Of a stretch of DNA of 64,000 nucleotides, positions 1 through 64,000 are shown piece by piece (position 1 is the stretch's first letter; the number at the start of each line of letters is the position of its first letter). A program made the position numbers and the translations under genes. Source of the stretch: Rosistilla carotiformis (GTDB lineage: Bacteria; Planctomycetota; Planctomycetia; Pirellulales; Pirellulaceae). The DNA lies in contig NZ_CP036348.1 of assembly GCF_007753095.1 (NCBI RefSeq), forward strand, positions 4,464,001-4,528,000. The letters run 5' to 3'. The notes below the pieces were generated by a model, which made no database searches, had not been told where the DNA came from, and was given only the letters and a program-made list of their open reading frames with translations.

Positions 1-149
1 CCCCAATCGGCAGCCCGTGCTTCGACCGCGGCCGCTTGCAAGGCAGCGATCGGATCGGACGTCTGCGCGGTGGCCGACCAAGGTGCAGCGGTAAGGACCA
101 AGAGACAAGCGAGCTGGAAAGTCAGCATGCGGTGGGAAGCGGTGAGCAT
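1..149 (-). CDS. N-terminus of an exported protein (cut by window edge)
   Basis: Only the first ~50 codons are in the window. Reading leftwards from an ATG at 147-149 (a second in-frame ATG is at 126-128) gives a basic start, a hydrophobic stretch (LACLLVLTAAPWSATA) and an Ala-x-Ala-like cleavage site, that is, a Sec signal peptide. It is followed by a helix-like alanine-rich segment. It lies 49 bp downstream of the phosphodiesterase-type gene on the same strand, so the two may be co-transcribed. The start of the mature part vaguely resembles planctomycete alkaline phosphatase-family proteins, but too little is visible to name it. Confidence 0.6.
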   Translation of the reverse strand, partial: MLTASHRMLTFQLACLLVLTAAPWSATAQTSDPIAALQAAAVEARAADW

Positions 150-198
150 GGTGGATCGTTTGAAGGAGGGAGGTGGAGGGAAAGTTTTGGTGGGTTGG

Positions 199-1584
199 TT
201 ATTCTAACGCAGCGGTCAACGGTTTGCCGTCGCTGTAAGGGTATTTGAGTTCAAGAAGTTTCGCGATCGTGGGTGCGATGTCGATGTTTTCGACCGTCGG
301 CAATTGGACGCCGCTGCGGATGCCAGCTCCCGACAGCACGCACAACGCTTTCATCTTCGGCAGCGTCGAGACAAACCCGTGTGAACCGAGTGCGGTCTTC
401 GCTTCGGTGTTGCTGGCAACCAATGTCTCGCCGTCGACCGAACCCGAAACCGAATATCCATCGGCAGCCACGAGAACCGCATCGGGAGACTGATTGTATT
501 CGCGAGGGTGCAGCAGACCGATCTCCGCGAATCCGTCGGGCAAGACAACGTCGGCGACACCTTCGAGACCGACGAACATTTTCTTAAACGCTTCGGCTTG
601 CTCGGTCGCTTCGCCGGGGTTGGTGCAGTAGACCAAGCCGATGCCTCCCTCGGGTACAACATGCACCTGCGCCTCGCGAATTTTCCCCGCTTCGGCCGTC
701 AGCAGTCCCGCCTGACGCAACACGACGTTGGGGCGGATCGCTTCGGGAGTCCGCGTGAAGCCGTGGTCCGAAAGGACAATCAACGTCGTTTGATCGCGGA
801 TCCCCGCCTCGTCGATGGCCGCGACGATCCGCGCCAAACACATGTCGGCATAGGCGTTGGCGGTGTAACCTTCCGGCGTTTGCGGGCCTCTCTGGTGATG
901 GACGCTGTCGACATTCAATAGATGGATCAACGTCAGGTTCGGTTTCCGGTCGCGAATCAAGTGGCAAGCCGCTTCGGTCCAGACATAATCGCGGCCGACC
1001 GTGCTCAGCTTGCGGAACGACGCATCGGTCTCGTCGACCAGCAGTCCCAGTTCGACCAATTCCTTTCGCAGCCTCGGCGTACTGTGCAGTAACGCATCGG
1101 GAACGTCGGGGAATTGATCGTCCAGCGATTTCGACCCGCGGGTGCAGGGCCAATTGATCTCAGCGGTCGAAAGCCCCGCAGCGTGCGCGGCGTCGACAAT
1201 CGTCGGAATGCGGACGAGATCACTCTGGTCACGACGCGAATCGATCGTGGTCGGAACACCGATCGGCCCACGCACCAAAACGCCATTGGCCATGACGCCA
1301 TGCTTCTCGGGGCGGACACCGGTCACCAACGTCGTGTGGTTGGGCCAAGTGACCGACGGGTTCGACGGGATCATACCACCGTCGACGATTGCTCCTTCGC
1401 GAGCCAGTCGCCGGATCGTGGGCAGGGGCACCTTGGGGTCGTCGACGAGATAGGCCGCGAGCCCATCGAGACTGACCACAACAACATGTTTTGCAGAGTC
1501 CGCCGCGGGGGCGGAAGGGGCCAAGCAGCAGCAGGACGCAGCGGCGACCGCTGCGATACACAGCACGCGGGGAAGGGTTTGCAT
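199..1584 (-). CDS. Exported type I phosphodiesterase/nucleotide pyrophosphatase family protein
   Basis: About 461 aa from the ATG at 1582-1584, chosen because it opens directly into a signal peptide ending near Ala28; the longer in-frame start at 1650 would put charged residues ahead of it. The fold is the alkaline-phosphatase superfamily. VVSLDG (Asp40) is the first metal ligand, and SVTWPNH holds the likely nucleophile Thr79, followed by TTLVTG. A later LSDHGFT block supplies further metal ligands. Family members hydrolyse phosphodiesters or phosphomonoesters, such as nucleotides or phospholipid head groups, outside the cytoplasm; the substrate here cannot be read from sequence. It is upstream of and co-directional with the truncated exported gene at the window edge. 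Confidence 0.85.
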   Translation of the reverse strand: MQTLPRVLCIAAVAAASCCCLAPSAPAADSAKHVVVVSLDGLAAYLVDDPKVPLPTIRRLAREGAIVDGGMIPSNPSVTWPNHTTLVTGVRPEKHGVMANGVLVRGPIGVPTTIDSRRDQSDLVRIPTIVDAAHAAGLSTAEINWPCTRGSKSLDDQFPDVPDALLHSTPRLRKELVELGLLVDETDASFRKLSTVGRDYVWTEAACHLIRDRKPNLTLIHLLNVDSVHHQRGPQTPEGYTANAYADMCLARIVAAIDEAGIRDQTTLIVLSDHGFTRTPEAIRPNVVLRQAGLLTAEAGKIREAQVHVVPEGGIGLVYCTNPGEATEQAEAFKKMFVGLEGVADVVLPDGFAEIGLLHPREYNQSPDAVLVAADGYSVSGSVDGETLVASNTEAKTALGSHGFVSTLPKMKALCVLSGAGIRSGVQLPTVENIDIAPTIAKLLELKYPYSDGKPLTAALE

Positions 1585-1744
1585 GGATCGATTTCCGTTG
1601 GGGACGGCAAGCGGCGATCGCAGCTTGAACCGGCGGTCAAAGCGATGCACCGCGTTGGAGGGAGCGCATGCAAATCATAGTTGCCCCGCGGAAGCCGATC
1701 AACGATGCGGTCGATCAACCCTATCGATCAAATCAACCTGCGGG

Positions 1745-1936
1745 TCAGGAAGCGCTCCGTACCAGCGACGATCGCGGTTGATCCCCGCGACTGACACCGG
1801 TCCCGGTCCCGAAGGGGCCAGCGGTGAGCGAACCGTGCGGTTGGGCTGCTTCGTTGTCCTGCGGGACAACAACGGTAAAGATCAGGCCATGGTTGGTTTG
1901 AACCAAAATCTCGCGTGGTTTCATTTCAGTCGACAC
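1745..1936 (-). CDS. Possible small protein, unknown function
   Basis: A 63-aa reading frame starting at GTG (1934-1936), with GAAGGA about 9 nt upstream as a plausible ribosome site. A TTG at 1975 would give a 76-aa version. The first part (MKPREILVQTNHGLIFTVVV) looks like a folded beta-rich segment and has host-like codon use; the rest is Gly/Ser/Arg-rich and probably disordered. It lies alone in the 700-bp gap between the phosphodiesterase gene and gdhA. I do not recognise a family. It could be a chance ORF. Confidence 0.4.
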   Translation of the reverse strand: MSTEMKPREILVQTNHGLIFTVVVPQDNEAAQPHGSLTAGPFGTGTGVSRGDQPRSSLVRSAS

Positions 1937-2163
1937 GTCTAATTTTCCTTCAATGAAAGGGGGTGGATGAGTCAATCAGCAACGCCATGAAGGAGATGCA
2001 AACGCCGTTCCAAGAAGCGTCAATCCTCGCGACATATTTTTTGTGTGAAGAATTGTGTGAAACCGTCACCCCCCTTGCGAAAACCGCACCCAACCGGTGC
2101 GGTCCGATTTCCCAAAGCCCCTCGTGCGACAACGCACGTTGACACGATGTCCACTGCGGTTGA

Positions 2164-4937
<2,774 letters not shown>

Positions 4938-5302
4938 GGGGATCCCGAAGTTCCGATTTCCAGTGAGGTTCGACACAAGTCGCCATGTTGCCCCGCAACT
5001 CCGTTCGCATGGGCTGCGTCTTTTTATAGTAGCTAGAGGATCACGCCAACGGAGTCACAGGACCAGGTCGCATCAAAACACCACATCGGTTGAAACCAAA
5101 CAATCCGATTCCGCGATGCAACAACTGCATCCATGTTGTCGATCCAAGCATTTCCCTGTTTCGATGGGGGTAGGTCCCTTTCTTGCGTCGGTAACGTATT
5201 GATGACGTTACGCCGCCAACACGTGCTGTCTCGTTCAATCGATCCGACGCGCGTTCCATCAACGACCCGCAAACGTAATAGGTCAAACCAGCAAAAGATT
5301 TT

Positions 5303-6405
5303 GCCACCGAGGTCACCGAGTCCACAGAGGAAATCGATCAACCACGACAACCCTCTGTGTCCTTGGTGAACTCGGTGGCAAAAAACAACTGCTCCCGCCA
5401 CCCCATGCGGCAATCGGTGACGAGGGCTGGCGTCTAGGCTTCAGCCGAACCGCGCCTCGGCAAACTAGAACGTAAACAAGCGAAACCTTAGCCACCGAGG
5501 TCACTGAGTCCACAGAGGAAATCCATCAACCACCAAACCCTCTGTGTCCTTGGTGAACTCGGTGGCAAAAAACAACTGCTCCCGCCACCCCATGCAGCAA
5601 TCGGTGACGAGAGCTGGCGTCTAGGCTTCAGCCGATCCGCGCCTCGGAAAACTAGAACGCAATCAAGCGAAACCATAGCCACCGAGGTCACTGAGTCCAC
5701 AGAGGAAATCCATCAACCACCAAACCCTCTGTGTCCTTGGTGAACTCGGTGGCAAAAAGAACAACTGCCCCCGGCACCCCATGCGGCAATCGGGGACGAG
5801 CGCTGGCGTCGAGGCTTCAGCCGATCCGCGCTTCAGCGAACTAGAACGCAAACAAGCGAAACCTTAGCCACCGAGGTCACTGAGTCCACAGAGGAAATCC
5901 ATCAACCGCGACAACCCTCTGTGTCCTCGGTGAACTCGGTGGCAACCCCCCCCCCCGCCACCCCATGCGGCAATCGGTGACGTGAGCTGGCGTCTAGGCT
6001 TCAGCGGATCCGCGCCTCGGCGAACTAGAACGTAAACAAGCGAAACCTTAGCCACCGAGGTCACTGAGTCCACAGAGGAAATTCATCAACCACCACAACC
6101 CTCTGTGTCCTCGGTGAACTCGGTGGCAAAAAGAACAACTGCCCCCGCCACCCCATGCAGCAATCGGTGACGAGAGCTGGCGTCTAGGCTTCAGCCGATC
6201 CGCGCTTCAGCGAACTAGAACGCAAACAAGCGAAACCTTAGCCACCGAGGTCACTGAGTCCACAGAGGAAATCCATCAACCGCAACAAACCTCTGTGTCC
6301 TCGGTGAACTCGGTGGCAAAAAAACGACTGCCCCCGCACCACCTCATGTGGCAATCGGGGACGTGAGCTGGCGTCTATACTTCAGCCGAACCGCACATCG
6401 GTGGG
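5303..6405. repeat. Six tandem copies of a ~188-bp hairpin repeat
   Basis: Units begin with GCCACCGAGG at 5303, 5491, 5678, 5867, 6051 and 6241 (spacings 188, 187, 189, 184, 190). Each unit carries a ~28-nt arm (GCCACCGAGGTCACTGAGTC...) and, about 15 nt later, its imperfect reverse complement ending CTCGGTGGC. A third part contains AGCTGGCGTCTAGGCTTC. All six reading frames are broken or differ between units, so this is non-coding. The same arm recurs at 8974, 13558, 15159 and 15738. Confidence 0.9.
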
Positions 6406-6566
6406 AAATGGAAGCGGTAGGGACATCCCCCATGTTTCGTCTTTTCCTCCCTCCAGTATTTCTCTACTCTGCATCCTCCACGGATCTCGCTGCTTCATTC
6501 GGCGCCCGATTGGTCTGGCGATCGTTGGATCGATTGCAATGAAAAAGAATATCGAGCAAGGAAGAC

Positions 6567-8411
6567 ATGGCCGGCGATTCCCAAAACGATCTCAACAAGA
6601 TTAATGACCGAGGTCGATGCGTCCCTGCGCCTGTTTCTGCTTGGGCGATCGGTCTGTTGTTGCTGCTCGGTTGCCGGTCTTCCTGGCTTTCCGAGCGATC
6701 ATTGGAAGACGTGGCATCCAGCTCCGAGGCTGTCGCTCTAGCCGATCTCTCCAGTGACGAACTCGGCTCGCGTGACCCGATCGAGGCGAGCCGAACCGCG
6801 TGCGCCCAAGCGGAGAAACTGCGAGCGGATCTGGACCCTCGTTGCACCGCTCATTATCTCGCCGCCAATCGCCTGGCGTGGAAAACGGTAAACCACGCTT
6901 CCCTTGCCGATGACGCGCAACGCAACCTCGCCGCGGAGCTGTATCACGAAAGTCTGCGTGGATTGATCGAGTCGGCGCAACAATTTGGACAGATCGATCC
7001 GGTCCATGGCATTCGCTTGACCACCGAAGAGGGCGATGTGACTATCCCGATCGTTTACGACGGTTTCGCCTGGAAACCGGAGGATTTCAATTGCTGGATT
7101 CCGGTCGATGAGTATCAGGATGAGCATTTGACCCACCAACACCGGCGCTCGGGTTGGGGAGTTCCGCTGGTGGTGCTGCGGCAACGGGATCAGCAAGAAC
7201 GCTTCATGATCCCGCAATTGCCCTTCGCGGCGACTGCGATGCTTCGAAACCTGCCGGTCGATGGCGATCGCGAATCCGATGAAGCCCCGCCGAATCAAGT
7301 CCTGGAGGTTTTCAATCCGCTTGTTCACTCCGAGCTGGCGAAAGACGACGGAGGTGAAACTCCATTGGCGGCTGACCTTTCGGCGCCCATTGCTTGGTTA
7401 AACAACAACACGCCCCATCTCAATTACGAAGGCTTCATGCATCCCGATCGACTGCACCGAAGTGGTCAGTTGATCATGCTTGAGCCCTACCAGCCGGGCA
7501 AGATCCCGTTGGTTTTTGTCCATGGATTGGCTTCCGATCCACTCACTTGGATCGGATTGATCAACGAACTCCGCACGGCCGACTGGGTCAATTCGCGTTA
7601 CCAGATCTGGTTGTTCGGCTATCCAACCGGCCGTCCATTCCTTCGTTCCGCTGCCGATTTGCGACGCGAGTGCAGCGAGGCGATCGCGTCATTTACGAAA
7701 ACGACCGCCGACCCCGCACTCCATCGCAGTGTCATCATCGGCCACAGCATGGGAGGTTTGCTAACGAAACTGCAAGTCGCCCCGAGTGGAACATCGCTTT
7801 GGAAGTCGTTTGCCAAGCGGCCGATCGAGTCGTTGCAGGCGGACCCGCAGATGCACGAGTACCTCTCGGAGCTGTTCTTCTTTGAGCCATCGCCGTTTGT
7901 GGAGCGAGCCATTTTCATCGGCACGCCGCATGGAGGTTCGCCTATCGCGGATGAATGGATCGGTCAATTCGCCTCACTTCTCGTCTCACGTTCCCACGAT
8001 TTCTCCGACGAGTACGATGCGTTCCTGGCTCGCAATCGCGAGGCGATCACTCCGTTCTATTCAAAACATATTCCAACAAGTGTTCACATGCTGGAACCGG
8101 AGGATCCAACCCTGCAGGCGATGAGACAATTACCACTTGCCCCTCACATCCGTCTGCATTCGGTGATCGGTAACGGCCACAAAATGCTGATCGGTGGGCC
8201 CGCCGATGGCGTCGTTCCGGTCGTGAGTGCTCGGCACCACGGTGCGGATAGTGAGCGGATTGTGGCGACAACCCATCGGCGATTGCAAAGCCATCCCGAT
8301 ACGGTTGAGGAAGTGCTTCGCATCCTGCAACTGCATCTGGACGAACCAGCTGAAAACTCGGCCCCCCAACCGCAGCTAGCCGAAGGTCTCACTCAGTCGG
8401 CAACTCGGTAG
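6567..8411 (+). CDS. Lipoprotein alpha/beta hydrolase (lipase/esterase-like)
   Basis: 614 aa. The N-terminus has a hydrophobic stretch ending LLLLGC, with Cys36 as the likely lipidated residue, so the protein is probably membrane-anchored outside the cytoplasm. A long N-terminal domain without recognisable motif is followed from about residue 310 by an alpha/beta-hydrolase core. This contains VFVHGLASDPLTW (oxyanion region) and the nucleophile elbow GHSMGG with Ser394. A later PADGVVPVVSARH and a His-containing end could supply Asp and His of the triad. The GHSMGG class covers lipases, esterases and PGAP1-like acyl hydrolases; the substrate is unknown. AAGGA lies just upstream of the ATG. It sits directly after the tandem repeat array. 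Confidence 0.8.
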   Translation: MAGDSQNDLNKINDRGRCVPAPVSAWAIGLLLLLGCRSSWLSERSLEDVASSSEAVALADLSSDELGSRDPIEASRTACAQAEKLRADLDPRCTAHYLAANRLAWKTVNHASLADDAQRNLAAELYHESLRGLIESAQQFGQIDPVHGIRLTTEEGDVTIPIVYDGFAWKPEDFNCWIPVDEYQDEHLTHQHRRSGWGVPLVVLRQRDQQERFMIPQLPFAATAMLRNLPVDGDRESDEAPPNQVLEVFNPLVHSELAKDDGGETPLAADLSAPIAWLNNNTPHLNYEGFMHPDRLHRSGQLIMLEPYQPGKIPLVFVHGLASDPLTWIGLINELRTADWVNSRYQIWLFGYPTGRPFLRSAADLRRECSEAIASFTKTTADPALHRSVIIGHSMGGLLTKLQVAPSGTSLWKSFAKRPIESLQADPQMHEYLSELFFFEPSPFVERAIFIGTPHGGSPIADEWIGQFASLLVSRSHDFSDEYDAFLARNREAITPFYSKHIPTSVHMLEPEDPTLQAMRQLPLAPHIRLHSVIGNGHKMLIGGPADGVVPVVSARHHGADSERIVATTHRRLQSHPDTVEEVLRILQLHLDEPAENSAPQPQLAEGLTQSATR

Positions 8412-8564
8412 CGAATCGCTCTGCAACAAATCGCGTGCTACCCGTGCTGACACAGTCGGTGTGGCAGCCCACGCACTCACCTGGCTTGGCAATACCCGGA
8501 ATCGGTTGGCGACGCATAACGTAGCGGATGTCGTCAAGACGATCGGATACGACTGCAGCCATTG

Positions 8565-8940
8565 CGCACCAATCCCGGCAGGGACGACAGCACGTAGCAC
8601 ACAGCGCGAGCCACTGGACCATCCACAATGGCGAAGCCATGGCAGCATAGAGCCTGGGACGCAAGTCCCAGGTGACAGCATTGACGATACAAACCAAAGT
8701 CGCGAAGCGACGACAGAATTAGTCCAACCGTCGCGTCCAAGCCCCGGCAGGGATCACAGCACGTACCCCATGGCGTGAGCCACTGGACCGTCCACGCCGC
8801 AAGCCCATCAAAAGCCCCGGTGGCGCGGCAGCGATGCACCTCAAACGTCCTGCCCGCGAATAACGTAAATCACGCGAATGCCATCCTCCGCTCGCAAGCT
8901 GCGTTAGGCAAACCTTCGAAACGAGCCCGCCCCACTTTCT
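8565..8940. repeat. Composite dispersed repeat, partial copy
   Basis: This copy lacks the GCCACCGAG arm but has the downstream modules: ATGGC-GAA-GCCAT, the hairpin TGGGAC-GCAA-GTCCCA (8655-8670), GTCGC-GAA-GCGAC, CCCGGCAGGGATCACAGC, and the GCAAGCTGCGTTA tail. The same module order recurs in the copies starting at 8974, 13558, 15159 and 15738. The flanking stretch 8412-8565 holds only weak short reading frames. Confidence 0.8.
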
Positions 8941-8973
8941 GATTTTTCCAAGTTCAAACCGGCAAAAGCCTTA

Positions 8974-9470
8974 GCCACCGAGGTAAATGAGTCCACAGAG
9001 AAAATCCCTCATCCGCTCCAAACCTCGGTGCCCTCGGTGAACTCGGTGGCAAAAACAACAACTGAACACCGGAACCCCATGCGGCAGTCGAAGACCTGAG
9101 CTGGCGTCTAGGCTTCAGCCGATCCGCACTCAGGCCAACCAGCTCGCAATCCGCACAACGGCAACCCAGCACGCACAATGGCGAAGCCATGGCAGCATAG
9201 AGCGTGGGACGCAAGTCCCAGGTGCCAGTACCGAGGATACAAACCAAAGTCGCAAAGCGACGACAGAATTAGCCCAGCCGTTGCGTCCAAGTCCCGGCAG
9301 GGACGACAGCAGGTTGGCCGTGGCGTGAGTCCGCCGCAAGCCCATCAAAAGCCCCGGCGGGGCGAGAGCAAGGTACCTCAAACGTCCTGGCCGCGAATCA
9401 CGCAAACGCTACCATCCACTCGCAAGCTGCGTTATAAAAGCCAGCAAAACGAGTCCGCCTCCCTTTTCCG
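8974..9470. repeat. Composite dispersed repeat, full copy
   Basis: It begins with the GCCACCGAGG arm shared with the 188-bp array. It continues through AGCTGGCGTCTAGGCTTC and ATGGC-GAA-GCCAT, then the hairpin TGGGAC-GCAA-GTCCCA at 9205-9220, GTCGC-AAA-GCGAC and the GCAAGCTGCGTTATAAAAGCC tail. It ends directly beside the transposase remnant at 9482. Non-coding. Confidence 0.8.
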
Positions 9471-9481
9471 ACGTCGCTCGT

Positions 9482-9664
9482 GTGAACGAGCCACTGACTG
9501 AAAAGGAGTTCAAGGAAGTGCGGTGGGCCGTTCGTCGCGGCAACCCATTCGGAGAAGAGACATGGGGTGAGTCGTTTGCCCGGCGGCTCGACCTCGAATC
9601 GACTTTACGTCCTCGAGGACGCCCACGGAACCTGCCTGCGAACCCCGACAAACTCGAAAAATAG
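9482..9664 (+). pseudogene. C-terminal remnant of a REP-associated tyrosine transposase (RAYT)
   Basis: A 60-codon frame whose sequence (LTEKEFKEVRWAVRRG, NPFGEETW, then LDLESTLRPRGRPRN) matches the conserved C-terminus of IS200-like REP-associated transposases. The catalytic N-terminal part with the HUH motif and tyrosine is absent: upstream sequence is composite repeat. It is therefore a truncated copy, not a gene, although a GTG codon happens to open the frame. RAYTs mobilise short palindromic repeats, so its position against the hairpin repeat is telling. Confidence 0.75.
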
Positions 9665-9694
9665 TCCTGCCCCTTTTGCTGAAAAGATGCAACG

Positions 9695-10438
9695 GTGAAT
9701 CGTCGATCCAAAAGAACCATTGTCACACTGCCGAAGCGTTGGGGCAGCAGTTTGCTTTTGGTTGCCATAGCGCTGTCCTTATTCGGATTTCCGTTCCTCA
9801 TCTATGGTGATCCCCAAGGGCCTGATGCGACGGTCTTTATGCTGTCATTGACCTATGTGCCGGGCCTCTTCCTCTTGGTAGCCGTAGTCGCCTTGTTTCG
9901 TTTGCGAGTCGAGCTTGAGGGGCGACGGAATTCGGGGTCCATTCGGCTGCAGCTCCCCAAACATGGCAAGCTGCCATGGACTCCGTGGATGGTTCATGTG
10001 CGGGAGATTCCCGCAATGGAGATCTCCCGTGTCGACGAAGTGCTCGAGGCGCATCCGACAGAGCCCGATCGAATCTCAAGGCGCTACATTCTCCGCACCG
10101 AACAAGGTGATTACTATTTCACTTCGCTCTGGTTTTCAAATATCGAAAAGTTTCGACAGTGGTGCAAGCAAAGCAAAATCCCAATCGGAGAAGTTTCAAC
10201 AGCGCAGCTTGCCGACACGGAACGGGGCGACGCGACAGTCCCACCAGCGGGCGCATGGGCGGTTCGATCGATCGGACAGATTTTGAAAGCGATCGCCTTC
10301 TTGATGTTGTTGGCGAGCATCATCTCGCTGTTTTTTGTCGACGCAGAGGGGCGTTGGATCGCAGTTCAAGCGTTTGTATCCGCTGGCGCAGTGCTAGGTA
10401 TTGCCGTTCACTTAACAAAATACCGGCGGCTGAAATAG
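9695..10438 (+). CDS. Membrane protein of unknown function
   Basis: 247 aa from a GTG start. Two membrane helices near the N-terminus (about residues 18-38 and 48-68) and two near the C-terminus (about 195-213 and 220-240) flank a soluble domain of about 125 residues. The soluble part contains PWTPWMVHVREIPAMEISRVDEV and resembles a PH-like domain inserted between membrane hairpins, but I cannot assign a family. It stands alone between the transposase remnant and the convergent sulfatase gene. Confidence 0.65.
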   Translation: MNRRSKRTIVTLPKRWGSSLLLVAIALSLFGFPFLIYGDPQGPDATVFMLSLTYVPGLFLLVAVVALFRLRVELEGRRNSGSIRLQLPKHGKLPWTPWMVHVREIPAMEISRVDEVLEAHPTEPDRISRRYILRTEQGDYYFTSLWFSNIEKFRQWCKQSKIPIGEVSTAQLADTERGDATVPPAGAWAVRSIGQILKAIAFLMLLASIISLFFVDAEGRWIAVQAFVSAGAVLGIAVHLTKYRRLK

Positions 10439-10611
10439 CAGTAAATCGCAGTCGCAAGCGGCAGCAGAAACGACTGTTGCCCAGTGGTATCGTCACTAAA
10501 AGTGATTTTTAACGCGGAAACGAAAAGAGGTCGCGTGATATCTCGCTGACGCGTGGATCCCTTCCCCCTGGCTATTCTCTTTAGCTGCTTCGCAGTCAGG
10601 AGGCGGCTCTC

Positions 10612-12057
10612 CTATTCCCGCGCCACAGCGCGGCGGGCGTTCATCGCATCGAGTTGTTGTTGCAGGGTTTCTCGCAACTGGGCAGCGATCTCCGCGTGCG
10701 ACTGGCTGAGGTCGTTTGCTTCGGAGATATCCGCTTCGACGTCGTACAGTTCCACGCGATCGTCTTCAGCGAAGTGAATTAGCTTGTAGTTACCTTTGCG
10801 CAGCGCGGACTGAGGTCGCGTCTTGCTGGTGGTGAAATCATCGACGCCAATCTTGTCGATGGCCTTCGAAAATGTTTTTTCAGGATGATAGTAGGGAAAG
10901 TGCCAGAGCAAATGGCGGTTCGGCTTCCAACTTGGCTCCCTCAGCACCCGCTGCATATCGATACCGTCCACGCCTCTTGCATCGCCGCCTGCGAGGCTGA
11001 CAAATGTCGGCGACAGGTCGTATCCAATCACCGGCGTATCACTGGTAACGCCTGCGTCAATCTTTCCCGGCCACCTGGCAATCATGGGAATACGTATGCC
11101 GCCTTCATACAGGTTCCATTTCGATCCACGCAGCGGCGCGTTGGCACAATACTCGGGGTGGCCACCGTTGTCGGACATAAAGAACACCAACGTGTTTTCT
11201 CGCTGTCCCGACTGATCGATGGCATCCAAGATCGTTCCCACGTGGTGATCAAGCGTCTCGACAAACGCCGCGTATTCCAGCCGTTGTCTGCGATGCTTGG
11301 CGTCGGGGGGCAGGTGACGTTCGTATTTTTCGACCAGCCAACGGCAGCGAGTCTTCACGGGAGTATGCACATAAAAGGATGAGGCCATCAAGAAGTAGGG
11401 CTTGGTGGCGTCGGCTTGCCTTCGGATAAAATCGGCCGTCCGCTGGATCATCGAATCCCGAGGGAGCACGCCACCGGGGGCGGGTGAGGGAGGATGTTTT
11501 TTGTCCCACGCATAAGGGTGATCGCCAAAGTCTTCGCCGGCGACCGCAAATCCCTGTTGTTTCGGACCGAAATCGGGGTGCCAGGCGAGGTAGCGTCGCT
11601 GGTAATGCTGACTGACGTGCCACTTGCCAAAGAAGGCTGTTTGATAACCAACCGCCGCCAGTCGCTCGGCGATCGTGACTTCCGCGGTCGGCAGGTTCAG
11701 CGTCAGTTCGGGCGTCAAAAGCGGCACATCGATATCGAGCGACTGCCGCCCCGGAGTGTTTTTGGTGACAAACTCAAAGCCCAAACGAGCCACCGTCTTT
11801 CCCGTCAGAATGCTGGCTCGTGCGGCCGAACAGATCGGGGCAGGGGAGTAGCCAGCGGTAAACCGCAGCCCCTCAGCAGCCAGACGATCAAGGTGCGGAG
11901 TGTGGTGATAACGGTGCCCGTAGCAATGCAGGTCGGACCAACCCAGATCATCCACAAGGATGAAAACGATGTTCGGTTGGTGAGCCTCCGCGGCCTGTGC
12001 AGGCGAACTGAAAAAGAACAACAGCATCGACAGCAGAAACAGTGAGGTAGCTTTCAT
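10612..12057 (-). CDS. Secreted sulfatase
   Basis: 481 aa from the ATG at 12055-12057, which opens directly into a signal peptide cleaved near Ala22-Ala23; the longer frame from 12123 adds a polar stretch. The sulfatase core is clear: NIVFILVDDLGWSD with metal-binding Asp36/Asp37, and the maturation motif CSAARASILTGK (Cys76 to be oxidised to formylglycine). A later FFMSDNGGH and the GSKWNLYEGGIRIPMIARWPG block complete it. The C-terminal region (GNYKLIHF) is typical of arylsulfatases. It hydrolyses sulfate esters, probably of sulfated polysaccharides. The motif is C-x-A-x-R rather than the commoner C-x-P-x-R. Confidence 0.93.
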   Translation of the reverse strand: MKATSLFLLSMLLFFFSSPAQAAEAHQPNIVFILVDDLGWSDLHCYGHRYHHTPHLDRLAAEGLRFTAGYSPAPICSAARASILTGKTVARLGFEFVTKNTPGRQSLDIDVPLLTPELTLNLPTAEVTIAERLAAVGYQTAFFGKWHVSQHYQRRYLAWHPDFGPKQQGFAVAGEDFGDHPYAWDKKHPPSPAPGGVLPRDSMIQRTADFIRRQADATKPYFLMASSFYVHTPVKTRCRWLVEKYERHLPPDAKHRRQRLEYAAFVETLDHHVGTILDAIDQSGQRENTLVFFMSDNGGHPEYCANAPLRGSKWNLYEGGIRIPMIARWPGKIDAGVTSDTPVIGYDLSPTFVSLAGGDARGVDGIDMQRVLREPSWKPNRHLLWHFPYYHPEKTFSKAIDKIGVDDFTTSKTRPQSALRKGNYKLIHFAEDDRVELYDVEADISEANDLSQSHAEIAAQLRETLQQQLDAMNARRAVARE

Positions 12058-12736
12058 GGTGATAGTTCGGTTGTCGATTGAAACGTTTAACCCGTAGCCG
12101 CAGGCGTCGGCGAATACGCTCATCGCGGTTTCTGCGAGGCGACGTTTTGCAAGTGGATTATGGTATCACAAACCGTTAAAGAACGGCGAGTTATGCAACG
12201 GCAGATATTCAATATCGACTCCCGTAGTTCGGCTGGATATCTAGCTGCGGAGCGGCGGTCGCATCAAGCCTGGATCGCGGTTTGCCTATTCCACAGACAG
12301 GAGCGGTGACCCTTCTCGCAAGTGGGCATAGAAAGCTCCGGCGTTGGCCACCGGAACGAGGCGGGGTGACCGAAATTGGCCCAAACGCCAGCGTCTAGGA
12401 TCAGGCTCTCTGCTCCCACAAACTTGTTTCGAGAGAGAACGAATGGGCATGAGGGGGCCTAGATCTATTCAGAAAAAATTGCTTTGGATGGCAATGCTCG
12501 CAAGCGTTATCCACGCGCAGATAGCTCGGATCTCCTTGCCGCCGGGGCCAGGATTGAGGTGTGATGAGACCGACCATTCCTAACCGGTAAACTGCTTTTT
12601 GCGGACGCAATGTATTAGGAATTGTCGCGAAAAAAGGTAAAGAAACGTCTCGCCGATAGCATTGTTTGATTGCGGCCCCACAGCGTTCTCTACCGATACC
12701 TCAAAGGTAGTCATCGTTGCTTAAAGGAGACGTCGA
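12058..12736. other. Intergenic stretch, no gene seen
   Basis: About 680 bp between the divergent sulfatase and zinc-ribbon genes. Frames here are short (a 46-codon one near 12442 is the best and lacks coding character). The 3' end carries AAGGAG at 12723-12728, the ribosome site for the zinc-ribbon gene. No repeat or terminator was recognised. Confidence 0.5.
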
Positions 12737-13345
12737 ATGTACTGCAGTGAGTGCGGATGCGAAGTGAATGGGAAGTTCTGCTCGAACTGTGGCACTCGCG
12801 TGCAACTCGGTGAGGTGCCCGAGGTGTTTGACTGGCGTCAGTCTTATGACTTTGAGCGGATCACCCAAAGCGCCGAAGTCAATCAACGCGTGACGCAGGC
12901 GAAAGCGGGCGCGGGCAGGGACACTAGTTCACTCCTACTCGACTTGATCGATGCTGTGGCCTCGCCGATGATGGGGGGAATCTCAAGCCTTGCGATCGCC
13001 AAAGCCTCGCAACCTCTCACAGCGAAACTTGGCTTCAAGACGGGGAAAGAACGCCGGGAGTTCGTGACGCTACCGCCTGGAGAAGTGCTAGCGAATCTCG
13101 CAGTGACGCTGGCGTCGATCGAGCACTCGATCACATGCGTCACCTTTGGCGATAACCACTGCCACATCCGGGCAACGCTTCCTCCGGACCTCCGCGCGAT
13201 GGAAGTGCGTCTTTCGGTAAACATTGATGGTGCCGAGCAGGGCATGTGGATCACGGCAACCGCAGAAGCGGAAGGCCAATGGTATGATTGGGGGAAATGC
13301 CAATCACAGCTGGATCGATTGTTCACCGGCCTGCGAGCCGCCTAG
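12737..13345 (+). CDS. Zinc-ribbon protein, unknown function
   Basis: 202 aa, preceded by a good ribosome site (AAGGAG, 8 nt upstream). The N-terminus has two CxxC pairs (CSEC...CSNC within the first 20 residues), a classic zinc ribbon of the double-zinc-ribbon type. The remaining 160 residues include a hydrophobic helix around LLLDLIDAVASPMMGG and a beta-rich C-terminal domain that I do not recognise. It is probably cytoplasmic or membrane-associated. It lies just before a composite repeat, with no obvious operon partner. Confidence 0.7.
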   Translation: MYCSECGCEVNGKFCSNCGTRVQLGEVPEVFDWRQSYDFERITQSAEVNQRVTQAKAGAGRDTSSLLLDLIDAVASPMMGGISSLAIAKASQPLTAKLGFKTGKERREFVTLPPGEVLANLAVTLASIEHSITCVTFGDNHCHIRATLPPDLRAMEVRLSVNIDGAEQGMWITATAEAEGQWYDWGKCQSQLDRLFTGLRAA

Positions 13346-13557
13346 CTTCGTCCCCGGCGAGTCGCGCACCGCAGTGCAAGTCCGAAATCTTCTCGGAGCC
13401 ACACTGGCCTTCTATCCTTAAAAGACACCAAGCCCCCAACACGATGACGAGGCAAACGCGATCTACCACGCACTGAACCGCGGTAATTCCCGAACCAACG
13501 CATAAGAGTCCTGCACCACTTTCTGATTTTTCCGAGTTCAAACCGGCAAAAGCTTTA

Positions 13558-14100
13558 GCCACCGAGTCCACCGAGTCCACCGAGGAAATCGATCAACCAC
13601 CTCAACCCTCTGTGGACTCGGTGAACTCTGTGGCAAAACCAACAACCGCCCTCCGGATTCCCTCGGAACCACATCCGGCAGTCGGTGACTTAAGCTGGCG
13701 TCTAGGCTTCAGCCGATCCGCGCACTGGCCAACATGCTCGCAAACCGCACAATGGCCAACCAGCACGCAAACCGCGCACTGGCGTACCAGTACGCAATCC
13801 GCACAATGGCGAAGCCATGGCAGTATAGAGCCTGGGACGCAAGTCCCAGGTGACAGCACCGACGATACAAACCAAAGTCGCAAAGCGACGACATAATTAG
13901 TCCAGTCGTCGCGTCCAAGTCCCGGCAGGGATCACATCACGCACCCCGTGGCGTGAACCATGGGACCATCCACGCCCAAGCCCATCAAAAGCCACGGCCG
14001 GGCGACAGCAATGTACCTCACATGTCCCGCCCGCGAACCACGCGAATGCCATCATCCGCTCACAAGTACGTTGTACAAACCTGCGAAACGAATCCGCATC
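13558..14100. repeat. Composite dispersed repeat, full copy with 27-bp internal tandem
   Basis: It starts with the GCCACCGAG arm and its partner CTCGGTGAACTCTGTGGC. Next come AGCTGGCGTCTAGGCTTC and three-plus units of a 27-bp tandem (13728-13810; a unit ends CGCACAATG or CGCACTG), then the hairpin TGGGAC-GCAA-GTCCCA at 13833-13848. It finishes with the usual tail. Frames across it are shared with the other copies but are broken at different places, so it is treated as non-coding. Confidence 0.8.
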
Positions 14101-14215
14101 TTTTCCTGAGTTGCCCCGGATTAGGCCAGCGTCTTCAGGAATGATTGACTTTCCGCCCGCCGCGTGCCACGATTGAAGAACAAACTTTACGAAAGCCCGA
14201 CGTTGGAGCGAAGCG

Positions 14216-14557
14216 ATGGCACTCGAAATCCCTAGCGAATATGAAGGCGTTCTTAACGACGCTGTCGCAAGCGGTGCGTTTGCGACGCCCCAGGATGCGT
14301 TGCGTCATGCACTGGCGACTTTTGCAAAAGAGCGTGCTAGTGAAGCGCGGCAGCCGTCGACAGAGACACCGCCTCGCCTAAAGCGCCAGACGTCCAAGGC
14401 AACTGATATTGACGAATTAGCGAGGAAGCAAGGCGTGCCGCCTTTGAAGGACTTCCGACAACTCGAAGCGAGCTTTTGGCCTGCCGATGAATCGGTCGAC
14501 GACTTCATTCAGGCAATTCGAGAAGGGCACCAAGACGACGGAGCACGGACGCGATAA
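14216..14557 (+). CDS. Antitoxin of a VapBC-like pair
   Basis: 113 aa, with GGAG 8 nt before the ATG. The N-terminal 45 residues (ALEIPSEYEGVLNDAVASG, then FATPQDALRHALATF) look like a ribbon-helix-helix/ParD-like DNA-binding and dimerisation segment. The middle is polar and probably disordered. The C-terminus (FRQLEASFWPADESVDDFI) is the kind of segment that wraps a PIN toxin. Its stop TAA shares one base with the toxin ATG, indicating translational coupling. By analogy it neutralises the toxin and represses the operon. Confidence 0.75.
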   Translation: MALEIPSEYEGVLNDAVASGAFATPQDALRHALATFAKERASEARQPSTETPPRLKRQTSKATDIDELARKQGVPPLKDFRQLEASFWPADESVDDFIQAIREGHQDDGARTR

Positions 14558-14970
14558 TGTCAGCTCTTGTTGTCGACACCGACGTCGTTTCTTTAGGCTT
14601 CCGTCAGTCCGACAACTTTGTCCATCACTACGGACCGGCTCTGGTAGGCTCCCGACTGATCGTCTCGTTTATGACGATCGCTGAGCTGGCTTTTGGTGCC
14701 CTGAATCGCCAGTGGGGACCAAGGAAATGTCAGCAGTTATCTGAGTACATGAATCGGCACTATGTTCGCTTCGACCAAACCGAGCCAATGTGCCAGATCT
14801 GGGCCGAATTGTGCTGGGAGGCGAAAACTCGCGGGCGAGTGCTGCGAACTGCCGACGGCTGGGTTGCTGCAACAGCCGTCTATTTGAATCTGCCCCTTGT
14901 GACCCACAATGCTCGGGACTTCAATTATCTACCTCAACTGCAACTGATTACCTTCCCGTCGACTGGATAA
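14557..14970 (+). CDS. vapC: PIN-domain toxin (VapC-like ribonuclease)
   Basis: 137 aa, the usual VapC length. PIN-domain acidic residues are in place: VVDTDVVS near the N-terminus (Asp7 and Asp9), IAELAFGA (Glu), and RTADGWVAATAVYLNLPLVTHNARDF with the C-terminal Asp pair. Such enzymes cleave tRNA or rRNA when freed from their antitoxin. The start overlaps the antitoxin stop (TAATG). The pair is flanked on both sides by composite repeats. Confidence 0.85.
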   Translation: MSALVVDTDVVSLGFRQSDNFVHHYGPALVGSRLIVSFMTIAELAFGALNRQWGPRKCQQLSEYMNRHYVRFDQTEPMCQIWAELCWEAKTRGRVLRTADGWVAATAVYLNLPLVTHNARDFNYLPQLQLITFPSTG

Positions 14971-15000
14971 GCTAGGGCACATAAGCGTTTCACCATAACC

Positions 15001-15125
15001 CCGAAGCCCATCAAAAGCTCCAGCGAGGCGACAGCAATATACCTCAGCCGTCCTGCCCGCGAATCACTCAAACGCTACCATCCACCCGCAAGCTGCGTTA
15101 TAAAAGCCAGCAAACCAGTCCGCCC
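15001..15125. repeat. Tail fragment of the composite repeat
   Basis: AAGCCCATCAAAAGCTCC, CGTCCTGCCCGCGAATCAC and GCAAGCTGCGTTATAAAAGCC match the last ~120 bp of the full copies. It starts about 30 bp after the toxin gene, so the toxin-antitoxin pair sits between a complete copy (13558-14100) and a tail fragment. Confidence 0.7.
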
Positions 15126-15158
15126 CAATTCTCCAACTTCAAACCGTCAAAAGCTTTA

Positions 15159-15700
15159 GCCACCGAGGTCACTGAGTCCACAGAGGAAATCGATCAACCA
15201 CCTCAACCCTCTGTGGACTCGGTGAACTCTGTGGCAAAACCAACAACCGCCCTCCGGATTCCCTCGGCACCCCATCCGGCAGTCGGTGTCCCGAGCTGGC
15301 GTCTAGGCTTCAGCCGATCCGCACACTGGCCATTCAGTACGCCTAACCGCACATCGGCGAACCAGCACACAATCCGCACAACGGAAACCCAGCACGCACA
15401 ATGGCGAAGCCATGGCAGCATAGAGCCTGGGACGCAAGTCCCAGGTGACAGCACCGACGATACAAACCAAAGTCGCAAAGCGACGACATAACTAGTCCAG
15501 TCGTCGCGTCCAAGTCCAGTCAGGGATCACAGCACGCACCCCGTGGCGTGAACCATGGGACCATCCACGCCCAAGCCCATCAAAAGCCACGGCCGGGCGA
15601 CAGCAATGTACCTCGGCCGTCCTGCCCGCGAATCAGGCAAATCACGCGAATGCCATCACCCACTCGCAAGCTGCGTTATACAAACAAGCGAAGCGAAGCC
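15159..15700. repeat. Composite dispersed repeat, full copy
   Basis: It has the same module order as the copy at 13558, with the hairpin TGGGAC-GCAA-GTCCCA at 15428-15443. The next copy begins at 15738, so this is locally a tandem arrangement with a period of about 580 bp. Confidence 0.8.
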
Positions 15701-15826
15701 GTCCCAATTTTCCAGGTTTAAAAGGGCAAAAGCTTTAGCCACCGAGGTCACTGAGTCTGGAATGCTCCCCAAAACCTGATCCAGGTGTTATGAAAGTCTA
15801 GAGCCAATTCCGGCAAAGGATTTTCC

Positions 15827-16108
15827 ATGAGCAAGAAACGACGACGACATTCACCCGAACAGATCATCAAGAAGCTGCGTGACGCGGATGCCATGCTTGC
15901 CGCCGACAAGAGCGTGGGTGAGGTTCTCCAAGCACTGGAAGTTAGCGAGGCCACGCTGAGCCGCTGGCGGAGCCAGTATGGCGGCATGAAGAGCGAAGAG
16001 GCCAAGCGTCTTAGGGCACTTGAGGAGGAGAACAACCGACTCAAGAAGATTGTGGCCGACCAAGCTTTGGATATTTCGATGCTGAAGGAAATCACCAAGG
16101 GAAACTGA
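15827..16108 (+). CDS. IS3-family transposase OrfA
   Basis: 93 aa. It has a helix-turn-helix of the transposase_8 type (SPEQIIKKLRDADAML, then EVLQALEVSEATLSRWRSQYGGM) followed by a leucine-zipper-like coiled coil (RALEEENNRLKKIVADQALDISMLKE). It binds the IS ends and, when joined to OrfB, forms the active transposase. It ends GGAAACTGA. The OrfB frame is already open here, so a ribosomal frameshift near the end of OrfA could give the fusion. Confidence 0.93.
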   Translation: MSKKRRRHSPEQIIKKLRDADAMLAADKSVGEVLQALEVSEATLSRWRSQYGGMKSEEAKRLRALEEENNRLKKIVADQALDISMLKEITKGN

Positions 16109-16161
16109 CGACCCCTCGATCGCGACGCGCGGCAGTAGCAGAGCTTCAACAGAAGTTCGCT

Positions 16162-16998
16162 GTGTCGCAACGACGTGCCTGCCGCGTGCTCGACCAACCG
16201 CGATCGAGCCAGCGATTTGAGGGGAAACCCAAAGACGAAGACGAGCGACTGACGAAGCGAATTCTTCACTTTGTTCGCGAGCGTCCTCGCTGGGGGTATC
16301 GACGTATCTGCCAACTTCTTCGCCGCGACGGTGAGACTATTAACAGGAAAAAAATGTATCGGCTTTGGAGAGCATCGGGGCTGAAGGTGCCACAAAAGCG
16401 TCGCAAAAAGCGTGCTACTGGCGTCCGAGGCAATGCATGCGACGTTCAAGCGGCAGGTTTTGTTCACGATGTTTGGAGCTGGGATTTCGTGCAATCGTCG
16501 ACACTTGATGGACGAACGATTCGCTTCTTGAACATCGTCGATGAGTACACGCGGCAATGCCTGACGATCAAGGTCGGCCGCAGTATCACGAGCGAAGATG
16601 CGATCGACACGCTGGCTGAGCTGTTTGCAATGCACGGCGTTCCGAAACGACTTCGTTGCGATAACGGCCCCGAGTTCATCTCGACAGCGATCAAGCAATG
16701 GCTGGCAAAGATTGGCGTTGAGATCCTTTACATCGAACCTGGCTCGCCATGGCAGAACGGTGTCTGCGAGAGTTTCAACAGCCGGCTTCGTGACGAGTAT
16801 CTGCATCAAACGGATTTGATCAATGAAGACGACACACGGATGAAAGCACGAGCTTGGCGGGAGGACTTCAACACCCAGCGCCCGCACAGTTCGCTTGGCT
16901 ATCTAACCCCATCAGAGTTCGCGCATCGCAGTGCTGCTTCCGTTCGGCCTACGGCCTCACTCCAGCAGCACTGCGAATCACCCACCCCTGTTTCCTAA
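16162..16998 (+). CDS. IS3-family transposase OrfB (DDE integrase domain)
   Basis: 278 aa from GTG at 16162; the same frame extends upstream past the OrfA stop, so the native product is probably an OrfA-OrfB frameshift fusion. An HTH_21 segment (RRACRVLDQPRSSQRF, WGYRRICQLLRRDG) precedes the rve catalytic core. DDE residues are visible: WSWDFV (first Asp), RCDNGPEFIS (second Asp) and QNGVCESFNSRLRDEYL (Glu). It ends with the QRPHSSLGYLTPSEFA block typical of the family. Confidence 0.94.
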   Translation: MSQRRACRVLDQPRSSQRFEGKPKDEDERLTKRILHFVRERPRWGYRRICQLLRRDGETINRKKMYRLWRASGLKVPQKRRKKRATGVRGNACDVQAAGFVHDVWSWDFVQSSTLDGRTIRFLNIVDEYTRQCLTIKVGRSITSEDAIDTLAELFAMHGVPKRLRCDNGPEFISTAIKQWLAKIGVEILYIEPGSPWQNGVCESFNSRLRDEYLHQTDLINEDDTRMKARAWREDFNTQRPHSSLGYLTPSEFAHRSAASVRPTASLQQHCESPTPVS

Positions 16999-17576
16999 CC
17001 CAATCTTTCATAACGCCTGGTGCAGAAAACTGGGGCATCCCAAGTCCACAGAGGAAATCGATCAACCACCTCAACCCTCTGTGGACTCGATGAACTCTGT
17101 GGCAAAACCAACAACCGCCCTCCGGATTCCCTCGGCACCCCATCCGGCAGTCGGTGACCTGAGCTGGCGTCGAGGCTTCAGCCGATCCGCACACAGGACA
17201 TTCAGTACGCCGATCCGCACACTGGCCAACCAGCACGCAATCCGCACAACGGCAACCCCGCGCGCAATGGCGTAGCCATGGCATGATAGAGCCTGGGACG
17301 CAAGTCCCAGGTGACAGCATCGACGATACAAACCAAAGTCGCAAAGCGACGACAGAATCAGTCCAGCCGTTGTGCCCAAGTCCCGGCAGGGATGACAGCG
17401 CGTACGCCGTGGCGTGAGTCCGCCCCAAGGCCATCAATAGCTCCGGCGAGGCGGCACCAATGTACCTCACACGTCCTGCCCGCGAATCACGCAAATCACG
17501 CGAATGCCATCACCCGCTCGCAAGCTGAGTTATACATACCACCGAAACGAGTCCGCCCCAATTTTTCCAAGTCTCC

Positions 17577-17613
17577 AAAAAAAAGGGCACGAACCGTCGA
17601 AACGGAACGTGCC
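17577..17613 (-). terminator. Intrinsic terminator ending the candidate ncRNA
   Basis: Read on the minus strand: GGCACG, TT, CCGT, loop TTCG, ACGG, TT, CGTGCC, then C and eight T. This is a 10-bp stem with a small symmetric internal loop and a stable TTCG tetraloop, followed by a uridine tract. It is a strong rho-independent terminator for transcription leftwards, out of the reverse transcriptase operon. Confidence 0.85.
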
Positions 17614-17705
17614 ACCGAGCGGAAAGTGTGTGTGCTCCGTAAACGGAGCGGGGTACGGCACTTGCGGTGTTTTCCCCCGTCGCTACAAAAAAAACGCACA
17701 TAATA
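17577..17705 (-). ncRNA. Candidate DRT3-type non-coding RNA with CACACACAC tract
   Basis: No convincing protein frame exists between the drt3b stop (17790) and the terminator at 17577. On the minus strand the region contains, in order: a stem CGGGG/CCCCG (17675-17679 with 17649-17653) enclosing a CAC/GTG mini-stem; a perfect GCTCCG-TTTA-CGGAGC hairpin (17634-17649); the tract CACACACAC (17634-17626), apart from its first base in the unpaired strip after that hairpin; and the terminator hairpin. The 5' end is uncertain: a weak TTGCGG (17739-17734) / TACATA (17717-17712) promoter could start it near 17705, or it could be processed from the operon mRNA. An AC-repeat template is what is reported, as I recall it, for the ncRNA used by Drt3a. 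Confidence 0.7.
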
Positions 17706-17719
17706 CAATACTATGTACG
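17687..17719 (-). terminator. Hairpin plus T8 after drt3b
   Basis: On the minus strand CGTACATA pairs with TATGTGCG (8 bp, one G-T wobble) around a 9-nt loop and is followed directly by eight T (17694-17687). This looks like the terminator of the two-gene mRNA, 70 nt past the drt3b stop. It may alternatively be a structural 5' element of the ncRNA or an attenuator setting RNA versus mRNA levels. Confidence 0.55.
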
Positions 17720-17789
17720 CCTTAGCTGAGAAGCCGCAAACAAAGTTACAACAAGTGTAGCTTTGCATAGGAGTTCCTGCCTCGGATGC

Positions 17790-19664
17790 TTAAGCGTAGC
17801 CAATCGGCGTCTGTTTTTCAAGAAGGTAAGTCAGTGTCGACGTGCTACTATCCCAGTCAAAAAACATAGACGAACCTTTGACTGATTTGAAAACTTGGTT
17901 GCGATTTAACTTCATCCCGGAAAATCGGCTGACTGTATCGATCATGATCTTTCGTTCCTCCACAGAAAGAAATGGGCAGCAAGCGAGGTCCGACGCAAGC
18001 ATCAACGCATCTGCTCGCTTGCAGTTGTCCGGCATGCGATCCAAAAAAACTCTAATTTTCGACATGATTGCATTCCTGATCGCGCTGTATTGAGCACGAT
18101 CTGAGGCAACGAAAAGCAGCCCAAGAACGGTGAAATAGTCAACCTCATCATCCAGCATGCATTTTGTTGCCGATAGCCATATCGAATGTAGTAAGTCCGG
18201 ATGCGTCTCGTGCAACAAGTCACGAGATGCAAGTGGTATAAGCACAACAAGCAGCGGAAGCACAGGCACCAACTCACGTGAAATCGCGTTCGCACCAATT
18301 TTAGTGATTTGATTAACCATCTCCTCGTCAAGTCGATGCACCCGTGACACTCCGTCGTCATTACGACTTAACTTCTCTCGTCCGATCTCATAAAAGAGCG
18401 AGAATCGCACAGCCGTCTGGTATCTAAAGTCAAGTTCAAGAAGCCGGCTCGCAAATAAGACGATTCCACTTTCAACGTAGAGCTGGGATAAATTCGGCCC
18501 CGATCGCTCAAACTTCTTCTGCAAAATTGTCAATGCGTAGCTAACGCAACTTTCGTAAGTGCAATTTGATTCCGAAACAATACGTTTAAACTCTTTAAGC
18601 ATTCGAAGCCCAATACCGCCATGCGGATGCGACTTCCGTTCTTTGTACGACCTGACTTGACTCTCATAACGATCCATCGAATCGCTGATTTTGTGCTTGA
18701 GGGCGCTCGCGTCAGACATGAATGGTGACTCTACCTGAGTCGTCTTAGACTCGTTGATTAGTAGTTTTACACGTCGCAGTTCTTCTCGAATTGCCGCCTC
18801 GACTTGATCGGCAACGACTTCGTCATTAAAGAAAATGAAGATATCGTCAACATATCGACGCACCTCATAGTGGGTTCCTGGCACAAAAGTTTTAAGCAAC
18901 CTTACTTCTGCTGCTGAATCCACTGTTTGCAGCAGCAGTTCTGCAAACACTCTCGAAAGCTCCGGGCCAACGAGTATGCCGTGAGTCTCTCCATGGTTCA
19001 TGCTGCTCATCAGTCTGTCGAACTGGGCGTCAAAAGTATGCCGTGCGTTTCGACTATCTTGTCTCTTGGCATTTGACTTACCACGAATCGCCCAGGAAAT
19101 TGCGTGCGTGTAAATATTGTCGAAGCACGCCTGAACATCTAGCATGCGTTGGAAACGAAACCGCGACTCAAGCGATCCAAAGTCCTCAGAATCATAAAAC
19201 GAATAAAGCAATCGAAACGGGCGATACGCAAAGTAGCGAGTTGGGTTTATCGATTGCTCTTTATCGCTATCGCTTCCTGGCCTAAGCGGAGTGTTTATCC
19301 TAAACCGTTTTGCGATGGCATATGGTGCACGCAGTGACCAGCCACTCTTACGACAGTTTACAATTACTTGGGTTGCAAATGTCTCAAGAAATTTCGCAAC
19401 GGTCCGATAGTGGAACGGATGCATCACGTGGATTTGGCGTGGCTTCTTTCTGTCACGCACTAATTTGTAAACATATGGGATCGTTTCAAGAGGCTTATTG
19501 GCTTGACCTGGACAAACAGCCTTATCTAATTCGTGCTCCGCATTATCGCGGATGCGTTCGTAAATGGTGCGCAACGAGAATCGCGGTGGCACTTCATGCG
19601 GCAATATCTCGCTCAATAGCACTCTGTGGTGATCATTGGCGTCAATTCTCAAATAGTTTCGCAT
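17790..19664 (-). CDS. drt3b: Defence-associated reverse transcriptase, long subunit (Drt3b/UG8-like)
   Basis: About 624 aa from the ATG at 19662-19664, two bases after the drt3a stop; an ATG at 19691 would add nine residues and overlap drt3a. RT core: motif A LDVQACFDNIYTHAISWA (Asp176), motif B THGILVGPELSRVFAE (about 227-242), and catalytic YVDD (271-274) followed by the palm/thumb region with LINESKTT. About 300 further residues, mainly helical, form a C-terminal extension with no known motif. Length, the extension and pairing with a shorter RT fit the UG8 member of DRT type 3. As I recall recent work, this subunit makes the poly(AC) strand without a nucleic-acid template. The gene is visibly A+T-richer than its flanks, suggesting horizontal acquisition. 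Confidence 0.82.
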   Translation of the reverse strand: MRNYLRIDANDHHRVLLSEILPHEVPPRFSLRTIYERIRDNAEHELDKAVCPGQANKPLETIPYVYKLVRDRKKPRQIHVMHPFHYRTVAKFLETFATQVIVNCRKSGWSLRAPYAIAKRFRINTPLRPGSDSDKEQSINPTRYFAYRPFRLLYSFYDSEDFGSLESRFRFQRMLDVQACFDNIYTHAISWAIRGKSNAKRQDSRNARHTFDAQFDRLMSSMNHGETHGILVGPELSRVFAELLLQTVDSAAEVRLLKTFVPGTHYEVRRYVDDIFIFFNDEVVADQVEAAIREELRRVKLLINESKTTQVESPFMSDASALKHKISDSMDRYESQVRSYKERKSHPHGGIGLRMLKEFKRIVSESNCTYESCVSYALTILQKKFERSGPNLSQLYVESGIVLFASRLLELDFRYQTAVRFSLFYEIGREKLSRNDDGVSRVHRLDEEMVNQITKIGANAISRELVPVLPLLVVLIPLASRDLLHETHPDLLHSIWLSATKCMLDDEVDYFTVLGLLFVASDRAQYSAIRNAIMSKIRVFLDRMPDNCKRADALMLASDLACCPFLSVEERKIMIDTVSRFSGMKLNRNQVFKSVKGSSMFFDWDSSTSTLTYLLEKQTPIGYA

Positions 19665-19666
19665 AC

Positions 19667-20854
19667 CTAAAACACATCCCGTACCAGCCAAAGCCGTTTC
19701 CCGCTAAAACGGTGTCGAATGTTTAGTTTATAGCTCGCCGAAAAAGAAATCCGTCGGAGCAGTCGTAACTGTTCGGTTTTAAGCGAGGCATCGGTACCAT
19801 CTGAGTTTATCGTCCGAATCCATTGATGTAGGTAACCATCCAAGCTGCTAAGTCGTTTTAAGTTAGTTAATTCAGGATGAGAAGACCGGAGGCCAATTTG
19901 AACGCGACGACGTGTGAAGTTGCTGTGAGTCGTAGTCCCGCCGGTAAGGTAGCGAAGGCGATCACGAAGCAGTAGAAAATCTTTGCTTTCCTGGAATGCT
20001 AGAAACACACGGTCCAAGCGTTGGCGGATTTGAAGTTCCTTTCGCTCTGATAATCCGATCTCAATAGCGGTTCGTTTTTTGGCTTGTACTTTTTTCGTCA
20101 GCATAAACGAATAGCCCAGGTATTCAAATTCTGTCCTGTTCGCAATTCCGTCGTTCCAGTGACATTGCGACGTCTTTCCTCGGTTCAACGATAGTCCGGT
20201 AGGTAGTGCGCAATCCACTTTTTCCAATATATGTTCGCCTGATCGAGCAGCTGTGACAATGAGGATGTCATCAACAAATCGGCTATAGTAAACAACTCCA
20301 GGATGACAGATAACTTGGCGATCGAAATCTGCAAGAAAATGTTCAGCTAAGTCACTGCTTATGGCCAAACCATAATGTAACCGTTGCAAGGGATCGTCGT
20401 TGCATCTCAATAATGTCTTGCACCACTTGAATTCTACAGCTTTTAACTTTTTTCTGACTGAAGGCAAGTTCAGCGATTGTTCAGCAGGCATAGAACCAAA
20501 ACACTTAGCAATATCCGTCCTGACAATAAAGTGAGGAACATCAGATTCCAGCACCGATTTTAACTGGCGACAGATTACTTGCCGAGATGGGGGGTGATGT
20601 ATATCGCCGCTTCTTAGCACGCGACAACAATGCCGCAAAAAAAGTGCGTCTGCATACGACGTCACGCGAAGCGTTGATTTACCTCGATTGATAGTTGCCT
20701 CGACAGGCTGCGGCACATACGAGCGATCCGCAAACCTTGCGGCGATCTGAATTGCAGCCTCTTTTGGGCCAGGATGTCTCGCATCAATAAAGCGGAGGCA
20801 GTCATCTGCGCGAACTAAGGTTGTTATGTACTTAGGATCGCTTAGTCGTGTCAT
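19667..20854 (-). CDS. drt3a: Defence-associated reverse transcriptase, short subunit (Drt3a/UG3-like)
   Basis: 395 aa, the first gene of the operon. RT motifs: FIVRTDIAKCFGSM (motif A, Asp114), LHYGLAISSDLAEHFLADFD (motif B, about 160-178), and RFVDDILIV with the catalytic DD at 195-196, where Phe replaces the usual Tyr of YxDD. GLSLNRGKT follows (motif D region), and a basic C-terminal thumb ends the protein. There is no maturase or endonuclease domain, so this is neither a group II intron nor a classical retron. Short size and the following long RT match the UG3 partner of DRT3, an anti-phage system. Drt3a is reported to copy an ACAC-type ncRNA template into poly(GT). The downstream gene starts two bases after its stop, implying translational coupling. 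Confidence 0.82.
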   Translation of the reverse strand: MTRLSDPKYITTLVRADDCLRFIDARHPGPKEAAIQIAARFADRSYVPQPVEATINRGKSTLRVTSYADALFLRHCCRVLRSGDIHHPPSRQVICRQLKSVLESDVPHFIVRTDIAKCFGSMPAEQSLNLPSVRKKLKAVEFKWCKTLLRCNDDPLQRLHYGLAISSDLAEHFLADFDRQVICHPGVVYYSRFVDDILIVTAARSGEHILEKVDCALPTGLSLNRGKTSQCHWNDGIANRTEFEYLGYSFMLTKKVQAKKRTAIEIGLSERKELQIRQRLDRVFLAFQESKDFLLLRDRLRYLTGGTTTHSNFTRRRVQIGLRSSHPELTNLKRLSSLDGYLHQWIRTINSDGTDASLKTEQLRLLRRISFSASYKLNIRHRFSGKRLWLVRDVF

Positions 20855-21058
20855 TGAAAGTAGAGCGTTTTCGGAGAGTCGGTAACTCGAGCGTAATAAG
20901 TGCGACCGAGCCTTTTTATGGATTACTCATTCTAAATAGCATTTTGCGAGTGATTTCCCAGCAGGCCTCGTTCGCCAACAGTGAATGTTTTACAAGAAGA
21001 TGAGCACTCAGTCGACCTATCATACTATTGGTTGGTATGTCGTTGGCCTAGTGATGGC

Positions 21059-21259
21059 TCACAGGGAGCGCCCAAACGAACGGGCAAACGTATCAGGTTG
21101 CGTTTTTGGTGAAGGAAAGGTTCCCGGACTCAAATGCCCCTTCGGGATCAGCCCGTCGATGCCCCCATGGCTGACGCCGGATTCTCCGGTTTCGTCGGCC
21201 AGGGCTTGACTATATCGGATCGCCAAGTACCGGTGGCCGAATCGAGCACGGTATAGCAT
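21059..21259 (-). CDS. Possible small protein or gene remnant
   Basis: A 66-codon frame from ATG at 21257-21259; it could be extended to 21394. It reads like real protein (HRYLAIRYSQALADETGESG, HGGIDGLIPKGHLSPGTF, TFARSFGRSL) with balanced composition, but I do not recognise a domain. It lies between the reverse transcriptase operon and the Tat-exported protein on the same strand, with repeat-like neighbours, and might be the end of a decayed mobile gene. The remaining 20855-21058 stretch shows no gene and must hold the drt3 promoter. Confidence 0.35.
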   Translation of the reverse strand: MLYRARFGHRYLAIRYSQALADETGESGVSHGGIDGLIPKGHLSPGTFPSPKTQPDTFARSFGRSL

Positions 21260-21397
21260 TCCCTTGGTATTGCGACGATAATTTTGCACATCGTTGTTGG
21301 CCTGCGGTATCAACGTTGGGATTTTGTTCACCTTGTCTTTTATCAACAGCCTGTAATCCAGCTCAGTGAACGAGAGAGAGATTGAGTATTTCAAGTC

Positions 21398-22837
21398 CTA
21401 CGAACTCGCTCCTAGCACAAGTTCGCTTGTTCCCTTGGGCAAGTCGAAACAGGCGACGAGGTTTTGATCGTTGGCGATCCATGTTCCTGCGTCCAATGTC
21501 GATCTGTCGGACGCCTGGCGCAGTAGTGTGTGATCGTTTCCCTGCTGGAGACTCACCGGTCCCGCGGCGCCGTCGATTTGCAGCGTGTAGCGCTGTGCAG
21601 CAAAGGGGGCCGTGAGCGTTAGGCGATTCCCCTCGCGGCGGATCTCGGTCAGTTGTTTCGCGGCCCAATAACGGGCGATTTCGCTGAGCTTCATCCAGAT
21701 CGTGTCGTCGGCGAATCGCGACGCCAACGATTGAACCACTCGTTTGAAAGAATTGAATCCTTCTTCACTGCCATTGCTGTACATCCCCGGCCAATGACAG
21801 ATCATGACCGCCGGTTGCCGACGCTGGATCAGTTCGACCATTCGGCCGCTGGTCGCCGCGGCGTTGCAATAGCGGTCGGGGTCGGAGAGCGAATCGCCTT
21901 GCCAACCGCCAAACCAATCCCCCGTTCCCGCCGGAACGTTGACGGTTAACCGGACGTCGTCGGTCCCCACGCCGCGCAAATGTTCGAGCTTCGGCTCCGT
22001 ACTCTCGTCCCCCGAGATGACGTATTTGAAATAGTGTGGCAGATCGACGCCGTAGACGTCGCGAACCGCCTGGTCGACCGCGATCGGCAATTCGGATTTC
22101 ATCGAATTACCAAAGCCACCGGGTGTGGTGATTCCTTCGCAGGGGAGATCACAGTTCTTCACGATGCGAAGTGCATAAGCGAGATAGGCGGCCAATTCGT
22201 CGACGCTCTTCTTTTCCTGAGGATACGAATTCTCCATCGTTGCCGGGCTGATCTGCTGCATCGGTCGGCCGGTCTTCAGATCGATCACCCGCGTGTGCGT
22301 GATCATCTCGGGATGAATGTCCCAGTTGGGGAGCATCAATTCGCGGACAAGTTTTAAGCTGGACTGCAAATCGGCTCGCGACCAACCGGGCAATTCCCGA
22401 TCGAGCCAGCCGACGCAGGCGGGATTGGGGACGATGCTGTATTTGCCTTTGACGCCCTGGTCGGCGCACCATTCTCCAAACTGGCGGACAAAGCTATCGG
22501 GGATCTCGCGCGGCCATGATCTCCACGGCTTTTGATACTCGGCGCGGTTTGGCATCGCGGTGGCGAACTGCGGAGTGCAAAAGTGTCCCATGTTCACCAA
22601 GCAGGTCGAATCATCGATGATGAACGACAGCGGCACGCGATCTCGCGGCATCAGCACCTGGACGCCTGCCGGCCGGGTCGGCAGCGGAGCAGGCGCGGTG
22701 AGCTCAGGCGTCTCGGCCAAACCTAAACGGGGCAGCCCCATACCAGCCACTGCCGTCGCGGCACCCCAAGCCGACCCGCGAAGAAACGCTCGCCGGTCCT
22801 GGATCCTCAATGTACGGTGCTGGTTCACGTCGGACAC
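21398..22837 (-). CDS. Tat-exported protein, possibly deacetylase-like
   Basis: 479 aa. The N-terminus has a twin-arginine signal (DRRAFLRGSAWGAATAVAGM), so the protein is exported folded. The mature part begins PLSFIIDDSTCLVNMGHF, with paired Asp reminiscent of polysaccharide-deacetylase metal sites. HPEMITHTRVID and MICHWPGMYSNG could complete a metal-binding barrel. The last ~100 residues look like a beta-sandwich. Similar uncharacterised proteins occur in Planctomycetes; the substrate is unknown. No operon partner is clear. Confidence 0.65.
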   Translation of the reverse strand: MSDVNQHRTLRIQDRRAFLRGSAWGAATAVAGMGLPRLGLAETPELTAPAPLPTRPAGVQVLMPRDRVPLSFIIDDSTCLVNMGHFCTPQFATAMPNRAEYQKPWRSWPREIPDSFVRQFGEWCADQGVKGKYSIVPNPACVGWLDRELPGWSRADLQSSLKLVRELMLPNWDIHPEMITHTRVIDLKTGRPMQQISPATMENSYPQEKKSVDELAAYLAYALRIVKNCDLPCEGITTPGGFGNSMKSELPIAVDQAVRDVYGVDLPHYFKYVISGDESTEPKLEHLRGVGTDDVRLTVNVPAGTGDWFGGWQGDSLSDPDRYCNAAATSGRMVELIQRRQPAVMICHWPGMYSNGSEEGFNSFKRVVQSLASRFADDTIWMKLSEIARYWAAKQLTEIRREGNRLTLTAPFAAQRYTLQIDGAAGPVSLQQGNDHTLLRQASDRSTLDAGTWIANDQNLVACFDLPKGTSELVLGASS

Positions 22838-23253
22838 TCCCGGTTGCCGTTTGCCTCGCTCATGGCGGGCGCAACACGGCTCGCCGAACGGCCCTATTCT
22901 ATCGTGCTCCGAAGGGCGGATGGAAACAACAAGACCTTCCGTCCCAAGGCAGGCAACTATTTGAGCTTAGAGCCGGACAGAAAAGCGAGTTCTAAAATCT
23001 GGTGCCGATCCAACCCGAGGTTTTCTGTCCGCTTCGAAGGCCGGCACATGGGGGCGATGAATGTGTGTCGGCCTCCGGCCTCTTGGATTGTTCGCACACA
23101 AGCAACCGGCGGCTTACGCGGCCGGCAGTTCGTATGTCGGCCTCCGGCCTGTGGTGCTGGCGATTTGTTTTGATCTGAGCAGGCGGGGCATGGAGTGCAC
23201 GGGCGTTGAGATAGACAAGAAAAATGGAGGGCAGTGCTTTTCACCGGAGCACT
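22838..23253. other. Intergenic stretch with two short palindromes
   Basis: It contains two copies of TGTCGGCCTCCGGCCT (near 23066 and 23135), about 70 bp apart and each self-complementary. No convincing gene: the frames over it translate the palindromes. Confidence 0.5.
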
Positions 23254-24201
23254 CTATCGCGTCGTCATCGGCCCCATTTTCACGACTTCGAAGTCGCTCC
23301 CTCTGACTTGCCGGATCGGAGTCAGTTCATCATGCACCCAGCGATCGTCGGGAGCGCCACTGACAAACCAGTCGCCACCGTTGTCGGCCAGGATCATACC
23401 GTACGTTTTTAATCCTTCGAGCAGCACTCGCGCCGGGCCGCTGAATTTGGAAGTGTCAAAATCAGCTTTCAATCGCACTCTCATGCCCATCGGGGGCAGA
23501 TCGGGATCGTTCTCTTTGCTCGCGAAATGTGAGGCGGGGAAAACGTAGGCGCGGCGAGACTTCTTCACAGTGAACCGCAACGCGTGCGTCAACTTTTTTG
23601 TCACACAGAGTTCATCGTAGCGAGCCAGACCAGGCAGGATCGGCAATCCGGCAGCATCGGCGCTGGTCCAGCCTGCCGGCCGCGGCTTCGGATCTTTCAG
23701 ATCAAAGACCGCACCACTGGCAGCTTTCCACGACTTGCCGCCCTCGATCGGGAACGCATGAAACAACTCGTAGAGACGCCAGTTATCTTTGTCCAGGATA
23801 ATCACATGCCGGTCGCCATCGCCTTGCGGACCGCCCTCGATAGGAGCATCTGGCGGAATGGGATAGGGACCTGGATCGCTTTCGCCCGCATAGCGAAACG
23901 TCACGGGCACCTTGGGCTGGTCACCGCCGACCACGTAATACGGGATGCCGCCCGGCGCCCCCTTCCAGATCAGGCCGAAGTCTTCATGCAGCCTGGTCTG
24001 AGCACCGATTCTGGCAATGATGGCGTCGCTTCGTGGATCGACCGGGTCTTTTGACACATCGCGATTCCACTCGTCGCCAGCTGGCATAAGACGAACGCCA
24101 CCGAGGTCCGCATTCGGGCCGACTGGGAGCTGCGGATGTTGTGCCAACGCAGCGGTGGCGAACAGTAGGAGAGGAACCAGTAAGGCGGCTGTTGGTCGCA
24201 T
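23254..24201 (-). CDS. Secreted protein of unknown function
   Basis: 315 aa from the ATG at 24199-24201, chosen because it opens a clean signal peptide (MRPTAALLVPLLLFATAALA) cleaved before Gln21. A longer frame from 24258 is less likely. Conserved-looking blocks are FRYAGESDPGPYPIP, DRHVIILDKDNWRLYELFHA, SADAAGLPILPGLARYDE, SRRAYVFPASHFAS and PPMGMRVRLKADFD. The sequence recalls a hypothetical family found in soil and aquatic bacteria; no catalytic motif is evident. Confidence 0.7.
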   Translation of the reverse strand: MRPTAALLVPLLLFATAALAQHPQLPVGPNADLGGVRLMPAGDEWNRDVSKDPVDPRSDAIIARIGAQTRLHEDFGLIWKGAPGGIPYYVVGGDQPKVPVTFRYAGESDPGPYPIPPDAPIEGGPQGDGDRHVIILDKDNWRLYELFHAFPIEGGKSWKAASGAVFDLKDPKPRPAGWTSADAAGLPILPGLARYDELCVTKKLTHALRFTVKKSRRAYVFPASHFASKENDPDLPPMGMRVRLKADFDTSKFSGPARVLLEGLKTYGMILADNGGDWFVSGAPDDRWVHDELTPIRQVRGSDFEVVKMGPMTTR

Positions 24202-24411
24202 GGTCCGTTTACCCGAGTTTAAGCGGTTCGTTTCAGGAAATGCCATGAAACCAATCATACCAGAAACGGCGTCGGATTCTCCGATCGGTGCCAGCCATGA
24301 AGAACGCCCAAGAGGCGCGGAGGCTTTTTAATGGACGCACGGAACCAACGACGCCCTACGTCCTAGGGCAGGCAACGCGTGGCGGCTGATACCTCATACA
24401 GCCCTGGCAGA

Positions 24412-25065
24412 CTGATACCCAGCCCTGCAGGCTGGGCTATGCAAATTGCTGGACCTTCGGCCCGCGCCAGGCCTGTGAGGAATGTTCCTGTCCCTTTCGC
24501 CGTTGCCCATCGCATTCATCCGAGTCCGGGCCGCAGGCTCGGCCATTTGCATAGCCCAGGCCATCGGCCTGGGTTCTAGTGGCGATGATTGACATGGTTG
24601 GGCTGTAGGCCCGGTCGATTGTCACCACCTACCCCGGGGCGTTGCCCCTTCGCCCATTGTGAAATGAAACCGGGCGTCGTCGGCTGATACCCAGCCCTGC
24701 AGGCTGAGCTATGCAAATTACTGGACCTTCGGCCCGCGCCAGGCTTGTGAGGAACGTGCCTGTCCCTTTCGCCGTTGCCCATCGCATTCATCCGAGTCCG
24801 GGCCGCAGGCTCGACCATTTGCATAGCCCAGGCCATCGGCCTGGGTTCTAGCGGCGATGATTGACATGGTTGGGCTGTAGGCCCGGTCGATTGTCACCAC
24901 CTACCCCGGGGCGTTGCCCCTTCGCCCATTGTGAAATGAAACCGGGCGCCGTCGGCTGATACCCAGCCCTGCAGGCTGGGCTATGCAAATTGCTGGACCT
25001 TCGGCCCGCGCCAGGCCTGTGAGGAATGTTCCTGTCCCTTTCGCCGTTGTCTGCGACTTGCGTAG
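24412..25065. repeat. 272-bp tandem repeat, about 2.4 copies
   Basis: Units start with CTGATACCCAGCCCTGCAGG at 24412, 24684 and 24956, exactly 272 bp apart. They are nearly identical (a few substitutions, for example GGCTGGGCT versus GGCTGAGCT). Each unit is a string of small hairpins: CCTGCAGG, ACCTTCGGCCCG, GGCCATCGGCC, GGGCTGTAGGCCCG and GGGGCGTTGCCCC. Frames are repeat translations, not genes. The near-identity points to recent duplication. Confidence 0.88.
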
Positions 25066-25115
25066 AAGTGACAGTATTTTAGCCCTGGCCCTCGTCGGGC
25101 CCCGATTCCCCGAAC

Positions 25116-25430
25116 CTATTTGAGAAGACTGAAAACGAGCGTGCCGACGGTGATTAAGCCGAGGACGACCACGAGCAGGTTGGGCATAACCTTCAACTTC
25201 TTCCGCAACGAGGGACCAAACTGGCCGATCAACAGCAGCGAAACAACGATCCCTAGAATCGCTCCCGCGGTGATGCCTTTGGCGATCAGAAACGCCGAGA
25301 TTAGAAGGAGTCCGCCGGTGATGCTGCCTGCGATTAAAGAAGCCTTGCTTTGAGCTTTGACATAGCCCATGACGCCTCCAAAGACGACAAAAGCTCCAAA
25401 GATTGCTGTCACGATTACCGGAAAGTCCAC
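25116..25430 (-). CDS. TMEM14/UPF0136-type small membrane protein
   Basis: 104 aa with four predicted helices: VTAIFGAFVVFGGVMGYVKA, ASLIAGSITGGLLLISAFLI, GAILGIVVSLLLIGQF and LLVVVLGLITVGTLVFSLL. The GGxMGYxKA motif and the SLIAGSxxG motif are characteristic of the TMEM14 family. Eukaryotic members are linked to mitochondrial or fatty-acid export, but the bacterial role is unknown. Single gene, with repeats on both sides. Confidence 0.8.
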   Translation of the reverse strand: MDFPVIVTAIFGAFVVFGGVMGYVKAQSKASLIAGSITGGLLLISAFLIAKGITAGAILGIVVSLLLIGQFGPSLRKKLKVMPNLLVVVLGLITVGTLVFSLLK

Positions 25431-25590
25431 ACAAGTCTCTTTATTTCAATTGCCAAGTTCCGGCAGCAATGATTCCGCGGATTCGAACACAGATCGATCC
25501 ACGCAAGCTGCCTTTCCCCGAATTGTAGTGGCTCGCCCCCAAGCTGCTAAGCCGCTGGTGGAGAGTCCATTCATTTTTGTTTACCCCCAC

Positions 25591-25733
25591 AATACCGTTC
25601 AACGAAGCGTGGTGGACGAGGCTGCGAGTCCTTTTGCATGCATCAGACCAAATCGCTGGGACTCGTAACCTCGTCCACTACATCCCGCCGCTAATTCTTG
25701 CGACGGTCCGAGGCTCCTTCGTTGAACGGTATT
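25591..25733. repeat. MITE-like palindromic element, copy 1
   Basis: 143 bp bounded by AATACCGTTCAACGAAG and its exact reverse complement CTTCGTTGAACGGTATT. Inside is a second inverted pair, GGACGAGG(C/T)T(G/A)CGAGTCC against GGACTCGTAACCTCGTCC. There is no coding capacity. The structure suggests a non-autonomous mobile palindrome. Confidence 0.8.
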
Positions 25734-25802
25734 GCGTTTAACCGCAGGCGTCGCCCCGCGTCTTTGAAGGGTACGCGGACCGATGGGCACGCGGTTAAAC
25801 GC

Positions 25803-25941
25803 AATACCGTTCAGAGAAGCGTCGTGGACGAGGTTACGAGTCCTTTTGCATCAGACCCAATCGCTGGGACTCGTAACCTCGTCCACTACGTCCCGCCGCC
25901 AATTCTTTCGACGGTCCGAGGCTCCTTCGTTGAAAGGTATT
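25803..25941. repeat. MITE-like palindromic element, copy 2
   Basis: 139 bp with the same organisation as the copy at 25591; terminal arms AATACCGTTCAGAGAAG and CTTCGTTGAAAGGTATT carry a few mismatches. The flanks GCGGTTAAACGC and GCGGTTAAACG lie just outside, so the inverted symmetry extends slightly beyond the arms. Confidence 0.8.
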
Positions 25942-26080
25942 GCGGTTAAACGAAAAAAGACAACCACTGCGTCTTTCCGCCTCGATGAGAAAGCACTCGA
26001 TCGCGTCCTATCGCACGATGCACAACGCACAAACAACGGGACCCACCGGTCCTCGAGAAGCATTTTTCAACAGCCGTTCC

Positions 26081-26737
26081 TTACAAACGGAAACGGATCG
26101 GCAGGACTTCTTCGCTGGCGACCGGACGGCCGTAGCGCCGCGCTGGCTGGCCGGTCCACCTTTTGACAGCCTCCATCGCCGCATCGTCGAGCGTTGCGTG
26201 ACCGCTCGACTCGACAACCTCCACATCTTCCACGCGCCCCGTCGAATCGACGAACAGTCGCAACAAGACCGTCCCCTGCAGACGGTCCCGGACAGCTTGG
26301 CTCGGGTATTGCGGCGGTTCGTTTGCGGTGAAACTGGCCGGTTCTTTCTCCGACAGTCCCGTCTGCTGTTGGATCGGAATGGTGGTGGCCGTTGGAGGAA
26401 GCATGCGGCTGGCAACCGCGCGGCGCACCACGGGCATCGTTTGCGGTGTCACTTCCGGAGGCGTCGGTGGGACCGGTGGGCGGTGCAGCAACGGCGCAGG
26501 GCGATCGGTTTGAAATTCGATCGGATCCTCGCGCGGCAACGGAGGCGTCGGTTCGATCGTCATCGCCACCGATTCGACCGCCGCGGGCTGAGCGATACTC
26601 AATTGAATCGAGATCACATTCCGCTGCCCCGATGACGTAAACCGCTCGCTGACCGCCAACGGCACCGCGCACATCGCCACCAGCGCCGACGCATGGACGG
26701 CGAAGGCAAAGCTGGTCGAGCGGAAATAGAGGTTCAA
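26081..26737 (-). CDS. tonB: TonB-like energy transducer
   Basis: 218 aa. One N-terminal membrane helix (FAFAVHASALVAMCAVPLAV) is followed by a proline-rich periplasmic linker (about residues 60-115: PTPPLPREDP, PPVPPTPPEVTP). A C-terminal TonB domain follows (NEPPQYPSQAVRDRLQGTV, then VEVVESSGHATLDDAAMEAVKRW). It would carry proton-motive energy to an outer-membrane receptor; the receptor gene at 27386 is divergent and nearby. ExbB and ExbD are not in the window. It follows hemP with a 31-bp gap. Confidence 0.88.
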   Translation of the reverse strand: MNLYFRSTSFAFAVHASALVAMCAVPLAVSERFTSSGQRNVISIQLSIAQPAAVESVAMTIEPTPPLPREDPIEFQTDRPAPLLHRPPVPPTPPEVTPQTMPVVRRAVASRMLPPTATTIPIQQQTGLSEKEPASFTANEPPQYPSQAVRDRLQGTVLLRLFVDSTGRVEDVEVVESSGHATLDDAAMEAVKRWTGQPARRYGRPVASEEVLPIRFRL

Positions 26738-26768
26738 AATCGGTTCACGCCACTGGGGAAAGCTCGTT

Positions 26769-26960
26769 CTATTTGGTCAAGTATAACTTGCCGGCCGAAG
26801 TTACCCGAAGCCGGTAGACCGCATCGCCATGTTGAATCCAGACCTCCCGCCGACCGCACAACAAATCGCTCGATGAAACGATCCGCGGTCGGTCATCGGA
26901 TTCCCCAAGCGGTTTCTCGGCGGGATCATCTGGCGGGAAGCGTTCATTGTCGTCGGGCAT
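26769..26960 (-). CDS. hemP: Hemin uptake protein HemP/HmuP-like
   Basis: 63 aa from ATG at 26958-26960; longer frames run through composition that does not look coding. The C-terminal part (LLCGRREVWIQHGDAVYRLR, VTSAGKLYLTK) is a clear HemP signature; the usual consensus is a Gly-Arg/Ala-Glu start, I-x-H-x-x-x-x-Y-x-L-R, and a final LILTK. In proteobacteria this small protein is co-encoded with, and needed for expression of, heme uptake receptors. It is directly upstream of tonB on the same strand and divergent from the receptor gene. Confidence 0.85.
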   Translation of the reverse strand: MPDDNERFPPDDPAEKPLGESDDRPRIVSSSDLLCGRREVWIQHGDAVYRLRVTSAGKLYLTK

Positions 26961-27182
26961 TCGGTGGCGATGCGGGTGAAGGGCAAAGAGAGAGCGGCAC
27001 GGGGACGGCGGCACGGGATCCTGAGTCCCTCGCGAGGCAGCCAACCCTTTTCTATGCACACGCTATGCCAGACGCTGCACTGGCCAGGATTTAGCGGGAT
27101 AAGCCGCAGAACGCTGCGCCGCCGCCCAGATCTGTCGCGGTCGCCGCTTACCTGCGATCGGGCAGATGGCGGATTCGCCACC

Positions 27183-27350
27183 CTACGAGATGGATTTTCC
27201 GTCGCGAAACTCGCCGCAATGGCAGCCTTTTGCTCCTCTTGGGTTGAGTTTGACGGTCCGGTTGTGAAGATCGAAGCGGCTGGACCGGGGGGACCGATAG
27301 TCCTCGATGTAGCACTCGGAACGATTAGGCACGTCTAGCTCGGTCGCCAC
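27183..27350 (-). CDS. Possible 55-aa protein in the hemP-receptor gap
   Basis: Starts at GTG (27348-27350). The sequence ECYIEDYRSPRSSRFDLHNR, TVKLNPRGAKGCHCGEF has a coding look, with a CxC pair near the end, and lies in the divergent gap between hemP and the receptor gene. No family recognised and no clear ribosome site. It may be a chance frame; the same stretch must contain the receptor promoter. Confidence 0.3.
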   Translation of the reverse strand: MATELDVPNRSECYIEDYRSPRSSRFDLHNRTVKLNPRGAKGCHCGEFRDGKSIS

Positions 27351-27385
27351 GGCACGCCCATCGTTCCGGCTTGAAGGACAATTCG

Positions 27386-29818
27386 ATGAGAAAGTTATTT
27401 GCGTTCGCCCTCGCTGCCGTTCCAACAGTGGGGTTGAATTTGTACGCCGACCAGCCGATTCAGCCGGTCGTAAGATTAGCTGCACTGATGCAGGAGGATG
27501 CTCAGCCGACGCTGCCTGGGATCGAGATTCGACCTCCCGTCGTGGAAGCTCCCGAACCGGCAGTCGACACGCCCGCGACGCCATCCGAAGGTTCGAGTCT
27601 GCTCGATTCGCCAGCGGTTGACTTCGACTTTCCGCCAGCGGAGCAGTCACCGTTGGGCGATCTGACAGCTCCGTTTCCCTCGGATCCCGCGCCGCCAAAC
27701 AACAGCGCCAACCAGCCTGCGAGCGCGACAACCAATCCGTGGACCAGCGGCGGGTTCCCGTCGTTGAGTCAGCAGACGTTTGGCGGAACCGCCAGCGATC
27801 CGACCGGACTCAACAGCGTCCTGCGGAGCGAGTCGAGTATTTGGGATGCGCCACAGCTGGGGACGATCGTCGATCGCCAGGATCTCGAGCGACGGCAGGC
27901 ATCGTCGATGTACCGGGCGTTGCAAAACGAGGTCGGCGTGTTGTTGCAACAGACCGGCAACGGGCAACTGTCTCCCTTCATCCGCGGCCTGACCGGCCAA
28001 CAGATCCTGGTGCTGATCGATGGCATCCGGATGAACACCAGCATCTTGCGTCCCGGGCCCAACCAATACACCGGCACGATCGATCCGGGAACGATCGAGC
28101 GGATCGAAGTCATCCGCGGTGCGGAATCGGCGATCTGGGGAAGCGATGCGATCGGCGGCGTGATCAACGTCGTCACGCGATCGGCCGATCCGATGCGCGG
28201 CGACTACCTGAGCCCTCAGTTCACTCAGTTCTACAGCACTGCCGAAGCCTCTTCGTACACGCGGACTGCGTTCAGCGGATGGTATGGCGCGACCGGCGTC
28301 ACCGGCGGCGTGTCGTATTATGACGTCGGCAACCTCGACATCGGTGGCGACATGGGCCGCCAAGCCGCGACCGACTACACACAATACGCCGGCGATATCA
28401 AGCTGCAACGGATGATCCACCGCGATCACATGTTAACCGTCGCCCTGCAGCACTTCGAACAGAACGACCTCAAACGCAGCGACCGCTTTTTGCCGTTTGT
28501 GCTCGGGCCGCCCTCCAACGGAAACATCCCGACTCAGCGACCCACCGTCTTCGACCCTCAGCAACGCGACCTGATCTACGCTCGCCTGGAAGGTATCGTC
28601 GAAGACGACCTGTTCTTCGCCGACGCCTACTCCTTCACCATGTCCGGTTCGCGAACGAAAGAGGCGACCGTCGTCGACCGATACGCCGACAACGATCCGA
28701 CCTCGGTCCCAACGCGTCGCGAGATCGGTGAGTTCGACGACCTCGGCTGGGGCAGCGTGATGTCGATCGTCAAAGACATCGGCGACTTTGGAACGCTGAC
28801 CTATGGAGCGGATTACTACGACGAATCGATCGACGCTCAACGCGTGCGGATCGACAATCCGACCACCGGCGGCGCGACGCCAACGCCTATCGATCCGCAA
28901 TACCCCGACGATTCCAAAGCCGACCGCGTGGGAGTCTATCTGTCGTGGCACGTTCCGTTGACCGAACGGCTCGACGCGACCTCGAGCGTCCGCTACGAAA
29001 ACATCAACGTCTCGGGGACGCCCAACTTCACAACCCTCGGGCCAACCTACTTTGAACGCTCCTATCAAGACTGGATCGGCAGCGTCGGCCTCAGCTATCG
29101 CTTGACCGACGAGTGGCGTTTGATCGGCGGCGTCTATGAAGGCTTCCGCGCCCCGACGATCGATGACCTGACCGCCAACAAGGACTCGCTGCAGAACAAC
29201 GTCTCGGTGCCGCTGGTCGGCAACCTGGCGGTGCAGCCCGAGCACAGCCTGACCTATGAAGTCGGATTCAAGTTCAATTACGATCGGCTGCGGATGCAGG
29301 TGGTCGAGTTCTGGACCGACTTCGACAGCTTTCTGTCTCGCGAAACGATTGGCGGCGTCGACTTCCTGACCAATCAAACCGCGTACCTCAACGGTACCGA
29401 ACTGACGGGCGAATACATGCTGCACCGCAACCTGGCCCTCTACGGCAACTTCGCCTACACCTACGGCCAGCTGACCAGCAGCAACGAACCGATCTCGCGG
29501 ATCCCGCCGATCCAGGGGATCGTGGGGCTGCGATTCGATGAGCCGAAACAAGGCTGCTATTTCGACATCTACACTTGGATGGTCGATCGAGCGGATCGCT
29601 ACAACGACGCGAACCTCGGCGACGTCCGGTTCATCCCGGGCGGCACGCCAGGCTATGCGACGTTAAACATCCGGACCGGGCAGCGGTTTGGGGACGCCAA
29701 CCAGCACCTCGTGTCGATCGGCTTGGAAAACATCACCAACAAGTACTATCGAGTGCTCGGCAGCGGCGTCGATGGAGCTGGTTTCAACGCTATTTTCGGA
29801 TACCAATACGAACTGTAG
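27386..29818 (+). CDS. TonB-dependent outer-membrane receptor (probable heme/iron uptake)
   Basis: 810 aa from ATG at 27386, with GAAGGA 8 nt upstream. A signal peptide (MRKLFAFALAAVPTVGLNLYA) precedes a proline-rich linker of about 90 residues. The plug domain (about 140-255) reads IVDRQDLERRQASSMYRALQ, SPFIRGLTGQQILVLIDGIR and IERIEVIRGAESAIWGSDAI, then GGVINVVTR. A 22-strand-type barrel fills the remainder, including YEGFRAPTIDDL and VQPEHSLTYEVGFKF. It resembles hemoglobin/heme or siderophore receptors; divergent hemP argues for heme, by inference. It ends just before a bidirectional terminator shared with argS. Confidence 0.92.
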   Translation: MRKLFAFALAAVPTVGLNLYADQPIQPVVRLAALMQEDAQPTLPGIEIRPPVVEAPEPAVDTPATPSEGSSLLDSPAVDFDFPPAEQSPLGDLTAPFPSDPAPPNNSANQPASATTNPWTSGGFPSLSQQTFGGTASDPTGLNSVLRSESSIWDAPQLGTIVDRQDLERRQASSMYRALQNEVGVLLQQTGNGQLSPFIRGLTGQQILVLIDGIRMNTSILRPGPNQYTGTIDPGTIERIEVIRGAESAIWGSDAIGGVINVVTRSADPMRGDYLSPQFTQFYSTAEASSYTRTAFSGWYGATGVTGGVSYYDVGNLDIGGDMGRQAATDYTQYAGDIKLQRMIHRDHMLTVALQHFEQNDLKRSDRFLPFVLGPPSNGNIPTQRPTVFDPQQRDLIYARLEGIVEDDLFFADAYSFTMSGSRTKEATVVDRYADNDPTSVPTRREIGEFDDLGWGSVMSIVKDIGDFGTLTYGADYYDESIDAQRVRIDNPTTGGATPTPIDPQYPDDSKADRVGVYLSWHVPLTERLDATSSVRYENINVSGTPNFTTLGPTYFERSYQDWIGSVGLSYRLTDEWRLIGGVYEGFRAPTIDDLTANKDSLQNNVSVPLVGNLAVQPEHSLTYEVGFKFNYDRLRMQVVEFWTDFDSFLSRETIGGVDFLTNQTAYLNGTELTGEYMLHRNLALYGNFAYTYGQLTSSNEPISRIPPIQGIVGLRFDEPKQGCYFDIYTWMVDRADRYNDANLGDVRFIPGGTPGYATLNIRTGQRFGDANQHLVSIGLENITNKYYRVLGSGVDGAGFNAIFGYQYEL

Positions 29819-29848
29819 ACGCTCGCCAAACATCGCCTGCGAAAAACA

Positions 29849-29895
29849 AAAGCCGCGTAGGAAACGGAATCCTCCGATTTCAAACGCGGCTTTTT
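29849..29895. terminator. Bidirectional intrinsic terminator between receptor gene and argS
   Basis: AAAGCCGCGT pairs with ACGCGGCTTT around a 25-nt loop region that can pair further. On the + strand it is followed by T5, and on the - strand by TTTTGTTTTT. It therefore serves both convergent genes. Confidence 0.8.
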
Positions 29896-29913
29896 CGTGG
29901 CTTCAACAGACCG

Positions 29914-31890
29914 CTACATTCGCGGCACGACATCGATCCCTAACAACTTCAGTCCTTGGCGCAGGATCCTCGCCGTGGCGGTGACGATCGCCAATCGGCT
30001 GTGCAGCGTCGCGTCGTCGTCCGCTTTCAGAACGGGGCATTGTTCGTAGAAGCTCGAATAGGCTTTGGCGACATCGTACAGGTAGTCGACGATTACGTTG
30101 GGGCGATAATCTTCCAACGACTGGTCGATCGCTTCACCGAATTGCAGCAACCGGATCACCAACGCTCGTTCGGCGGGGGCACCGATCAGGATCGCCGAAT
30201 CACCGTCGATCACTTGCTGTTCGCTCGATTCGGCGCGGCTGAGGATACTCTGCATCCGCGCGTAGGAGTATTGAATGTAGGCCGACGTGTTGCCGTCCAA
30301 GGAGACCATTTTTTCGAGACTGAACTTGTAGTCGCTGGTTCGGTTGTGAGCCAGATCGGCGTATTTGATCGCTCCATGCCCCACGACTCGCGAGATCGTC
30401 TGCTTCTCATCGTCCGACAGCGGCGGATCGATCTTCGCCACGCGATCGGGATCGCAGACCGCGGCAAAGGCAGCGTCGACGGCGTCGTCCAAGAGAGCTT
30501 CCAGCCCGACGGTCGATCCCGATCGGGTCTTGAACGGCTTGCCCGATTCATCCAACACGGTGCCGAAGGGGAGATGCTTCAGTTGCACGTCGCCGCAGCC
30601 GAGCTTGCGTCCGACGATGAAGACCTTTTCAAAGTGCTCTGCCTGGCGATGGTCGGTGACGATCAAGATCTCGTCGGGAGACCACTCGCGCATCCGATAC
30701 TCCAGCGTCGCCAGATCGGTCGTCGCGTACAGGTAAGCCCCGTCCTTTTTGCGGACGATCATCGGCGCTTCGAATTCGGGCAGGAAGACGCACAACGCGC
30801 CATCGCTCGGCTGAGCCAAGCCGGCGGTTTCCAGTTGTTCGATCACTCCGCCCAGCATCTCGTGGTAGAAGCTCTCGCCGTGCTGATGGTCGAACGAGAT
30901 GTCCAACCGCGTGTAGATCTTGTCGATCTCGTCGCGGCAAAACGGCAGGACTTCATGCCACAGCGCCAGGTTCTCCTTGTCCCCTTCGTGCAGCTTGGCC
31001 GTCTCTTGCAGCACAGTCGCAGCGATCTCTGGGTGGGCGAGCGCCAGATCGTGCAGCGATTTGTCGGCTTCGACCGCCGCAATTTTCTGACGCGTCGATT
31101 CCAGGTCGTCGCGCGTGCTCTGCAGCTTCCGCTCCGCAGCGGCTACGTTTTTCAGAGCCTTCTTTTTTGCTTTCTTCTCGGTCTCGGCAGCTTCCGCGGC
31201 AACGGCTGTCGCCAGATCGGCTGTCGCTTTTTCGATCGCCGCAGCGCGCTGGGGCAGCGAAGCGACGCTGTTGTGATAATCGATCAGGTTGTTGACAAGC
31301 CGATACAGACGCAGCAATTCGGCGACCGGATGCGACTGAAACGCCTCGCGGTCGAGGAAGTGCTTGTAGCCGTAGATCACCATGCCAAACTGAGTGCCCC
31401 AGTCGCCGACATGGTTGTCGGTGATCACGGTATGGCCAGCGAACCGCAGCAGTTCGGCGATCGCACTGCCGATCACTGTCGATCGGATGTGCCCGACGTG
31501 CATCGGTTTGGCGACGTTGGGCCCCGAATAATCGAGGACCACGGTGCGAGGATTGGCGGCCGTGGAGACGCCCAACCTTGGATCGCGCAACATCGCTGTC
31601 GCCTGCTGAGCCAGCCAGTCATCCTTTAATCGCAGGTTGATAAATCCGGGGCCCGCGATTTCCGGCGGATCGCAGAGATCGTCGATTTGCAGCGCCGCGA
31701 CGATCGATTCAGCGATCTCGCGTGGCGGCTTGCCCAATTCATTTTTCAGCGGCATCGCGCAGTTGGACTGATAATCGCCGAACTTGGGATCTTGCGTCGG
31801 ACGCAGCAATTGAGCGGCTTCGTCGGGCGAAGAGGTCAGACCGGCCAAAGCGGCGGAAAAGCGGTGTTTCAGTTCTTGCTGGATTTGCAT
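29914..31890 (-). CDS. argS: Arginyl-tRNA synthetase
   Basis: 658 aa from ATG at 31888-31890 (MQIQQELKHRF), the point where family similarity begins; the open frame continues upstream to 32247 without protein-like sequence. The N-terminal tRNA-recognition domain is visible (DPKFGDYQSNCAMPL). The class I signature is VAKPMHVGHIRSTVIG, in place of HIGH. The DALR-type anticodon-binding C-terminus ends LLGIDVVPRM. A Lys/Ala/Glu-rich coiled-coil insertion of about 60 residues (around TEKKAKKKALKNVAAAERK) makes it longer than typical ~560-aa enzymes. It charges tRNA-Arg. Confidence 0.97.
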   Translation of the reverse strand: MQIQQELKHRFSAALAGLTSSPDEAAQLLRPTQDPKFGDYQSNCAMPLKNELGKPPREIAESIVAALQIDDLCDPPEIAGPGFINLRLKDDWLAQQATAMLRDPRLGVSTAANPRTVVLDYSGPNVAKPMHVGHIRSTVIGSAIAELLRFAGHTVITDNHVGDWGTQFGMVIYGYKHFLDREAFQSHPVAELLRLYRLVNNLIDYHNSVASLPQRAAAIEKATADLATAVAAEAAETEKKAKKKALKNVAAAERKLQSTRDDLESTRQKIAAVEADKSLHDLALAHPEIAATVLQETAKLHEGDKENLALWHEVLPFCRDEIDKIYTRLDISFDHQHGESFYHEMLGGVIEQLETAGLAQPSDGALCVFLPEFEAPMIVRKKDGAYLYATTDLATLEYRMREWSPDEILIVTDHRQAEHFEKVFIVGRKLGCGDVQLKHLPFGTVLDESGKPFKTRSGSTVGLEALLDDAVDAAFAAVCDPDRVAKIDPPLSDDEKQTISRVVGHGAIKYADLAHNRTSDYKFSLEKMVSLDGNTSAYIQYSYARMQSILSRAESSEQQVIDGDSAILIGAPAERALVIRLLQFGEAIDQSLEDYRPNVIVDYLYDVAKAYSSFYEQCPVLKADDDATLHSRLAIVTATARILRQGLKLLGIDVVPRM

Positions 31891-32212
31891 GGGTCGATGG
31901 AGCAATAAAAGGGGAGTCGCCAGTCCTGAGGTTTTATAGAGGAAGGCTATCAGATCTTGAATTTCCGTCGAGGGCAGGTCGTCCGAAGTGGGCCGGCAGT
32001 TCGCCGCGAAACACGGGGTTTGCCAGGTTTCTGGCGGCGATGCCGATTTGCCTCGATCGGCCCGGTCTGCTACAAGGGGACGACGACTTTCTCGCGAATC
32101 CTTCCTCGCCACTCGCGGAAGCGGCCGCGTTCGTCCGGGGTGGTGACGGCACGATTTTATCCACTCGGGCAATTGCTCCGAAGCCACCGATAAGCCTACA
32201 AAAAAGTTCCCC
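31891..32212. other. Divergent intergenic region of argS and the reductase gene
   Basis: About 320 bp with no gene other than the upstream extension of the argS frame. It should contain both divergent promoters; I could not pick out convincing boxes. Confidence 0.4.
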
Positions 32213-33247
32213 ATGGACGCAGAGATACCGCTTCCTTTGATCGTCACCGGAATCGCTGGTGTCGCCGGCTACAACGCATTCCGTTATTTCCGGGCTCGCT
32301 TTCCCGGCCAGGTCTACGGGGTTCGCCGCGAGGACAATTGGCCGCTTTCGGGCGATGGGATCCTGGGCTGCAATTCGGATGACTTCGATCGCTGGCAGGA
32401 AATCATCGACCAGATCCAACCCGCGGCGGTGCTGAACTGCGAGGGTTCGTGTGCGCTGAAGTCGTGCGAATTGGATCCCCAGATGGCCGAGCGGATCAAT
32501 GTGACGAGCGTCGAAAATCTGCTCCGCGTGATCGCCCCGACAACCCGCTTCATCCATCTGTCGATCGACTTGGTCTTCTCGGGCGATAAAGAGGGGGGCT
32601 ATACCGAAGAGGACACCCCCGATCCCGTGACCGTCTATGGCAAGACGATGGTCGCGGCGGAACGGTTGGTTTTGGAACGCCGCCCCGACGCCTGCATCTT
32701 GCGAATTTCGCTGCCGATGGGGATCAGTTTCAACGGGCACGCCGGCGCGATCGATTGGATCCAGTCTCGTTTTAAGAACGGTCGCCCCGCGACTCTCTAC
32801 TTCGATGAAGTCCGCACGCCGACCTATACCGATTGCTTGATCCTGGTGTTGGAGCGATTGTTGGGGAACGATTTGGCCGGCCTGTATCACTGTGGTGGGC
32901 CGCGGAATTTGAGCCTCTACCAGATCGCTCAGATCGTCAATCGCGTCGGCGGCTACGATCCCAAGCTGCTGATGGGTTGTCCGCGAATCGACGCCGGACC
33001 AATGCCGCCGCGCGCGGGCAACGTGACGATGGATTCCAGCCGCTTGATCGCCGCGTTGGGCGATGAGGTCTTTCATCCGTGGCCGCTTGATTGTTCGATG
33101 GTCCCTAGCGATATCGACTGGCACCACGATCGATCGACGCTGCAGGGATCGCCCGAACTGTTGGCCGATGTGTTGTATCGCAATCCACGCCGCGTCGCCT
33201 CGATGCCAGAACTTGAGAGCATCGATTCCCCTTTGAATTCAAGGTGA
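32213..33247 (+). CDS. NAD(P)-dependent sugar-nucleotide reductase/epimerase-like protein
   Basis: 344 aa. Extended short-chain dehydrogenase of the RmlD type. The N-terminal dinucleotide motif is VTGIAGVAGYNAF. VLNCEGSCALKSCE is followed by LSIDLVFSGDKEGGY, and the active-site YGKTMVAAE (Tyr-x-x-x-Lys) is in place. RmlD reduces dTDP-4-keto-rhamnose. Here it is followed after 6 bp by a glycosyltransferase, so a role in making or attaching a surface sugar is a reasonable inference. Confidence 0.8.
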   Translation: MDAEIPLPLIVTGIAGVAGYNAFRYFRARFPGQVYGVRREDNWPLSGDGILGCNSDDFDRWQEIIDQIQPAAVLNCEGSCALKSCELDPQMAERINVTSVENLLRVIAPTTRFIHLSIDLVFSGDKEGGYTEEDTPDPVTVYGKTMVAAERLVLERRPDACILRISLPMGISFNGHAGAIDWIQSRFKNGRPATLYFDEVRTPTYTDCLILVLERLLGNDLAGLYHCGGPRNLSLYQIAQIVNRVGGYDPKLLMGCPRIDAGPMPPRAGNVTMDSSRLIAALGDEVFHPWPLDCSMVPSDIDWHHDRSTLQGSPELLADVLYRNPRRVASMPELESIDSPLNSR

Positions 33248-33253
33248 TGACGC

Positions 33254-34345
33254 GTGCGGATCACTTGTGCCATCCATTCGCTGACCGGCGGCGGAGCCGA
33301 ACGCGTGATGGCCGGATTGGCCAGCCGATTGGCTGTCCAACACTCGGTCACGCTGATCACGCTCGATGCGGCAGCGCTCGATCGCTATCGATGTGACGAC
33401 GCGGTTGTGCGAATCGGTTTGGACCAGATGTCCGAGAGCGGTTCGATCTTCGAAGCGATCTCCAGCAACCGACGCCGGATCGCCGCGATTCGCGCCGCGG
33501 TCGCCGCGAGCAGGCCCGACGTCGTCCTCAGCTTTTGCGACAAGATGAACATCCTGACGCTCGCCGCCTGCAAACCGCTGGCGGTGCCGGTCGTCGTCTC
33601 CGAGCGCAGCCAGCCCGCGCACCAACCGATCGGACGATTTTGGGAGACGCTGCGACGCTGGCACTATCCTCGCGCTGCAGCTTGCATCGTGCAGACCGCA
33701 GCCGCCGGCCGCGCGGTCGGAGCCTGGACCTCTGCCCAAACAACAATCATTCCCGCCGCGATCGATCCTCCTCAGGCAGACCGCATCGTCGACGATGTCG
33801 ATCGCCGCGACAAAACATTGGTCTCGGTAGGCCGGTTGTCGGAGGAGAAGCAGATCGATCGCTTGATCGACGCCTTTGGGCGACTTCCCGAATCGCTGCA
33901 CGATTGGAACTTGAAGATCTGCGGCGACGGACCGCAACGGGCGGCATTAGCTAAGCAAATCGAAACGCTTCGATTGAACGATCGTGTTGAATTGTGTGGC
34001 TGGTGCGACGACGTCGGGGCTGTGTTGGCGGGGGCGGGAGCGTTTGCATTGACAAGCCGCTACGAAGGCTTTCCCAACGCGTTACTGGAAGCGATGGTAT
34101 CGGGCGTCCCGTCGCTGTCGGTCGATTGCGACAGCGGACCCGGCGAAATTATCGACGATTGCGAAACCGGTTTAATTGTCGAACAGGATGATCCCGATGC
34201 GTTAACCGCCGGCTTGGCTCGTCTTTTGGCCGACCGCGACCTGCGGCAACGCCTCTCGGACGCCGGACGTTTGGTTGTCGACCGGTACAGCTGGGATCGG
34301 TTCGTCAAGGCGTATGTGGATGTCTTGCGATCGGTGACCGCTTGA
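33254..34345 (+). CDS. Glycosyltransferase, group 1 (GT4-like)
   Basis: 363 aa starting 6 bp after the reductase stop with GTG. The N-terminal glycine-rich loop is SLTGGGAERVMAGLA. The C-terminal nucleotide-sugar domain has SVGRLSEEKQIDRLIDAF, CGDGPQRAALAKQ and SRYEGFPNALLEAMVSGVP, the E-x7-E retaining-GT4 motif. It transfers a sugar from a nucleotide donor to a membrane or polysaccharide acceptor in the cytoplasm. It is co-transcribed with the upstream reductase. Confidence 0.9.
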   Translation: MRITCAIHSLTGGGAERVMAGLASRLAVQHSVTLITLDAAALDRYRCDDAVVRIGLDQMSESGSIFEAISSNRRRIAAIRAAVAASRPDVVLSFCDKMNILTLAACKPLAVPVVVSERSQPAHQPIGRFWETLRRWHYPRAAACIVQTAAAGRAVGAWTSAQTTIIPAAIDPPQADRIVDDVDRRDKTLVSVGRLSEEKQIDRLIDAFGRLPESLHDWNLKICGDGPQRAALAKQIETLRLNDRVELCGWCDDVGAVLAGAGAFALTSRYEGFPNALLEAMVSGVPSLSVDCDSGPGEIIDDCETGLIVEQDDPDALTAGLARLLADRDLRQRLSDAGRLVVDRYSWDRFVKAYVDVLRSVTA

Positions 34346-34415
34346 TTCGATAGCCAATTTGGTCGACAGTATCGCTCCGCTTATTCGCTGATTCACGCTC
34401 TCCGAGGTCCCTGGT

Positions 34416-35096
34416 TTGACAACGCAGCCGTTCCCAATCCTGTTTGAAGACAATCATTTGTTGGTGATCGACAAGCCAGCGGGGATCGCAACGCAGGGAG
34501 TGACCGATGGGACCAGCGTGTTCGACCAGGCATCCGAATACATTCGCGTGAAGTATCAAAAACCGGGGAAGGTTTATCTGGGAATCGTCAGCCGTTTGGA
34601 CACCGTCACCAGCGGCGTGTTGGTTCTGGCGCGGACCAGCAAAGCGGCCAGCCGGTTGTCGGATATGCTGCGACGGCGAACGATTGAAAAGCGTTATTTG
34701 GCGGTCGTCGAAGGAAAACTTCCCGATGCGGAAGGAACCTTTGTCGACTTCGTTCGCAAAGACGACGCGGCCCATCGGATGGTCGTCTGCCGCGAATCGA
34801 CGGCGGATGCCAAACGAGCCGAACTGAAGTACCGCGTTATCGAATCTTCGGGCCAGCAGAGTTTGATCGAGGTCGAATTGATCACCGGTCGAAAGCATCA
34901 GATCCGCTTGCAGTTGGCCAGTCGCGGGATGCCGGTTATCGGCGATCGTAAATACGATGCGACGTTGACGTTCCCGCTGGGGATCGCACTGCACGCGTGG
35001 CAGTTGACGTTTGAACATCCGACGCGGCGCGAGCCGATGTCGTTTGAGTGCCGACCGCCGAAATCGTGGCAGCGGTTGTCGGTTCAACTGCCGTAG
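34416..35096 (+). CDS. RluA-family RNA pseudouridine synthase
   Basis: 226 aa from TTG at 34416. The catalytic motif SRLDTVTSGVLVLART carries the essential Asp, and LITGRKHQIRLQLASRGMPV, then GDRKY, is the second family signature. No S4 domain is present, so it is a short RluA/RluD-type enzyme. It converts uridine to pseudouridine in rRNA or tRNA; the target site cannot be read from sequence. It lies 70 bp after the glycosyltransferase and is convergent with the antiporter gene. Confidence 0.9.
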   Translation: MTTQPFPILFEDNHLLVIDKPAGIATQGVTDGTSVFDQASEYIRVKYQKPGKVYLGIVSRLDTVTSGVLVLARTSKAASRLSDMLRRRTIEKRYLAVVEGKLPDAEGTFVDFVRKDDAAHRMVVCRESTADAKRAELKYRVIESSGQQSLIEVELITGRKHQIRLQLASRGMPVIGDRKYDATLTFPLGIALHAWQLTFEHPTRREPMSFECRPPKSWQRLSVQLP

Positions 35097-35141
35097 ACGA
35101 CTTCGGTAAACGTCGGCAATTCATCCGGCCAGGGCCGATGG

Positions 35142-36773
35142 CTATGCGATCGGTCCGACGGCCCGTTCGCACCACTGCAGCATCGCCTTGGACGCTTCGG
35201 CTTCTTCGCTGACCACCGCGGCCGCCCCCGCCTTCATGATTCGGTGGACGTTCCCCTGATAACGGCAGCGGACGATGATCTCCGCATCGTGGTTGATCCC
35301 ACGCAGCGCGGTGACAATCTGCAGCGCCGCATCGTCGCTGGGAACGCTGACGATACACAAACCGCAGTTCTCGGCGCCGGCCCGGTGCAGGATGTCGGGA
35401 TCGCGCGCGTCGCCGGCCGTTGTGTGAAAGCCTTGCTGAGCGAAGCCGTGCAGATTGATTGGGCTCTGGTCGACTAACCGCACCTCCGATCCCATGATCT
35501 CGAGCCGCGAAGCCAGTTGTCGGCCGATCAACCCGATTCCGATCACGATCACGTGCTGGGAAACCGCACTATCGCGTCGATGGTTCATGCGGTGCGGATC
35601 TTCGTCGGGCGATCGTTCGGTCCAACGCAAACCGTAACGAATCAACTGAGGCGTGAGTACCAACGTCCCCAAGGCGATGAACAGCATGCGGTTGTAATCG
35701 TCGCGGCTGATCAAGCCCAATCCAGCGGCTTCGGAGATCAGCAGGAAGGAGAACTCGCCCAGTTGGGCCAGTCCCAATCCCATCCCAAACGCAGTCTTCC
35801 ACTGCAATCCGACCAGCTTCAGCGCGATCGAAGCGGCTCCACTTTTCAGCACCAACATGCCAACCAACCCAGCGGTCAGCAGTAGCGGTTCCTGGAAGAA
35901 CATGCCGGGATCCAACAGCGTCCCGATCGTGACGAAGAAGATCACCGAAAACGATTCGCGAAACGGCAACACGATCGAATCGACCTGCCGGCTCAATCGA
36001 TTGCCGCTCAAGATGATTCCTGCCGCCAAGGCACCAACGGCTGATGGCAGGCCCAATTGGTATGCCGACCAACAGACGCCACCCAACAAACAGAGTGTAA
36101 ACAGCATCACAAGTTCGACGCTTCGCAGTCCCGCCAGGCTCGGCACGATCCAACGCCCGACAACGCTACGACAACCGATCAACGCTGCAAGAAAGATCGA
36201 CGATTTGACAGCCAGCAACAGGTAGGTGGTGATCGTCGGCGGTTCGCCTTGATGCGTTAACAACGGGACCAGCAACATCAGCGGCACCAGGGCAACGTCT
36301 TGGAACAAAAGGATAGCGATCGCGCGGCGACCATGCGGCGAGGCTGTCAGTCCCCATTCGGCAAGCGCTTTGAAGACGAGAACCGTCGAACTGAGTGCGC
36401 CGGCAAATCCGGCCAGCACCGCGGCGTTTAAAGTCATCCCAAACGCCATGCAGACAAACGTCAACGGGACCGCGACAAGAAACATCTGCGTGGCGCCGCC
36501 AATCAGCGAATAGCGGCTGAGCCGCATCAGTTCTTCGAGCGAGAATTCCAACCCCACGGCGAACAGCAGCAACAGCGCCCCGAACTGAGCCAGCACCTCG
36601 AGTTCGTGGTCCTGTTGGTTGACCAGATTCAGCACGCCTCCGCCGATCAATGCCCCGACGACTAGATAGCCGACGAGCATCGAGACGCCGATCCGCTTGC
36701 AAATTGTCCCCGCGATCAAACCGGCTCCCAGCACAATCAAAACGTTGACGGTAAGCGATTCGATATCGTGCAT
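35142..36773 (-). CDS. Kef-type cation:proton antiporter with TrkA-N domain
   Basis: 543 aa. The first ~390 residues form a 12-helix CPA2 exchanger (VLGAGLIAGTICKRIGVSML, LLLFAVGLEFSLEELMRLSR, GLAQLGEFSFLL). A cytosolic Rossmann RCK/TrkA-N domain follows (HVIVIGIGLIGRQLASRLEI, then GDARDPDIL). Such proteins exchange K+ or Na+ for H+ and are gated by nucleotides or thiol adducts. No ancillary KefF/KefG is adjacent. Confidence 0.92.
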   Translation of the reverse strand: MHDIESLTVNVLIVLGAGLIAGTICKRIGVSMLVGYLVVGALIGGGVLNLVNQQDHELEVLAQFGALLLLFAVGLEFSLEELMRLSRYSLIGGATQMFLVAVPLTFVCMAFGMTLNAAVLAGFAGALSSTVLVFKALAEWGLTASPHGRRAIAILLFQDVALVPLMLLVPLLTHQGEPPTITTYLLLAVKSSIFLAALIGCRSVVGRWIVPSLAGLRSVELVMLFTLCLLGGVCWSAYQLGLPSAVGALAAGIILSGNRLSRQVDSIVLPFRESFSVIFFVTIGTLLDPGMFFQEPLLLTAGLVGMLVLKSGAASIALKLVGLQWKTAFGMGLGLAQLGEFSFLLISEAAGLGLISRDDYNRMLFIALGTLVLTPQLIRYGLRWTERSPDEDPHRMNHRRDSAVSQHVIVIGIGLIGRQLASRLEIMGSEVRLVDQSPINLHGFAQQGFHTTAGDARDPDILHRAGAENCGLCIVSVPSDDAALQIVTALRGINHDAEIIVRCRYQGNVHRIMKAGAAAVVSEEAEASKAMLQWCERAVGPIA

Positions 36774-37052
36774 TGTTGCCTAAGCGGCGTGAAGGAACGG
36801 CGGACCATCAAACGATCGATCGCTGGCAGGCTGCAACCAACGAATCGACAGCAAGTCTAACCCAATTCGGCGATTCATCGCAGCGGGGGCGGTGGGCGAC
36901 ACCATCCAGCCGCCGAGGTCAACGATAGCAAACAAATTGTAAAATTTTCAAAAGGATTCGCCTGAATCGCTTTGCGGCTTTCGTCCAGCTCGCTAAAATT
37001 CCCGCTTCGACCCATATATTTTGCTTTCCAATGTCATAGGAGGACTGAAGCA

Positions 37053-37331
37053 ATGACCCGCATTCCGCTGAGTCAAGCCGAAGAGCGTGCTCGCCTGCGT
37101 AGCGAGCGTCTTGAACTGAGTATCGCTGAGATGGAGCTTTCGGTTCGTACGACCAATTGCTTGGAAGAGACAGGCATCTTCACCGTCCGCGACCTGCTGC
37201 AGGCCTCCCCAAAACGACTGTTGGGGATTTCCAACTTCGGCGAAAAGACGCTCGAAGAGGTTTACGCAGCGTTGGAAAAGTTAGAGTTCTATCGTCCGGG
37301 CCGCAGCGCTCAGAACGAAGTCCTCTGCTAA
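37053..37331 (+). CDS. Stand-alone RNA polymerase alpha-CTD-like protein
   Basis: 92 aa from ATG at 37053 with AGGAGG about 10 nt upstream. Residues 30-80 ([39 protein letters not shown]) are the helix-hairpin-helix fold of the RpoA C-terminal domain; the alpha N-terminal assembly domain is missing. E. coli alpha-CTD binds UP-element DNA and activators. A free copy could compete with or supplement these contacts. Such small alpha-CTD proteins occur in planctomycetes; the function is not established. Confidence 0.8.
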
Positions 37332-37373
37332 CAACCGCTCTATCGCTCTTAGCCCACCGATGGCTTGGGGCAC

Positions 37374-37407
37374 AAAAAAAGACAGGCCGGCAATTTGCCG
37401 ACCTGTC
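37374..37407 (-). terminator. Intrinsic terminator downstream of the YTV gene
   Basis: GACAGGTCGGCAA pairs with TTGCCGGCCTGTC (one mismatch) and on the minus strand is followed by seven T. It lies 214 bp beyond the stop of the YTV-protein gene. On the + strand it may also stop transcription of the alpha-CTD gene, with weaker CTCTTT following. Confidence 0.75.
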
Positions 37408-37620
37408 CTCTTTGAATCTGGATTCACTCGAAGCGCGAGTGGGTTTTCAGTCGAAGCAACTCAATCGTTAGATTGTTCTCGTGGCGTCAGCGTTTTGCAC
37501 CCGTGACGCCGATCTTGTATCTCGCTTCTCTCTGAACGCTTGATGAATTGAATTCTTAATTCTCGTACAAGGTCTTCCCAGCCGACCGGCGACGTTTAAG
37601 TGTTGCCGGCGAAGACTGTT

Positions 37621-39096
37621 TTAGTTGCAGCAGCAGTTGCAAACTGGAACTTGGATTTCTTTGCAAACGTTCTTGCAGACCTGAACTTCAACGGTTTGTT
37701 GTTCGCAGTAAGGAACGCAAACGCTGTAGGTTTCGGTAACTTGCTCTGGAACCTTCTTGCACACGGTGTAAGAAACTTCACGAGTGCGGCATTCTGGAAC
37801 GCACACGGTGTAAGAAACTTCACGATGGCGGGTTTCGCAGCGAGTCTTGCAAACTTCGCGTTGACGAGTTTCGCAAACCATGTTGACAACCTTAACTTCA
37901 CGAGTGCGGCACTCGGGAACCATTACGGTGTACTTCACGGTACGAGTGCGAGTCTCAGGACGGCACTTCTTGACGGTGTAGCAGCGAGTTCGTTCTTCGC
38001 AACGAGTCTTGCAAACTTTGACTTCGCGTTGACGGGTTTCGCAACGAGTCTTGCAAACTTGAACTTCACGTTGACGGGTTTCGCAACGAGTCTTGCAGAC
38101 GTTGTAGGTGCGAGTTCGCTCTTCGCAGCGAGTCTTGCAAACCTTGACTTCGCGAGTTCGCTCTTCGCAACGGGTCTTGCAGACCTTCACTTCGCGAGTT
38201 CGCTCTTCGCAGCGAGTCTTGCAAACGTTGATGCAACGAGTGCGAGTTTCGCAACGAGTCTTTTGAACTTGGCAGCAGATCGTTTGTGGGCAGCCACAAG
38301 CGTCGGTTACCGTGCGAGTTTCGGTTTCGGTGTAAGGAACGCTAACCGTGTACTCTTCAGTGCGAGTTTCGGTGTAGGGAACGCTTACCGAATAGGTTTC
38401 GGTCTTCGTTTCGGTGTAAGGAACGCTAACCGAATAGGTTTCGATCTTCGTTTCGGTGTAAGGAACGTTAACCGAGTAGGTTTCGGTCTTTTGTTCGGTG
38501 TAAGGAACGCTGACCGTGTAATCGACAACCTTGGTTTCGGTGTAAGGAACCTGGACCGTGTAATCGACAACCTTGGTTTCGGTGTAAGGAACCTTCACCA
38601 TGTACTTCGCCGTTTTTTGTTCCGTGTAAGGAACCATGACGGTGTAGCATTCTTCACGCGAGCGGCATTCTGGAACCATCACTTTGTAGTTGACGGTCTT
38701 GGTGCTGCATTGAGGAACGCGAACGGTGTAGCTCTGGGTTTCGGTGTAAGGAACCTTGACCGTGTAGCTTTCAGTGCGAGTGCGTTGTTGAGGCACCTTG
38801 ACCGTGTACGACTCTGTGCGAGTCTTTTGCTCGCTGACGTTGCGATAAACGGTCTTCGTGCGAGTTCGCTCTTCTTGACGCGTTTTCGCTACATTCACAA
38901 CACGAGTTTCGGTGACCATTTGTGGAACGCGGATGGTCTTCGTAACCATCTGTGGTCCACAGGCAACGTCGCTGGGGCTTCCTGCCACGCTCGCGTTGCA
39001 ATCCGATGTGCCACAATCATTGCAGTCGGCAAATGCCATTGGACACCAAACTGCAATCATTGCTGCGAATAGACCAGACATTAGGAAATGTCTCAT
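37621..39096 (-). CDS. Secreted Cys-rich YTV-repeat protein (cell-wall type)
   Basis: 491 aa from ATG at 39094-39096; signal peptide MRHFLMSGLFAAMIAVWCPMAFA. The mature protein is almost entirely repetitive. The first half repeats VPYTETKTETYSVS-like units of about 14 residues. The second half repeats VCKTRCEERTREVK, also 14 residues with two Cys each, and the C-terminus has YTVCVPECRTREV units and a CNCCCN end. This matches the YTV domain described in Rhodopirellula baltica, where such Cys-rich proteins are part of the proteinaceous wall and may be disulfide-linked. A long open frame on the opposite strand is only a by-product of the repeats. Confidence 0.9.
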   Translation of the reverse strand: MRHFLMSGLFAAMIAVWCPMAFADCNDCGTSDCNASVAGSPSDVACGPQMVTKTIRVPQMVTETRVVNVAKTRQEERTRTKTVYRNVSEQKTRTESYTVKVPQQRTRTESYTVKVPYTETQSYTVRVPQCSTKTVNYKVMVPECRSREECYTVMVPYTEQKTAKYMVKVPYTETKVVDYTVQVPYTETKVVDYTVSVPYTEQKTETYSVNVPYTETKIETYSVSVPYTETKTETYSVSVPYTETRTEEYTVSVPYTETETRTVTDACGCPQTICCQVQKTRCETRTRCINVCKTRCEERTREVKVCKTRCEERTREVKVCKTRCEERTRTYNVCKTRCETRQREVQVCKTRCETRQREVKVCKTRCEERTRCYTVKKCRPETRTRTVKYTVMVPECRTREVKVVNMVCETRQREVCKTRCETRHREVSYTVCVPECRTREVSYTVCKKVPEQVTETYSVCVPYCEQQTVEVQVCKNVCKEIQVPVCNCCCN

Positions 39097-39290
39097 CGTT
39101 GACTCCCTTCCAAGGATTGGTAACTTCTGTTTTCTGAGAATTCGTTTAATCGCACACATCACAAAGTGTGCTAGCTAGGGTATCGGGGGAATCCAGGGCA
39201 AATGCCAGCGTCAGGGAAAAAATGATACGTGTAACGATTCTCAGGCGTTCAGCGAGATTGCCGGTCGGCGCGATCTCCCGCTTTAACCGG

Positions 39291-40241
39291 TCACAACCCC
39301 GCCAATTTCATTGTTGTTTCAAGATTACCAATCGCGGTCGTCGCCCCGCTTGCGGTGACACAAAACGCACCCGTTGCGGCGGCCAACCGCCCCGCGTCTT
39401 GCGGCGTCAGATTTCCCAACAGCCCTGTGATCAATCCTGCATAAAACGAATCGCCGGCTCCCGTCGTGTCGACGATCTCGCCCGGGGGTGGGACTGCCGG
39501 GATCCCGAGAAACTGCCCATCGGGCGTCTGCAGCAATGCACCCTCGCTACCCAATTTGACGCCCAACAGCCCGATCGCGCCACAGCCGCGATAGACTTCG
39601 ATGATCTCACGCGGGTCCACCTTGCCCGTCTGGTGCGTCGCTTCGCTATGACTGGGCACATATACATCCAAGTGCGGAAGAATCCGGTCCAACGGCTGCA
39701 GATCGCCACCGCTGCCGGCAGCGTCCATCGCCGTCATGCAGCCGGTTTCTCGAATCCTCGCGAAGATCTCCGGCAGGTCGTTCTGCAGCTTCGGCAACAA
39801 CGAATAGTAACCGATCAGAAACATTCGACTGGCGGCGATCAGGTCCAAGTTATCCAAGATCATCTTTGGATCGATCATCTTCGGTGCCCCTTGATGGTGG
39901 GCAAAACTGCGTTGACCGGCGGCATCGATCATCACGACCGTGCTGCTGCTGGGCAGATCCGGATGCCGCAGCAACCGGCTTGTGTCAACGCCTTCGCGGC
40001 GGTAGTTTTCCCGCATCATGGTGTTCCAGGCGTCGTTCCCGGTATAACTGAGCATGGAAACCCGCAAACCGAGCCGCGACATCGCAATCCCCGCATTGGA
40101 CGCGAGCCCACCGGTCGTCAAACCGATCGGTTCCACATGATGCAATTGTCCCGCGCCAACAGGCTGGTCCAACGCCATCGGCCGAACCAAGATATCCGCG
40201 GTACACGAACCACAGACGACGCAGTCCCACTGTTTTTCCAT
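39291..40241 (-). CDS. PfkB-family carbohydrate kinase
   Basis: 316 aa. The ribokinase fold is clear: an N-terminal VVCGSCTADILV strand, GGLASNAGIAMSRLGLRVSM (substrate Gly-Gly region), and the C-terminal signature IVDTTGAGDSFYAGLITGLL with catalytic Asp and anion hole GAGD. It phosphorylates a sugar or nucleoside using ATP; the substrate is unknown. The gene starts only 20 bp from the divergent aldolase-like gene, suggesting shared regulation in one sugar pathway. Confidence 0.9.
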   Translation of the reverse strand: MEKQWDCVVCGSCTADILVRPMALDQPVGAGQLHHVEPIGLTTGGLASNAGIAMSRLGLRVSMLSYTGNDAWNTMMRENYRREGVDTSRLLRHPDLPSSSTVVMIDAAGQRSFAHHQGAPKMIDPKMILDNLDLIAASRMFLIGYYSLLPKLQNDLPEIFARIRETGCMTAMDAAGSGGDLQPLDRILPHLDVYVPSHSEATHQTGKVDPREIIEVYRGCGAIGLLGVKLGSEGALLQTPDGQFLGIPAVPPPGEIVDTTGAGDSFYAGLITGLLGNLTPQDAGRLAAATGAFCVTASGATTAIGNLETTMKLAGL

Positions 40242-40261
40242 TTCAAAACTACCTAAAGACT

Positions 40262-41269
40262 ATGGACAAATCGCTCGATCAAAAATTGGCCCGGATCGCC
40301 GCCGATCCCAGCTGCAACGACTTCATTCTCGCAGATGCCAAAGACCCTGACCTGGCGTTCGGATTGATGGGGCCAGGTCCCGCCGCGGCGGATCAACGGC
40401 ATCGCTTCCGGACCCTCGACGAATTCCGTGACATCGTCCGCGAAATCGTCGATCGAAAACTGGTCGACATCATGTTGATGAGCGCCAGTACCAGTGAGAT
40501 CTTAACGATTGATGAACGGATTTTCGACGACAGTCCGGTCACTCCCGCCGCCCGCGCCAACGATACCACCGACATCTGGTTCGCGCCCGGATCGCATTAC
40601 CGCCATCAGCCGTCGCTGCCGTTCAGCAGCACCACGATCGACCACATTCAGTCGGGAAAATATGAGTGTCGCGACGTCGAACGCACTCTAGGTGCGAATC
40701 TAGGACTGTATTCGATCACGCTCAATAACGATGCCCAGCGGGACGCACTGACGCTGCAGCACTACAAGCAGTTCCGTTTAGAAGCCGAACAAAAAGGCTT
40801 CCGCCACTTTTTGGAAGTCTTTGCCCCCAACGCCCTTGTCCATCCCGTCGAAGATGTCGCCAGTTATGTCAACGACAGCATCGTCCGTCTGTTGGGTGGC
40901 ATCACGCGCGCCGGGCGTCCGCTGTTTTTGAAGATGCCCTATTTCGGCCCCGCCGCGATGGAAGCGCTCGTCCGCTACGATTCCTCCCTGGTCGTCGGCA
41001 TCTTAGGTGGGTCGGCGGGAACCACGATGGATGCCTTCCGGATGTTGGCCGACGCCAAAAAGTATGGCGCTCGCGTGGCCTTGTTTGGTCGCAAGATCAA
41101 CTATGCCGAAGACCAAGTCGCGTTTCTCGGCTATCTGCGCCGCTTGGCCGATGGTGAGATCACGGCGACCGAAGCGGTCCACGCCTACCATGGGGATCTG
41201 CAGACACTTGGCAAGAAGCCGCATCGCGATTTGGCTGACGATCTGATGGTGACGCATTGCCCGATCTAA
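40262..41269 (+). CDS. Aldolase-like TIM-barrel protein, unknown substrate
   Basis: 335 aa, no signal peptide. The sequence pattern (LVDIMLMSASTSEILTIDER, FRHFLEVFAPNA, PLFLKMPYFGP, SLVVGILGGSAGTTMDAFRM) suggests a beta/alpha barrel like class I aldolases, with the Lys in FLKMPY a possible Schiff-base residue. I cannot name a characterised family. Its divergent neighbour is a PfkB kinase; a kinase-aldolase pair is the classic arrangement for cleaving a phosphorylated sugar, so that is the working inference. It overlaps the start of mutY by 13 bp. Confidence 0.6.
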   Translation: MDKSLDQKLARIAADPSCNDFILADAKDPDLAFGLMGPGPAAADQRHRFRTLDEFRDIVREIVDRKLVDIMLMSASTSEILTIDERIFDDSPVTPAARANDTTDIWFAPGSHYRHQPSLPFSSTTIDHIQSGKYECRDVERTLGANLGLYSITLNNDAQRDALTLQHYKQFRLEAEQKGFRHFLEVFAPNALVHPVEDVASYVNDSIVRLLGGITRAGRPLFLKMPYFGPAAMEALVRYDSSLVVGILGGSAGTTMDAFRMLADAKKYGARVALFGRKINYAEDQVAFLGYLRRLADGEITATEAVHAYHGDLQTLGKKPHRDLADDLMVTHCPI

Positions 41270-42396
41270 GCGCGACGAGAAACGGCGACCGGTCGGCTGC
41301 AAACGACGATACGATCGATCACGATCCGCGCTGGCAAGATTCCGCGTGGCGAAGCCGGCTGCGGCGGCAATTGCTGCGGTGGTTTGAAGGGAATGCGCGG
41401 ACACTGCCTTGGCGGGAATCCCGCGATCCCTACCGCGTTTGGATCAGCGAGATCATGCTGCAACAGACCCAGGTTGCCACCGTGATCCCTTACTTCGAAC
41501 GTTTTACAGCGCGTTTTCCATCGGTCGCCACGTTGGCAGCGGCACCGGAGCAGGAGGTGCTTCGGCATTGGGAAGGCCTGGGCTATTATCGCCGTGCCCG
41601 CCAGATGCATGCGGCGGCACAGAAGGTGGTCGAAATCCATGACAGCGAATTTCCCGAAACCTTTGCCGATGTCTTGGCGCTGCCGGGAATCGGACGCTAC
41701 ACCGCTGGGGCGATCCTTTCGATCAGCCGAGACCAACGCTTGCCCGTGGTCGAAGCCAATACGCTTCGGTTGTACAGCCGATTGATCGGGCTGCGAACGC
41801 CCCCCACCCATGCCGCGTCGCAGCGTGTGTTGTGGGAATTTGCCGAGTCGATTTTGCCCCGGCGCGGCAGCGGGCAACTCAATCAGGCCGCGATGGAACT
41901 GGGGAGTCTTGTCTGCACACCGCGTGAACCGACATGCAAAACATGCCCGCTGGCTGCCGGATGTACTGCGAGGGAACTTGGGTTGCAGGAAACGATCCCC
42001 GGCAAAGTGAAGAAGATCCAATACGAAGCGCGCCGCGAAGTCGCCGTCGTCGTGCGCAGCGGATCGCGATTTCTGGTCCGCCAGTGTCAGCCGGGCGAAC
42101 GCTGGTCGGGACTTTGGGATTTCCCACGCTGTGAAGTGCCCGGGGATGCTGACCCAACACTTGTCGCCATCGATCATCTCCGCGACGCATTTGGACTATC
42201 GATCGAGCCACCGGAGCGGTTGGCGACAATTAAACATGGCGTCACGAAGTACCGGATCACCTTGGACGTTTTGAACGCGGAAGCCGTCGGAACACCGTCT
42301 CCGGCAAAAGACACGGCCATCCAGTGGCAGACTCGGGCGCACATCGGCAAACTGCCGTTGAGCACCACGGGGCGGAAGATCTTTCAAAAACTGTAG
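41257..42396 (+). CDS. mutY: A/G-specific adenine glycosylase MutY
   Basis: 379 aa if it starts at TTG 41257, overlapping the previous gene; family similarity begins near residue 28. The HhH-GPD domain shows LPWRESRDPYRVWISEIMLQ (catalytic Glu65) and LPGIGRYTAGAILS. The iron-sulfur ligands C-x6-C-x2-C-x5-C are intact (CTPREPTCKTCPLAAGC). A C-terminal NUDIX-like domain (about 260-379) would read 8-oxoG. It removes adenine mispaired with 8-oxoguanine. Odd point: the segment aligned with E. coli ILDGN138 reads VVEAN, so Glu166 replaces the catalytic Asp. Confidence 0.93.
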   Translation: MPDLSATRNGDRSAANDDTIDHDPRWQDSAWRSRLRRQLLRWFEGNARTLPWRESRDPYRVWISEIMLQQTQVATVIPYFERFTARFPSVATLAAAPEQEVLRHWEGLGYYRRARQMHAAAQKVVEIHDSEFPETFADVLALPGIGRYTAGAILSISRDQRLPVVEANTLRLYSRLIGLRTPPTHAASQRVLWEFAESILPRRGSGQLNQAAMELGSLVCTPREPTCKTCPLAAGCTARELGLQETIPGKVKKIQYEARREVAVVVRSGSRFLVRQCQPGERWSGLWDFPRCEVPGDADPTLVAIDHLRDAFGLSIEPPERLATIKHGVTKYRITLDVLNAEAVGTPSPAKDTAIQWQTRAHIGKLPLSTTGRKIFQKL

Positions 42397-42425
42397 GCGC
42401 GGACGTTACATCCTTCGCCGAAGCT

Positions 42426-45400
42426 TTATTCTTTGATCACAAATTCCGGCTGCAGCGTATAACCGGCCGCCTTGGCACCATCGCGCGTCGTGACCAACAC
42501 GACTTGGTTGGCGGGGGCATCGGGATCGGGACCGATCACCCAAACCAGCGCCTGCTTGGGGTCGGCCGGATCGGTTAGATCCTTCACGATATTCGCGCGC
42601 TGCACCAACTGGGTCAACACATCGCGAAGCTTCACGCCGTCGGCTTTAAAATCGCGAATCTGTTGGTTTTGCGTGATCCCCATTTTTTGCAGATCGTTGC
42701 CAATGATCACCACCTTCAACTCGGGGCTCCCCTTGGGGCGGATGTTGTTGACCTCGTCGACAACGGTCGATCCCGCGAAGTGCAGCGGCTCTTGTTCAAA
42801 GTTGACCTTGATCGGTTTTTCCAACATCTCGGCAACCGTCCACGGCTTGGCCGAGGCCGGGGCCGCGGCCATGCTGACCGTTCCCGCAGGCGTGTTCATC
42901 GCCAACCAAGAACCCAACAGAACGTTCGGCGCTGCATGACTGGGGAGATAGAAATTGGCAACCGCTTGGTTGTCGCTGATTCCCGTTCGCGATTGCGCGT
43001 CGACCGCGTCGAGCATCCGAGGCAACCGCAGCGCCAAAGCCCGCCAGGAGGGATGGGGTGTCGAACGATTGAGGAACGCTTCGGCTTGCAGCGCAAGATC
43101 GGCAAACTGGGTTTTCAGACGTTGAGTCAGCACCGCAGCCGACGTCCCGCCGCCGGGAGCCAAACGAATTTCGCCATACCATTTTGGCTCAAACTGCATC
43201 GTCAGCATCGCCACCGAGGTATCGGGGATCAGCATCTGTTTCAGCCCCTCGATAGCGCTTGGGGCGTAATCGGTCAGCATCGATTTACCGTCGGCGAACA
43301 GGAAGTTGGGCGTCGCGACGACCGTGAATTGCGAGTCGCCTCGGACATGGTTCCAAGTCTGTTCAAACTGTCGGGGCAGCGGGATCGCACCGCCCCCCAT
43401 TTCAGCAACCAATTTCATCTGTTCGATCGACCCAACGGCAAAGTGCTGGATCGACATCGAATCGATCGGCGGTTGTTGGGCAACATAATAGGCGTCCGCG
43501 GTGGGAGAATCCCCTGCGAAGAGGGTCTGGTTTTCAGGCAATTCGGCGGCTTCGGGATCTCCCCACGCTTTTCGTAGGCTGCCCAGCGATTTCGCGTCGA
43601 CCAATTCGACCGACAGCGCCGCCTGGATTCCCGAACCGGAAGTCGCTTCGACCGCCATCGTTAACCGTTCGACTTCGCCCAACGGAACGCCGATCCGTTT
43701 TTCCAAGCGTGCAACCCCGTCGGCCAATTCGGTATCCAACGCCGCCAACACCTTGCGGCCCGAGTTGTAGCCGAGGATATCGGCCGGGCGAACGACCACG
43801 ATCATCTGAGGCCCAGGAGGCAACATCGCCAACGGTGGCGGCTGGCTTTCGTCCGGCGGCAACCATAACGCATAGCGGTCATCGCTAACCTCAAACGTTC
43901 CCCCCGGCGAAGTGGTGGGCGCATCGGGCGTCTGCGTGGGCTCTCTGCGTGGCGTTTGCGAAGCGACCGACGCCCCGGATCCGGCAACCGATGGCAACAC
44001 CACCGGATCGGGCTCTGGATCGCGACGTGGTCCGCGATTGTTCATCAACAGCACCGCGATCAACAGCGTGAGCATCGAAAAGCCGACGCCGCCGATGACC
44101 ATCGCGGCTGCCTTTTTCTTCTTTTTCTTCTTCTTGCGAACCCTTCCGCCCGGCCGTTTCGATTTCGGTTTGTCGCCATCGGTCTCATCGCGACCGGGCG
44201 CCGCGACGGTCGTGCCGACCGCTGCCGGAGCCGCTTGCGCTACCGCTTGAGGTGCCGCGGAGCCGGCCTGCGGTTGGGCCGCGGCAGGGACGGAGGCAAC
44301 GGTAGCCGTCGGTTGCGGCTGAGCGGTTGGCTGAGTGGGAACTGGCTGAGCCGCGACAGGCTGTGCCGCTGCGGGCTGTGCCGGCTTGGCCGCAGCCGCC
44401 GGCTTGACGGGGACGACCGGTTCTGCGGCGGCAGCGGGACTTGCCACCGCGGGAGGAACCGAAGCGTCTGCTGCGGCCGGTTGCGACGGAGTCGGAACGG
44501 CTGCCGGTGCCGAACGCTGGGGCGGAGGCGTTTGCGGAGGCGGAACGGCCGCAGCGGCGGGAGGCGACGCTGGCTGAGGAGTGGGTGGCGCGGCGGCCGC
44601 TGGCTGCGGCGTCTCGGGAGCGGCAGCCGGTTGTTGCGGTTGTACGGGTTGTTGTGGTGGAAGCACGGGCGCTGCGGGCGTCGCAACGGCGGGTTGAGGA
44701 TCCGATTCGACCACCTCAAAAATAGAGAACAGCACATCGGCCGAAGCGATCCGCGCGTCGCGATTCTTGGCCATCAGATGGGCGATCACGCGCAACAACG
44801 GATCGGATCGATCCCCTTGCTGAACGCGTTGCAGGCCTTCGGGGATCGAACTGGCGTGCAGCTGGATCACCGCGTCGGGCTGTGCCGCAGAAAACGGAGG
44901 TTGGCCAAAGCGGGCCAGATACAACAGACAGCCCAAGGCGTACAGATCGGTCGATTTGTCAGGACTTTTCCCGGGGATGCTGAATTCGGGAGCCGCCAAT
45001 GCACTGGGGTGCAATCCACCGGCCCCCTTGGTGTCGATCGGATCCAGACAGCCGACGTTTGCGGCGTCCAACGGCGAGACAGGGCGGACGATCGGGTCGC
45101 GTAGCAAAATCGCGTCGTCGTGGTCGCTGATCCAGACATATTGCGGATGCAGGATGCCATGCGTTAGATCGGCCGCATGCAATGTCGACAACCCGGCCGC
45201 CAATTGTTTGCCGATTCGGGTCACCCGCTCGCTCGGCAACCGCCCTTGCGTCAACAACTGAGCCAGCGTTTTACCGGCTGGCAGATGCGACCACAGCACT
45301 CGTTCGCCCGTGGGCGTCGCAATCAGATCATAGGCTTGCACGTGGTCCGATTGGATTCGCCGCGCCTGAGTGAATCGGTTGCCAACGGTCTTGCCCGCTT

Positions 45401-45737
45401 GTTTTGCATCCAGGAAATAGAGCAAACACTCCGAAGCGGCTTGCCCCAATTCCCGGTCGAAGGCGCGAAACCATCGGCTCAACGGAGGGCTATCGACCGG
45501 TTGGGTCAACGAATAGCGTTCGAAGACGAGTCGCTGGGAGGAGCCCGAAAGCAAGTTCTTGGCCTGGAAAAGCGTCAGCTGTCCCGAGCTGATCATCCAC
45601 TTGGCGAGGTCTTTGGCGCTGATCGGCGGGCCACCGTTGCTTTGAGCGTAGGCAACCGCCCAGACTCGGCACTGCGCGGCGTCTGCCAGACCACTGTTGG
45701 CGATGCGATTCCAAAAATCATTGACCGATACCGACAT
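42426..45737 (-). CDS. Membrane-anchored pseudokinase with long Pro/Ala linker
   Basis: About 1103 aa from ATG at 45735-45737. The N-terminal ~350 residues follow a Ser/Thr kinase fold (LAAGLSTLHAADLTHGILHP, then KSTDLYALGCLLYLARFGQPPF). However, the HRD loop reads HGILHPQY, no VAIK lysine is seen and no DFG is present, so it is probably catalytically dead. A ~200-residue Pro/Ala/Gln-rich linker, a poly-lysine patch (RVRKKKKKKKKAAA) and one membrane helix (VIGGVGFSMLTLLIAVLLM) follow. The C-terminal ~480 residues are exported and of unknown function. This architecture is frequent in planctomycetes; a sensor or scaffold role is inference. Confidence 0.75.
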   Translation of the reverse strand: MSVSVNDFWNRIANSGLADAAQCRVWAVAYAQSNGGPPISAKDLAKWMISSGQLTLFQAKNLLSGSSQRLVFERYSLTQPVDSPPLSRWFRAFDRELGQAASECLLYFLDAKQAGKTVGNRFTQARRIQSDHVQAYDLIATPTGERVLWSHLPAGKTLAQLLTQGRLPSERVTRIGKQLAAGLSTLHAADLTHGILHPQYVWISDHDDAILLRDPIVRPVSPLDAANVGCLDPIDTKGAGGLHPSALAAPEFSIPGKSPDKSTDLYALGCLLYLARFGQPPFSAAQPDAVIQLHASSIPEGLQRVQQGDRSDPLLRVIAHLMAKNRDARIASADVLFSIFEVVESDPQPAVATPAAPVLPPQQPVQPQQPAAAPETPQPAAAAPPTPQPASPPAAAAVPPPQTPPPQRSAPAAVPTPSQPAAADASVPPAVASPAAAAEPVVPVKPAAAAKPAQPAAAQPVAAQPVPTQPTAQPQPTATVASVPAAAQPQAGSAAPQAVAQAAPAAVGTTVAAPGRDETDGDKPKSKRPGGRVRKKKKKKKKAAAMVIGGVGFSMLTLLIAVLLMNNRGPRRDPEPDPVVLPSVAGSGASVASQTPRREPTQTPDAPTTSPGGTFEVSDDRYALWLPPDESQPPPLAMLPPGPQMIVVVRPADILGYNSGRKVLAALDTELADGVARLEKRIGVPLGEVERLTMAVEATSGSGIQAALSVELVDAKSLGSLRKAWGDPEAAELPENQTLFAGDSPTADAYYVAQQPPIDSMSIQHFAVGSIEQMKLVAEMGGGAIPLPRQFEQTWNHVRGDSQFTVVATPNFLFADGKSMLTDYAPSAIEGLKQMLIPDTSVAMLTMQFEPKWYGEIRLAPGGGTSAAVLTQRLKTQFADLALQAEAFLNRSTPHPSWRALALRLPRMLDAVDAQSRTGISDNQAVANFYLPSHAAPNVLLGSWLAMNTPAGTVSMAAAPASAKPWTVAEMLEKPIKVNFEQEPLHFAGSTVVDEVNNIRPKGSPELKVVIIGNDLQKMGITQNQQIRDFKADGVKLRDVLTQLVQRANIVKDLTDPADPKQALVWVIGPDPDAPANQVVLVTTRDGAKAAGYTLQPEFVIKE

Positions 45738-45985
45738 GAACACTTAGGTGGTTATTGGGTTCCGAGAGCGGGCGGCGGGGGGACAGACCCTATTCTTTGC
45801 CCAGCAAGTTTACTTCGCCAATTAACAACGACCCACCCACAGTATAAGGTAATCGAAAACTCTTCAGAGAACCCAGGGGTAATCGTCGTGGCAGGTCGTC
45901 GTTTCTTGGGGTATGTTCAATAGAAGACTGTTCGGTATCGGGGGCCAAGGGGCCTCCGCGCTGGCGAGCGGTCGCGCATCATGAA

Positions 45986-47506
45986 GTGACAGCGACAGTG
46001 GAAGAAAGCCCGTTGAATATCGTAATCCTCACAACCGAAGCGGTTCCGTTTGCTAAAACGGGAGGGCTGGCCGACGTCTGCGGTTCGCTGCCCCAGCAAT
46101 TGGCTGAGCGTGGCCACAAGGTGACCGTGATAATGCCCGCCTTTCGGCAGGTGTTTGCGGCCGGCCAAACAATCACAACGACCGATGAAAAGGTCTCCGT
46201 TGCGATCGCTGGGAAGACCGTCACGGCGCGATTGCTGAAAAGCCATCTGCCGGGAAGTCCATGCGAAGTGGTGTTGATCGACCAGCCGACGTACTACGAT
46301 CGCGAACAGCTCTACGGCGATGCCCAGGGGGACTTCTGGGACAATTGCGAACGATTTACTTTTTTCTGCCGCGCGGCCCTTTCCGCGATCGATACGCTCG
46401 AATCCCCCCCCGATGTCATTCATTGCAACGATTGGCAAACCGGTTTAGTTCCCGCGTACGTCGCCAATCGCTTTGAATCGCACCCGTGGATGGATCACGT
46501 CGCGACGGTCATGACGATCCATAACATGGCCTACCAAGGGCAGTTCTGGCACTGGGATATGCTGCTGAACGGGCTCGGTTGGGGGCAGTTCACCCCTGAC
46601 AAGATGGAATTCTATGGCCATCTGAACCTGCTGAAGGCGGGAATCGTCTTCGCCGATTCGATCACCACGGTCAGCCAACGCTACGCCGAAGAGATTCAAC
46701 AACCCGAATATGGTTGTGGTTTGGATGGCGTCCTACGCAACCGACGTCAGGTGTTGTCGGGAATCGTCAACGGCGTCGATTACCAAATTTGGGATCCGGC
46801 GACCGACAAGCATCTGGATGCCAACTACGGAATCGATGATTGGAAGACCGGTAAACAAGCCAACCGATCGGCGCTGCGACAAGAGCTGGGATTGGAGGAC
46901 AATCCCGAGATTCCATTGGTCGGCCTGATCGGCCGACTCGCGGATCAAAAGGGTTGGGATCTTGTCACCGAATTGATGAACAACTGGCTGGGCGAAGGAA
47001 GCCCGGTGCAGTGGGTTGTGTTGGGAACCGGCGACCATCGGTATCACCAAACGCTGTCGGATCTCGCCAGCCGATACAACAAACGCTTGGCCGTGCACCT
47101 TGGTTTTTCCGACCAAATGGCCCATCGGATCGAAGCCGCCGCGGACATCTTCATGATGCCCAGCCGCTACGAACCGTGCGGGTTGAACCAATTGTACAGC
47201 CTGCGTTACGGAACCGTTCCGATTGTTAATCCCACCGGCGGCTTGGCCGACACGGTAACCGATGCAACGGAAGAATCGGTCCGTTTGAAGACCGCCACCG
47301 GTTTCTACATGCCCAGCTACAATGTCCGCTCGTTGGGCGAAGCGCTCGACCGTGCCGTCACAACGTATCGCGAGAGTCCGCAGATTTGGGAACAGATCGT
47401 GACCACCGGCATGCAACAGGACTGGTCCTGGCGACAAAGTGCGGTCCGATACGAACAGGTTTACCTGGAAACGATCGAACGACTGCATGGCGCAGCGGTC
47501 GTCTAG
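45986..47506 (+). CDS. glgA: Glycogen synthase
   Basis: 506 aa from GTG at 45986. The GT5 N-terminal ADP-glucose-binding motif is PFAKTGGLADVCGSLP (KTGGL). Also present are VIHCNDWQTGLVPAYV, TIHNMAYQGQF, LIGRLADQKGWDL and the C-terminal PSRYEPCGLNQLYSLRYGTVP retaining-glycosyltransferase block. It extends alpha-1,4-glucan from ADP-glucose in the cytoplasm. No other glg gene is adjacent, but a GH13 enzyme lies at 61.6 kb. Confidence 0.96.
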   Translation: MTATVEESPLNIVILTTEAVPFAKTGGLADVCGSLPQQLAERGHKVTVIMPAFRQVFAAGQTITTTDEKVSVAIAGKTVTARLLKSHLPGSPCEVVLIDQPTYYDREQLYGDAQGDFWDNCERFTFFCRAALSAIDTLESPPDVIHCNDWQTGLVPAYVANRFESHPWMDHVATVMTIHNMAYQGQFWHWDMLLNGLGWGQFTPDKMEFYGHLNLLKAGIVFADSITTVSQRYAEEIQQPEYGCGLDGVLRNRRQVLSGIVNGVDYQIWDPATDKHLDANYGIDDWKTGKQANRSALRQELGLEDNPEIPLVGLIGRLADQKGWDLVTELMNNWLGEGSPVQWVVLGTGDHRYHQTLSDLASRYNKRLAVHLGFSDQMAHRIEAAADIFMMPSRYEPCGLNQLYSLRYGTVPIVNPTGGLADTVTDATEESVRLKTATGFYMPSYNVRSLGEALDRAVTTYRESPQIWEQIVTTGMQQDWSWRQSAVRYEQVYLETIERLHGAAVV

Positions 47507-47575
47507 TTCCGCCGCGCTCACAGCGCACGGTGGTCCGATCGGCCGTCCCAATCCGAAGCTTGCCCAGTGGCGCGG

Positions 47576-49597
47576 TTAACGCGTTTGCACCCGCGCTTGG
47601 TGCACGACCCGATGGCAATCGGGCAACGATTCCAGGAAGATCCGTCCGTAGGGTTTGGTCTGCACCCGCGGGTCTAAGATCACCACCATTCCAGTATCGG
47701 TGGCCGTTCGGATCAGCCGCCCAAAGCCTTGCCGCAGCTTGATCACCGCTTCGGGCAACTGGTAGTCGACGAACGGGTTGCCGCCGGCGGCGCGGATCGC
47801 TTCCAAGCGGGCTTCTAACAGCGGATGATCGGGAACGCTGAAGGGCAGTTTCGTAATGATCACGTTCTGCAACGCGTCCCCCGGAACATCGACTCCCTGC
47901 CAAAAGCTGTCGGTTCCAAAAAGCACGCTGCGTGGATTGCTACGAAACGCGTCGAGGATCTGTGTCCGCGATTGGTCGCCCCCTTGGGTGTATAGCGACA
48001 TACCTTGTTGAACCAGCCAGGGCGTCAGGGCGGCGGCGACTTTCTTCAATAGACCGTAACTGGTGAAGAGCACAAACGCATGCCCATCGGTCTCCAAAAT
48101 GTAGCGTTTCACCTGTTCGGGCAACGCATTTTCGAACGCTTCCCGCTGGCTCGACGGATCGGGCAGGCCATCGACGACAATCAGCGTCGCTTGATCGCGA
48201 TAGTTGAAAGGGCTGCCGACGCGCAACGATTCCCCACCGGTTAATCCGACCCGTGACCGGTAGAAATCGAAGTTGGCTTCGCTGCCAACCGCCAGCGTGG
48301 CGCTGGTCATCACGACCGACCGCGTTTTCTGGAACAGCATCTCGCGGAGCGCTTCGCCGACATCGATTGGTGTCGCGGCGAGGTTCACACGATCAAAACC
48401 ACGATGCGATCGCGTTCGTTCGACCCAATAGACGTATCCTTCCAACAACTGCTGATTCCACGACTTCAGCGATTCGGCCAACACATTCAACCGATCATGC
48501 GCCGACATGAAATCCTTGCGGACCGATTCGTTGTCCATCCCGTCGCCGTAGCGTTTCAACTGTTTGGCCAACGACAATAGCGGATCGCTGACGACGTTAG
48601 GGGTCAGGTTCGGTCGACGGACACGGCCGTTGCGCCGCGGGTCTTCGTCCCACCAATCCAACAGCCCGGCAAAATATTCGTCGGCGGCAAAGTGACAGCG
48701 GTCAACGTCCTGTTGCAACCGCTGCAGATCGTGCGCGATCAGCAACCCTTTTTGGGTCCGCGGATTGTACAACTTGTTCAAGACATAATCGATCTGGCCG
48801 TTGGAAACTCGGATTCCCAAGTGATCCCCGGCAACCGCTTCGATCGTGTGGCATTCATCTAGAATCACCGCGTCGTAATCGGGCAACAGGCTGATGTCCT
48901 GCTGTCGCAGCGCCAGATCGCTGAAGAACAGGGCGTGGTTGACGACCAGGATCTGAGCGTTTTGCATCCGCCGGCGGGCCGCATAATAGAAGCACTTGTC
49001 GTGCGTCTCGCATTTGCGTCCCATGCAGTTGCCGCTGTCGCTGGCGACTTCGTCCCACACGCCGGGTTCGATCCGGGCCGGCACGGTGCTGCGGCTGCCG
49101 TCGGTCGTCTCCTTGGCCCACTGGGTGATCTGGCGCAGCTGAACGTGCTGCGTATCGCGTTCGAACATTCCGACCGCTTTGGTCTGGGCCAGTTTTAACC
49201 GGCGCAACGAAACGTAGTTCGACCGGCCTTTGACCAGCACCGACGAAAACTCGCGCGGGATCACGCTGTTGAGAAGCGGCAGGTCTTTCATGATCAGTTG
49301 TTCTTGCAAACTGATCGTGTGCGTCGAGATCACCACGCGGCGAGGTCGCGGCGGGTCGCCGGACGAATCGTCGTCCTCCTCTTCGCGTTGATCGCCGGTG
49401 GCGAACAGAATCGCGGGTACCAAATAGGCGTAACTTTTCCCCGTTCCGGTCCCTGCTTCGGCAACCAGATGGTGCCCCTGTTCGATCGCATCGGCGACCG
49501 CATCGGCCATCCGCAGCTGTTGGGGGCGCTGTTCGTATTGCGTCAGCCGCTTGGCGATGCGTCCATCGGGGCCAAGGATACTGGCGGCATCGAGCAT
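47576..49597 (-). CDS. dinG: DinG-family ATP-dependent DNA helicase
   Basis: 673 aa. XPD/DinG superfamily 2 helicase: an upstream Q-like [14 protein letters not shown], Walker [19 protein letters not shown] and Walker B DECH ([18 protein letters not shown]). Four cysteines around [15 protein letters not shown] probably bind an iron-sulfur cluster. The C-terminal helicase half has [15 protein letters not shown] and [14 protein letters not shown]. It unwinds DNA with 5'-3' polarity and helps resolve R-loops or damaged forks. Convergent with glgA. Confidence 0.93.
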
Positions 49598-49993
49598 GAG
49601 CGGACTTCGGTTGAGGAGAGCGAGGGAGGGCTACGCCAAAGCGACGTGGAAACCTGGAGTTTAACGCAGAAGGTCGGAGTCGGAAATCACAACGGCTGAA
49701 TTTGTAAGCTATCTTCCCAACAGAGGCGTGCGCGCCGCAGGCTGCCGGGCGAAATGGGCCCTGAAAATCGTTGCAACCCGCACTCGCTGCACCCCGTAAT
49801 CGTTGTATTTTTCCAAATTCTCGCTTCGACGTTAAGAATGATTGACGTTGGTTGGTGGGATTTGGTCCAACAAGCATTCCGCAAACCGAACTCCAACGCC
49901 CCCTTCGGTGTTGGCGGTGGAACTTTAAAGAAAGCTGCGAAGCGTTGCGACTAATCGCTCGTGCTCTCTGCAAACCTATCCGTGGTAAAAAAC
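49598..49993. other. Divergent intergenic region of dinG and the secreted protein gene
   Basis: About 395 bp without a credible gene. CCAACGCCCCCTTCGGTGTTGG forms a small hairpin around 49890. Promoters for both flanking genes should be here. Confidence 0.4.
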
Positions 49994-51730
49994 ATGTCGA
50001 CTCAAAACAAACCAGCGCTTGCAATCGTCGTTCTGACGGCAATCCAATGCTTGGCAATCGCCGCGCCCGCCCAAGCTGGCCCGCTATGCGATTGGTTGTT
50101 TGGTCGCAATCGAACGGCCTACTACGTTCCCACCGGTACCTACATGCCGACGCCACAAGGCCCCACCGTAACCGCCGGTTACCTACCGACGACCAACGTG
50201 GGCTATCCGCCGATGTACACCGGCCAACCGCAATTTGGATCGACCGCCACCGCCTTTCCTCCCCAAGGAATGGCGGTCACGTCGTATTCGTTGCCGACCG
50301 CCACGCAACCGGCGCTGCCCGTCGCGCCACGCTATTCGGCGGCCTACGGCGCTCCATCGCTAAACCAATACGCCTTGCCCCCTTCGGGAACGACAACGGC
50401 CTATTCACCGATCACCGGCCCCGCCACGGGGAACCAGAACTATCCGCTGCAATCGGCGCCCTACTTCTGGCCGAGCCCACCACAGCAGAACTCCTTCACG
50501 TCGTGGTTGCCCAACATCGGTTCGTATTTCGGAACGGGGAACTATTACCCATCCAATACGCCCTACCCAACGAACACCTATACCAGCAATTACTGGTCCA
50601 GCTATCGCGTGCCCAGCGCTGGCGGCGCCGGAGCTCACATGTATCCGCCGACAACGGCCGGCTACCCCACGGCAGCCCCGGTCACCGCGGGCTATCCCAG
50701 CTACCCGAGCAATCCAGTGGTCAGTGGCAGCCCGATCATGACGGCCCCTTCTTATTCGTCCGGCTACGCTCCGAACACCAGCTTCTCAACGAACACCTAC
50801 AACGTACCGGTCACCTATTACCGCCCGATCCAATCGGTCGATCCAACCACCGGTCAATCCGTAACCACGATGCAAGGTTGCCAGTCGTACCAAACGCAAG
50901 TTCAACGAGTCCCTTCCTATTCGCTTGGCGGATCGGCACCGGCTCCCGCATCGCAGTGCTCCGGTGAACCGCAGTGTCCGCCCGGCAGCTATGAATCGAC
51001 ACCGGGCTACGGCACCAACCAGTATGGTCCCGCCCCCAACACTTACAATCCTCAGGCCGCGCCAACCAATCGTCCGTCGTTTGGCAACACGCCAGCGCAG
51101 CCCAACTATGGCACGCCCCCTGTGACACAACCGAACTACGGCACGCCCCCGGTTTCTCCCCCCAGCTACCAACAGCAAGGGGCTTATCCGCAGAGCACCT
51201 ACCCGCAGAACGGTTACCCGCAGGGGAACAACAATTACGCCGCACCTCCACAAGGCGGCAACGACCAAACTCCGCTGCAACAACCTCAACTGCAACCCAA
51301 CAGCAACACTTCGATGAGTTTGCCATCGTTCCCTGGAACGGGAGCCAGCAATTCACGATCGGGCTTTGAGTTCCAACCACAACAACCATCGACACGCCTG
51401 GATGTAAAGCCGATTCCCGCGCCGCAGCAGTACCAGTTCCAATACAACACGACCGACGATCGCACCGCGCGTCACGAACCTGTTGTATCCGAACCCCGTT
51501 CGTCGACCGTGGCTCAAGCAACCTACAAGACGATCCAGTGGGCGGTACCCAAATCGAACCCATCGACTTCGGCCGTTCAGGTCTCCGCTCCGAGCACCGA
51601 ATTGCCTCGGTTGTCCGCACCTCGGAACGCCGCCCCTAGCCACGCCAGCCCTCGCTACGTTGCTCCAACGCGTCCAGCGCCGCAAGGCAACGGCGGTTAC
51701 CGCGACAGCGGATGGGTTAGCGGACGCTAG
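49994..51730 (+). CDS. Secreted Pro/Tyr/Gln-rich low-complexity protein
   Basis: 578 aa from ATG at 49994; an in-frame start at 49961 adds 11 residues before the signal peptide. Signal peptide ALAIVVLTAIQCLAIAAPAQA, then GPLCDWLFGRNRTAYYVPTG. The rest is disordered: repeated YPSN/YPTN motifs, GTPPVTQPNYGTPPVSPPSY and QNGYPQGNNNY, and a basic Pro-rich end. No enzyme motif is visible. Probably a surface or envelope structural protein; similar WLFGR-start proteins occur in planctomycetes. Followed by a terminator. Confidence 0.7.
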   Translation: MSTQNKPALAIVVLTAIQCLAIAAPAQAGPLCDWLFGRNRTAYYVPTGTYMPTPQGPTVTAGYLPTTNVGYPPMYTGQPQFGSTATAFPPQGMAVTSYSLPTATQPALPVAPRYSAAYGAPSLNQYALPPSGTTTAYSPITGPATGNQNYPLQSAPYFWPSPPQQNSFTSWLPNIGSYFGTGNYYPSNTPYPTNTYTSNYWSSYRVPSAGGAGAHMYPPTTAGYPTAAPVTAGYPSYPSNPVVSGSPIMTAPSYSSGYAPNTSFSTNTYNVPVTYYRPIQSVDPTTGQSVTTMQGCQSYQTQVQRVPSYSLGGSAPAPASQCSGEPQCPPGSYESTPGYGTNQYGPAPNTYNPQAAPTNRPSFGNTPAQPNYGTPPVTQPNYGTPPVSPPSYQQQGAYPQSTYPQNGYPQGNNNYAAPPQGGNDQTPLQQPQLQPNSNTSMSLPSFPGTGASNSRSGFEFQPQQPSTRLDVKPIPAPQQYQFQYNTTDDRTARHEPVVSEPRSSTVAQATYKTIQWAVPKSNPSTSAVQVSAPSTELPRLSAPRNAAPSHASPRYVAPTRPAPQGNGGYRDSGWVSGR

Positions 51731-51798
51731 TCGCCGACAAGCGACCACTTTGCTGCGAATGAACCCTTTCGCGGGAAAGAAATTCGAACGAAACAGAA

Positions 51799-51825
51799 GG
51801 CTCCGATCCGTCGGAGCCTTTTTTT
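51799..51825 (+). terminator. Intrinsic terminator after the low-complexity secreted protein
   Basis: GGCTCCG pairs perfectly with CGGAGCC around a 6-nt loop and is followed by seven T. Confidence 0.88.
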
Positions 51826-51891
51826 GTTGGAACCTGCGTGCCGGGGAGGTTGCCGTTGAACGTGTCGGCGCGTTGGATGCGCGAGCGGATT

Positions 51892-52371
51892 TCAGAGCGG
51901 CGAATCGGTTTCGGCGATCTGATTGCGATCCGAAGCAATCAGCTTTTCTTTTGCTTGCCGGGGCAATGCTTTGATCGCGAGTTCCCGTTTCAATGCAGCG
52001 CTTTGATCGGGCTGTTGCTCGTGATAAACGATCGCCACCGGCAACCGTGATCGGGTGTAGCGCGAGGCGGTTCCGGCGTTATGCTGTTTCAGCCGTCGCG
52101 CGAGGTCTTTGCTGATCCCCGTGTACAGCGAACGGTCTTCGCAGCGGAGAATGTAGACGAACCAAGGGGCGGGAACGCTTTGAGGTTCGGCGTCATCTGG
52201 CGAATCGGTGGGTGAAGGGGATGGCGACACGAGTGGCTTGCTCAAATCGGGGGCTCGAAACACAGAGGTAGGTTCGCCTGCGACCTCGTCGATCGGCGGC
52301 GGTCTCTCGGCGGCCGAATGTAACAGAAACCGGCGAACGACGATGACATCGATTCGATCCACGGTCGACAA
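51892..52371 (-). CDS. GIY-YIG nuclease-domain protein
   Basis: 159 aa; the start is uncertain because the first ~65 residues are low-complexity (SPSPSPTDSPDD) and no ribosome site stands out. Residues 68-150 are a GIY-YIG domain of the small UPF0213/YhbQ type: WFVYILRCEDRSLYTGISKD (Tyr...Tyr-Thr-Gly), LARRLKQHNAGTASRYTRSR (catalytic Arg and the T-R-x-R stretch), and AALKRELAIKALPRQAKEKL with the Glu. Small stand-alone members may act on damaged DNA; the role is unproven. Confidence 0.8.
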   Translation of the reverse strand: MSTVDRIDVIVVRRFLLHSAAERPPPIDEVAGEPTSVFRAPDLSKPLVSPSPSPTDSPDDAEPQSVPAPWFVYILRCEDRSLYTGISKDLARRLKQHNAGTASRYTRSRLPVAIVYHEQQPDQSAALKRELAIKALPRQAKEKLIASDRNQIAETDSPL

Positions 52372-52562
52372 CGTCGGTCGTTCCCATGGTATCGCCGTCG
52401 AAAGATCGGAACCGCGAGCGGTTCGTGGCTGAACGACCGGCGGGTCATGTGGGGTTTCAACCGCGGGACGGGCTGATAATCTAGTGCTTTCGCTTTCGGA
52501 GTGACGATTGGCGAGCGCGAGTTTTGTTTCACCGCATCCATTTATTACGAACCTAAAAGATC

Positions 52563-53471
52563 ATGAGCGATAACGCAGCCTTTGGCGATCGGTTGGCGGC
52601 AGCCGTCACGGAAAAAAAGTCGGTCGTCTGTGTGGGATTGGATCCACGTTTTGGGCAATTGCCAGCCGGCCTACGCGATGCAGCGGAGGCCAGCCCGCAG
52701 GGGCGTGCGGCGGCGTTCAGCCAATTTTGTCGTGAGATCATCGACGTCGTGGCGCCGCTGGTGCCGGTCGTCAAACCGCAGGCGGCCTTCTTCGAACAAT
52801 TGGGCCCTCACGGAATGATGGCCTTGGCCGAAACGATCGAATATGCCCATCGCAGCGGTTTGATGGTCATCCTGGATGGCAAACGGAACGATATCGGTTC
52901 CACCGCTGCGGCTTATGCGTCGGCCTATCTGGGCGCGGGAGACCGGAGCGCTTGGGGCAGCGACGCATTGACGGTCAGTCCTTACTTGGGCGCCGACAGC
53001 ATCGAACCGTTTGTCGAAGTGTGCGATTCCCGCCAGGCAGGCATCTTTGTGTTGGTAAAGACCTCGAATCCGGGCGGTGGTCTGCTGCAAGATCGCCGTG
53101 GCGAGGATGGCAGCGTCTACGAAGCGGTCGCCAACCTGGTCACGCAACAGAACGCGGATCGTATTGGAAAAAGTGGCTACGGGCCGGTCGGAGCGGTTGT
53201 GGGGGCGACATACCCCGAACAGCTTGCCGAACTGCGTCAGCGGATGCCATCGGCGTGGATCTTGATTCCTGGCTTCGGCGCTCAAGGCGGATCGGCTGCC
53301 GACGTGGCCGCGGGTTTTGATGACCAAGGACTCGGTGCGGTCGTGAACAATTCGCGCCACATCATCTTCGCGCACGAGCGCGCGGAGTTCAAAGACCAGT
53401 ATGGCGATGCGCGATGGCAAGCCGCCGTCGAAGCCGCCACGCGTCAGATGAACGACCAACTGAAGCGATAG
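52563..53471 (+). CDS. pyrF: Orotidine 5'-phosphate decarboxylase (type 2)
   Basis: 302 aa, the length of the longer bacterial PyrF class. VVCVGLDPRFGQLP, the substrate loop VVKPQAAFFEQLGP and the catalytic DGKRNDIGSTA (Lys-x-x-Asp tetrad) are all present, followed by SPYLGADSIEPFV and VVGATYPEQL. It makes UMP from OMP, the last step of pyrimidine synthesis. It is followed by rlmH after a 21-bp gap, probably one operon. Confidence 0.95.
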   Translation: MSDNAAFGDRLAAAVTEKKSVVCVGLDPRFGQLPAGLRDAAEASPQGRAAAFSQFCREIIDVVAPLVPVVKPQAAFFEQLGPHGMMALAETIEYAHRSGLMVILDGKRNDIGSTAAAYASAYLGAGDRSAWGSDALTVSPYLGADSIEPFVEVCDSRQAGIFVLVKTSNPGGGLLQDRRGEDGSVYEAVANLVTQQNADRIGKSGYGPVGAVVGATYPEQLAELRQRMPSAWILIPGFGAQGGSAADVAAGFDDQGLGAVVNNSRHIIFAHERAEFKDQYGDARWQAAVEAATRQMNDQLKR

Positions 53472-53492
53472 TTTCCGGAAGAGGCCGTTGCG

Positions 53493-53963
53493 TTGAAAAT
53501 TAAGCTCGTTTGGATCGGTCGTTCGAAAGACAAAAACTTTGCCGATCTGATCGATCAGTATCGCAAGCGGTTATCGCATTACTGCGCGTTGGAAATTTCC
53601 GAACTAAAAGAACTCAAGGCGGGCCGTTTGTCGGCGGGGGAGCTGATGAAGAAAGAGGCCGACCTGTTGCTACGGCAGGTGGCCGATCAAGACCTGATGG
53701 TGTTGATGGACGAGCGCGGACGCCAGCTATCGTCGGTCGAATTGTCCGAATGGATTCAAGCGAAAATGAACATCGCCACTCCACGGATGACCTTGGTCAT
53801 CGGAGGCGCATGGGGCGTCGACCCCAAAGTCAACGAACGGGCGGATTGGATATGGTCGCTGTCGAAATTGACGCTAACGCATGACATGGCGCGGGTGTTT
53901 CTGATCGAACAGATCTACCGTGCGTTCACGATTTTACGTGGCGAAAAATATCACAACGAGTAG
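53493..53963 (+). CDS. rlmH: 23S rRNA pseudouridine-1915 N3-methyltransferase
   Basis: 156 aa from a TTG start 21 bp after pyrF. The SPOUT fold shows LMVLMDERGRQLSSVELSEW, the SAM-binding knot LVIGGAWGVDPKV, and the C-terminal LTLTHDMARVFLIEQIYRAF plus ILRGEKYHNE that defines RlmH. It methylates the pseudouridine at position 1915 in helix 69 of 23S rRNA using S-adenosylmethionine. Confidence 0.95.
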   Translation: MKIKLVWIGRSKDKNFADLIDQYRKRLSHYCALEISELKELKAGRLSAGELMKKEADLLLRQVADQDLMVLMDERGRQLSSVELSEWIQAKMNIATPRMTLVIGGAWGVDPKVNERADWIWSLSKLTLTHDMARVFLIEQIYRAFTILRGEKYHNE

Positions 53964-54135
53964 GCGGGAGGGGGCAGGTCGTCAGGCGGGCAGGTGGGAA
54001 TCGCGGACCTTGGGCTTGTCCGCCGGGTCCGAATGTCGAGCGCATCGCAACGATCGGTTTTCTCGAACCGTAAGCCCCGCTTTGGTGGCGACAGCGGGTG
54101 GCCTCGCTTTTTCAGAGCGAAACGCTCGACAAATG

Positions 54136-54357
54136 CTACTCTTGGCCGCGAACCGATTTGGTGGCGTCGGTTCCCAATTGCGATGCGCGTTGATTCTCGC
54201 GTTGGATCGCATCGTAAACTTCCTGACGATGCACGGGAATGCTTTGTGGCGCATCGATGCCCAGTCGCACTTTGTCGCCGCGAATGTCGACGATCGTGAC
54301 CACGACGTCATCTCCGATCATGATACTTTCGTCGCGGTGGCGTGATAGAACAAGCAT
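54136..54357 (-). CDS. csrA: Carbon storage regulator CsrA
   Basis: 73 aa from ATG at 54355-54357; the frame is open further upstream but CsrA always begins MLVLSR. The sequence MLVLSRHRDESIMIGDDVVV, then RLGIDAPQSIPVHRQEVYDA, is the canonical beta-barrel dimer with RNA-binding Arg at both edges. It binds GGA motifs in mRNA leaders and changes translation or stability, often of glycogen and motility genes. No flagellar or csrB-type genes are seen here. Confidence 0.95.
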   Translation of the reverse strand: MLVLSRHRDESIMIGDDVVVTIVDIRGDKVRLGIDAPQSIPVHRQEVYDAIQRENQRASQLGTDATKSVRGQE

Positions 54358-54735
54358 GGTGCTCTCTCTGAATGTTCGGGTTGTGTGAATATTGGCTAAA
54401 TTCCATAACGCCGAGCAGAGCGGCACACGCTCGCTTGAAGGTCATGGGAGACTGGGGACGGGAAGCGATTGAAGGTTCCCGACAAGTAAGTCTATCGGCG
54501 GCCCGTTCTCACCAATTCAAAGAGTTCTATGCGTTGGCGGTTTCGCAGATTCTGCGGGCGCTACCGGCCAACGCTAGCATCGGTTGGTCGAGAACGCGCA
54601 ACTCACACGATTGATACAGGCTGCACGCCGCGACGATCGAAGTCTCCACCTGGCCTCTCCCAGCCAACGTTGGGGATCGAACTTAACGTTCGATTCTCGA
54701 CCTCTTCATACTCCGTGAGGCGGGATCCGACGCAG
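54358..54735. other. Intergenic region csrA to bufC
   Basis: About 380 bp. It must include the csrA promoter and the 3' end of the bufferin operon. Inverted pieces such as TTAACGTTCGATTC are short and I do not call a terminator. No gene seen. Confidence 0.35.
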
Positions 54736-55647
54736 TTAGCCGTTGTCGACGTGGAAGTCGATGAACATTTGGTCGGTCGCCCATTTTTGAAACCACGCGA
54801 CAAGCTGCGATGACAACGCCGCATCATCCAACGCGTCCAGCGCGGCGACACTTGAGATCGCCCGTTCCAGCGATACGCTGTCACACAACAACTGGAGGAC
54901 TTCAAACTCCGCCGGCTCCAAGTCAATCGTGCGGACGACGTAACGGATCCGTGTGATCGCAAGATACGTCGGCCGTATCTGGGGAATCACGCCGTCGACG
55001 TCCTCCCCTTTGCGGACCGCAATCGCATATTCATGGGCCCCACTGTTCAACTGCAACAGCCGCAGGCAAGGGGCTGGCGTCAAGCAGATCCTACCCATCG
55101 AATCCGGCGGGACGGCGGCCAACGCGTCGCCGCGAAGGGTTTCCAACCGTTCGATCCCCGGTCCGCTGAAGACCTCGCTGTAGGTTCGCTCCAGCCGCGC
55201 AAGATCGATCATCAAGTCGCTCCACGATCGTTCCTGCGAATCGGAATCTTCATCCTCACAAGCCGCATCGCGATACTGGCTCAGGAAGCGATGAAAATGA
55301 GCCCCCAGGTCCGCCAAAGTGTAACTTTGCGACGGGAAGAACTGGAGATATTCCACGGCAAACGCGTTAAACGTCTCCTCACCCAACAGTTTCACAAGCG
55401 CCGGAAACTCTTCGCCTAAACACTCCAACAACCGCGCATAATACGCGTTGGCATAGACCTCGATCCGCTGCTGGCTGTCGAGTCTTTTCGATGGCAGGAT
55501 CAAATCTTCCAGGCTTGCCCCGACGGCTTCTCCCAAAGCGTCTCGAGCGGTCTCCGATTGCGAGCCGCTCTGCACCCCATCGGGATGCGTGATGACCGCC
55601 TGCATCCATTGCTGAACGCGCTGCAGTCCGTGCGAAGTGGATTCCAT
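54736..55647 (-). CDS. bufC: DUF2063-type partner protein (HvfC/BufC-like)
   Basis: 303 aa. The N-terminal half (LQRVQQWMQAVI, RIEVYANAYYARLLECLGEE, FPALVKLLGEETFNAFAVEY) is the DUF2063 'putative DNA-binding' domain. Despite the name, its characterised relatives pair with MNIO enzymes and present the peptide precursor. The C-terminal half (IRYVVRTIDLEPAEFEVLQL) is a winged-helix-like peptide-recognition fold. Its ATG directly abuts the bufB stop (TAG-ATG), showing tight translational coupling. Confidence 0.82.
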   Translation of the reverse strand: MESTSHGLQRVQQWMQAVITHPDGVQSGSQSETARDALGEAVGASLEDLILPSKRLDSQQRIEVYANAYYARLLECLGEEFPALVKLLGEETFNAFAVEYLQFFPSQSYTLADLGAHFHRFLSQYRDAACEDEDSDSQERSWSDLMIDLARLERTYSEVFSGPGIERLETLRGDALAAVPPDSMGRICLTPAPCLRLLQLNSGAHEYAIAVRKGEDVDGVIPQIRPTYLAITRIRYVVRTIDLEPAEFEVLQLLCDSVSLERAISSVAALDALDDAALSSQLVAWFQKWATDQMFIDFHVDNG

Positions 55648-56640
55648 CTACTCGACCTCCGCTCGACTGAACAACGCTGGCTGAGGAATCGCATCGCGAC
55701 GGCGCTCGTTCGCCGGTGCCACCGCATCCTCCGTGGGAAGGGGCCGCGGCATGTTGGACGATTGCGACGGCGCATCCCAATCGTCCAACGGCTCGGCTTG
55801 GGCCGAACTCAGATAAGCTTTCGCCTTCAGCACCTCGGCATGCAGCACATCGAATTCGGGAATGTTGGCGTCCCATTCCAACAGCGTTGAAGCCCGGATC
55901 CCGCGTTGGTAGGCATATCGAAACAGCTCCCACACGCGATCGACCACGCGTCCATCGTGCGTGTCGATGCAGTGGGTTCCAAGATCGGTGTGCCCCGCCA
56001 AATGGAACTGGACAACGCGATCGGCGGGGATCGAATCGAGGTATTCGGTAGGAGAGAAATCGTGATTCACGCTGGAGACGTAGACGTTGTTCACGTCCAA
56101 CAACAACTGGCATCCACTTTCGATCGTCATTCGGCGGATGAACTCCCATTCGCTCATCGTCGAATCGCGGAAGGTGACGTAGGTGCTGGGATTCTCCAGC
56201 ACCAACGGCCGTTCCAGAATTTCTTGCACGATTCGAATCCGATCGCAGACGTGGCGTAGCGATTCTTCGTGGTAAGGGATGGGTAACAGATCGTGGGTGT
56301 TTTTTGATGCGATCCCAGTCCAACAGACATGGTCCGAAACCCAGCGTGCGCCGGTCTCATCGGCCAGTCGCTTCAGCTTTTTCAAGTATTCGAGGTTCAA
56401 CGGATCGCTGCTGCCGATCGACATCGAAACCCCGTGCATTACGATCGGGTACCGTTCGGCGATTTGGTCCAGGACGTAAAGCGGACGCCCTTGGCAGTCC
56501 ATGAAGTTCTCGGAGATGATTTCGAACCAATCGACCGCCGGTTGATGCTCCAAAATGTGTGCAAAGTGGGCGGTCCGCAGCCCAACGCCAAGCCCCAAGC
56601 CAGATGCCGTAGGCGATGGTTCTCGATTCGAATCGGTCAT
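55648..56640 (-). CDS. bufB: DUF692 multinuclear non-heme iron oxidase (MNIO; HvfB/BufB-like)
   Basis: 330 aa from ATG at 56638-56640; a start at 56691 would run into the intergenic hairpin. TIM-barrel DUF692 family, with metal-ligand-rich blocks in order: WFEIISENFM, VMHGVSMSIGSSDPL, WVSDHVCW, LVLENPSTYVTF, LLLDVNNVYVSSVNHDFSP and VVQFHLAGHTD. MNIOs use iron to oxidise cysteine side chains of a ribosomal peptide, giving thiooxazoles or oxazolone-thioamides. The cognate precursor is the Cys-rich protein encoded just upstream. The C-terminal ~50 residues are Pro/Ala-rich and extra. Confidence 0.9.
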   Translation of the reverse strand: MTDSNREPSPTASGLGLGVGLRTAHFAHILEHQPAVDWFEIISENFMDCQGRPLYVLDQIAERYPIVMHGVSMSIGSSDPLNLEYLKKLKRLADETGARWVSDHVCWTGIASKNTHDLLPIPYHEESLRHVCDRIRIVQEILERPLVLENPSTYVTFRDSTMSEWEFIRRMTIESGCQLLLDVNNVYVSSVNHDFSPTEYLDSIPADRVVQFHLAGHTDLGTHCIDTHDGRVVDRVWELFRYAYQRGIRASTLLEWDANIPEFDVLHAEVLKAKAYLSSAQAEPLDDWDAPSQSSNMPRPLPTEDAVAPANERRRDAIPQPALFSRAEVE

Positions 56641-56673
56641 TGGTTCAAGGCTCCCGGAGGTGTTGCAACAAAC

Positions 56674-56707
56674 AACGGCTGGTCGTGACAAAACAGGACC
56701 AGCCGTT
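56674..56707 (-). promoter_or_regulatory. 11-bp perfect hairpin between bufA and bufB
   Basis: AACGGCTGGTC and GACCAGCCGTT pair perfectly around a 12-nt loop; on the coding strand TTGTTTGTTG follows. It sits 40 bp after the precursor stop and before the MNIO start. It may be a leaky terminator or 3' stabiliser that yields more precursor than enzyme mRNA, a usual arrangement for RiPP operons. Confidence 0.65.
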
Positions 56708-56746
56708 GGAATCGGTTAACGAACATGGTTTGCTGCGCGTCACGCT

Positions 56747-57172
56747 TTATTTAGGTGCTGGACCGACCTTCTTGGCGGCAGCTGTCATCAATTGCTCGAA
56801 TTGCTTGCGAGCCAATTTCCAAGCGTTGGCGTTCAAAGGCACACTGCAGCTGCCCTTGCCTTTGCATGTGTTCTGTCCGGGATAGCCGCCGCAGCCGCCA
56901 GCTCCCTTGCACTCATTGGCACCCGCGCAGTCGTGTTTTGCAACGCTTGCACAAGACCCCATACCGGCGCAATTGTGATCGCCTTTGCCTTCGCCCTTGC
57001 AAGTGTTCAATCCCTTGCAAGTGTTCGGAGAGGCGATCAACAACGCCGGATCGACTCCCAAATCGGCTTTCCCCTCGTCGGCCGATGCCAACTTGCTGCC
57101 GGCCACGAGCCCGCCCGTTGCAATCACGGCCATGCGTCCAAAATTCCGGCGTCCAATGTTCGTGTCACTCAT
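56747..57172 (-). CDS. bufA: Cys-rich Tat-exported RiPP precursor (bufferin/BufA2-like)
   Basis: 141 aa from ATG at 57170-57172, with AGAAGG 9 nt upstream; the longer frame to 57352 has no such site. N-terminus: twin-arginine signal (IGRRNFGRMAVIATGGLVAG, cleavage near SKLASA). The core (about residues 50-112) has nine Cys in short motifs: NTCKGLNTCKGEG, NCAGMGSC, DCAGANECKGAGGC and NTCKGKGSC. A Lys-rich helical tail follows. CKGxNxCKGxGxC patterns are typical of BufA2-type bufferins, peptides modified by an MNIO and thought to sequester copper in the periplasm. The metal and the modified Cys are unknown here. Confidence 0.82.
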   Translation of the reverse strand: MSDTNIGRRNFGRMAVIATGGLVAGSKLASADEGKADLGVDPALLIASPNTCKGLNTCKGEGKGDHNCAGMGSCASVAKHDCAGANECKGAGGCGGYPGQNTCKGKGSCSVPLNANAWKLARKQFEQLMTAAAKKVGPAPK

Positions 57173-58043
57173 AGTAAGTACCTTCTTTCGGGAAGTGGAT
57201 GTAAACGACGACGAGCTTGCTGCCGATGCCAGTGGATCCGGTCGGAGCCAAACCAACGGTGCTGCCGAAGCAATCGTCACGCAGACGATTACCAATCGAA
57301 TAGCGATCGCGGCATCTGCACTCGGTGCTGTGGAATCCTGAGAGAATTCCACCGCAATCCAATCGTCGCTTCGCAGTCTAGCCGCGTCGCCTCCCAGTGA
57401 TTGTGTGCCATCTAACAGAACCCCACGCCTTAGCCAAAAGAAGTAGCCAGGGAGAAAGCCCCCCCACCCTTCGACGAACGGATTCCTCTACCCGGGGCGT
57501 CTTGGCAGTGGAGCCCCCAATCGAACGGAAACGTCTCCCATTCGCGCCGCACATGGATCGTGCAATTTTTTCATGTTGTATTTTCGATCCGCAGAAAACA
57601 TTAGGTCGAACAATCACCCTAACCATGTGCCCAACCATCAATCGAAACGATCTGCCCGAGAATGAGATGCACGCACGACGCCGCCCCGCTCCGCGATTTG
57701 CCCTTATCCAATGCGAATCATGCCATCTTCCTCATCGCTCCCCGCATGAGGAACAGCAGCACTCCACAACCGAAGGGTTGGCCGAATTCCTATAAAGTGA
57801 AACGCCCCACGGCTGATGGAGCACTGCCCTTAAAGCGATCACAGGGAGCCCCCCTGTGCGCCAAAGCCGCGACCTGTTAACACTTCGCACTACCCGACCT
57901 CGCAGGAGCGGACCGTGGTTCAAAGAAGCCGAATGGTGCCGGCAACTGCGTCGTGTGAGGCGCCTTATCTACACTCATCCCCAGTCCGACAGACATAAGC
58001 GTTTACAAACGCCGCGATCGCCACCGGTCCAAAGGAAAATTGC
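57173..58043. other. Long intergenic region upstream of the bufferin operon
   Basis: About 870 bp. The frames seen are Arg/Pro/Ser-rich with no conserved look, and none has a ribosome site. The bufA promoter (leftwards) and the oxidoreductase promoter (rightwards) must be here. No repeat recognised. Confidence 0.4.
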
Positions 58044-59417
58044 ATGCGAGTTTGGAAAGTTGGAATCATAGGAGGCGGGCCCGGCGGCTTGACGACGGCC
58101 TATTCGCTGCAAAAGATCGCGGATCGCCCGTTCCATGTGACGCTATTCGAGGCCAGCGATCGGCTGGGGGGAAAGATCCTCACGCCGCAATTCAGCAAAG
58201 CATCCTCACGCTACGAAGCGGGGGCGGCGGAATTCTATGGATACTCGCAATTTGACGACGATCCGCTGCGGGAATTGATTGCCGAACTCGGATTGCCCGT
58301 CACGCAAATGGAGGGCTGTGCGGTGATCATGAACAACCGCGTCCTTTCAAATCTCGATGATGTTCGCGATCACTTGGGGCTCGAAGCGTTCGCTGCGGTG
58401 ACAGCGTTCGACCGCCGCGCTCGCGACCACATGACACCGGAGGAATTCTATCAATCCGACTACCCCGAAGGGTCGACTCGCCAACCCGACCGGCGTCGCT
58501 TTGATTCGATGTTAGACGCGATTGACAACGACGACGCACGCCAATATATCGAGGCGATGATCCACAGCGATCTGGCGACGGAGCCCAAGCAAACCAGCGT
58601 CGATTATGGTGTGCAGAACTACGTCATGAACCATCCTGCGTACATGAGCCTGTACAGCATTGAAGGGGGCAATGAGCGTTTGCCGCGCGAACTCGTCGCA
58701 CGGATCGACGCGGACATCCTGCGTGATTGCCCGGTTCGCAGCGTCTGCAAACTCGAGGATGATCGATTGCGCATTGCATCGCGCCATCACGGTGAGGATC
58801 GACAGGACGATTTTGATTTTGTTGTCATCGCCCTGCCACACAATCAAGTGAACTCGGTTGCGTTTGAAGGGGATCGGCTTGCCGAGGCGATTCGAACGCA
58901 CCACGACTACTTCAATTACCCAGCCCATTATCTGCGCGTCACGATCTTGTTCGACGAACCCTTCTGGCGTCGTACGTTGACCGATTCGTTCTGGATGCTG
59001 GATCGCATGGGGGGATGCTGCTTGTACGACGAATCCTCACGCGATCTGGAGAGTACCCACGGCGTGTTGGGTTGGTTGTTGGGGGGCAGCAATGCGGAAG
59101 AGATGAGTCACTTGGACGACGAGCGGTTGATCCAAGAGGCACTCGATTCGCTGCCCGACTTCCTCGCCGATGGACGCGAGCGTTTTGTCGAGGGGCGCGT
59201 CCATCGTTGGATTGGCGCGGTCAATGCGATGCCAGGTGGGATGGTGCCGCTGAGCCAAGATCGCCGCCACCAACCCGAGCCGACAGAACATGCCAACCTC
59301 TATATGGTCGGCGACTACTTGTATGACTCCACTCTCAACGGTGTCCTCGACTCGGCCAACTATGTCGCCGCGTGGATTGCGGGACGCATGAACAACAACG
59401 GAAAGGACCTAGTGTGA
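58044..59417 (+). CDS. FAD-dependent amine oxidase-like oxidoreductase
   Basis: 457 aa. The N-terminal FAD-binding motif is GIIGGGPGGLTTAYSLQ, followed about 20 residues later by LFEASDRLGGKILT, the GG doublet of the amine oxidase/phytoene desaturase superfamily. EAGAAEFYGY lies in the substrate-side FAD contact region, and the C-terminal NLYMVGDYLYDSTLNGVLDS is the second FAD contact. The substrate is not predictable. Its stop overlaps the GTG start of the next gene (GTGA), so it is the first gene of a coupled operon. Confidence 0.82.
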   Translation: MRVWKVGIIGGGPGGLTTAYSLQKIADRPFHVTLFEASDRLGGKILTPQFSKASSRYEAGAAEFYGYSQFDDDPLRELIAELGLPVTQMEGCAVIMNNRVLSNLDDVRDHLGLEAFAAVTAFDRRARDHMTPEEFYQSDYPEGSTRQPDRRRFDSMLDAIDNDDARQYIEAMIHSDLATEPKQTSVDYGVQNYVMNHPAYMSLYSIEGGNERLPRELVARIDADILRDCPVRSVCKLEDDRLRIASRHHGEDRQDDFDFVVIALPHNQVNSVAFEGDRLAEAIRTHHDYFNYPAHYLRVTILFDEPFWRRTLTDSFWMLDRMGGCCLYDESSRDLESTHGVLGWLLGGSNAEEMSHLDDERLIQEALDSLPDFLADGRERFVEGRVHRWIGAVNAMPGGMVPLSQDRRHQPEPTEHANLYMVGDYLYDSTLNGVLDSANYVAAWIAGRMNNNGKDLV

Positions 59418-60289
59418 TTGCCAAAGATATTCAACGCGGCAAGGCATCGACCGATTTTGGTGTCTTTAGTGAACTGCCGTTTGGATCAGAGATTCAGCAG
59501 ATCGCGTTTGTCTCGGAACATCGCCCCGAACAAAAACTGCTGCTGGCATTGCCGATGCCGTTTCGACGATATGCGGTGAACGCAGAATCCGCCCCCGACC
59601 CGCAGACGGATGAATCCCATGACCGGCTCCAGATCATGACGATTCCCACCAGTAATCATCAGGATCCCGAACTGCAAGCGGTGGCAAGGCATTGGGTCGG
59701 TTCCCGCGCGACAGAGCAGAAGCTTCCGCTGGAAATGATGACGCTGCAGGGGGCTCAAGTTTTTTGGACGACCGGACGCGTGGCGGTCTTGGCTCCCGAA
59801 GACCGGCTCGATTCGGTGTGTCTCGCGTTAATCGAAAACTGCTGGTACGAAGCTGAACTGCGCGACATCGAACAGTTGTTAGGAGAATCGTGGCCGCAAA
59901 TGGAAGCCGATGCGCCGTTGGCGTTTACGTTTGATGAGAAGTCGTTGTCGAAACAACCTCAGCTGAAGAAGCGTTTTCAACAGCTGGTCGGAATCCGCGC
60001 CCGCCAATCGCAACTGGGCCCCTTCATTCACCAACCGCATCTGCATCCACCCACGTTGGCCAGCCAAGTGGGCGAACGGTATCGCGAACGTTCCCGCATG
60101 CTTCACCGGCATGAATTCCTGGGTGAACAGCTCGAGGTCTTCGAACGAATCTACGACGCGCTTGGACAACGGGCGAGCGATTTTGTTCAAAGCCGAACCG
60201 GGCATATTCTGGAATGGATCATTATCGTGCTGTTGCTGACCCAGCTGCTGCTGTGGGGATTTGAACTCCTGACAAGCGCAGGACAATAA
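59414..60289 (+). CDS. RMD1/DUF155-like membrane protein
   Basis: 291 aa from GTG 59414, overlapping the previous stop by 4 nt. The middle contains MMTLQGAQVFWTTGRVAVLA, LALIENCWYEAELRDIEQLL and coiled regions. The C-terminus is ERIYDALGQRASDFVQSRTG followed by one membrane helix (IIIVLLLTQLLLWGFELL). This order (beta domain, helical hairpin, C-terminal membrane anchor) fits the RMD1/DUF155 family, whose mitochondrial member RMND1 supports organelle translation; the bacterial role is unknown. The assignment is by pattern only. Confidence 0.6.
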   Translation: MIAKDIQRGKASTDFGVFSELPFGSEIQQIAFVSEHRPEQKLLLALPMPFRRYAVNAESAPDPQTDESHDRLQIMTIPTSNHQDPELQAVARHWVGSRATEQKLPLEMMTLQGAQVFWTTGRVAVLAPEDRLDSVCLALIENCWYEAELRDIEQLLGESWPQMEADAPLAFTFDEKSLSKQPQLKKRFQQLVGIRARQSQLGPFIHQPHLHPPTLASQVGERYRERSRMLHRHEFLGEQLEVFERIYDALGQRASDFVQSRTGHILEWIIIVLLLTQLLLWGFELLTSAGQ

Positions 60290-60292
60290 TCC

Positions 60293-61402
60293 ATGCGTTA
60301 CTCATCGATTGACATTCTCAAGACGGTCGCGATCGTCGTGATGGTGCTGGTGCACTTTGCCGAAAACCTATCGGGTATCGGCTTACCGATTATCGGACTC
60401 GGTGCGCCGCTGTTTACGTTCCTGTCGGGGCTTGGCTATTGCCTGTGGGTGGATGGTCTGGAACGGCGTGGGATCAGCGAGGAAGAGATTTCGAAGCGTT
60501 CGATTCGACGGGGACTGTTCGTGTTCGGCGTCGGATTCGCTTTTAACATTCTCATCTGGCTTCCCGAAGACACCTTCAATTGGGACGTCTTGACCTTTAT
60601 CGGAACCGCGATCCTGTTGTTAAATGGAATGCGGCGGTTGCCCGTACCGATTCCGATTTTGATTGCGATCGTGTCTGTCGTGGTCGCCCCTTTCCTGCGC
60701 GAGATGGCCGACTATCAAGCCTATTGGACCGAAGCCTATTTTGAAGTCGACCTAACCTTGTCCGACATTCTGATTGGATTTTTGGTCACCGGTTATTTCC
60801 CGATGTTTCCGTGGTTGGCCTATTCGATTGCTGGATTGGTCACGGGGAAGTTGATCGTTGCGAGCGCAGCAGAGGCTGAAGACGAAAGCCAACCGGAGAG
60901 AGAAAACCGATCCAGTTGGAAGATCGCCTTGGTGGGCGTTTTGTTGATGGGGAGCTCGGCCCTTCTGCTTTCGATTCGGCCGCAGATGCCCGATGCCATT
61001 GCAGAGCGTTTGTTGGGGGGATGGCATATGTTTCCAGCGACGATTGAATATGTGATGGCGACGATCGGGATGGCGATGTTCCTGTTCGGATTAGGACACC
61101 GCTTCATCGATCGAGAAACCAACACCGCGACGAAATCGAGTTGGCGAACGATTACCAAAACGTTCAGCCGATATTCGTTTACGATCTACGTCTTGCACCA
61201 CTGCGTCCACATCTGGCCGATGTGGATCTACGCGATGGCGCAGCAACAGGAGCCAACCTATTATTGGCGATCCCTGATGCCACTTGAGGTTTCCTTGCTC
61301 CTGGCGGTTCTGTTTCTCGTCGCCTGCTTCTTCGCGCTGCGGAAAGTTGGCCCCGATCGGCGGCTGGGCGTCGAAGGCTGGATGCGATGGCTTTGTGACT
61401 GA
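60293..61402 (+). CDS. DUF1624/acyltransferase-like membrane protein
   Basis: 369 aa, about ten membrane helices. The N-terminus RYSSIDILKTVAIVVMVLVH carries the conserved D-x-x-(R/K)-x-x-A...H pattern of heparan-glucosaminide acetyltransferase-like (DUF1624) and acyltransferase-3 proteins. TIYVLHHCVHIW lies near the end. It may transfer acyl groups to an exported glycan. It starts 3 bp after the RMD1-like gene stop, so it is the third gene of the operon. Confidence 0.7.
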   Translation: MRYSSIDILKTVAIVVMVLVHFAENLSGIGLPIIGLGAPLFTFLSGLGYCLWVDGLERRGISEEEISKRSIRRGLFVFGVGFAFNILIWLPEDTFNWDVLTFIGTAILLLNGMRRLPVPIPILIAIVSVVVAPFLREMADYQAYWTEAYFEVDLTLSDILIGFLVTGYFPMFPWLAYSIAGLVTGKLIVASAAEAEDESQPERENRSSWKIALVGVLLMGSSALLLSIRPQMPDAIAERLLGGWHMFPATIEYVMATIGMAMFLFGLGHRFIDRETNTATKSSWRTITKTFSRYSFTIYVLHHCVHIWPMWIYAMAQQQEPTYYWRSLMPLEVSLLLAVLFLVACFFALRKVGPDRRLGVEGWMRWLCD

Positions 61403-61601
61403 CGGTCTGAATCGCACTCACCGCGGAAGTCCACAGAAGCCAAGGGTGCGTTTTGAATTTCACAAAGGGGCCCCGGCGCATCGGCTGGATCGGTCGCTCG
61501 ATATGGCAAACGAGTCCACTTGTGGGGACAATGCGGTTCTGTTCAGATGAACACAACGTTTCATTCCCACACATAGTTCCAACGAACTGGGACATACCGA
61601 T

Positions 61602-63236
61602 ATGGTGCGGGTAGATCACAGGCAGGTTCCCTGGTGGAAAAAAGGGGTGATCTATCAGATCTATCCCCGGTCGTTTCAGGATAGCGATGCGGACGGGGTC
61701 GGAGATCTGGTCGGCATCAAATCGCGTTTGGACTATCTTGCCAGCCTGGGGATCGATGCTGTCTGGTTGTCACCGATTTATCCCTCCCCAATGGCGGATT
61801 TTGGATACGACATCGCGGACTATTGCGGTATCGATCCAATGTTTGGTGATCTTACGGGCTTCGATCGACTGCTTTCGGCGGTCCACGCGCGTGGGCTTCG
61901 GCTGCTGCTGGATTTCGTTCCCAATCATACCTCCGACCAACATCCTTGGTTTATCCAAAGTCGGTCATCACGCGAGAACCCAAAGCGAGATTGGTACATC
62001 TGGAGAGATCCGGCACCCGACGGCGGACCGCCAAACAACTGGATCAGCGACTTCGGTGGCTCGTCTTGGGAATGGGATGCAAGCACCGGCCAGTATTACC
62101 TCCACGCATTCCTGACGTCGCAACCCGACATCAATTGGCGCGAACCCCAGGTTCGTGAAGCGATGATGGCGGTGCTGAGATTTTGGCTCGACCGAGGTGT
62201 CGACGGATTTCGAATCGACGTGCTGTGGCACATCATCAAAGCGGCAACCCTGCCCGACAATCCGATCAACGCCGACTGGACGCCCGACCGCACACAGCGC
62301 GATCGGCTAATCCAGCTCCATTCGACCGACCAGCCCGAAGCGCATGCGATCTCTGCCGATTTCCGCGCGCTGGCCGATAGCTACGGCGACCGCGTCCTGA
62401 TCGGTGAGATCTGTCTGCCCAATGATCGCCTGGCTCGATGGTATGGCACGGCAAATCGCCCGCAAGTGCATATGCCGTTCAACTTCCAGCTGATCGAAAG
62501 CGTCTGGGACGCCGCAGTGATCCGACAGTCGATCGCCGACTATGAGGCCTCGTTGCCGGAATTCGGTTGGCCCAACTGGGTGATCGGAAGTCACGACGCG
62601 GCCCGCATTGCCGCGCGAGTCGGCGACGCGCAGGCTCGTGTTGCCGCAATGCTTCTGTTGACTCTTCGTGGCACGCCGACGTTGTACCAGGGGGACGAAA
62701 TTGGGATCGGCAAGGTGACGATCCCGCCCGATCGCGTGCGCGATCCACAAGGACTGCGTCAGCCTGGCCTGGGGCTCGGACGCGATCGTTCGCGCACTCC
62801 GATGCCGTGGGACGGATCGACCCACGCTGGCTTCAGCACGCTGGATCCCTGGCTGCCGCTCAACGAAGACTGGCCAACTCGAAACGTCGCAGCGCAAGAT
62901 CGGGACGCCGATTCCCTCCTATCGCTCTACCGATCTCTGTTGGCGCTGCGGCGCTCCCACGACGCACTCGCAATCGGTGAGATCACCCTTGTCGACGCAG
63001 CCGAGGACGTGCTCGCCTACCAGCGGCGACATGCGGGCGAGTCCTTGCTGATCGTGCTGAACCTGGGTGGCAAGACGCGTCCTCTGATGTTGCCGACCAA
63101 GACTTGTGTCGCCGAAGTTCTTGCCTCGACACTTCTGCCATCCACTGCGAGTCGATCGCATCGGGCGTTTCGCTCGGTGGACAACGTGCTCGCCCCTGAC
63201 GAAGGCCTCGTCTTGCGACTGAAAGAGAAACACTGA
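61602..63236 (+). CDS. GH13 alpha-glucosidase/oligo-1,6-glucosidase-like enzyme
   Basis: 544 aa, no signal peptide. GH13 signature regions in order: DFVPNHTSDQHPWF, GFRIDVLWHI (nucleophile Asp), LIGEICLP (acid/base Glu) and VIGSHDAAR (stabilising Asp). The N-terminus WWKKGVIYQIYPRSFQDSDA and PSPMADFGYDIADY match the oligo-1,6-glucosidase/trehalose-enzyme subgroup. A beta-sandwich C-domain ends the protein. It hydrolyses or transfers short alpha-glucosides in the cytoplasm. It sits one base before the glycosyltransferase gene. Confidence 0.92.
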   Translation: MVRVDHRQVPWWKKGVIYQIYPRSFQDSDADGVGDLVGIKSRLDYLASLGIDAVWLSPIYPSPMADFGYDIADYCGIDPMFGDLTGFDRLLSAVHARGLRLLLDFVPNHTSDQHPWFIQSRSSRENPKRDWYIWRDPAPDGGPPNNWISDFGGSSWEWDASTGQYYLHAFLTSQPDINWREPQVREAMMAVLRFWLDRGVDGFRIDVLWHIIKAATLPDNPINADWTPDRTQRDRLIQLHSTDQPEAHAISADFRALADSYGDRVLIGEICLPNDRLARWYGTANRPQVHMPFNFQLIESVWDAAVIRQSIADYEASLPEFGWPNWVIGSHDAARIAARVGDAQARVAAMLLLTLRGTPTLYQGDEIGIGKVTIPPDRVRDPQGLRQPGLGLGRDRSRTPMPWDGSTHAGFSTLDPWLPLNEDWPTRNVAAQDRDADSLLSLYRSLLALRRSHDALAIGEITLVDAAEDVLAYQRRHAGESLLIVLNLGGKTRPLMLPTKTCVAEVLASTLLPSTASRSHRAFRSVDNVLAPDEGLVLRLKEKH

Positions 63237-63237
63237 T

Positions 63238-64000
63238 ATGCGTGTTGCGATGTTGGCTCCGATTGCTTGGCGGACGCCGCCAAGAAACTACGGCCCCTGG
63301 GAACTTGTCACCAGCATGCTGACCGAGGCACTGGTCGAGCGTGGCGTCGACGTGACGTTGTTTGCCACCCTCGATAGCATGACGACGGGGACGCTCGATG
63401 GCGTCGTGCCAGCGCCGTATGGCGACGATTCGTCGATCGATGCCAAGGTCTGGGAATTCCGCCACCTTGCCTACCTCTTCGAACAGGCCGACCAATTTGA
63501 TCTGATTCACAACCAAGCGGATTTTCCCGCCCACGCGTTTTCGCGGTTGATCGACACGCCGATCGTGACGACGATCCACGGATTCTCGTCCAATCGCATT
63601 CTGCCAATGTATGTGGAATACCAAGACATTGTCCATTTTGTCGCGATCAGCGACGCCGACCGCTGTGCCGATCTGCGCTATGCGGCGACGATCCATCACG
63701 GAATTCCTATCGACGATTTTCCGTTGAATCTAACGGGTAGCGACGATCTGCTTTTCTTTGGACGCATCCATCCCGACAAGGGGGCTGCCGAGGCGATCGC
63801 TGCTGCGCGGGCGAGCGGCCGCCAGCTCCACATGTATGGGATCGTGCAGGATACCGACTACTATGATCGCGAAGTTCGACCAGCCGAAGATGGCGTAACG
63901 ATTACCTATCACGGCGTTGTCGGAGGGGAACAGCGGCTGCATGCTCTTGGGTCCGCCCGCGCGCTTTTGCATCTGATCAATTTCGATGAGCCATTCGGGC
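63238..64000 (+). CDS. Glycosyltransferase, group 1 (truncated by window end)
   Basis: The first 254 codons are present. The N-terminus MRVAMLAPIAWRTPPRNYGP, then WELVTSMLTEALVERGVDVT, is the GT4 donor-side domain with the PPxxYGPxE motif. DLIHNQADFPAHAFSRL and TTIHGFS follow, then the start of the second Rossmann domain (LFFGRIHPDKGAAEAIAAAR) and LLHLINFDEPFG. It follows the GH13 gene directly and is likely co-transcribed with it, which suggests joint glycan or trehalose-type metabolism. Confidence 0.88.
   Translation, partial: MRVAMLAPIAWRTPPRNYGPWELVTSMLTEALVERGVDVTLFATLDSMTTGTLDGVVPAPYGDDSSIDAKVWEFRHLAYLFEQADQFDLIHNQADFPAHAFSRLIDTPIVTTIHGFSSNRILPMYVEYQDIVHFVAISDADRCADLRYAATIHHGIPIDDFPLNLTGSDDLLFFGRIHPDKGAAEAIAAARASGRQLHMYGIVQDTDYYDREVRPAEDGVTITYHGVVGGEQRLHALGSARALLHLINFDEPFG

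Follow-up and report, generated by a model that had tools for sequence, protein, structure and literature searches.

Two adjacent reverse transcriptase (RT) genes in the chromosome of the planctomycete Rosistilla carotiformis raise the question of which kind of system they belong to and whether it is complete. They lie in a stretch of 64,000 nucleotides (contig NZ_CP036348.1; hereafter, the window), where the initial annotation had read them as DRT3, an anti-phage system that pairs a UG3 with a UG8 RT. According to its published description, DRT3 of E. coli consists of UG3, UG8 and a noncoding RNA with a 5'-ACACAC-3' template (PMC13174585). Judged from its sequence, the locus is very probably a complete chromosomal DRT3 system. 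It clearly adds one more example to a system that is already known and whose mechanism has recently been explained in E. coli.

Both open reading frames (ORFs) are on the minus strand, adjacent and closely spaced, with drt3a preceding drt3b. The first (drt3a, 19667..20854) encodes a 395-aa UG3/Class 2 RT with an FVDD active site, and the second (drt3b, 17790..19664) a UG8/Class 1 RT with a YVDD active site and an alpha-helical C-terminal half, 624 aa long when read from the ATG at 19664. This ATG comes just after the drt3a stop, in a TAG-GT-ATG junction; an alternative TTG start at 19691 gives an ORF of 633 aa (17790–19691). The ORFs, annotated at 395 and ~624 aa, and their two intact catalytic Asp pairs were confirmed, and so was the genomic setting: the G+C content of the locus is 46–47%, vs about 54–61% in the adjoining kilobases, with an IS3-type transposase (15827–16998) and long direct repeats next to it. 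PADLOC searches of eight neighbouring ORFs gave no convincing match indicative of a defence island. A PADLOC match to DrmC in a 93-aa ORF (15827–16105) was discounted as an artefact of the model, given that Pfam identifies this ORF as a transposase HTH. A promoter scan returned one site vs 4.5 expected, nothing above chance. The left edge of the annotated span (17577) coincides exactly with the last position of the U8 tract that belongs to a terminator-like hairpin, so the span takes in a downstream RNA region; the RNA and its AC template were absent from the initial annotation though inside its span.

Drt3a scored 223.7 bits with the NCBIfam profile NF041747 (cut-off 200) and 253.8 bits (1e-75) with the PADLOC Drt3a model, the next other family reaching 64.3 bits. 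Drt3b (624/633 aa) scored 420.8 bits with NF041748 (cut-off 350) and 468.1 bits (1.3e-140) with the PADLOC Drt3b model, followed by another family at 150.4 bits. The assignment to UG3 plus UG8 holds by wide margins; in the profile check proposed beforehand, the two proteins passed the Drt3a and Drt3b cut-offs, and group II intron and retron models were not matched beyond a weak background. That these are two unrelated RTs from other classes (group II intron, retron, DGR or other UG) that happen to lie side by side is extremely improbable: the matches of Drt3a to group_II_RT_mat (44.4 bits) and retron St85 (23.8 bits) lie far below the cut-offs of 300 and 235, Drt3b reaches only 40.5 (group II) and 13.9 bits (retron), and relatives carry the same ordered gene pair with a downstream AC tract. 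Pfam, searched up to an E-value of 10, lists only RVT_1 in each protein, in keeping with the annotated lack of a maturase or endonuclease domain; together with the scores below cut-off, this speaks against a group II intron RT or retron. Across the 7.4-Mb genome, RVT_1 matched no proteins other than Drt3a and Drt3b.

Solved DRT3 structures (9z6y/9z6z) contain chains named Drt3a and Drt3b. Among the top PDB sequence matches of Drt3a was 9z6y_A (E 1e-21), a chain named Drt3a, while Drt3b matched 26cz_A (4.6e-65, named RNA-directed DNA polymerase) and 9z6y_H (2.8e-60). AlphaFold2 models reached a pLDDT of 87.6 for Drt3a and 81.1 for Drt3b. Among the 50 Foldseek matches listed for each model, the best were DRT9 for Drt3a, and Drt3b matched DRT6/UG15/DRT4/AbiK; DRT3 entries were absent from these (library to April 2026), so the structural comparison supports Class 2-like (Drt3a) and Class 1-like (Drt3b) folds only. 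The Class 1 RTs DRT4, DRT6 and AbiK resemble Drt3b in joining an RT to an alpha-helical domain, but, to our knowledge, they have no paired Class 2 RT with an RNA template. Nor is an alternating-dinucleotide gate known to have been described for them, in contrast to DRT3. DRT9 and DRT10, described in PMC13174585 as Class 2 UG RTs with an ncRNA template, share RNA-templated repeat synthesis with Drt3a and differ from DRT3 in having no Class 1 partner RT.

The identity of the window's proteins to aligned non-planctomycete DRT3 members is 19–27% (only 19–26% for Drt3a), yet the functional positions are kept. Alignments place E24, R76 and R238 of Drt3b as counterparts of the published template residues E22, R71 and R241, and Y623, the second-to-last residue, as that of the priming tyrosine Y666; the numbering of 26cz fits E. 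coli Drt3b of PMC13174585. The last five residues of the Drt3b model have a pLDDT below 50, and since the priming tyrosine lies there, the model speaks neither for nor against the priming geometry. Gene order (drt3a-drt3b-RNA), close spacing, active sites, the E22/R71/R241/Y666 equivalents and an AC template lying open between stems are common to the window and E. coli. The window differs in the FVDD motif of Drt3a (F where most other members have Y), a 9-nt AC tract, a divergent RNA sequence and a host without a RecC match.

These features were then compared across DRT3 loci. From 80 sequences, five duplicates were skipped (L001, L002, L005, L043 and L044), and in 34 of the 75 scanned a Drt3b-like ORF reached both 550 aa and 200 bits. 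Loci with a split or short Drt3b frame (L040, L060, L063, L064 and L067) were left out, as were L071–L077 and the RT matches of the phylum sample, which scored at most 131 bits with the Drt3b profile. Removal of four loci at 216–278 bits left 30, representing 25 clusters at 70% identity. ACACAC occurred within 300 nt downstream in 30/30 loci (shuffles: mean 1.93, maximum 7), or in 30/34 without the bit threshold, which was set after the missing AC tract of those four had been seen; the antisense GTGTGT was found in one of the 30. In the full-length Drt3b proteins, window included, the E22 position is E in 26/30 and D in 4/30, the R71 position R in 29/30 and N in 1/30, the R241 position R in all 30, and every one has a Tyr among its last five residues. 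Downstream of L004, L068, L069 and L070, two-RT loci with weak matches, a search for 2–4-base units in at least three copies revealed no clear template. L004, one of the four loci removed, could still be a true relative of DRT3 that lacks the AC tract downstream, because its partner RT scores 211.4 bits, over the Drt3a cut-off of 200.

The predicted DRT3 noncoding RNA region (17577..17789, minus strand) runs from immediately beyond the stop codon of drt3b up to and including the U8 tract. The fold of 17560–17789 has a z-score of −3.37, and none of 200 shuffles was equally stable. A search for a different template downstream of the window's drt3b, restricted to AC or GT runs, found one (AC)4 tract. 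The expected Drt3a template, CACACACAC (17626..17634, minus strand), lies within the block GCACACACACUUUCC and most likely corresponds, by sequence, to the 5'-ACACAC-3' template of E. coli. Its predicted mean probability of being unpaired is 0.87, vs 0.37 for the rest of the RNA; C17634 can also close the preceding hairpin, leaving ACACACAC open. We aligned the region with those of three planctomycete relatives, and both the block GCACACACACUUUCC and a 9-nt AC tract are invariant in 4/4 loci.

Several predicted stems surround this template, all on the minus strand. A short hairpin directly 5' of it (17634..17649, GCUCCG-UUUA-CGGAGC) is present at that position in all four sequences. On the 3' side, a hairpin (17586..17613) followed by U8 (17584–17577) forms an intrinsic-terminator-like RNA end; most of its pairs are kept through two-sided changes between two planctomycete lineages, with one of ten broken in one sequence. 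The 5' arm (17770..17785, CCGAG...GGAA) contains the element GGAACUCC, common to the four RNAs, and has a potential partner in UUUCC-G-CUCGG immediately 3' of the template; pairing of the two would enclose the RNA. The inner helix GGAA:UUCC of this stem is possible in 4/4 RNAs, with a moderate predicted probability in the window (0.42–0.59) and 0.60–1.0 in the other planctomycetes, and the outer arm shows a two-sided change in two of four pairs. An automatic best-helix test of this enclosing stem found at most 5/100 shuffles as good in only 10/30 loci, and 82/100 shuffles matched that of the window. Inside the RNA region, a terminator scan also picked out a hairpin of 15 pairs with a U tract after it (17691..17723), which may be an mRNA terminator or an RNA stem; it is smaller in the sister species and was not seen in L003 or L079. 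Altogether, 17/30 predicted pairs show a two-sided change among the four planctomycetes and 3/30 are broken in one sequence, these changes reflecting essentially one divergence since the four RNAs form two close pairs.

Drt3a is expected to be an RNA-templated poly(dTdG) synthase and Drt3b a protein-templated, Tyr-primed poly(dCdA) synthase. Given the CACACACAC template and the kept Drt3b residues, the locus would most likely produce poly(dTdG) from the RNA and poly(dCdA) from the protein, annealing to dsDNA. The planctomycete Drt3b proteins form one group (support 100/100) on a long branch of 1.66 changes per column, which, with the 9-nt tract in all four loci, could suggest a DRT3 with some other product. 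We consider this quite improbable, as TG repeats would also be copied from a longer AC tract, L036, L037 and L049 have four-unit tracts too, and the E, R, R and Tyr of Drt3b are as in E. coli.

The planctomycete relatives are Neorhodopirellula pilleata (L003) and genomes G662 (L078) and G714 (L079), which share the Drt3b group and the RNA block with the window. Drt3b of N. pilleata is 51% identical to that of the window. L078 is syntenic with the window on the drt3a side, and blastn found no similarity between the window's flanks and L003 or L079. A text search of the literature returned no description of a planctomycete DRT3, as the initial annotation had supposed, but the public genome of N. 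pilleata carries one. Profile matches over the cut-off occurred in 3/397 genomes of the host's class (the class and phylum samples partly overlap), and DRT3 seems rare in this bacterial group. Matches were found in 5/50,697 phage records, none covering 80% of the query, and in 192/72,556 plasmids, three of which did.

A sister species carries the same locus at the same place; in a further member of the genus, that place holds a different gene with a predicted role in defence, encoding a PADLOC PDC-S60 protein. The dN/dS ratios relative to the sister species, about 0.18 for drt3a (0.062/0.341) and 0.13 for drt3b (0.050/0.386), are well below 1, and both genes are under purifying selection. Together with the equivalog cut-offs passed, these low values place the ORFs far from chance. 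A genuine DRT3 by descent could nonetheless be inactive or non-defensive in this host, where the E. coli regulatory partner appears to be missing (no RecC match), Drt3a has FVDD and a terminator-like hairpin lies within the RNA region. Such a loss is improbable in view of two intact genes under selection, the catalytic, template and priming residues kept, and two-sided changes that preserve predicted RNA pairs.

In a functional DRT3, Drt3a would produce poly(dTdG) by copying CACACACAC of the downstream RNA and slipping back on it again and again. Synthesis of poly(dCdA) would fall to a Drt3b oligomer that uses its own Y623 as primer and needs no nucleic acid to template it: E24 would gate dATP, R238 would switch for dCTP, and the two products would anneal to dsDNA. 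A host end-processing nuclease would remove this dsDNA in uninfected cells, and a phage that blocks the nuclease would let it accumulate and growth stop (abortive infection). The biochemistry, phage trigger and growth arrest of this scheme are inferred from the work in E. coli, where host RecBCD restrains DRT3. The RecC model had no match in four of four genomes, host included, so an identical brake is improbable here. In the host, a PDDEXK_1 protein adjoins a UvrD-type helicase, and this AddAB-like pair would, by pure inference from the missing RecC, be the most likely brake.

Tentatively, and somewhat short of an even chance, DRT3 may be tied to whichever dsDNA end-processing nuclease its host has rather than to RecBCD, with an AddAB-type check here that phage inhibitors would release. 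Planctomycetes would then be no special case, as alphaproteobacteria and Bacteroides carry DRT3 too and the RecC model had no match in the control genomes of Caulobacter vibrioides and Bacteroides ihuae. With the locus, a protein-templated DNA polymerase system that has only just been explained reaches a further phylum, the parts required for function being present, and the template, gate and primer features kept at 19–27% identity lend independent support to the published mechanism. It also points to hosts without RecC for asking what checks the dsDNA product; if the nuclease reading is true, DRT3 would be a general guard of end-processing nucleases.

Two adjacent ORFs lie on the minus strand where the initial annotation had placed the reverse transcriptase (RT) pair of a DRT3 anti-phage system, namely drt3a (19667-20854, 395 aa) and drt3b (17790-19691, 633 aa from a TTG or 624 aa from an ATG at 19664). 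The ATG is the preferred start because it directly follows the drt3a stop codon (TAG-GT-ATG); both candidate starts also exist in drt3b of the sister species, and the Neorhodopirellula pilleata drt3b starts with an ATG, overlapping the drt3a end by 8 nt. The locus is A+T-rich, as had been claimed, with a G+C content of 46-47% compared to ~54-61% in the adjoining kilobases. The two RTs are the only RVT_1 matches in the whole genome (7,437,004 bases, one contig; E ≤ 0.001). According to the available text of PMC8934634, a UG8 RT is adjacent in ~97% of UG3 RTs.

HMM searches supported the assignment of both proteins. The 395-aa protein is Drt3a (UG3; NCBIfam, 223.7 bits, cut-off 200) and the drt3b product is Drt3b (UG8; 420.8 bits, cut-off 350), with PADLOC concordant by wide margins (253.8 bits for Drt3a vs 64.3 for the next other family, and 468.1 for Drt3b vs 150.4). 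When PDB was searched by sequence, the sole significant match of Drt3a was 9z6y_A, named Drt3a (1e-21), while Drt3b best matched 26cz_A (4.6e-65), as well as 9z6y_H, named Drt3b (2.8e-60). The AlphaFold2 models (mean pLDDT of 87.6 for Drt3a and 81.1 for Drt3b) resembled DRT9 and group II-like RTs (Drt3a) and DRT6, UG15, DRT4 and AbiK (Drt3b), predicted likenesses in keeping with a Class 2 and a Class 1 enzyme, respectively; DRT3 structures were absent among the structural matches listed for both models.

The initial annotation was right about the RT pair but overlooked the third component, a stretch with a strong predicted fold directly 3' of drt3b, containing the putative AC template tract CACACACAC (17634-17626, minus strand). 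None of 200 shuffles of this stretch, on the same strand as drt3b, was as stable (fold z -3.37). The planctomycete locus is a DRT3 with every part present; kinship to the N. pilleata sequence would put its host in the family Pirellulaceae. Three planctomycete relatives were found: L078, from a sister species of the same genus (genome G662; locus DNA identity 88.8%), L079 (genome G714) and L003 (N. pilleata). The block GCACACACACUUUCC, with a short hairpin on its 5' side and a terminator-like hairpin and U run on its 3' side, is invariant in all four loci, while much of the flanking sequence has diverged. RNAalifold on the four loci gave 30 pairs, 17 with two-sided changes and 3 broken in one sequence; as these sequences form two close pairs, the two-sided changes represent essentially one divergence. 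The predicted probability of being unpaired in the four RNAs is 0.87-0.90 for the template vs 0.35-0.45 elsewhere. All 4 planctomycete loci could also form a GGAA:UUCC stem, in which GGAA immediately follows the drt3b stop codon and UUCC immediately follows the template; in a generic shuffle test, this type of stem came out weak (≤5/100 shuffles as good in only 10/30 loci), and the enclosing stem in the window was equalled by 82/100 shuffles. Inside the RNA region (17691-17723, minus strand) lies a hairpin of 15 pairs with a U tract; this hairpin, not seen in more distant relatives, may be either the mRNA end or part of the RNA.

In the available part of PMC13174585, Drt3a is described as synthesizing poly(dTdG) from a 5'-ACACAC-3' template in the ncRNA. 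A full-length Drt3b-like ORF was present in 34 loci, 30 of which carry an (AC)3 or longer tract ≤400 nt downstream. The four that lack the tract (L004, L068, L069 and L070), which were left out of the 30-locus set, have the lowest four Drt3b scores, under the NCBIfam cut-off. Within the 30 loci (25 clusters at 70% identity), ACACAC was present ≤300 nt downstream in all, and antisense in one; in 200 rounds of dinucleotide shuffling, the loci with ACACAC averaged 1.93 (maximum 7), and control windows inside drt3b contained it in 8/182 cases. The four weak two-RT loci (Drt3b, 240-315 bits) are possibly a DRT3 sister system whose template is different or placed elsewhere. In L004, the RT genes are divergent and the partner RT is above the Drt3a cut-off, though Drt3b is below its own; in L068, GTGTGTGT lies between the RT genes.

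Drt3b is described in the same text as a poly(dCdA) synthase that needs no nucleic acid template, is primed by Y666 and is gated by E22 and R241, with R71 assisting (PMC13174585), while a 6:6:6 complex stoichiometry is given in the available part of PMC13314766. Residues were mapped from E. coli via the 26cz alignment (tag offset 108, our own count) onto the 624-aa numbering: E22 corresponds to E24, R71 to R76, R241 to R238, D182 to D176, F187 to F181 and Y666 to Y623, with YVDD at 271-274. Among the 30 full-length DRT3 loci, window included, E22 is conserved in 26 and replaced by D in the other 4, R71 is conserved in 29 with a single N, and both R241 and a Tyr among the last five Drt3b residues are found in all. 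In the AlphaFold2 model, these last five residues, including the priming Tyr, have pLDDT < 50. The Drt3a active site is FVDD in the window and L003, and YVDD or YADD in the other seven of nine aligned; it is also FVDD in L078.

The Drt3b cut-off was exceeded in 1/392 phylum genomes and in 3/397 class genomes, all of one family; the two samples overlap and are not exhaustive. Some Drt3b match (E ≤ 0.001) occurred in 35/392 phylum genomes, at ≤122.7 bits except for the window's own. A phylogeny of 34 Drt3b proteins placed the four planctomycete members in a single group (100/100) at the end of a long branch; the attachment point of this group is tentative, given the program's warnings of possible misplacement of such branches and of their unusual composition. 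Searches of the collections yielded no close relative beyond the planctomycetes, and a text search with partial literature coverage found no paper combining planctomycetes and DRT3. The dN/dS values against the sister species (0.062/0.341 for drt3a and 0.050/0.386 for drt3b) are similar to that of a neighbouring gene (0.039/0.263).

On the drt3a side, the locus adjoins a gene without a Pfam match (21398-22837), which is present in all three genomes of the genus searched (DNA identity 92-93%). DRT3 likewise adjoins its counterpart in G662. In another sister species (G594, locus L090), a 1063-aa metallophosphatase protein with a STAND-type NTPase (L090:7766-10957; PADLOC PDC-S60, 6.5e-63), a label that we take to denote a phage defence candidate, lies between this counterpart and the same repeat family as in the window. 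In this comparison of three genomes, the position is an interchangeable defence-gene site among sister species, and the finding that a single site can carry either of two unrelated defence-type genes is the strongest genomic argument in this analysis for a defence role of DRT3. The local repeat (~470 nt; 13574-14047, 15175-15690, 17043-17508, also about 8.6-9.4 kb) has an Acido-Lenti-1 RNA match (RF01687, minus strand) in each copy, and its matches > 200 nt are confined to this part of the genome. Its copies separate a PIN toxin pair, an IS3 transposase and DRT3; the toxin-antitoxin-like pair (14216-14970) ends with a PIN-domain gene and begins with one without a Pfam match. Six short copies of about its first 150 nt lie ~187 nt apart at 5319-6397, and tandem direct repeats of 272 nt with inverted repeats inside occupy 24412-25049.

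As reported in the available text of PMC13174585, DRT3 is not tolerated without RecBCD and its abortive infection is triggered by phage Gam. None of the four genomes (host and three relatives) matched the RecC model, which among 14 control genomes matched E. coli only. The best recB-model match in the host (136.8 bits, cut-off 696) is a 904-aa UvrD-type helicase gene overlapping that of a 953-aa protein whose C-terminal part is a PDDEXK_1 nuclease, a pair that presumably represents an AddAB-like arrangement. The regulatory step known from E. coli would hence not operate in identical form in this host, which, like its relatives, has no RecC match. Annotated DRT3 copies are also found on plasmids of alphaproteobacteria and Bacteroides, and the RecC model was unmatched in the controls Caulobacter vibrioides and Bacteroides ihuae, relatives of those plasmid hosts. 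Judging from these genomes, planctomycete DRT3 would not be unique in occupying hosts without a RecC match. The planctomycete DRT3 independently confirms, at low identity, the template and gate features of the system, and its host without RecC is a second point of interest.
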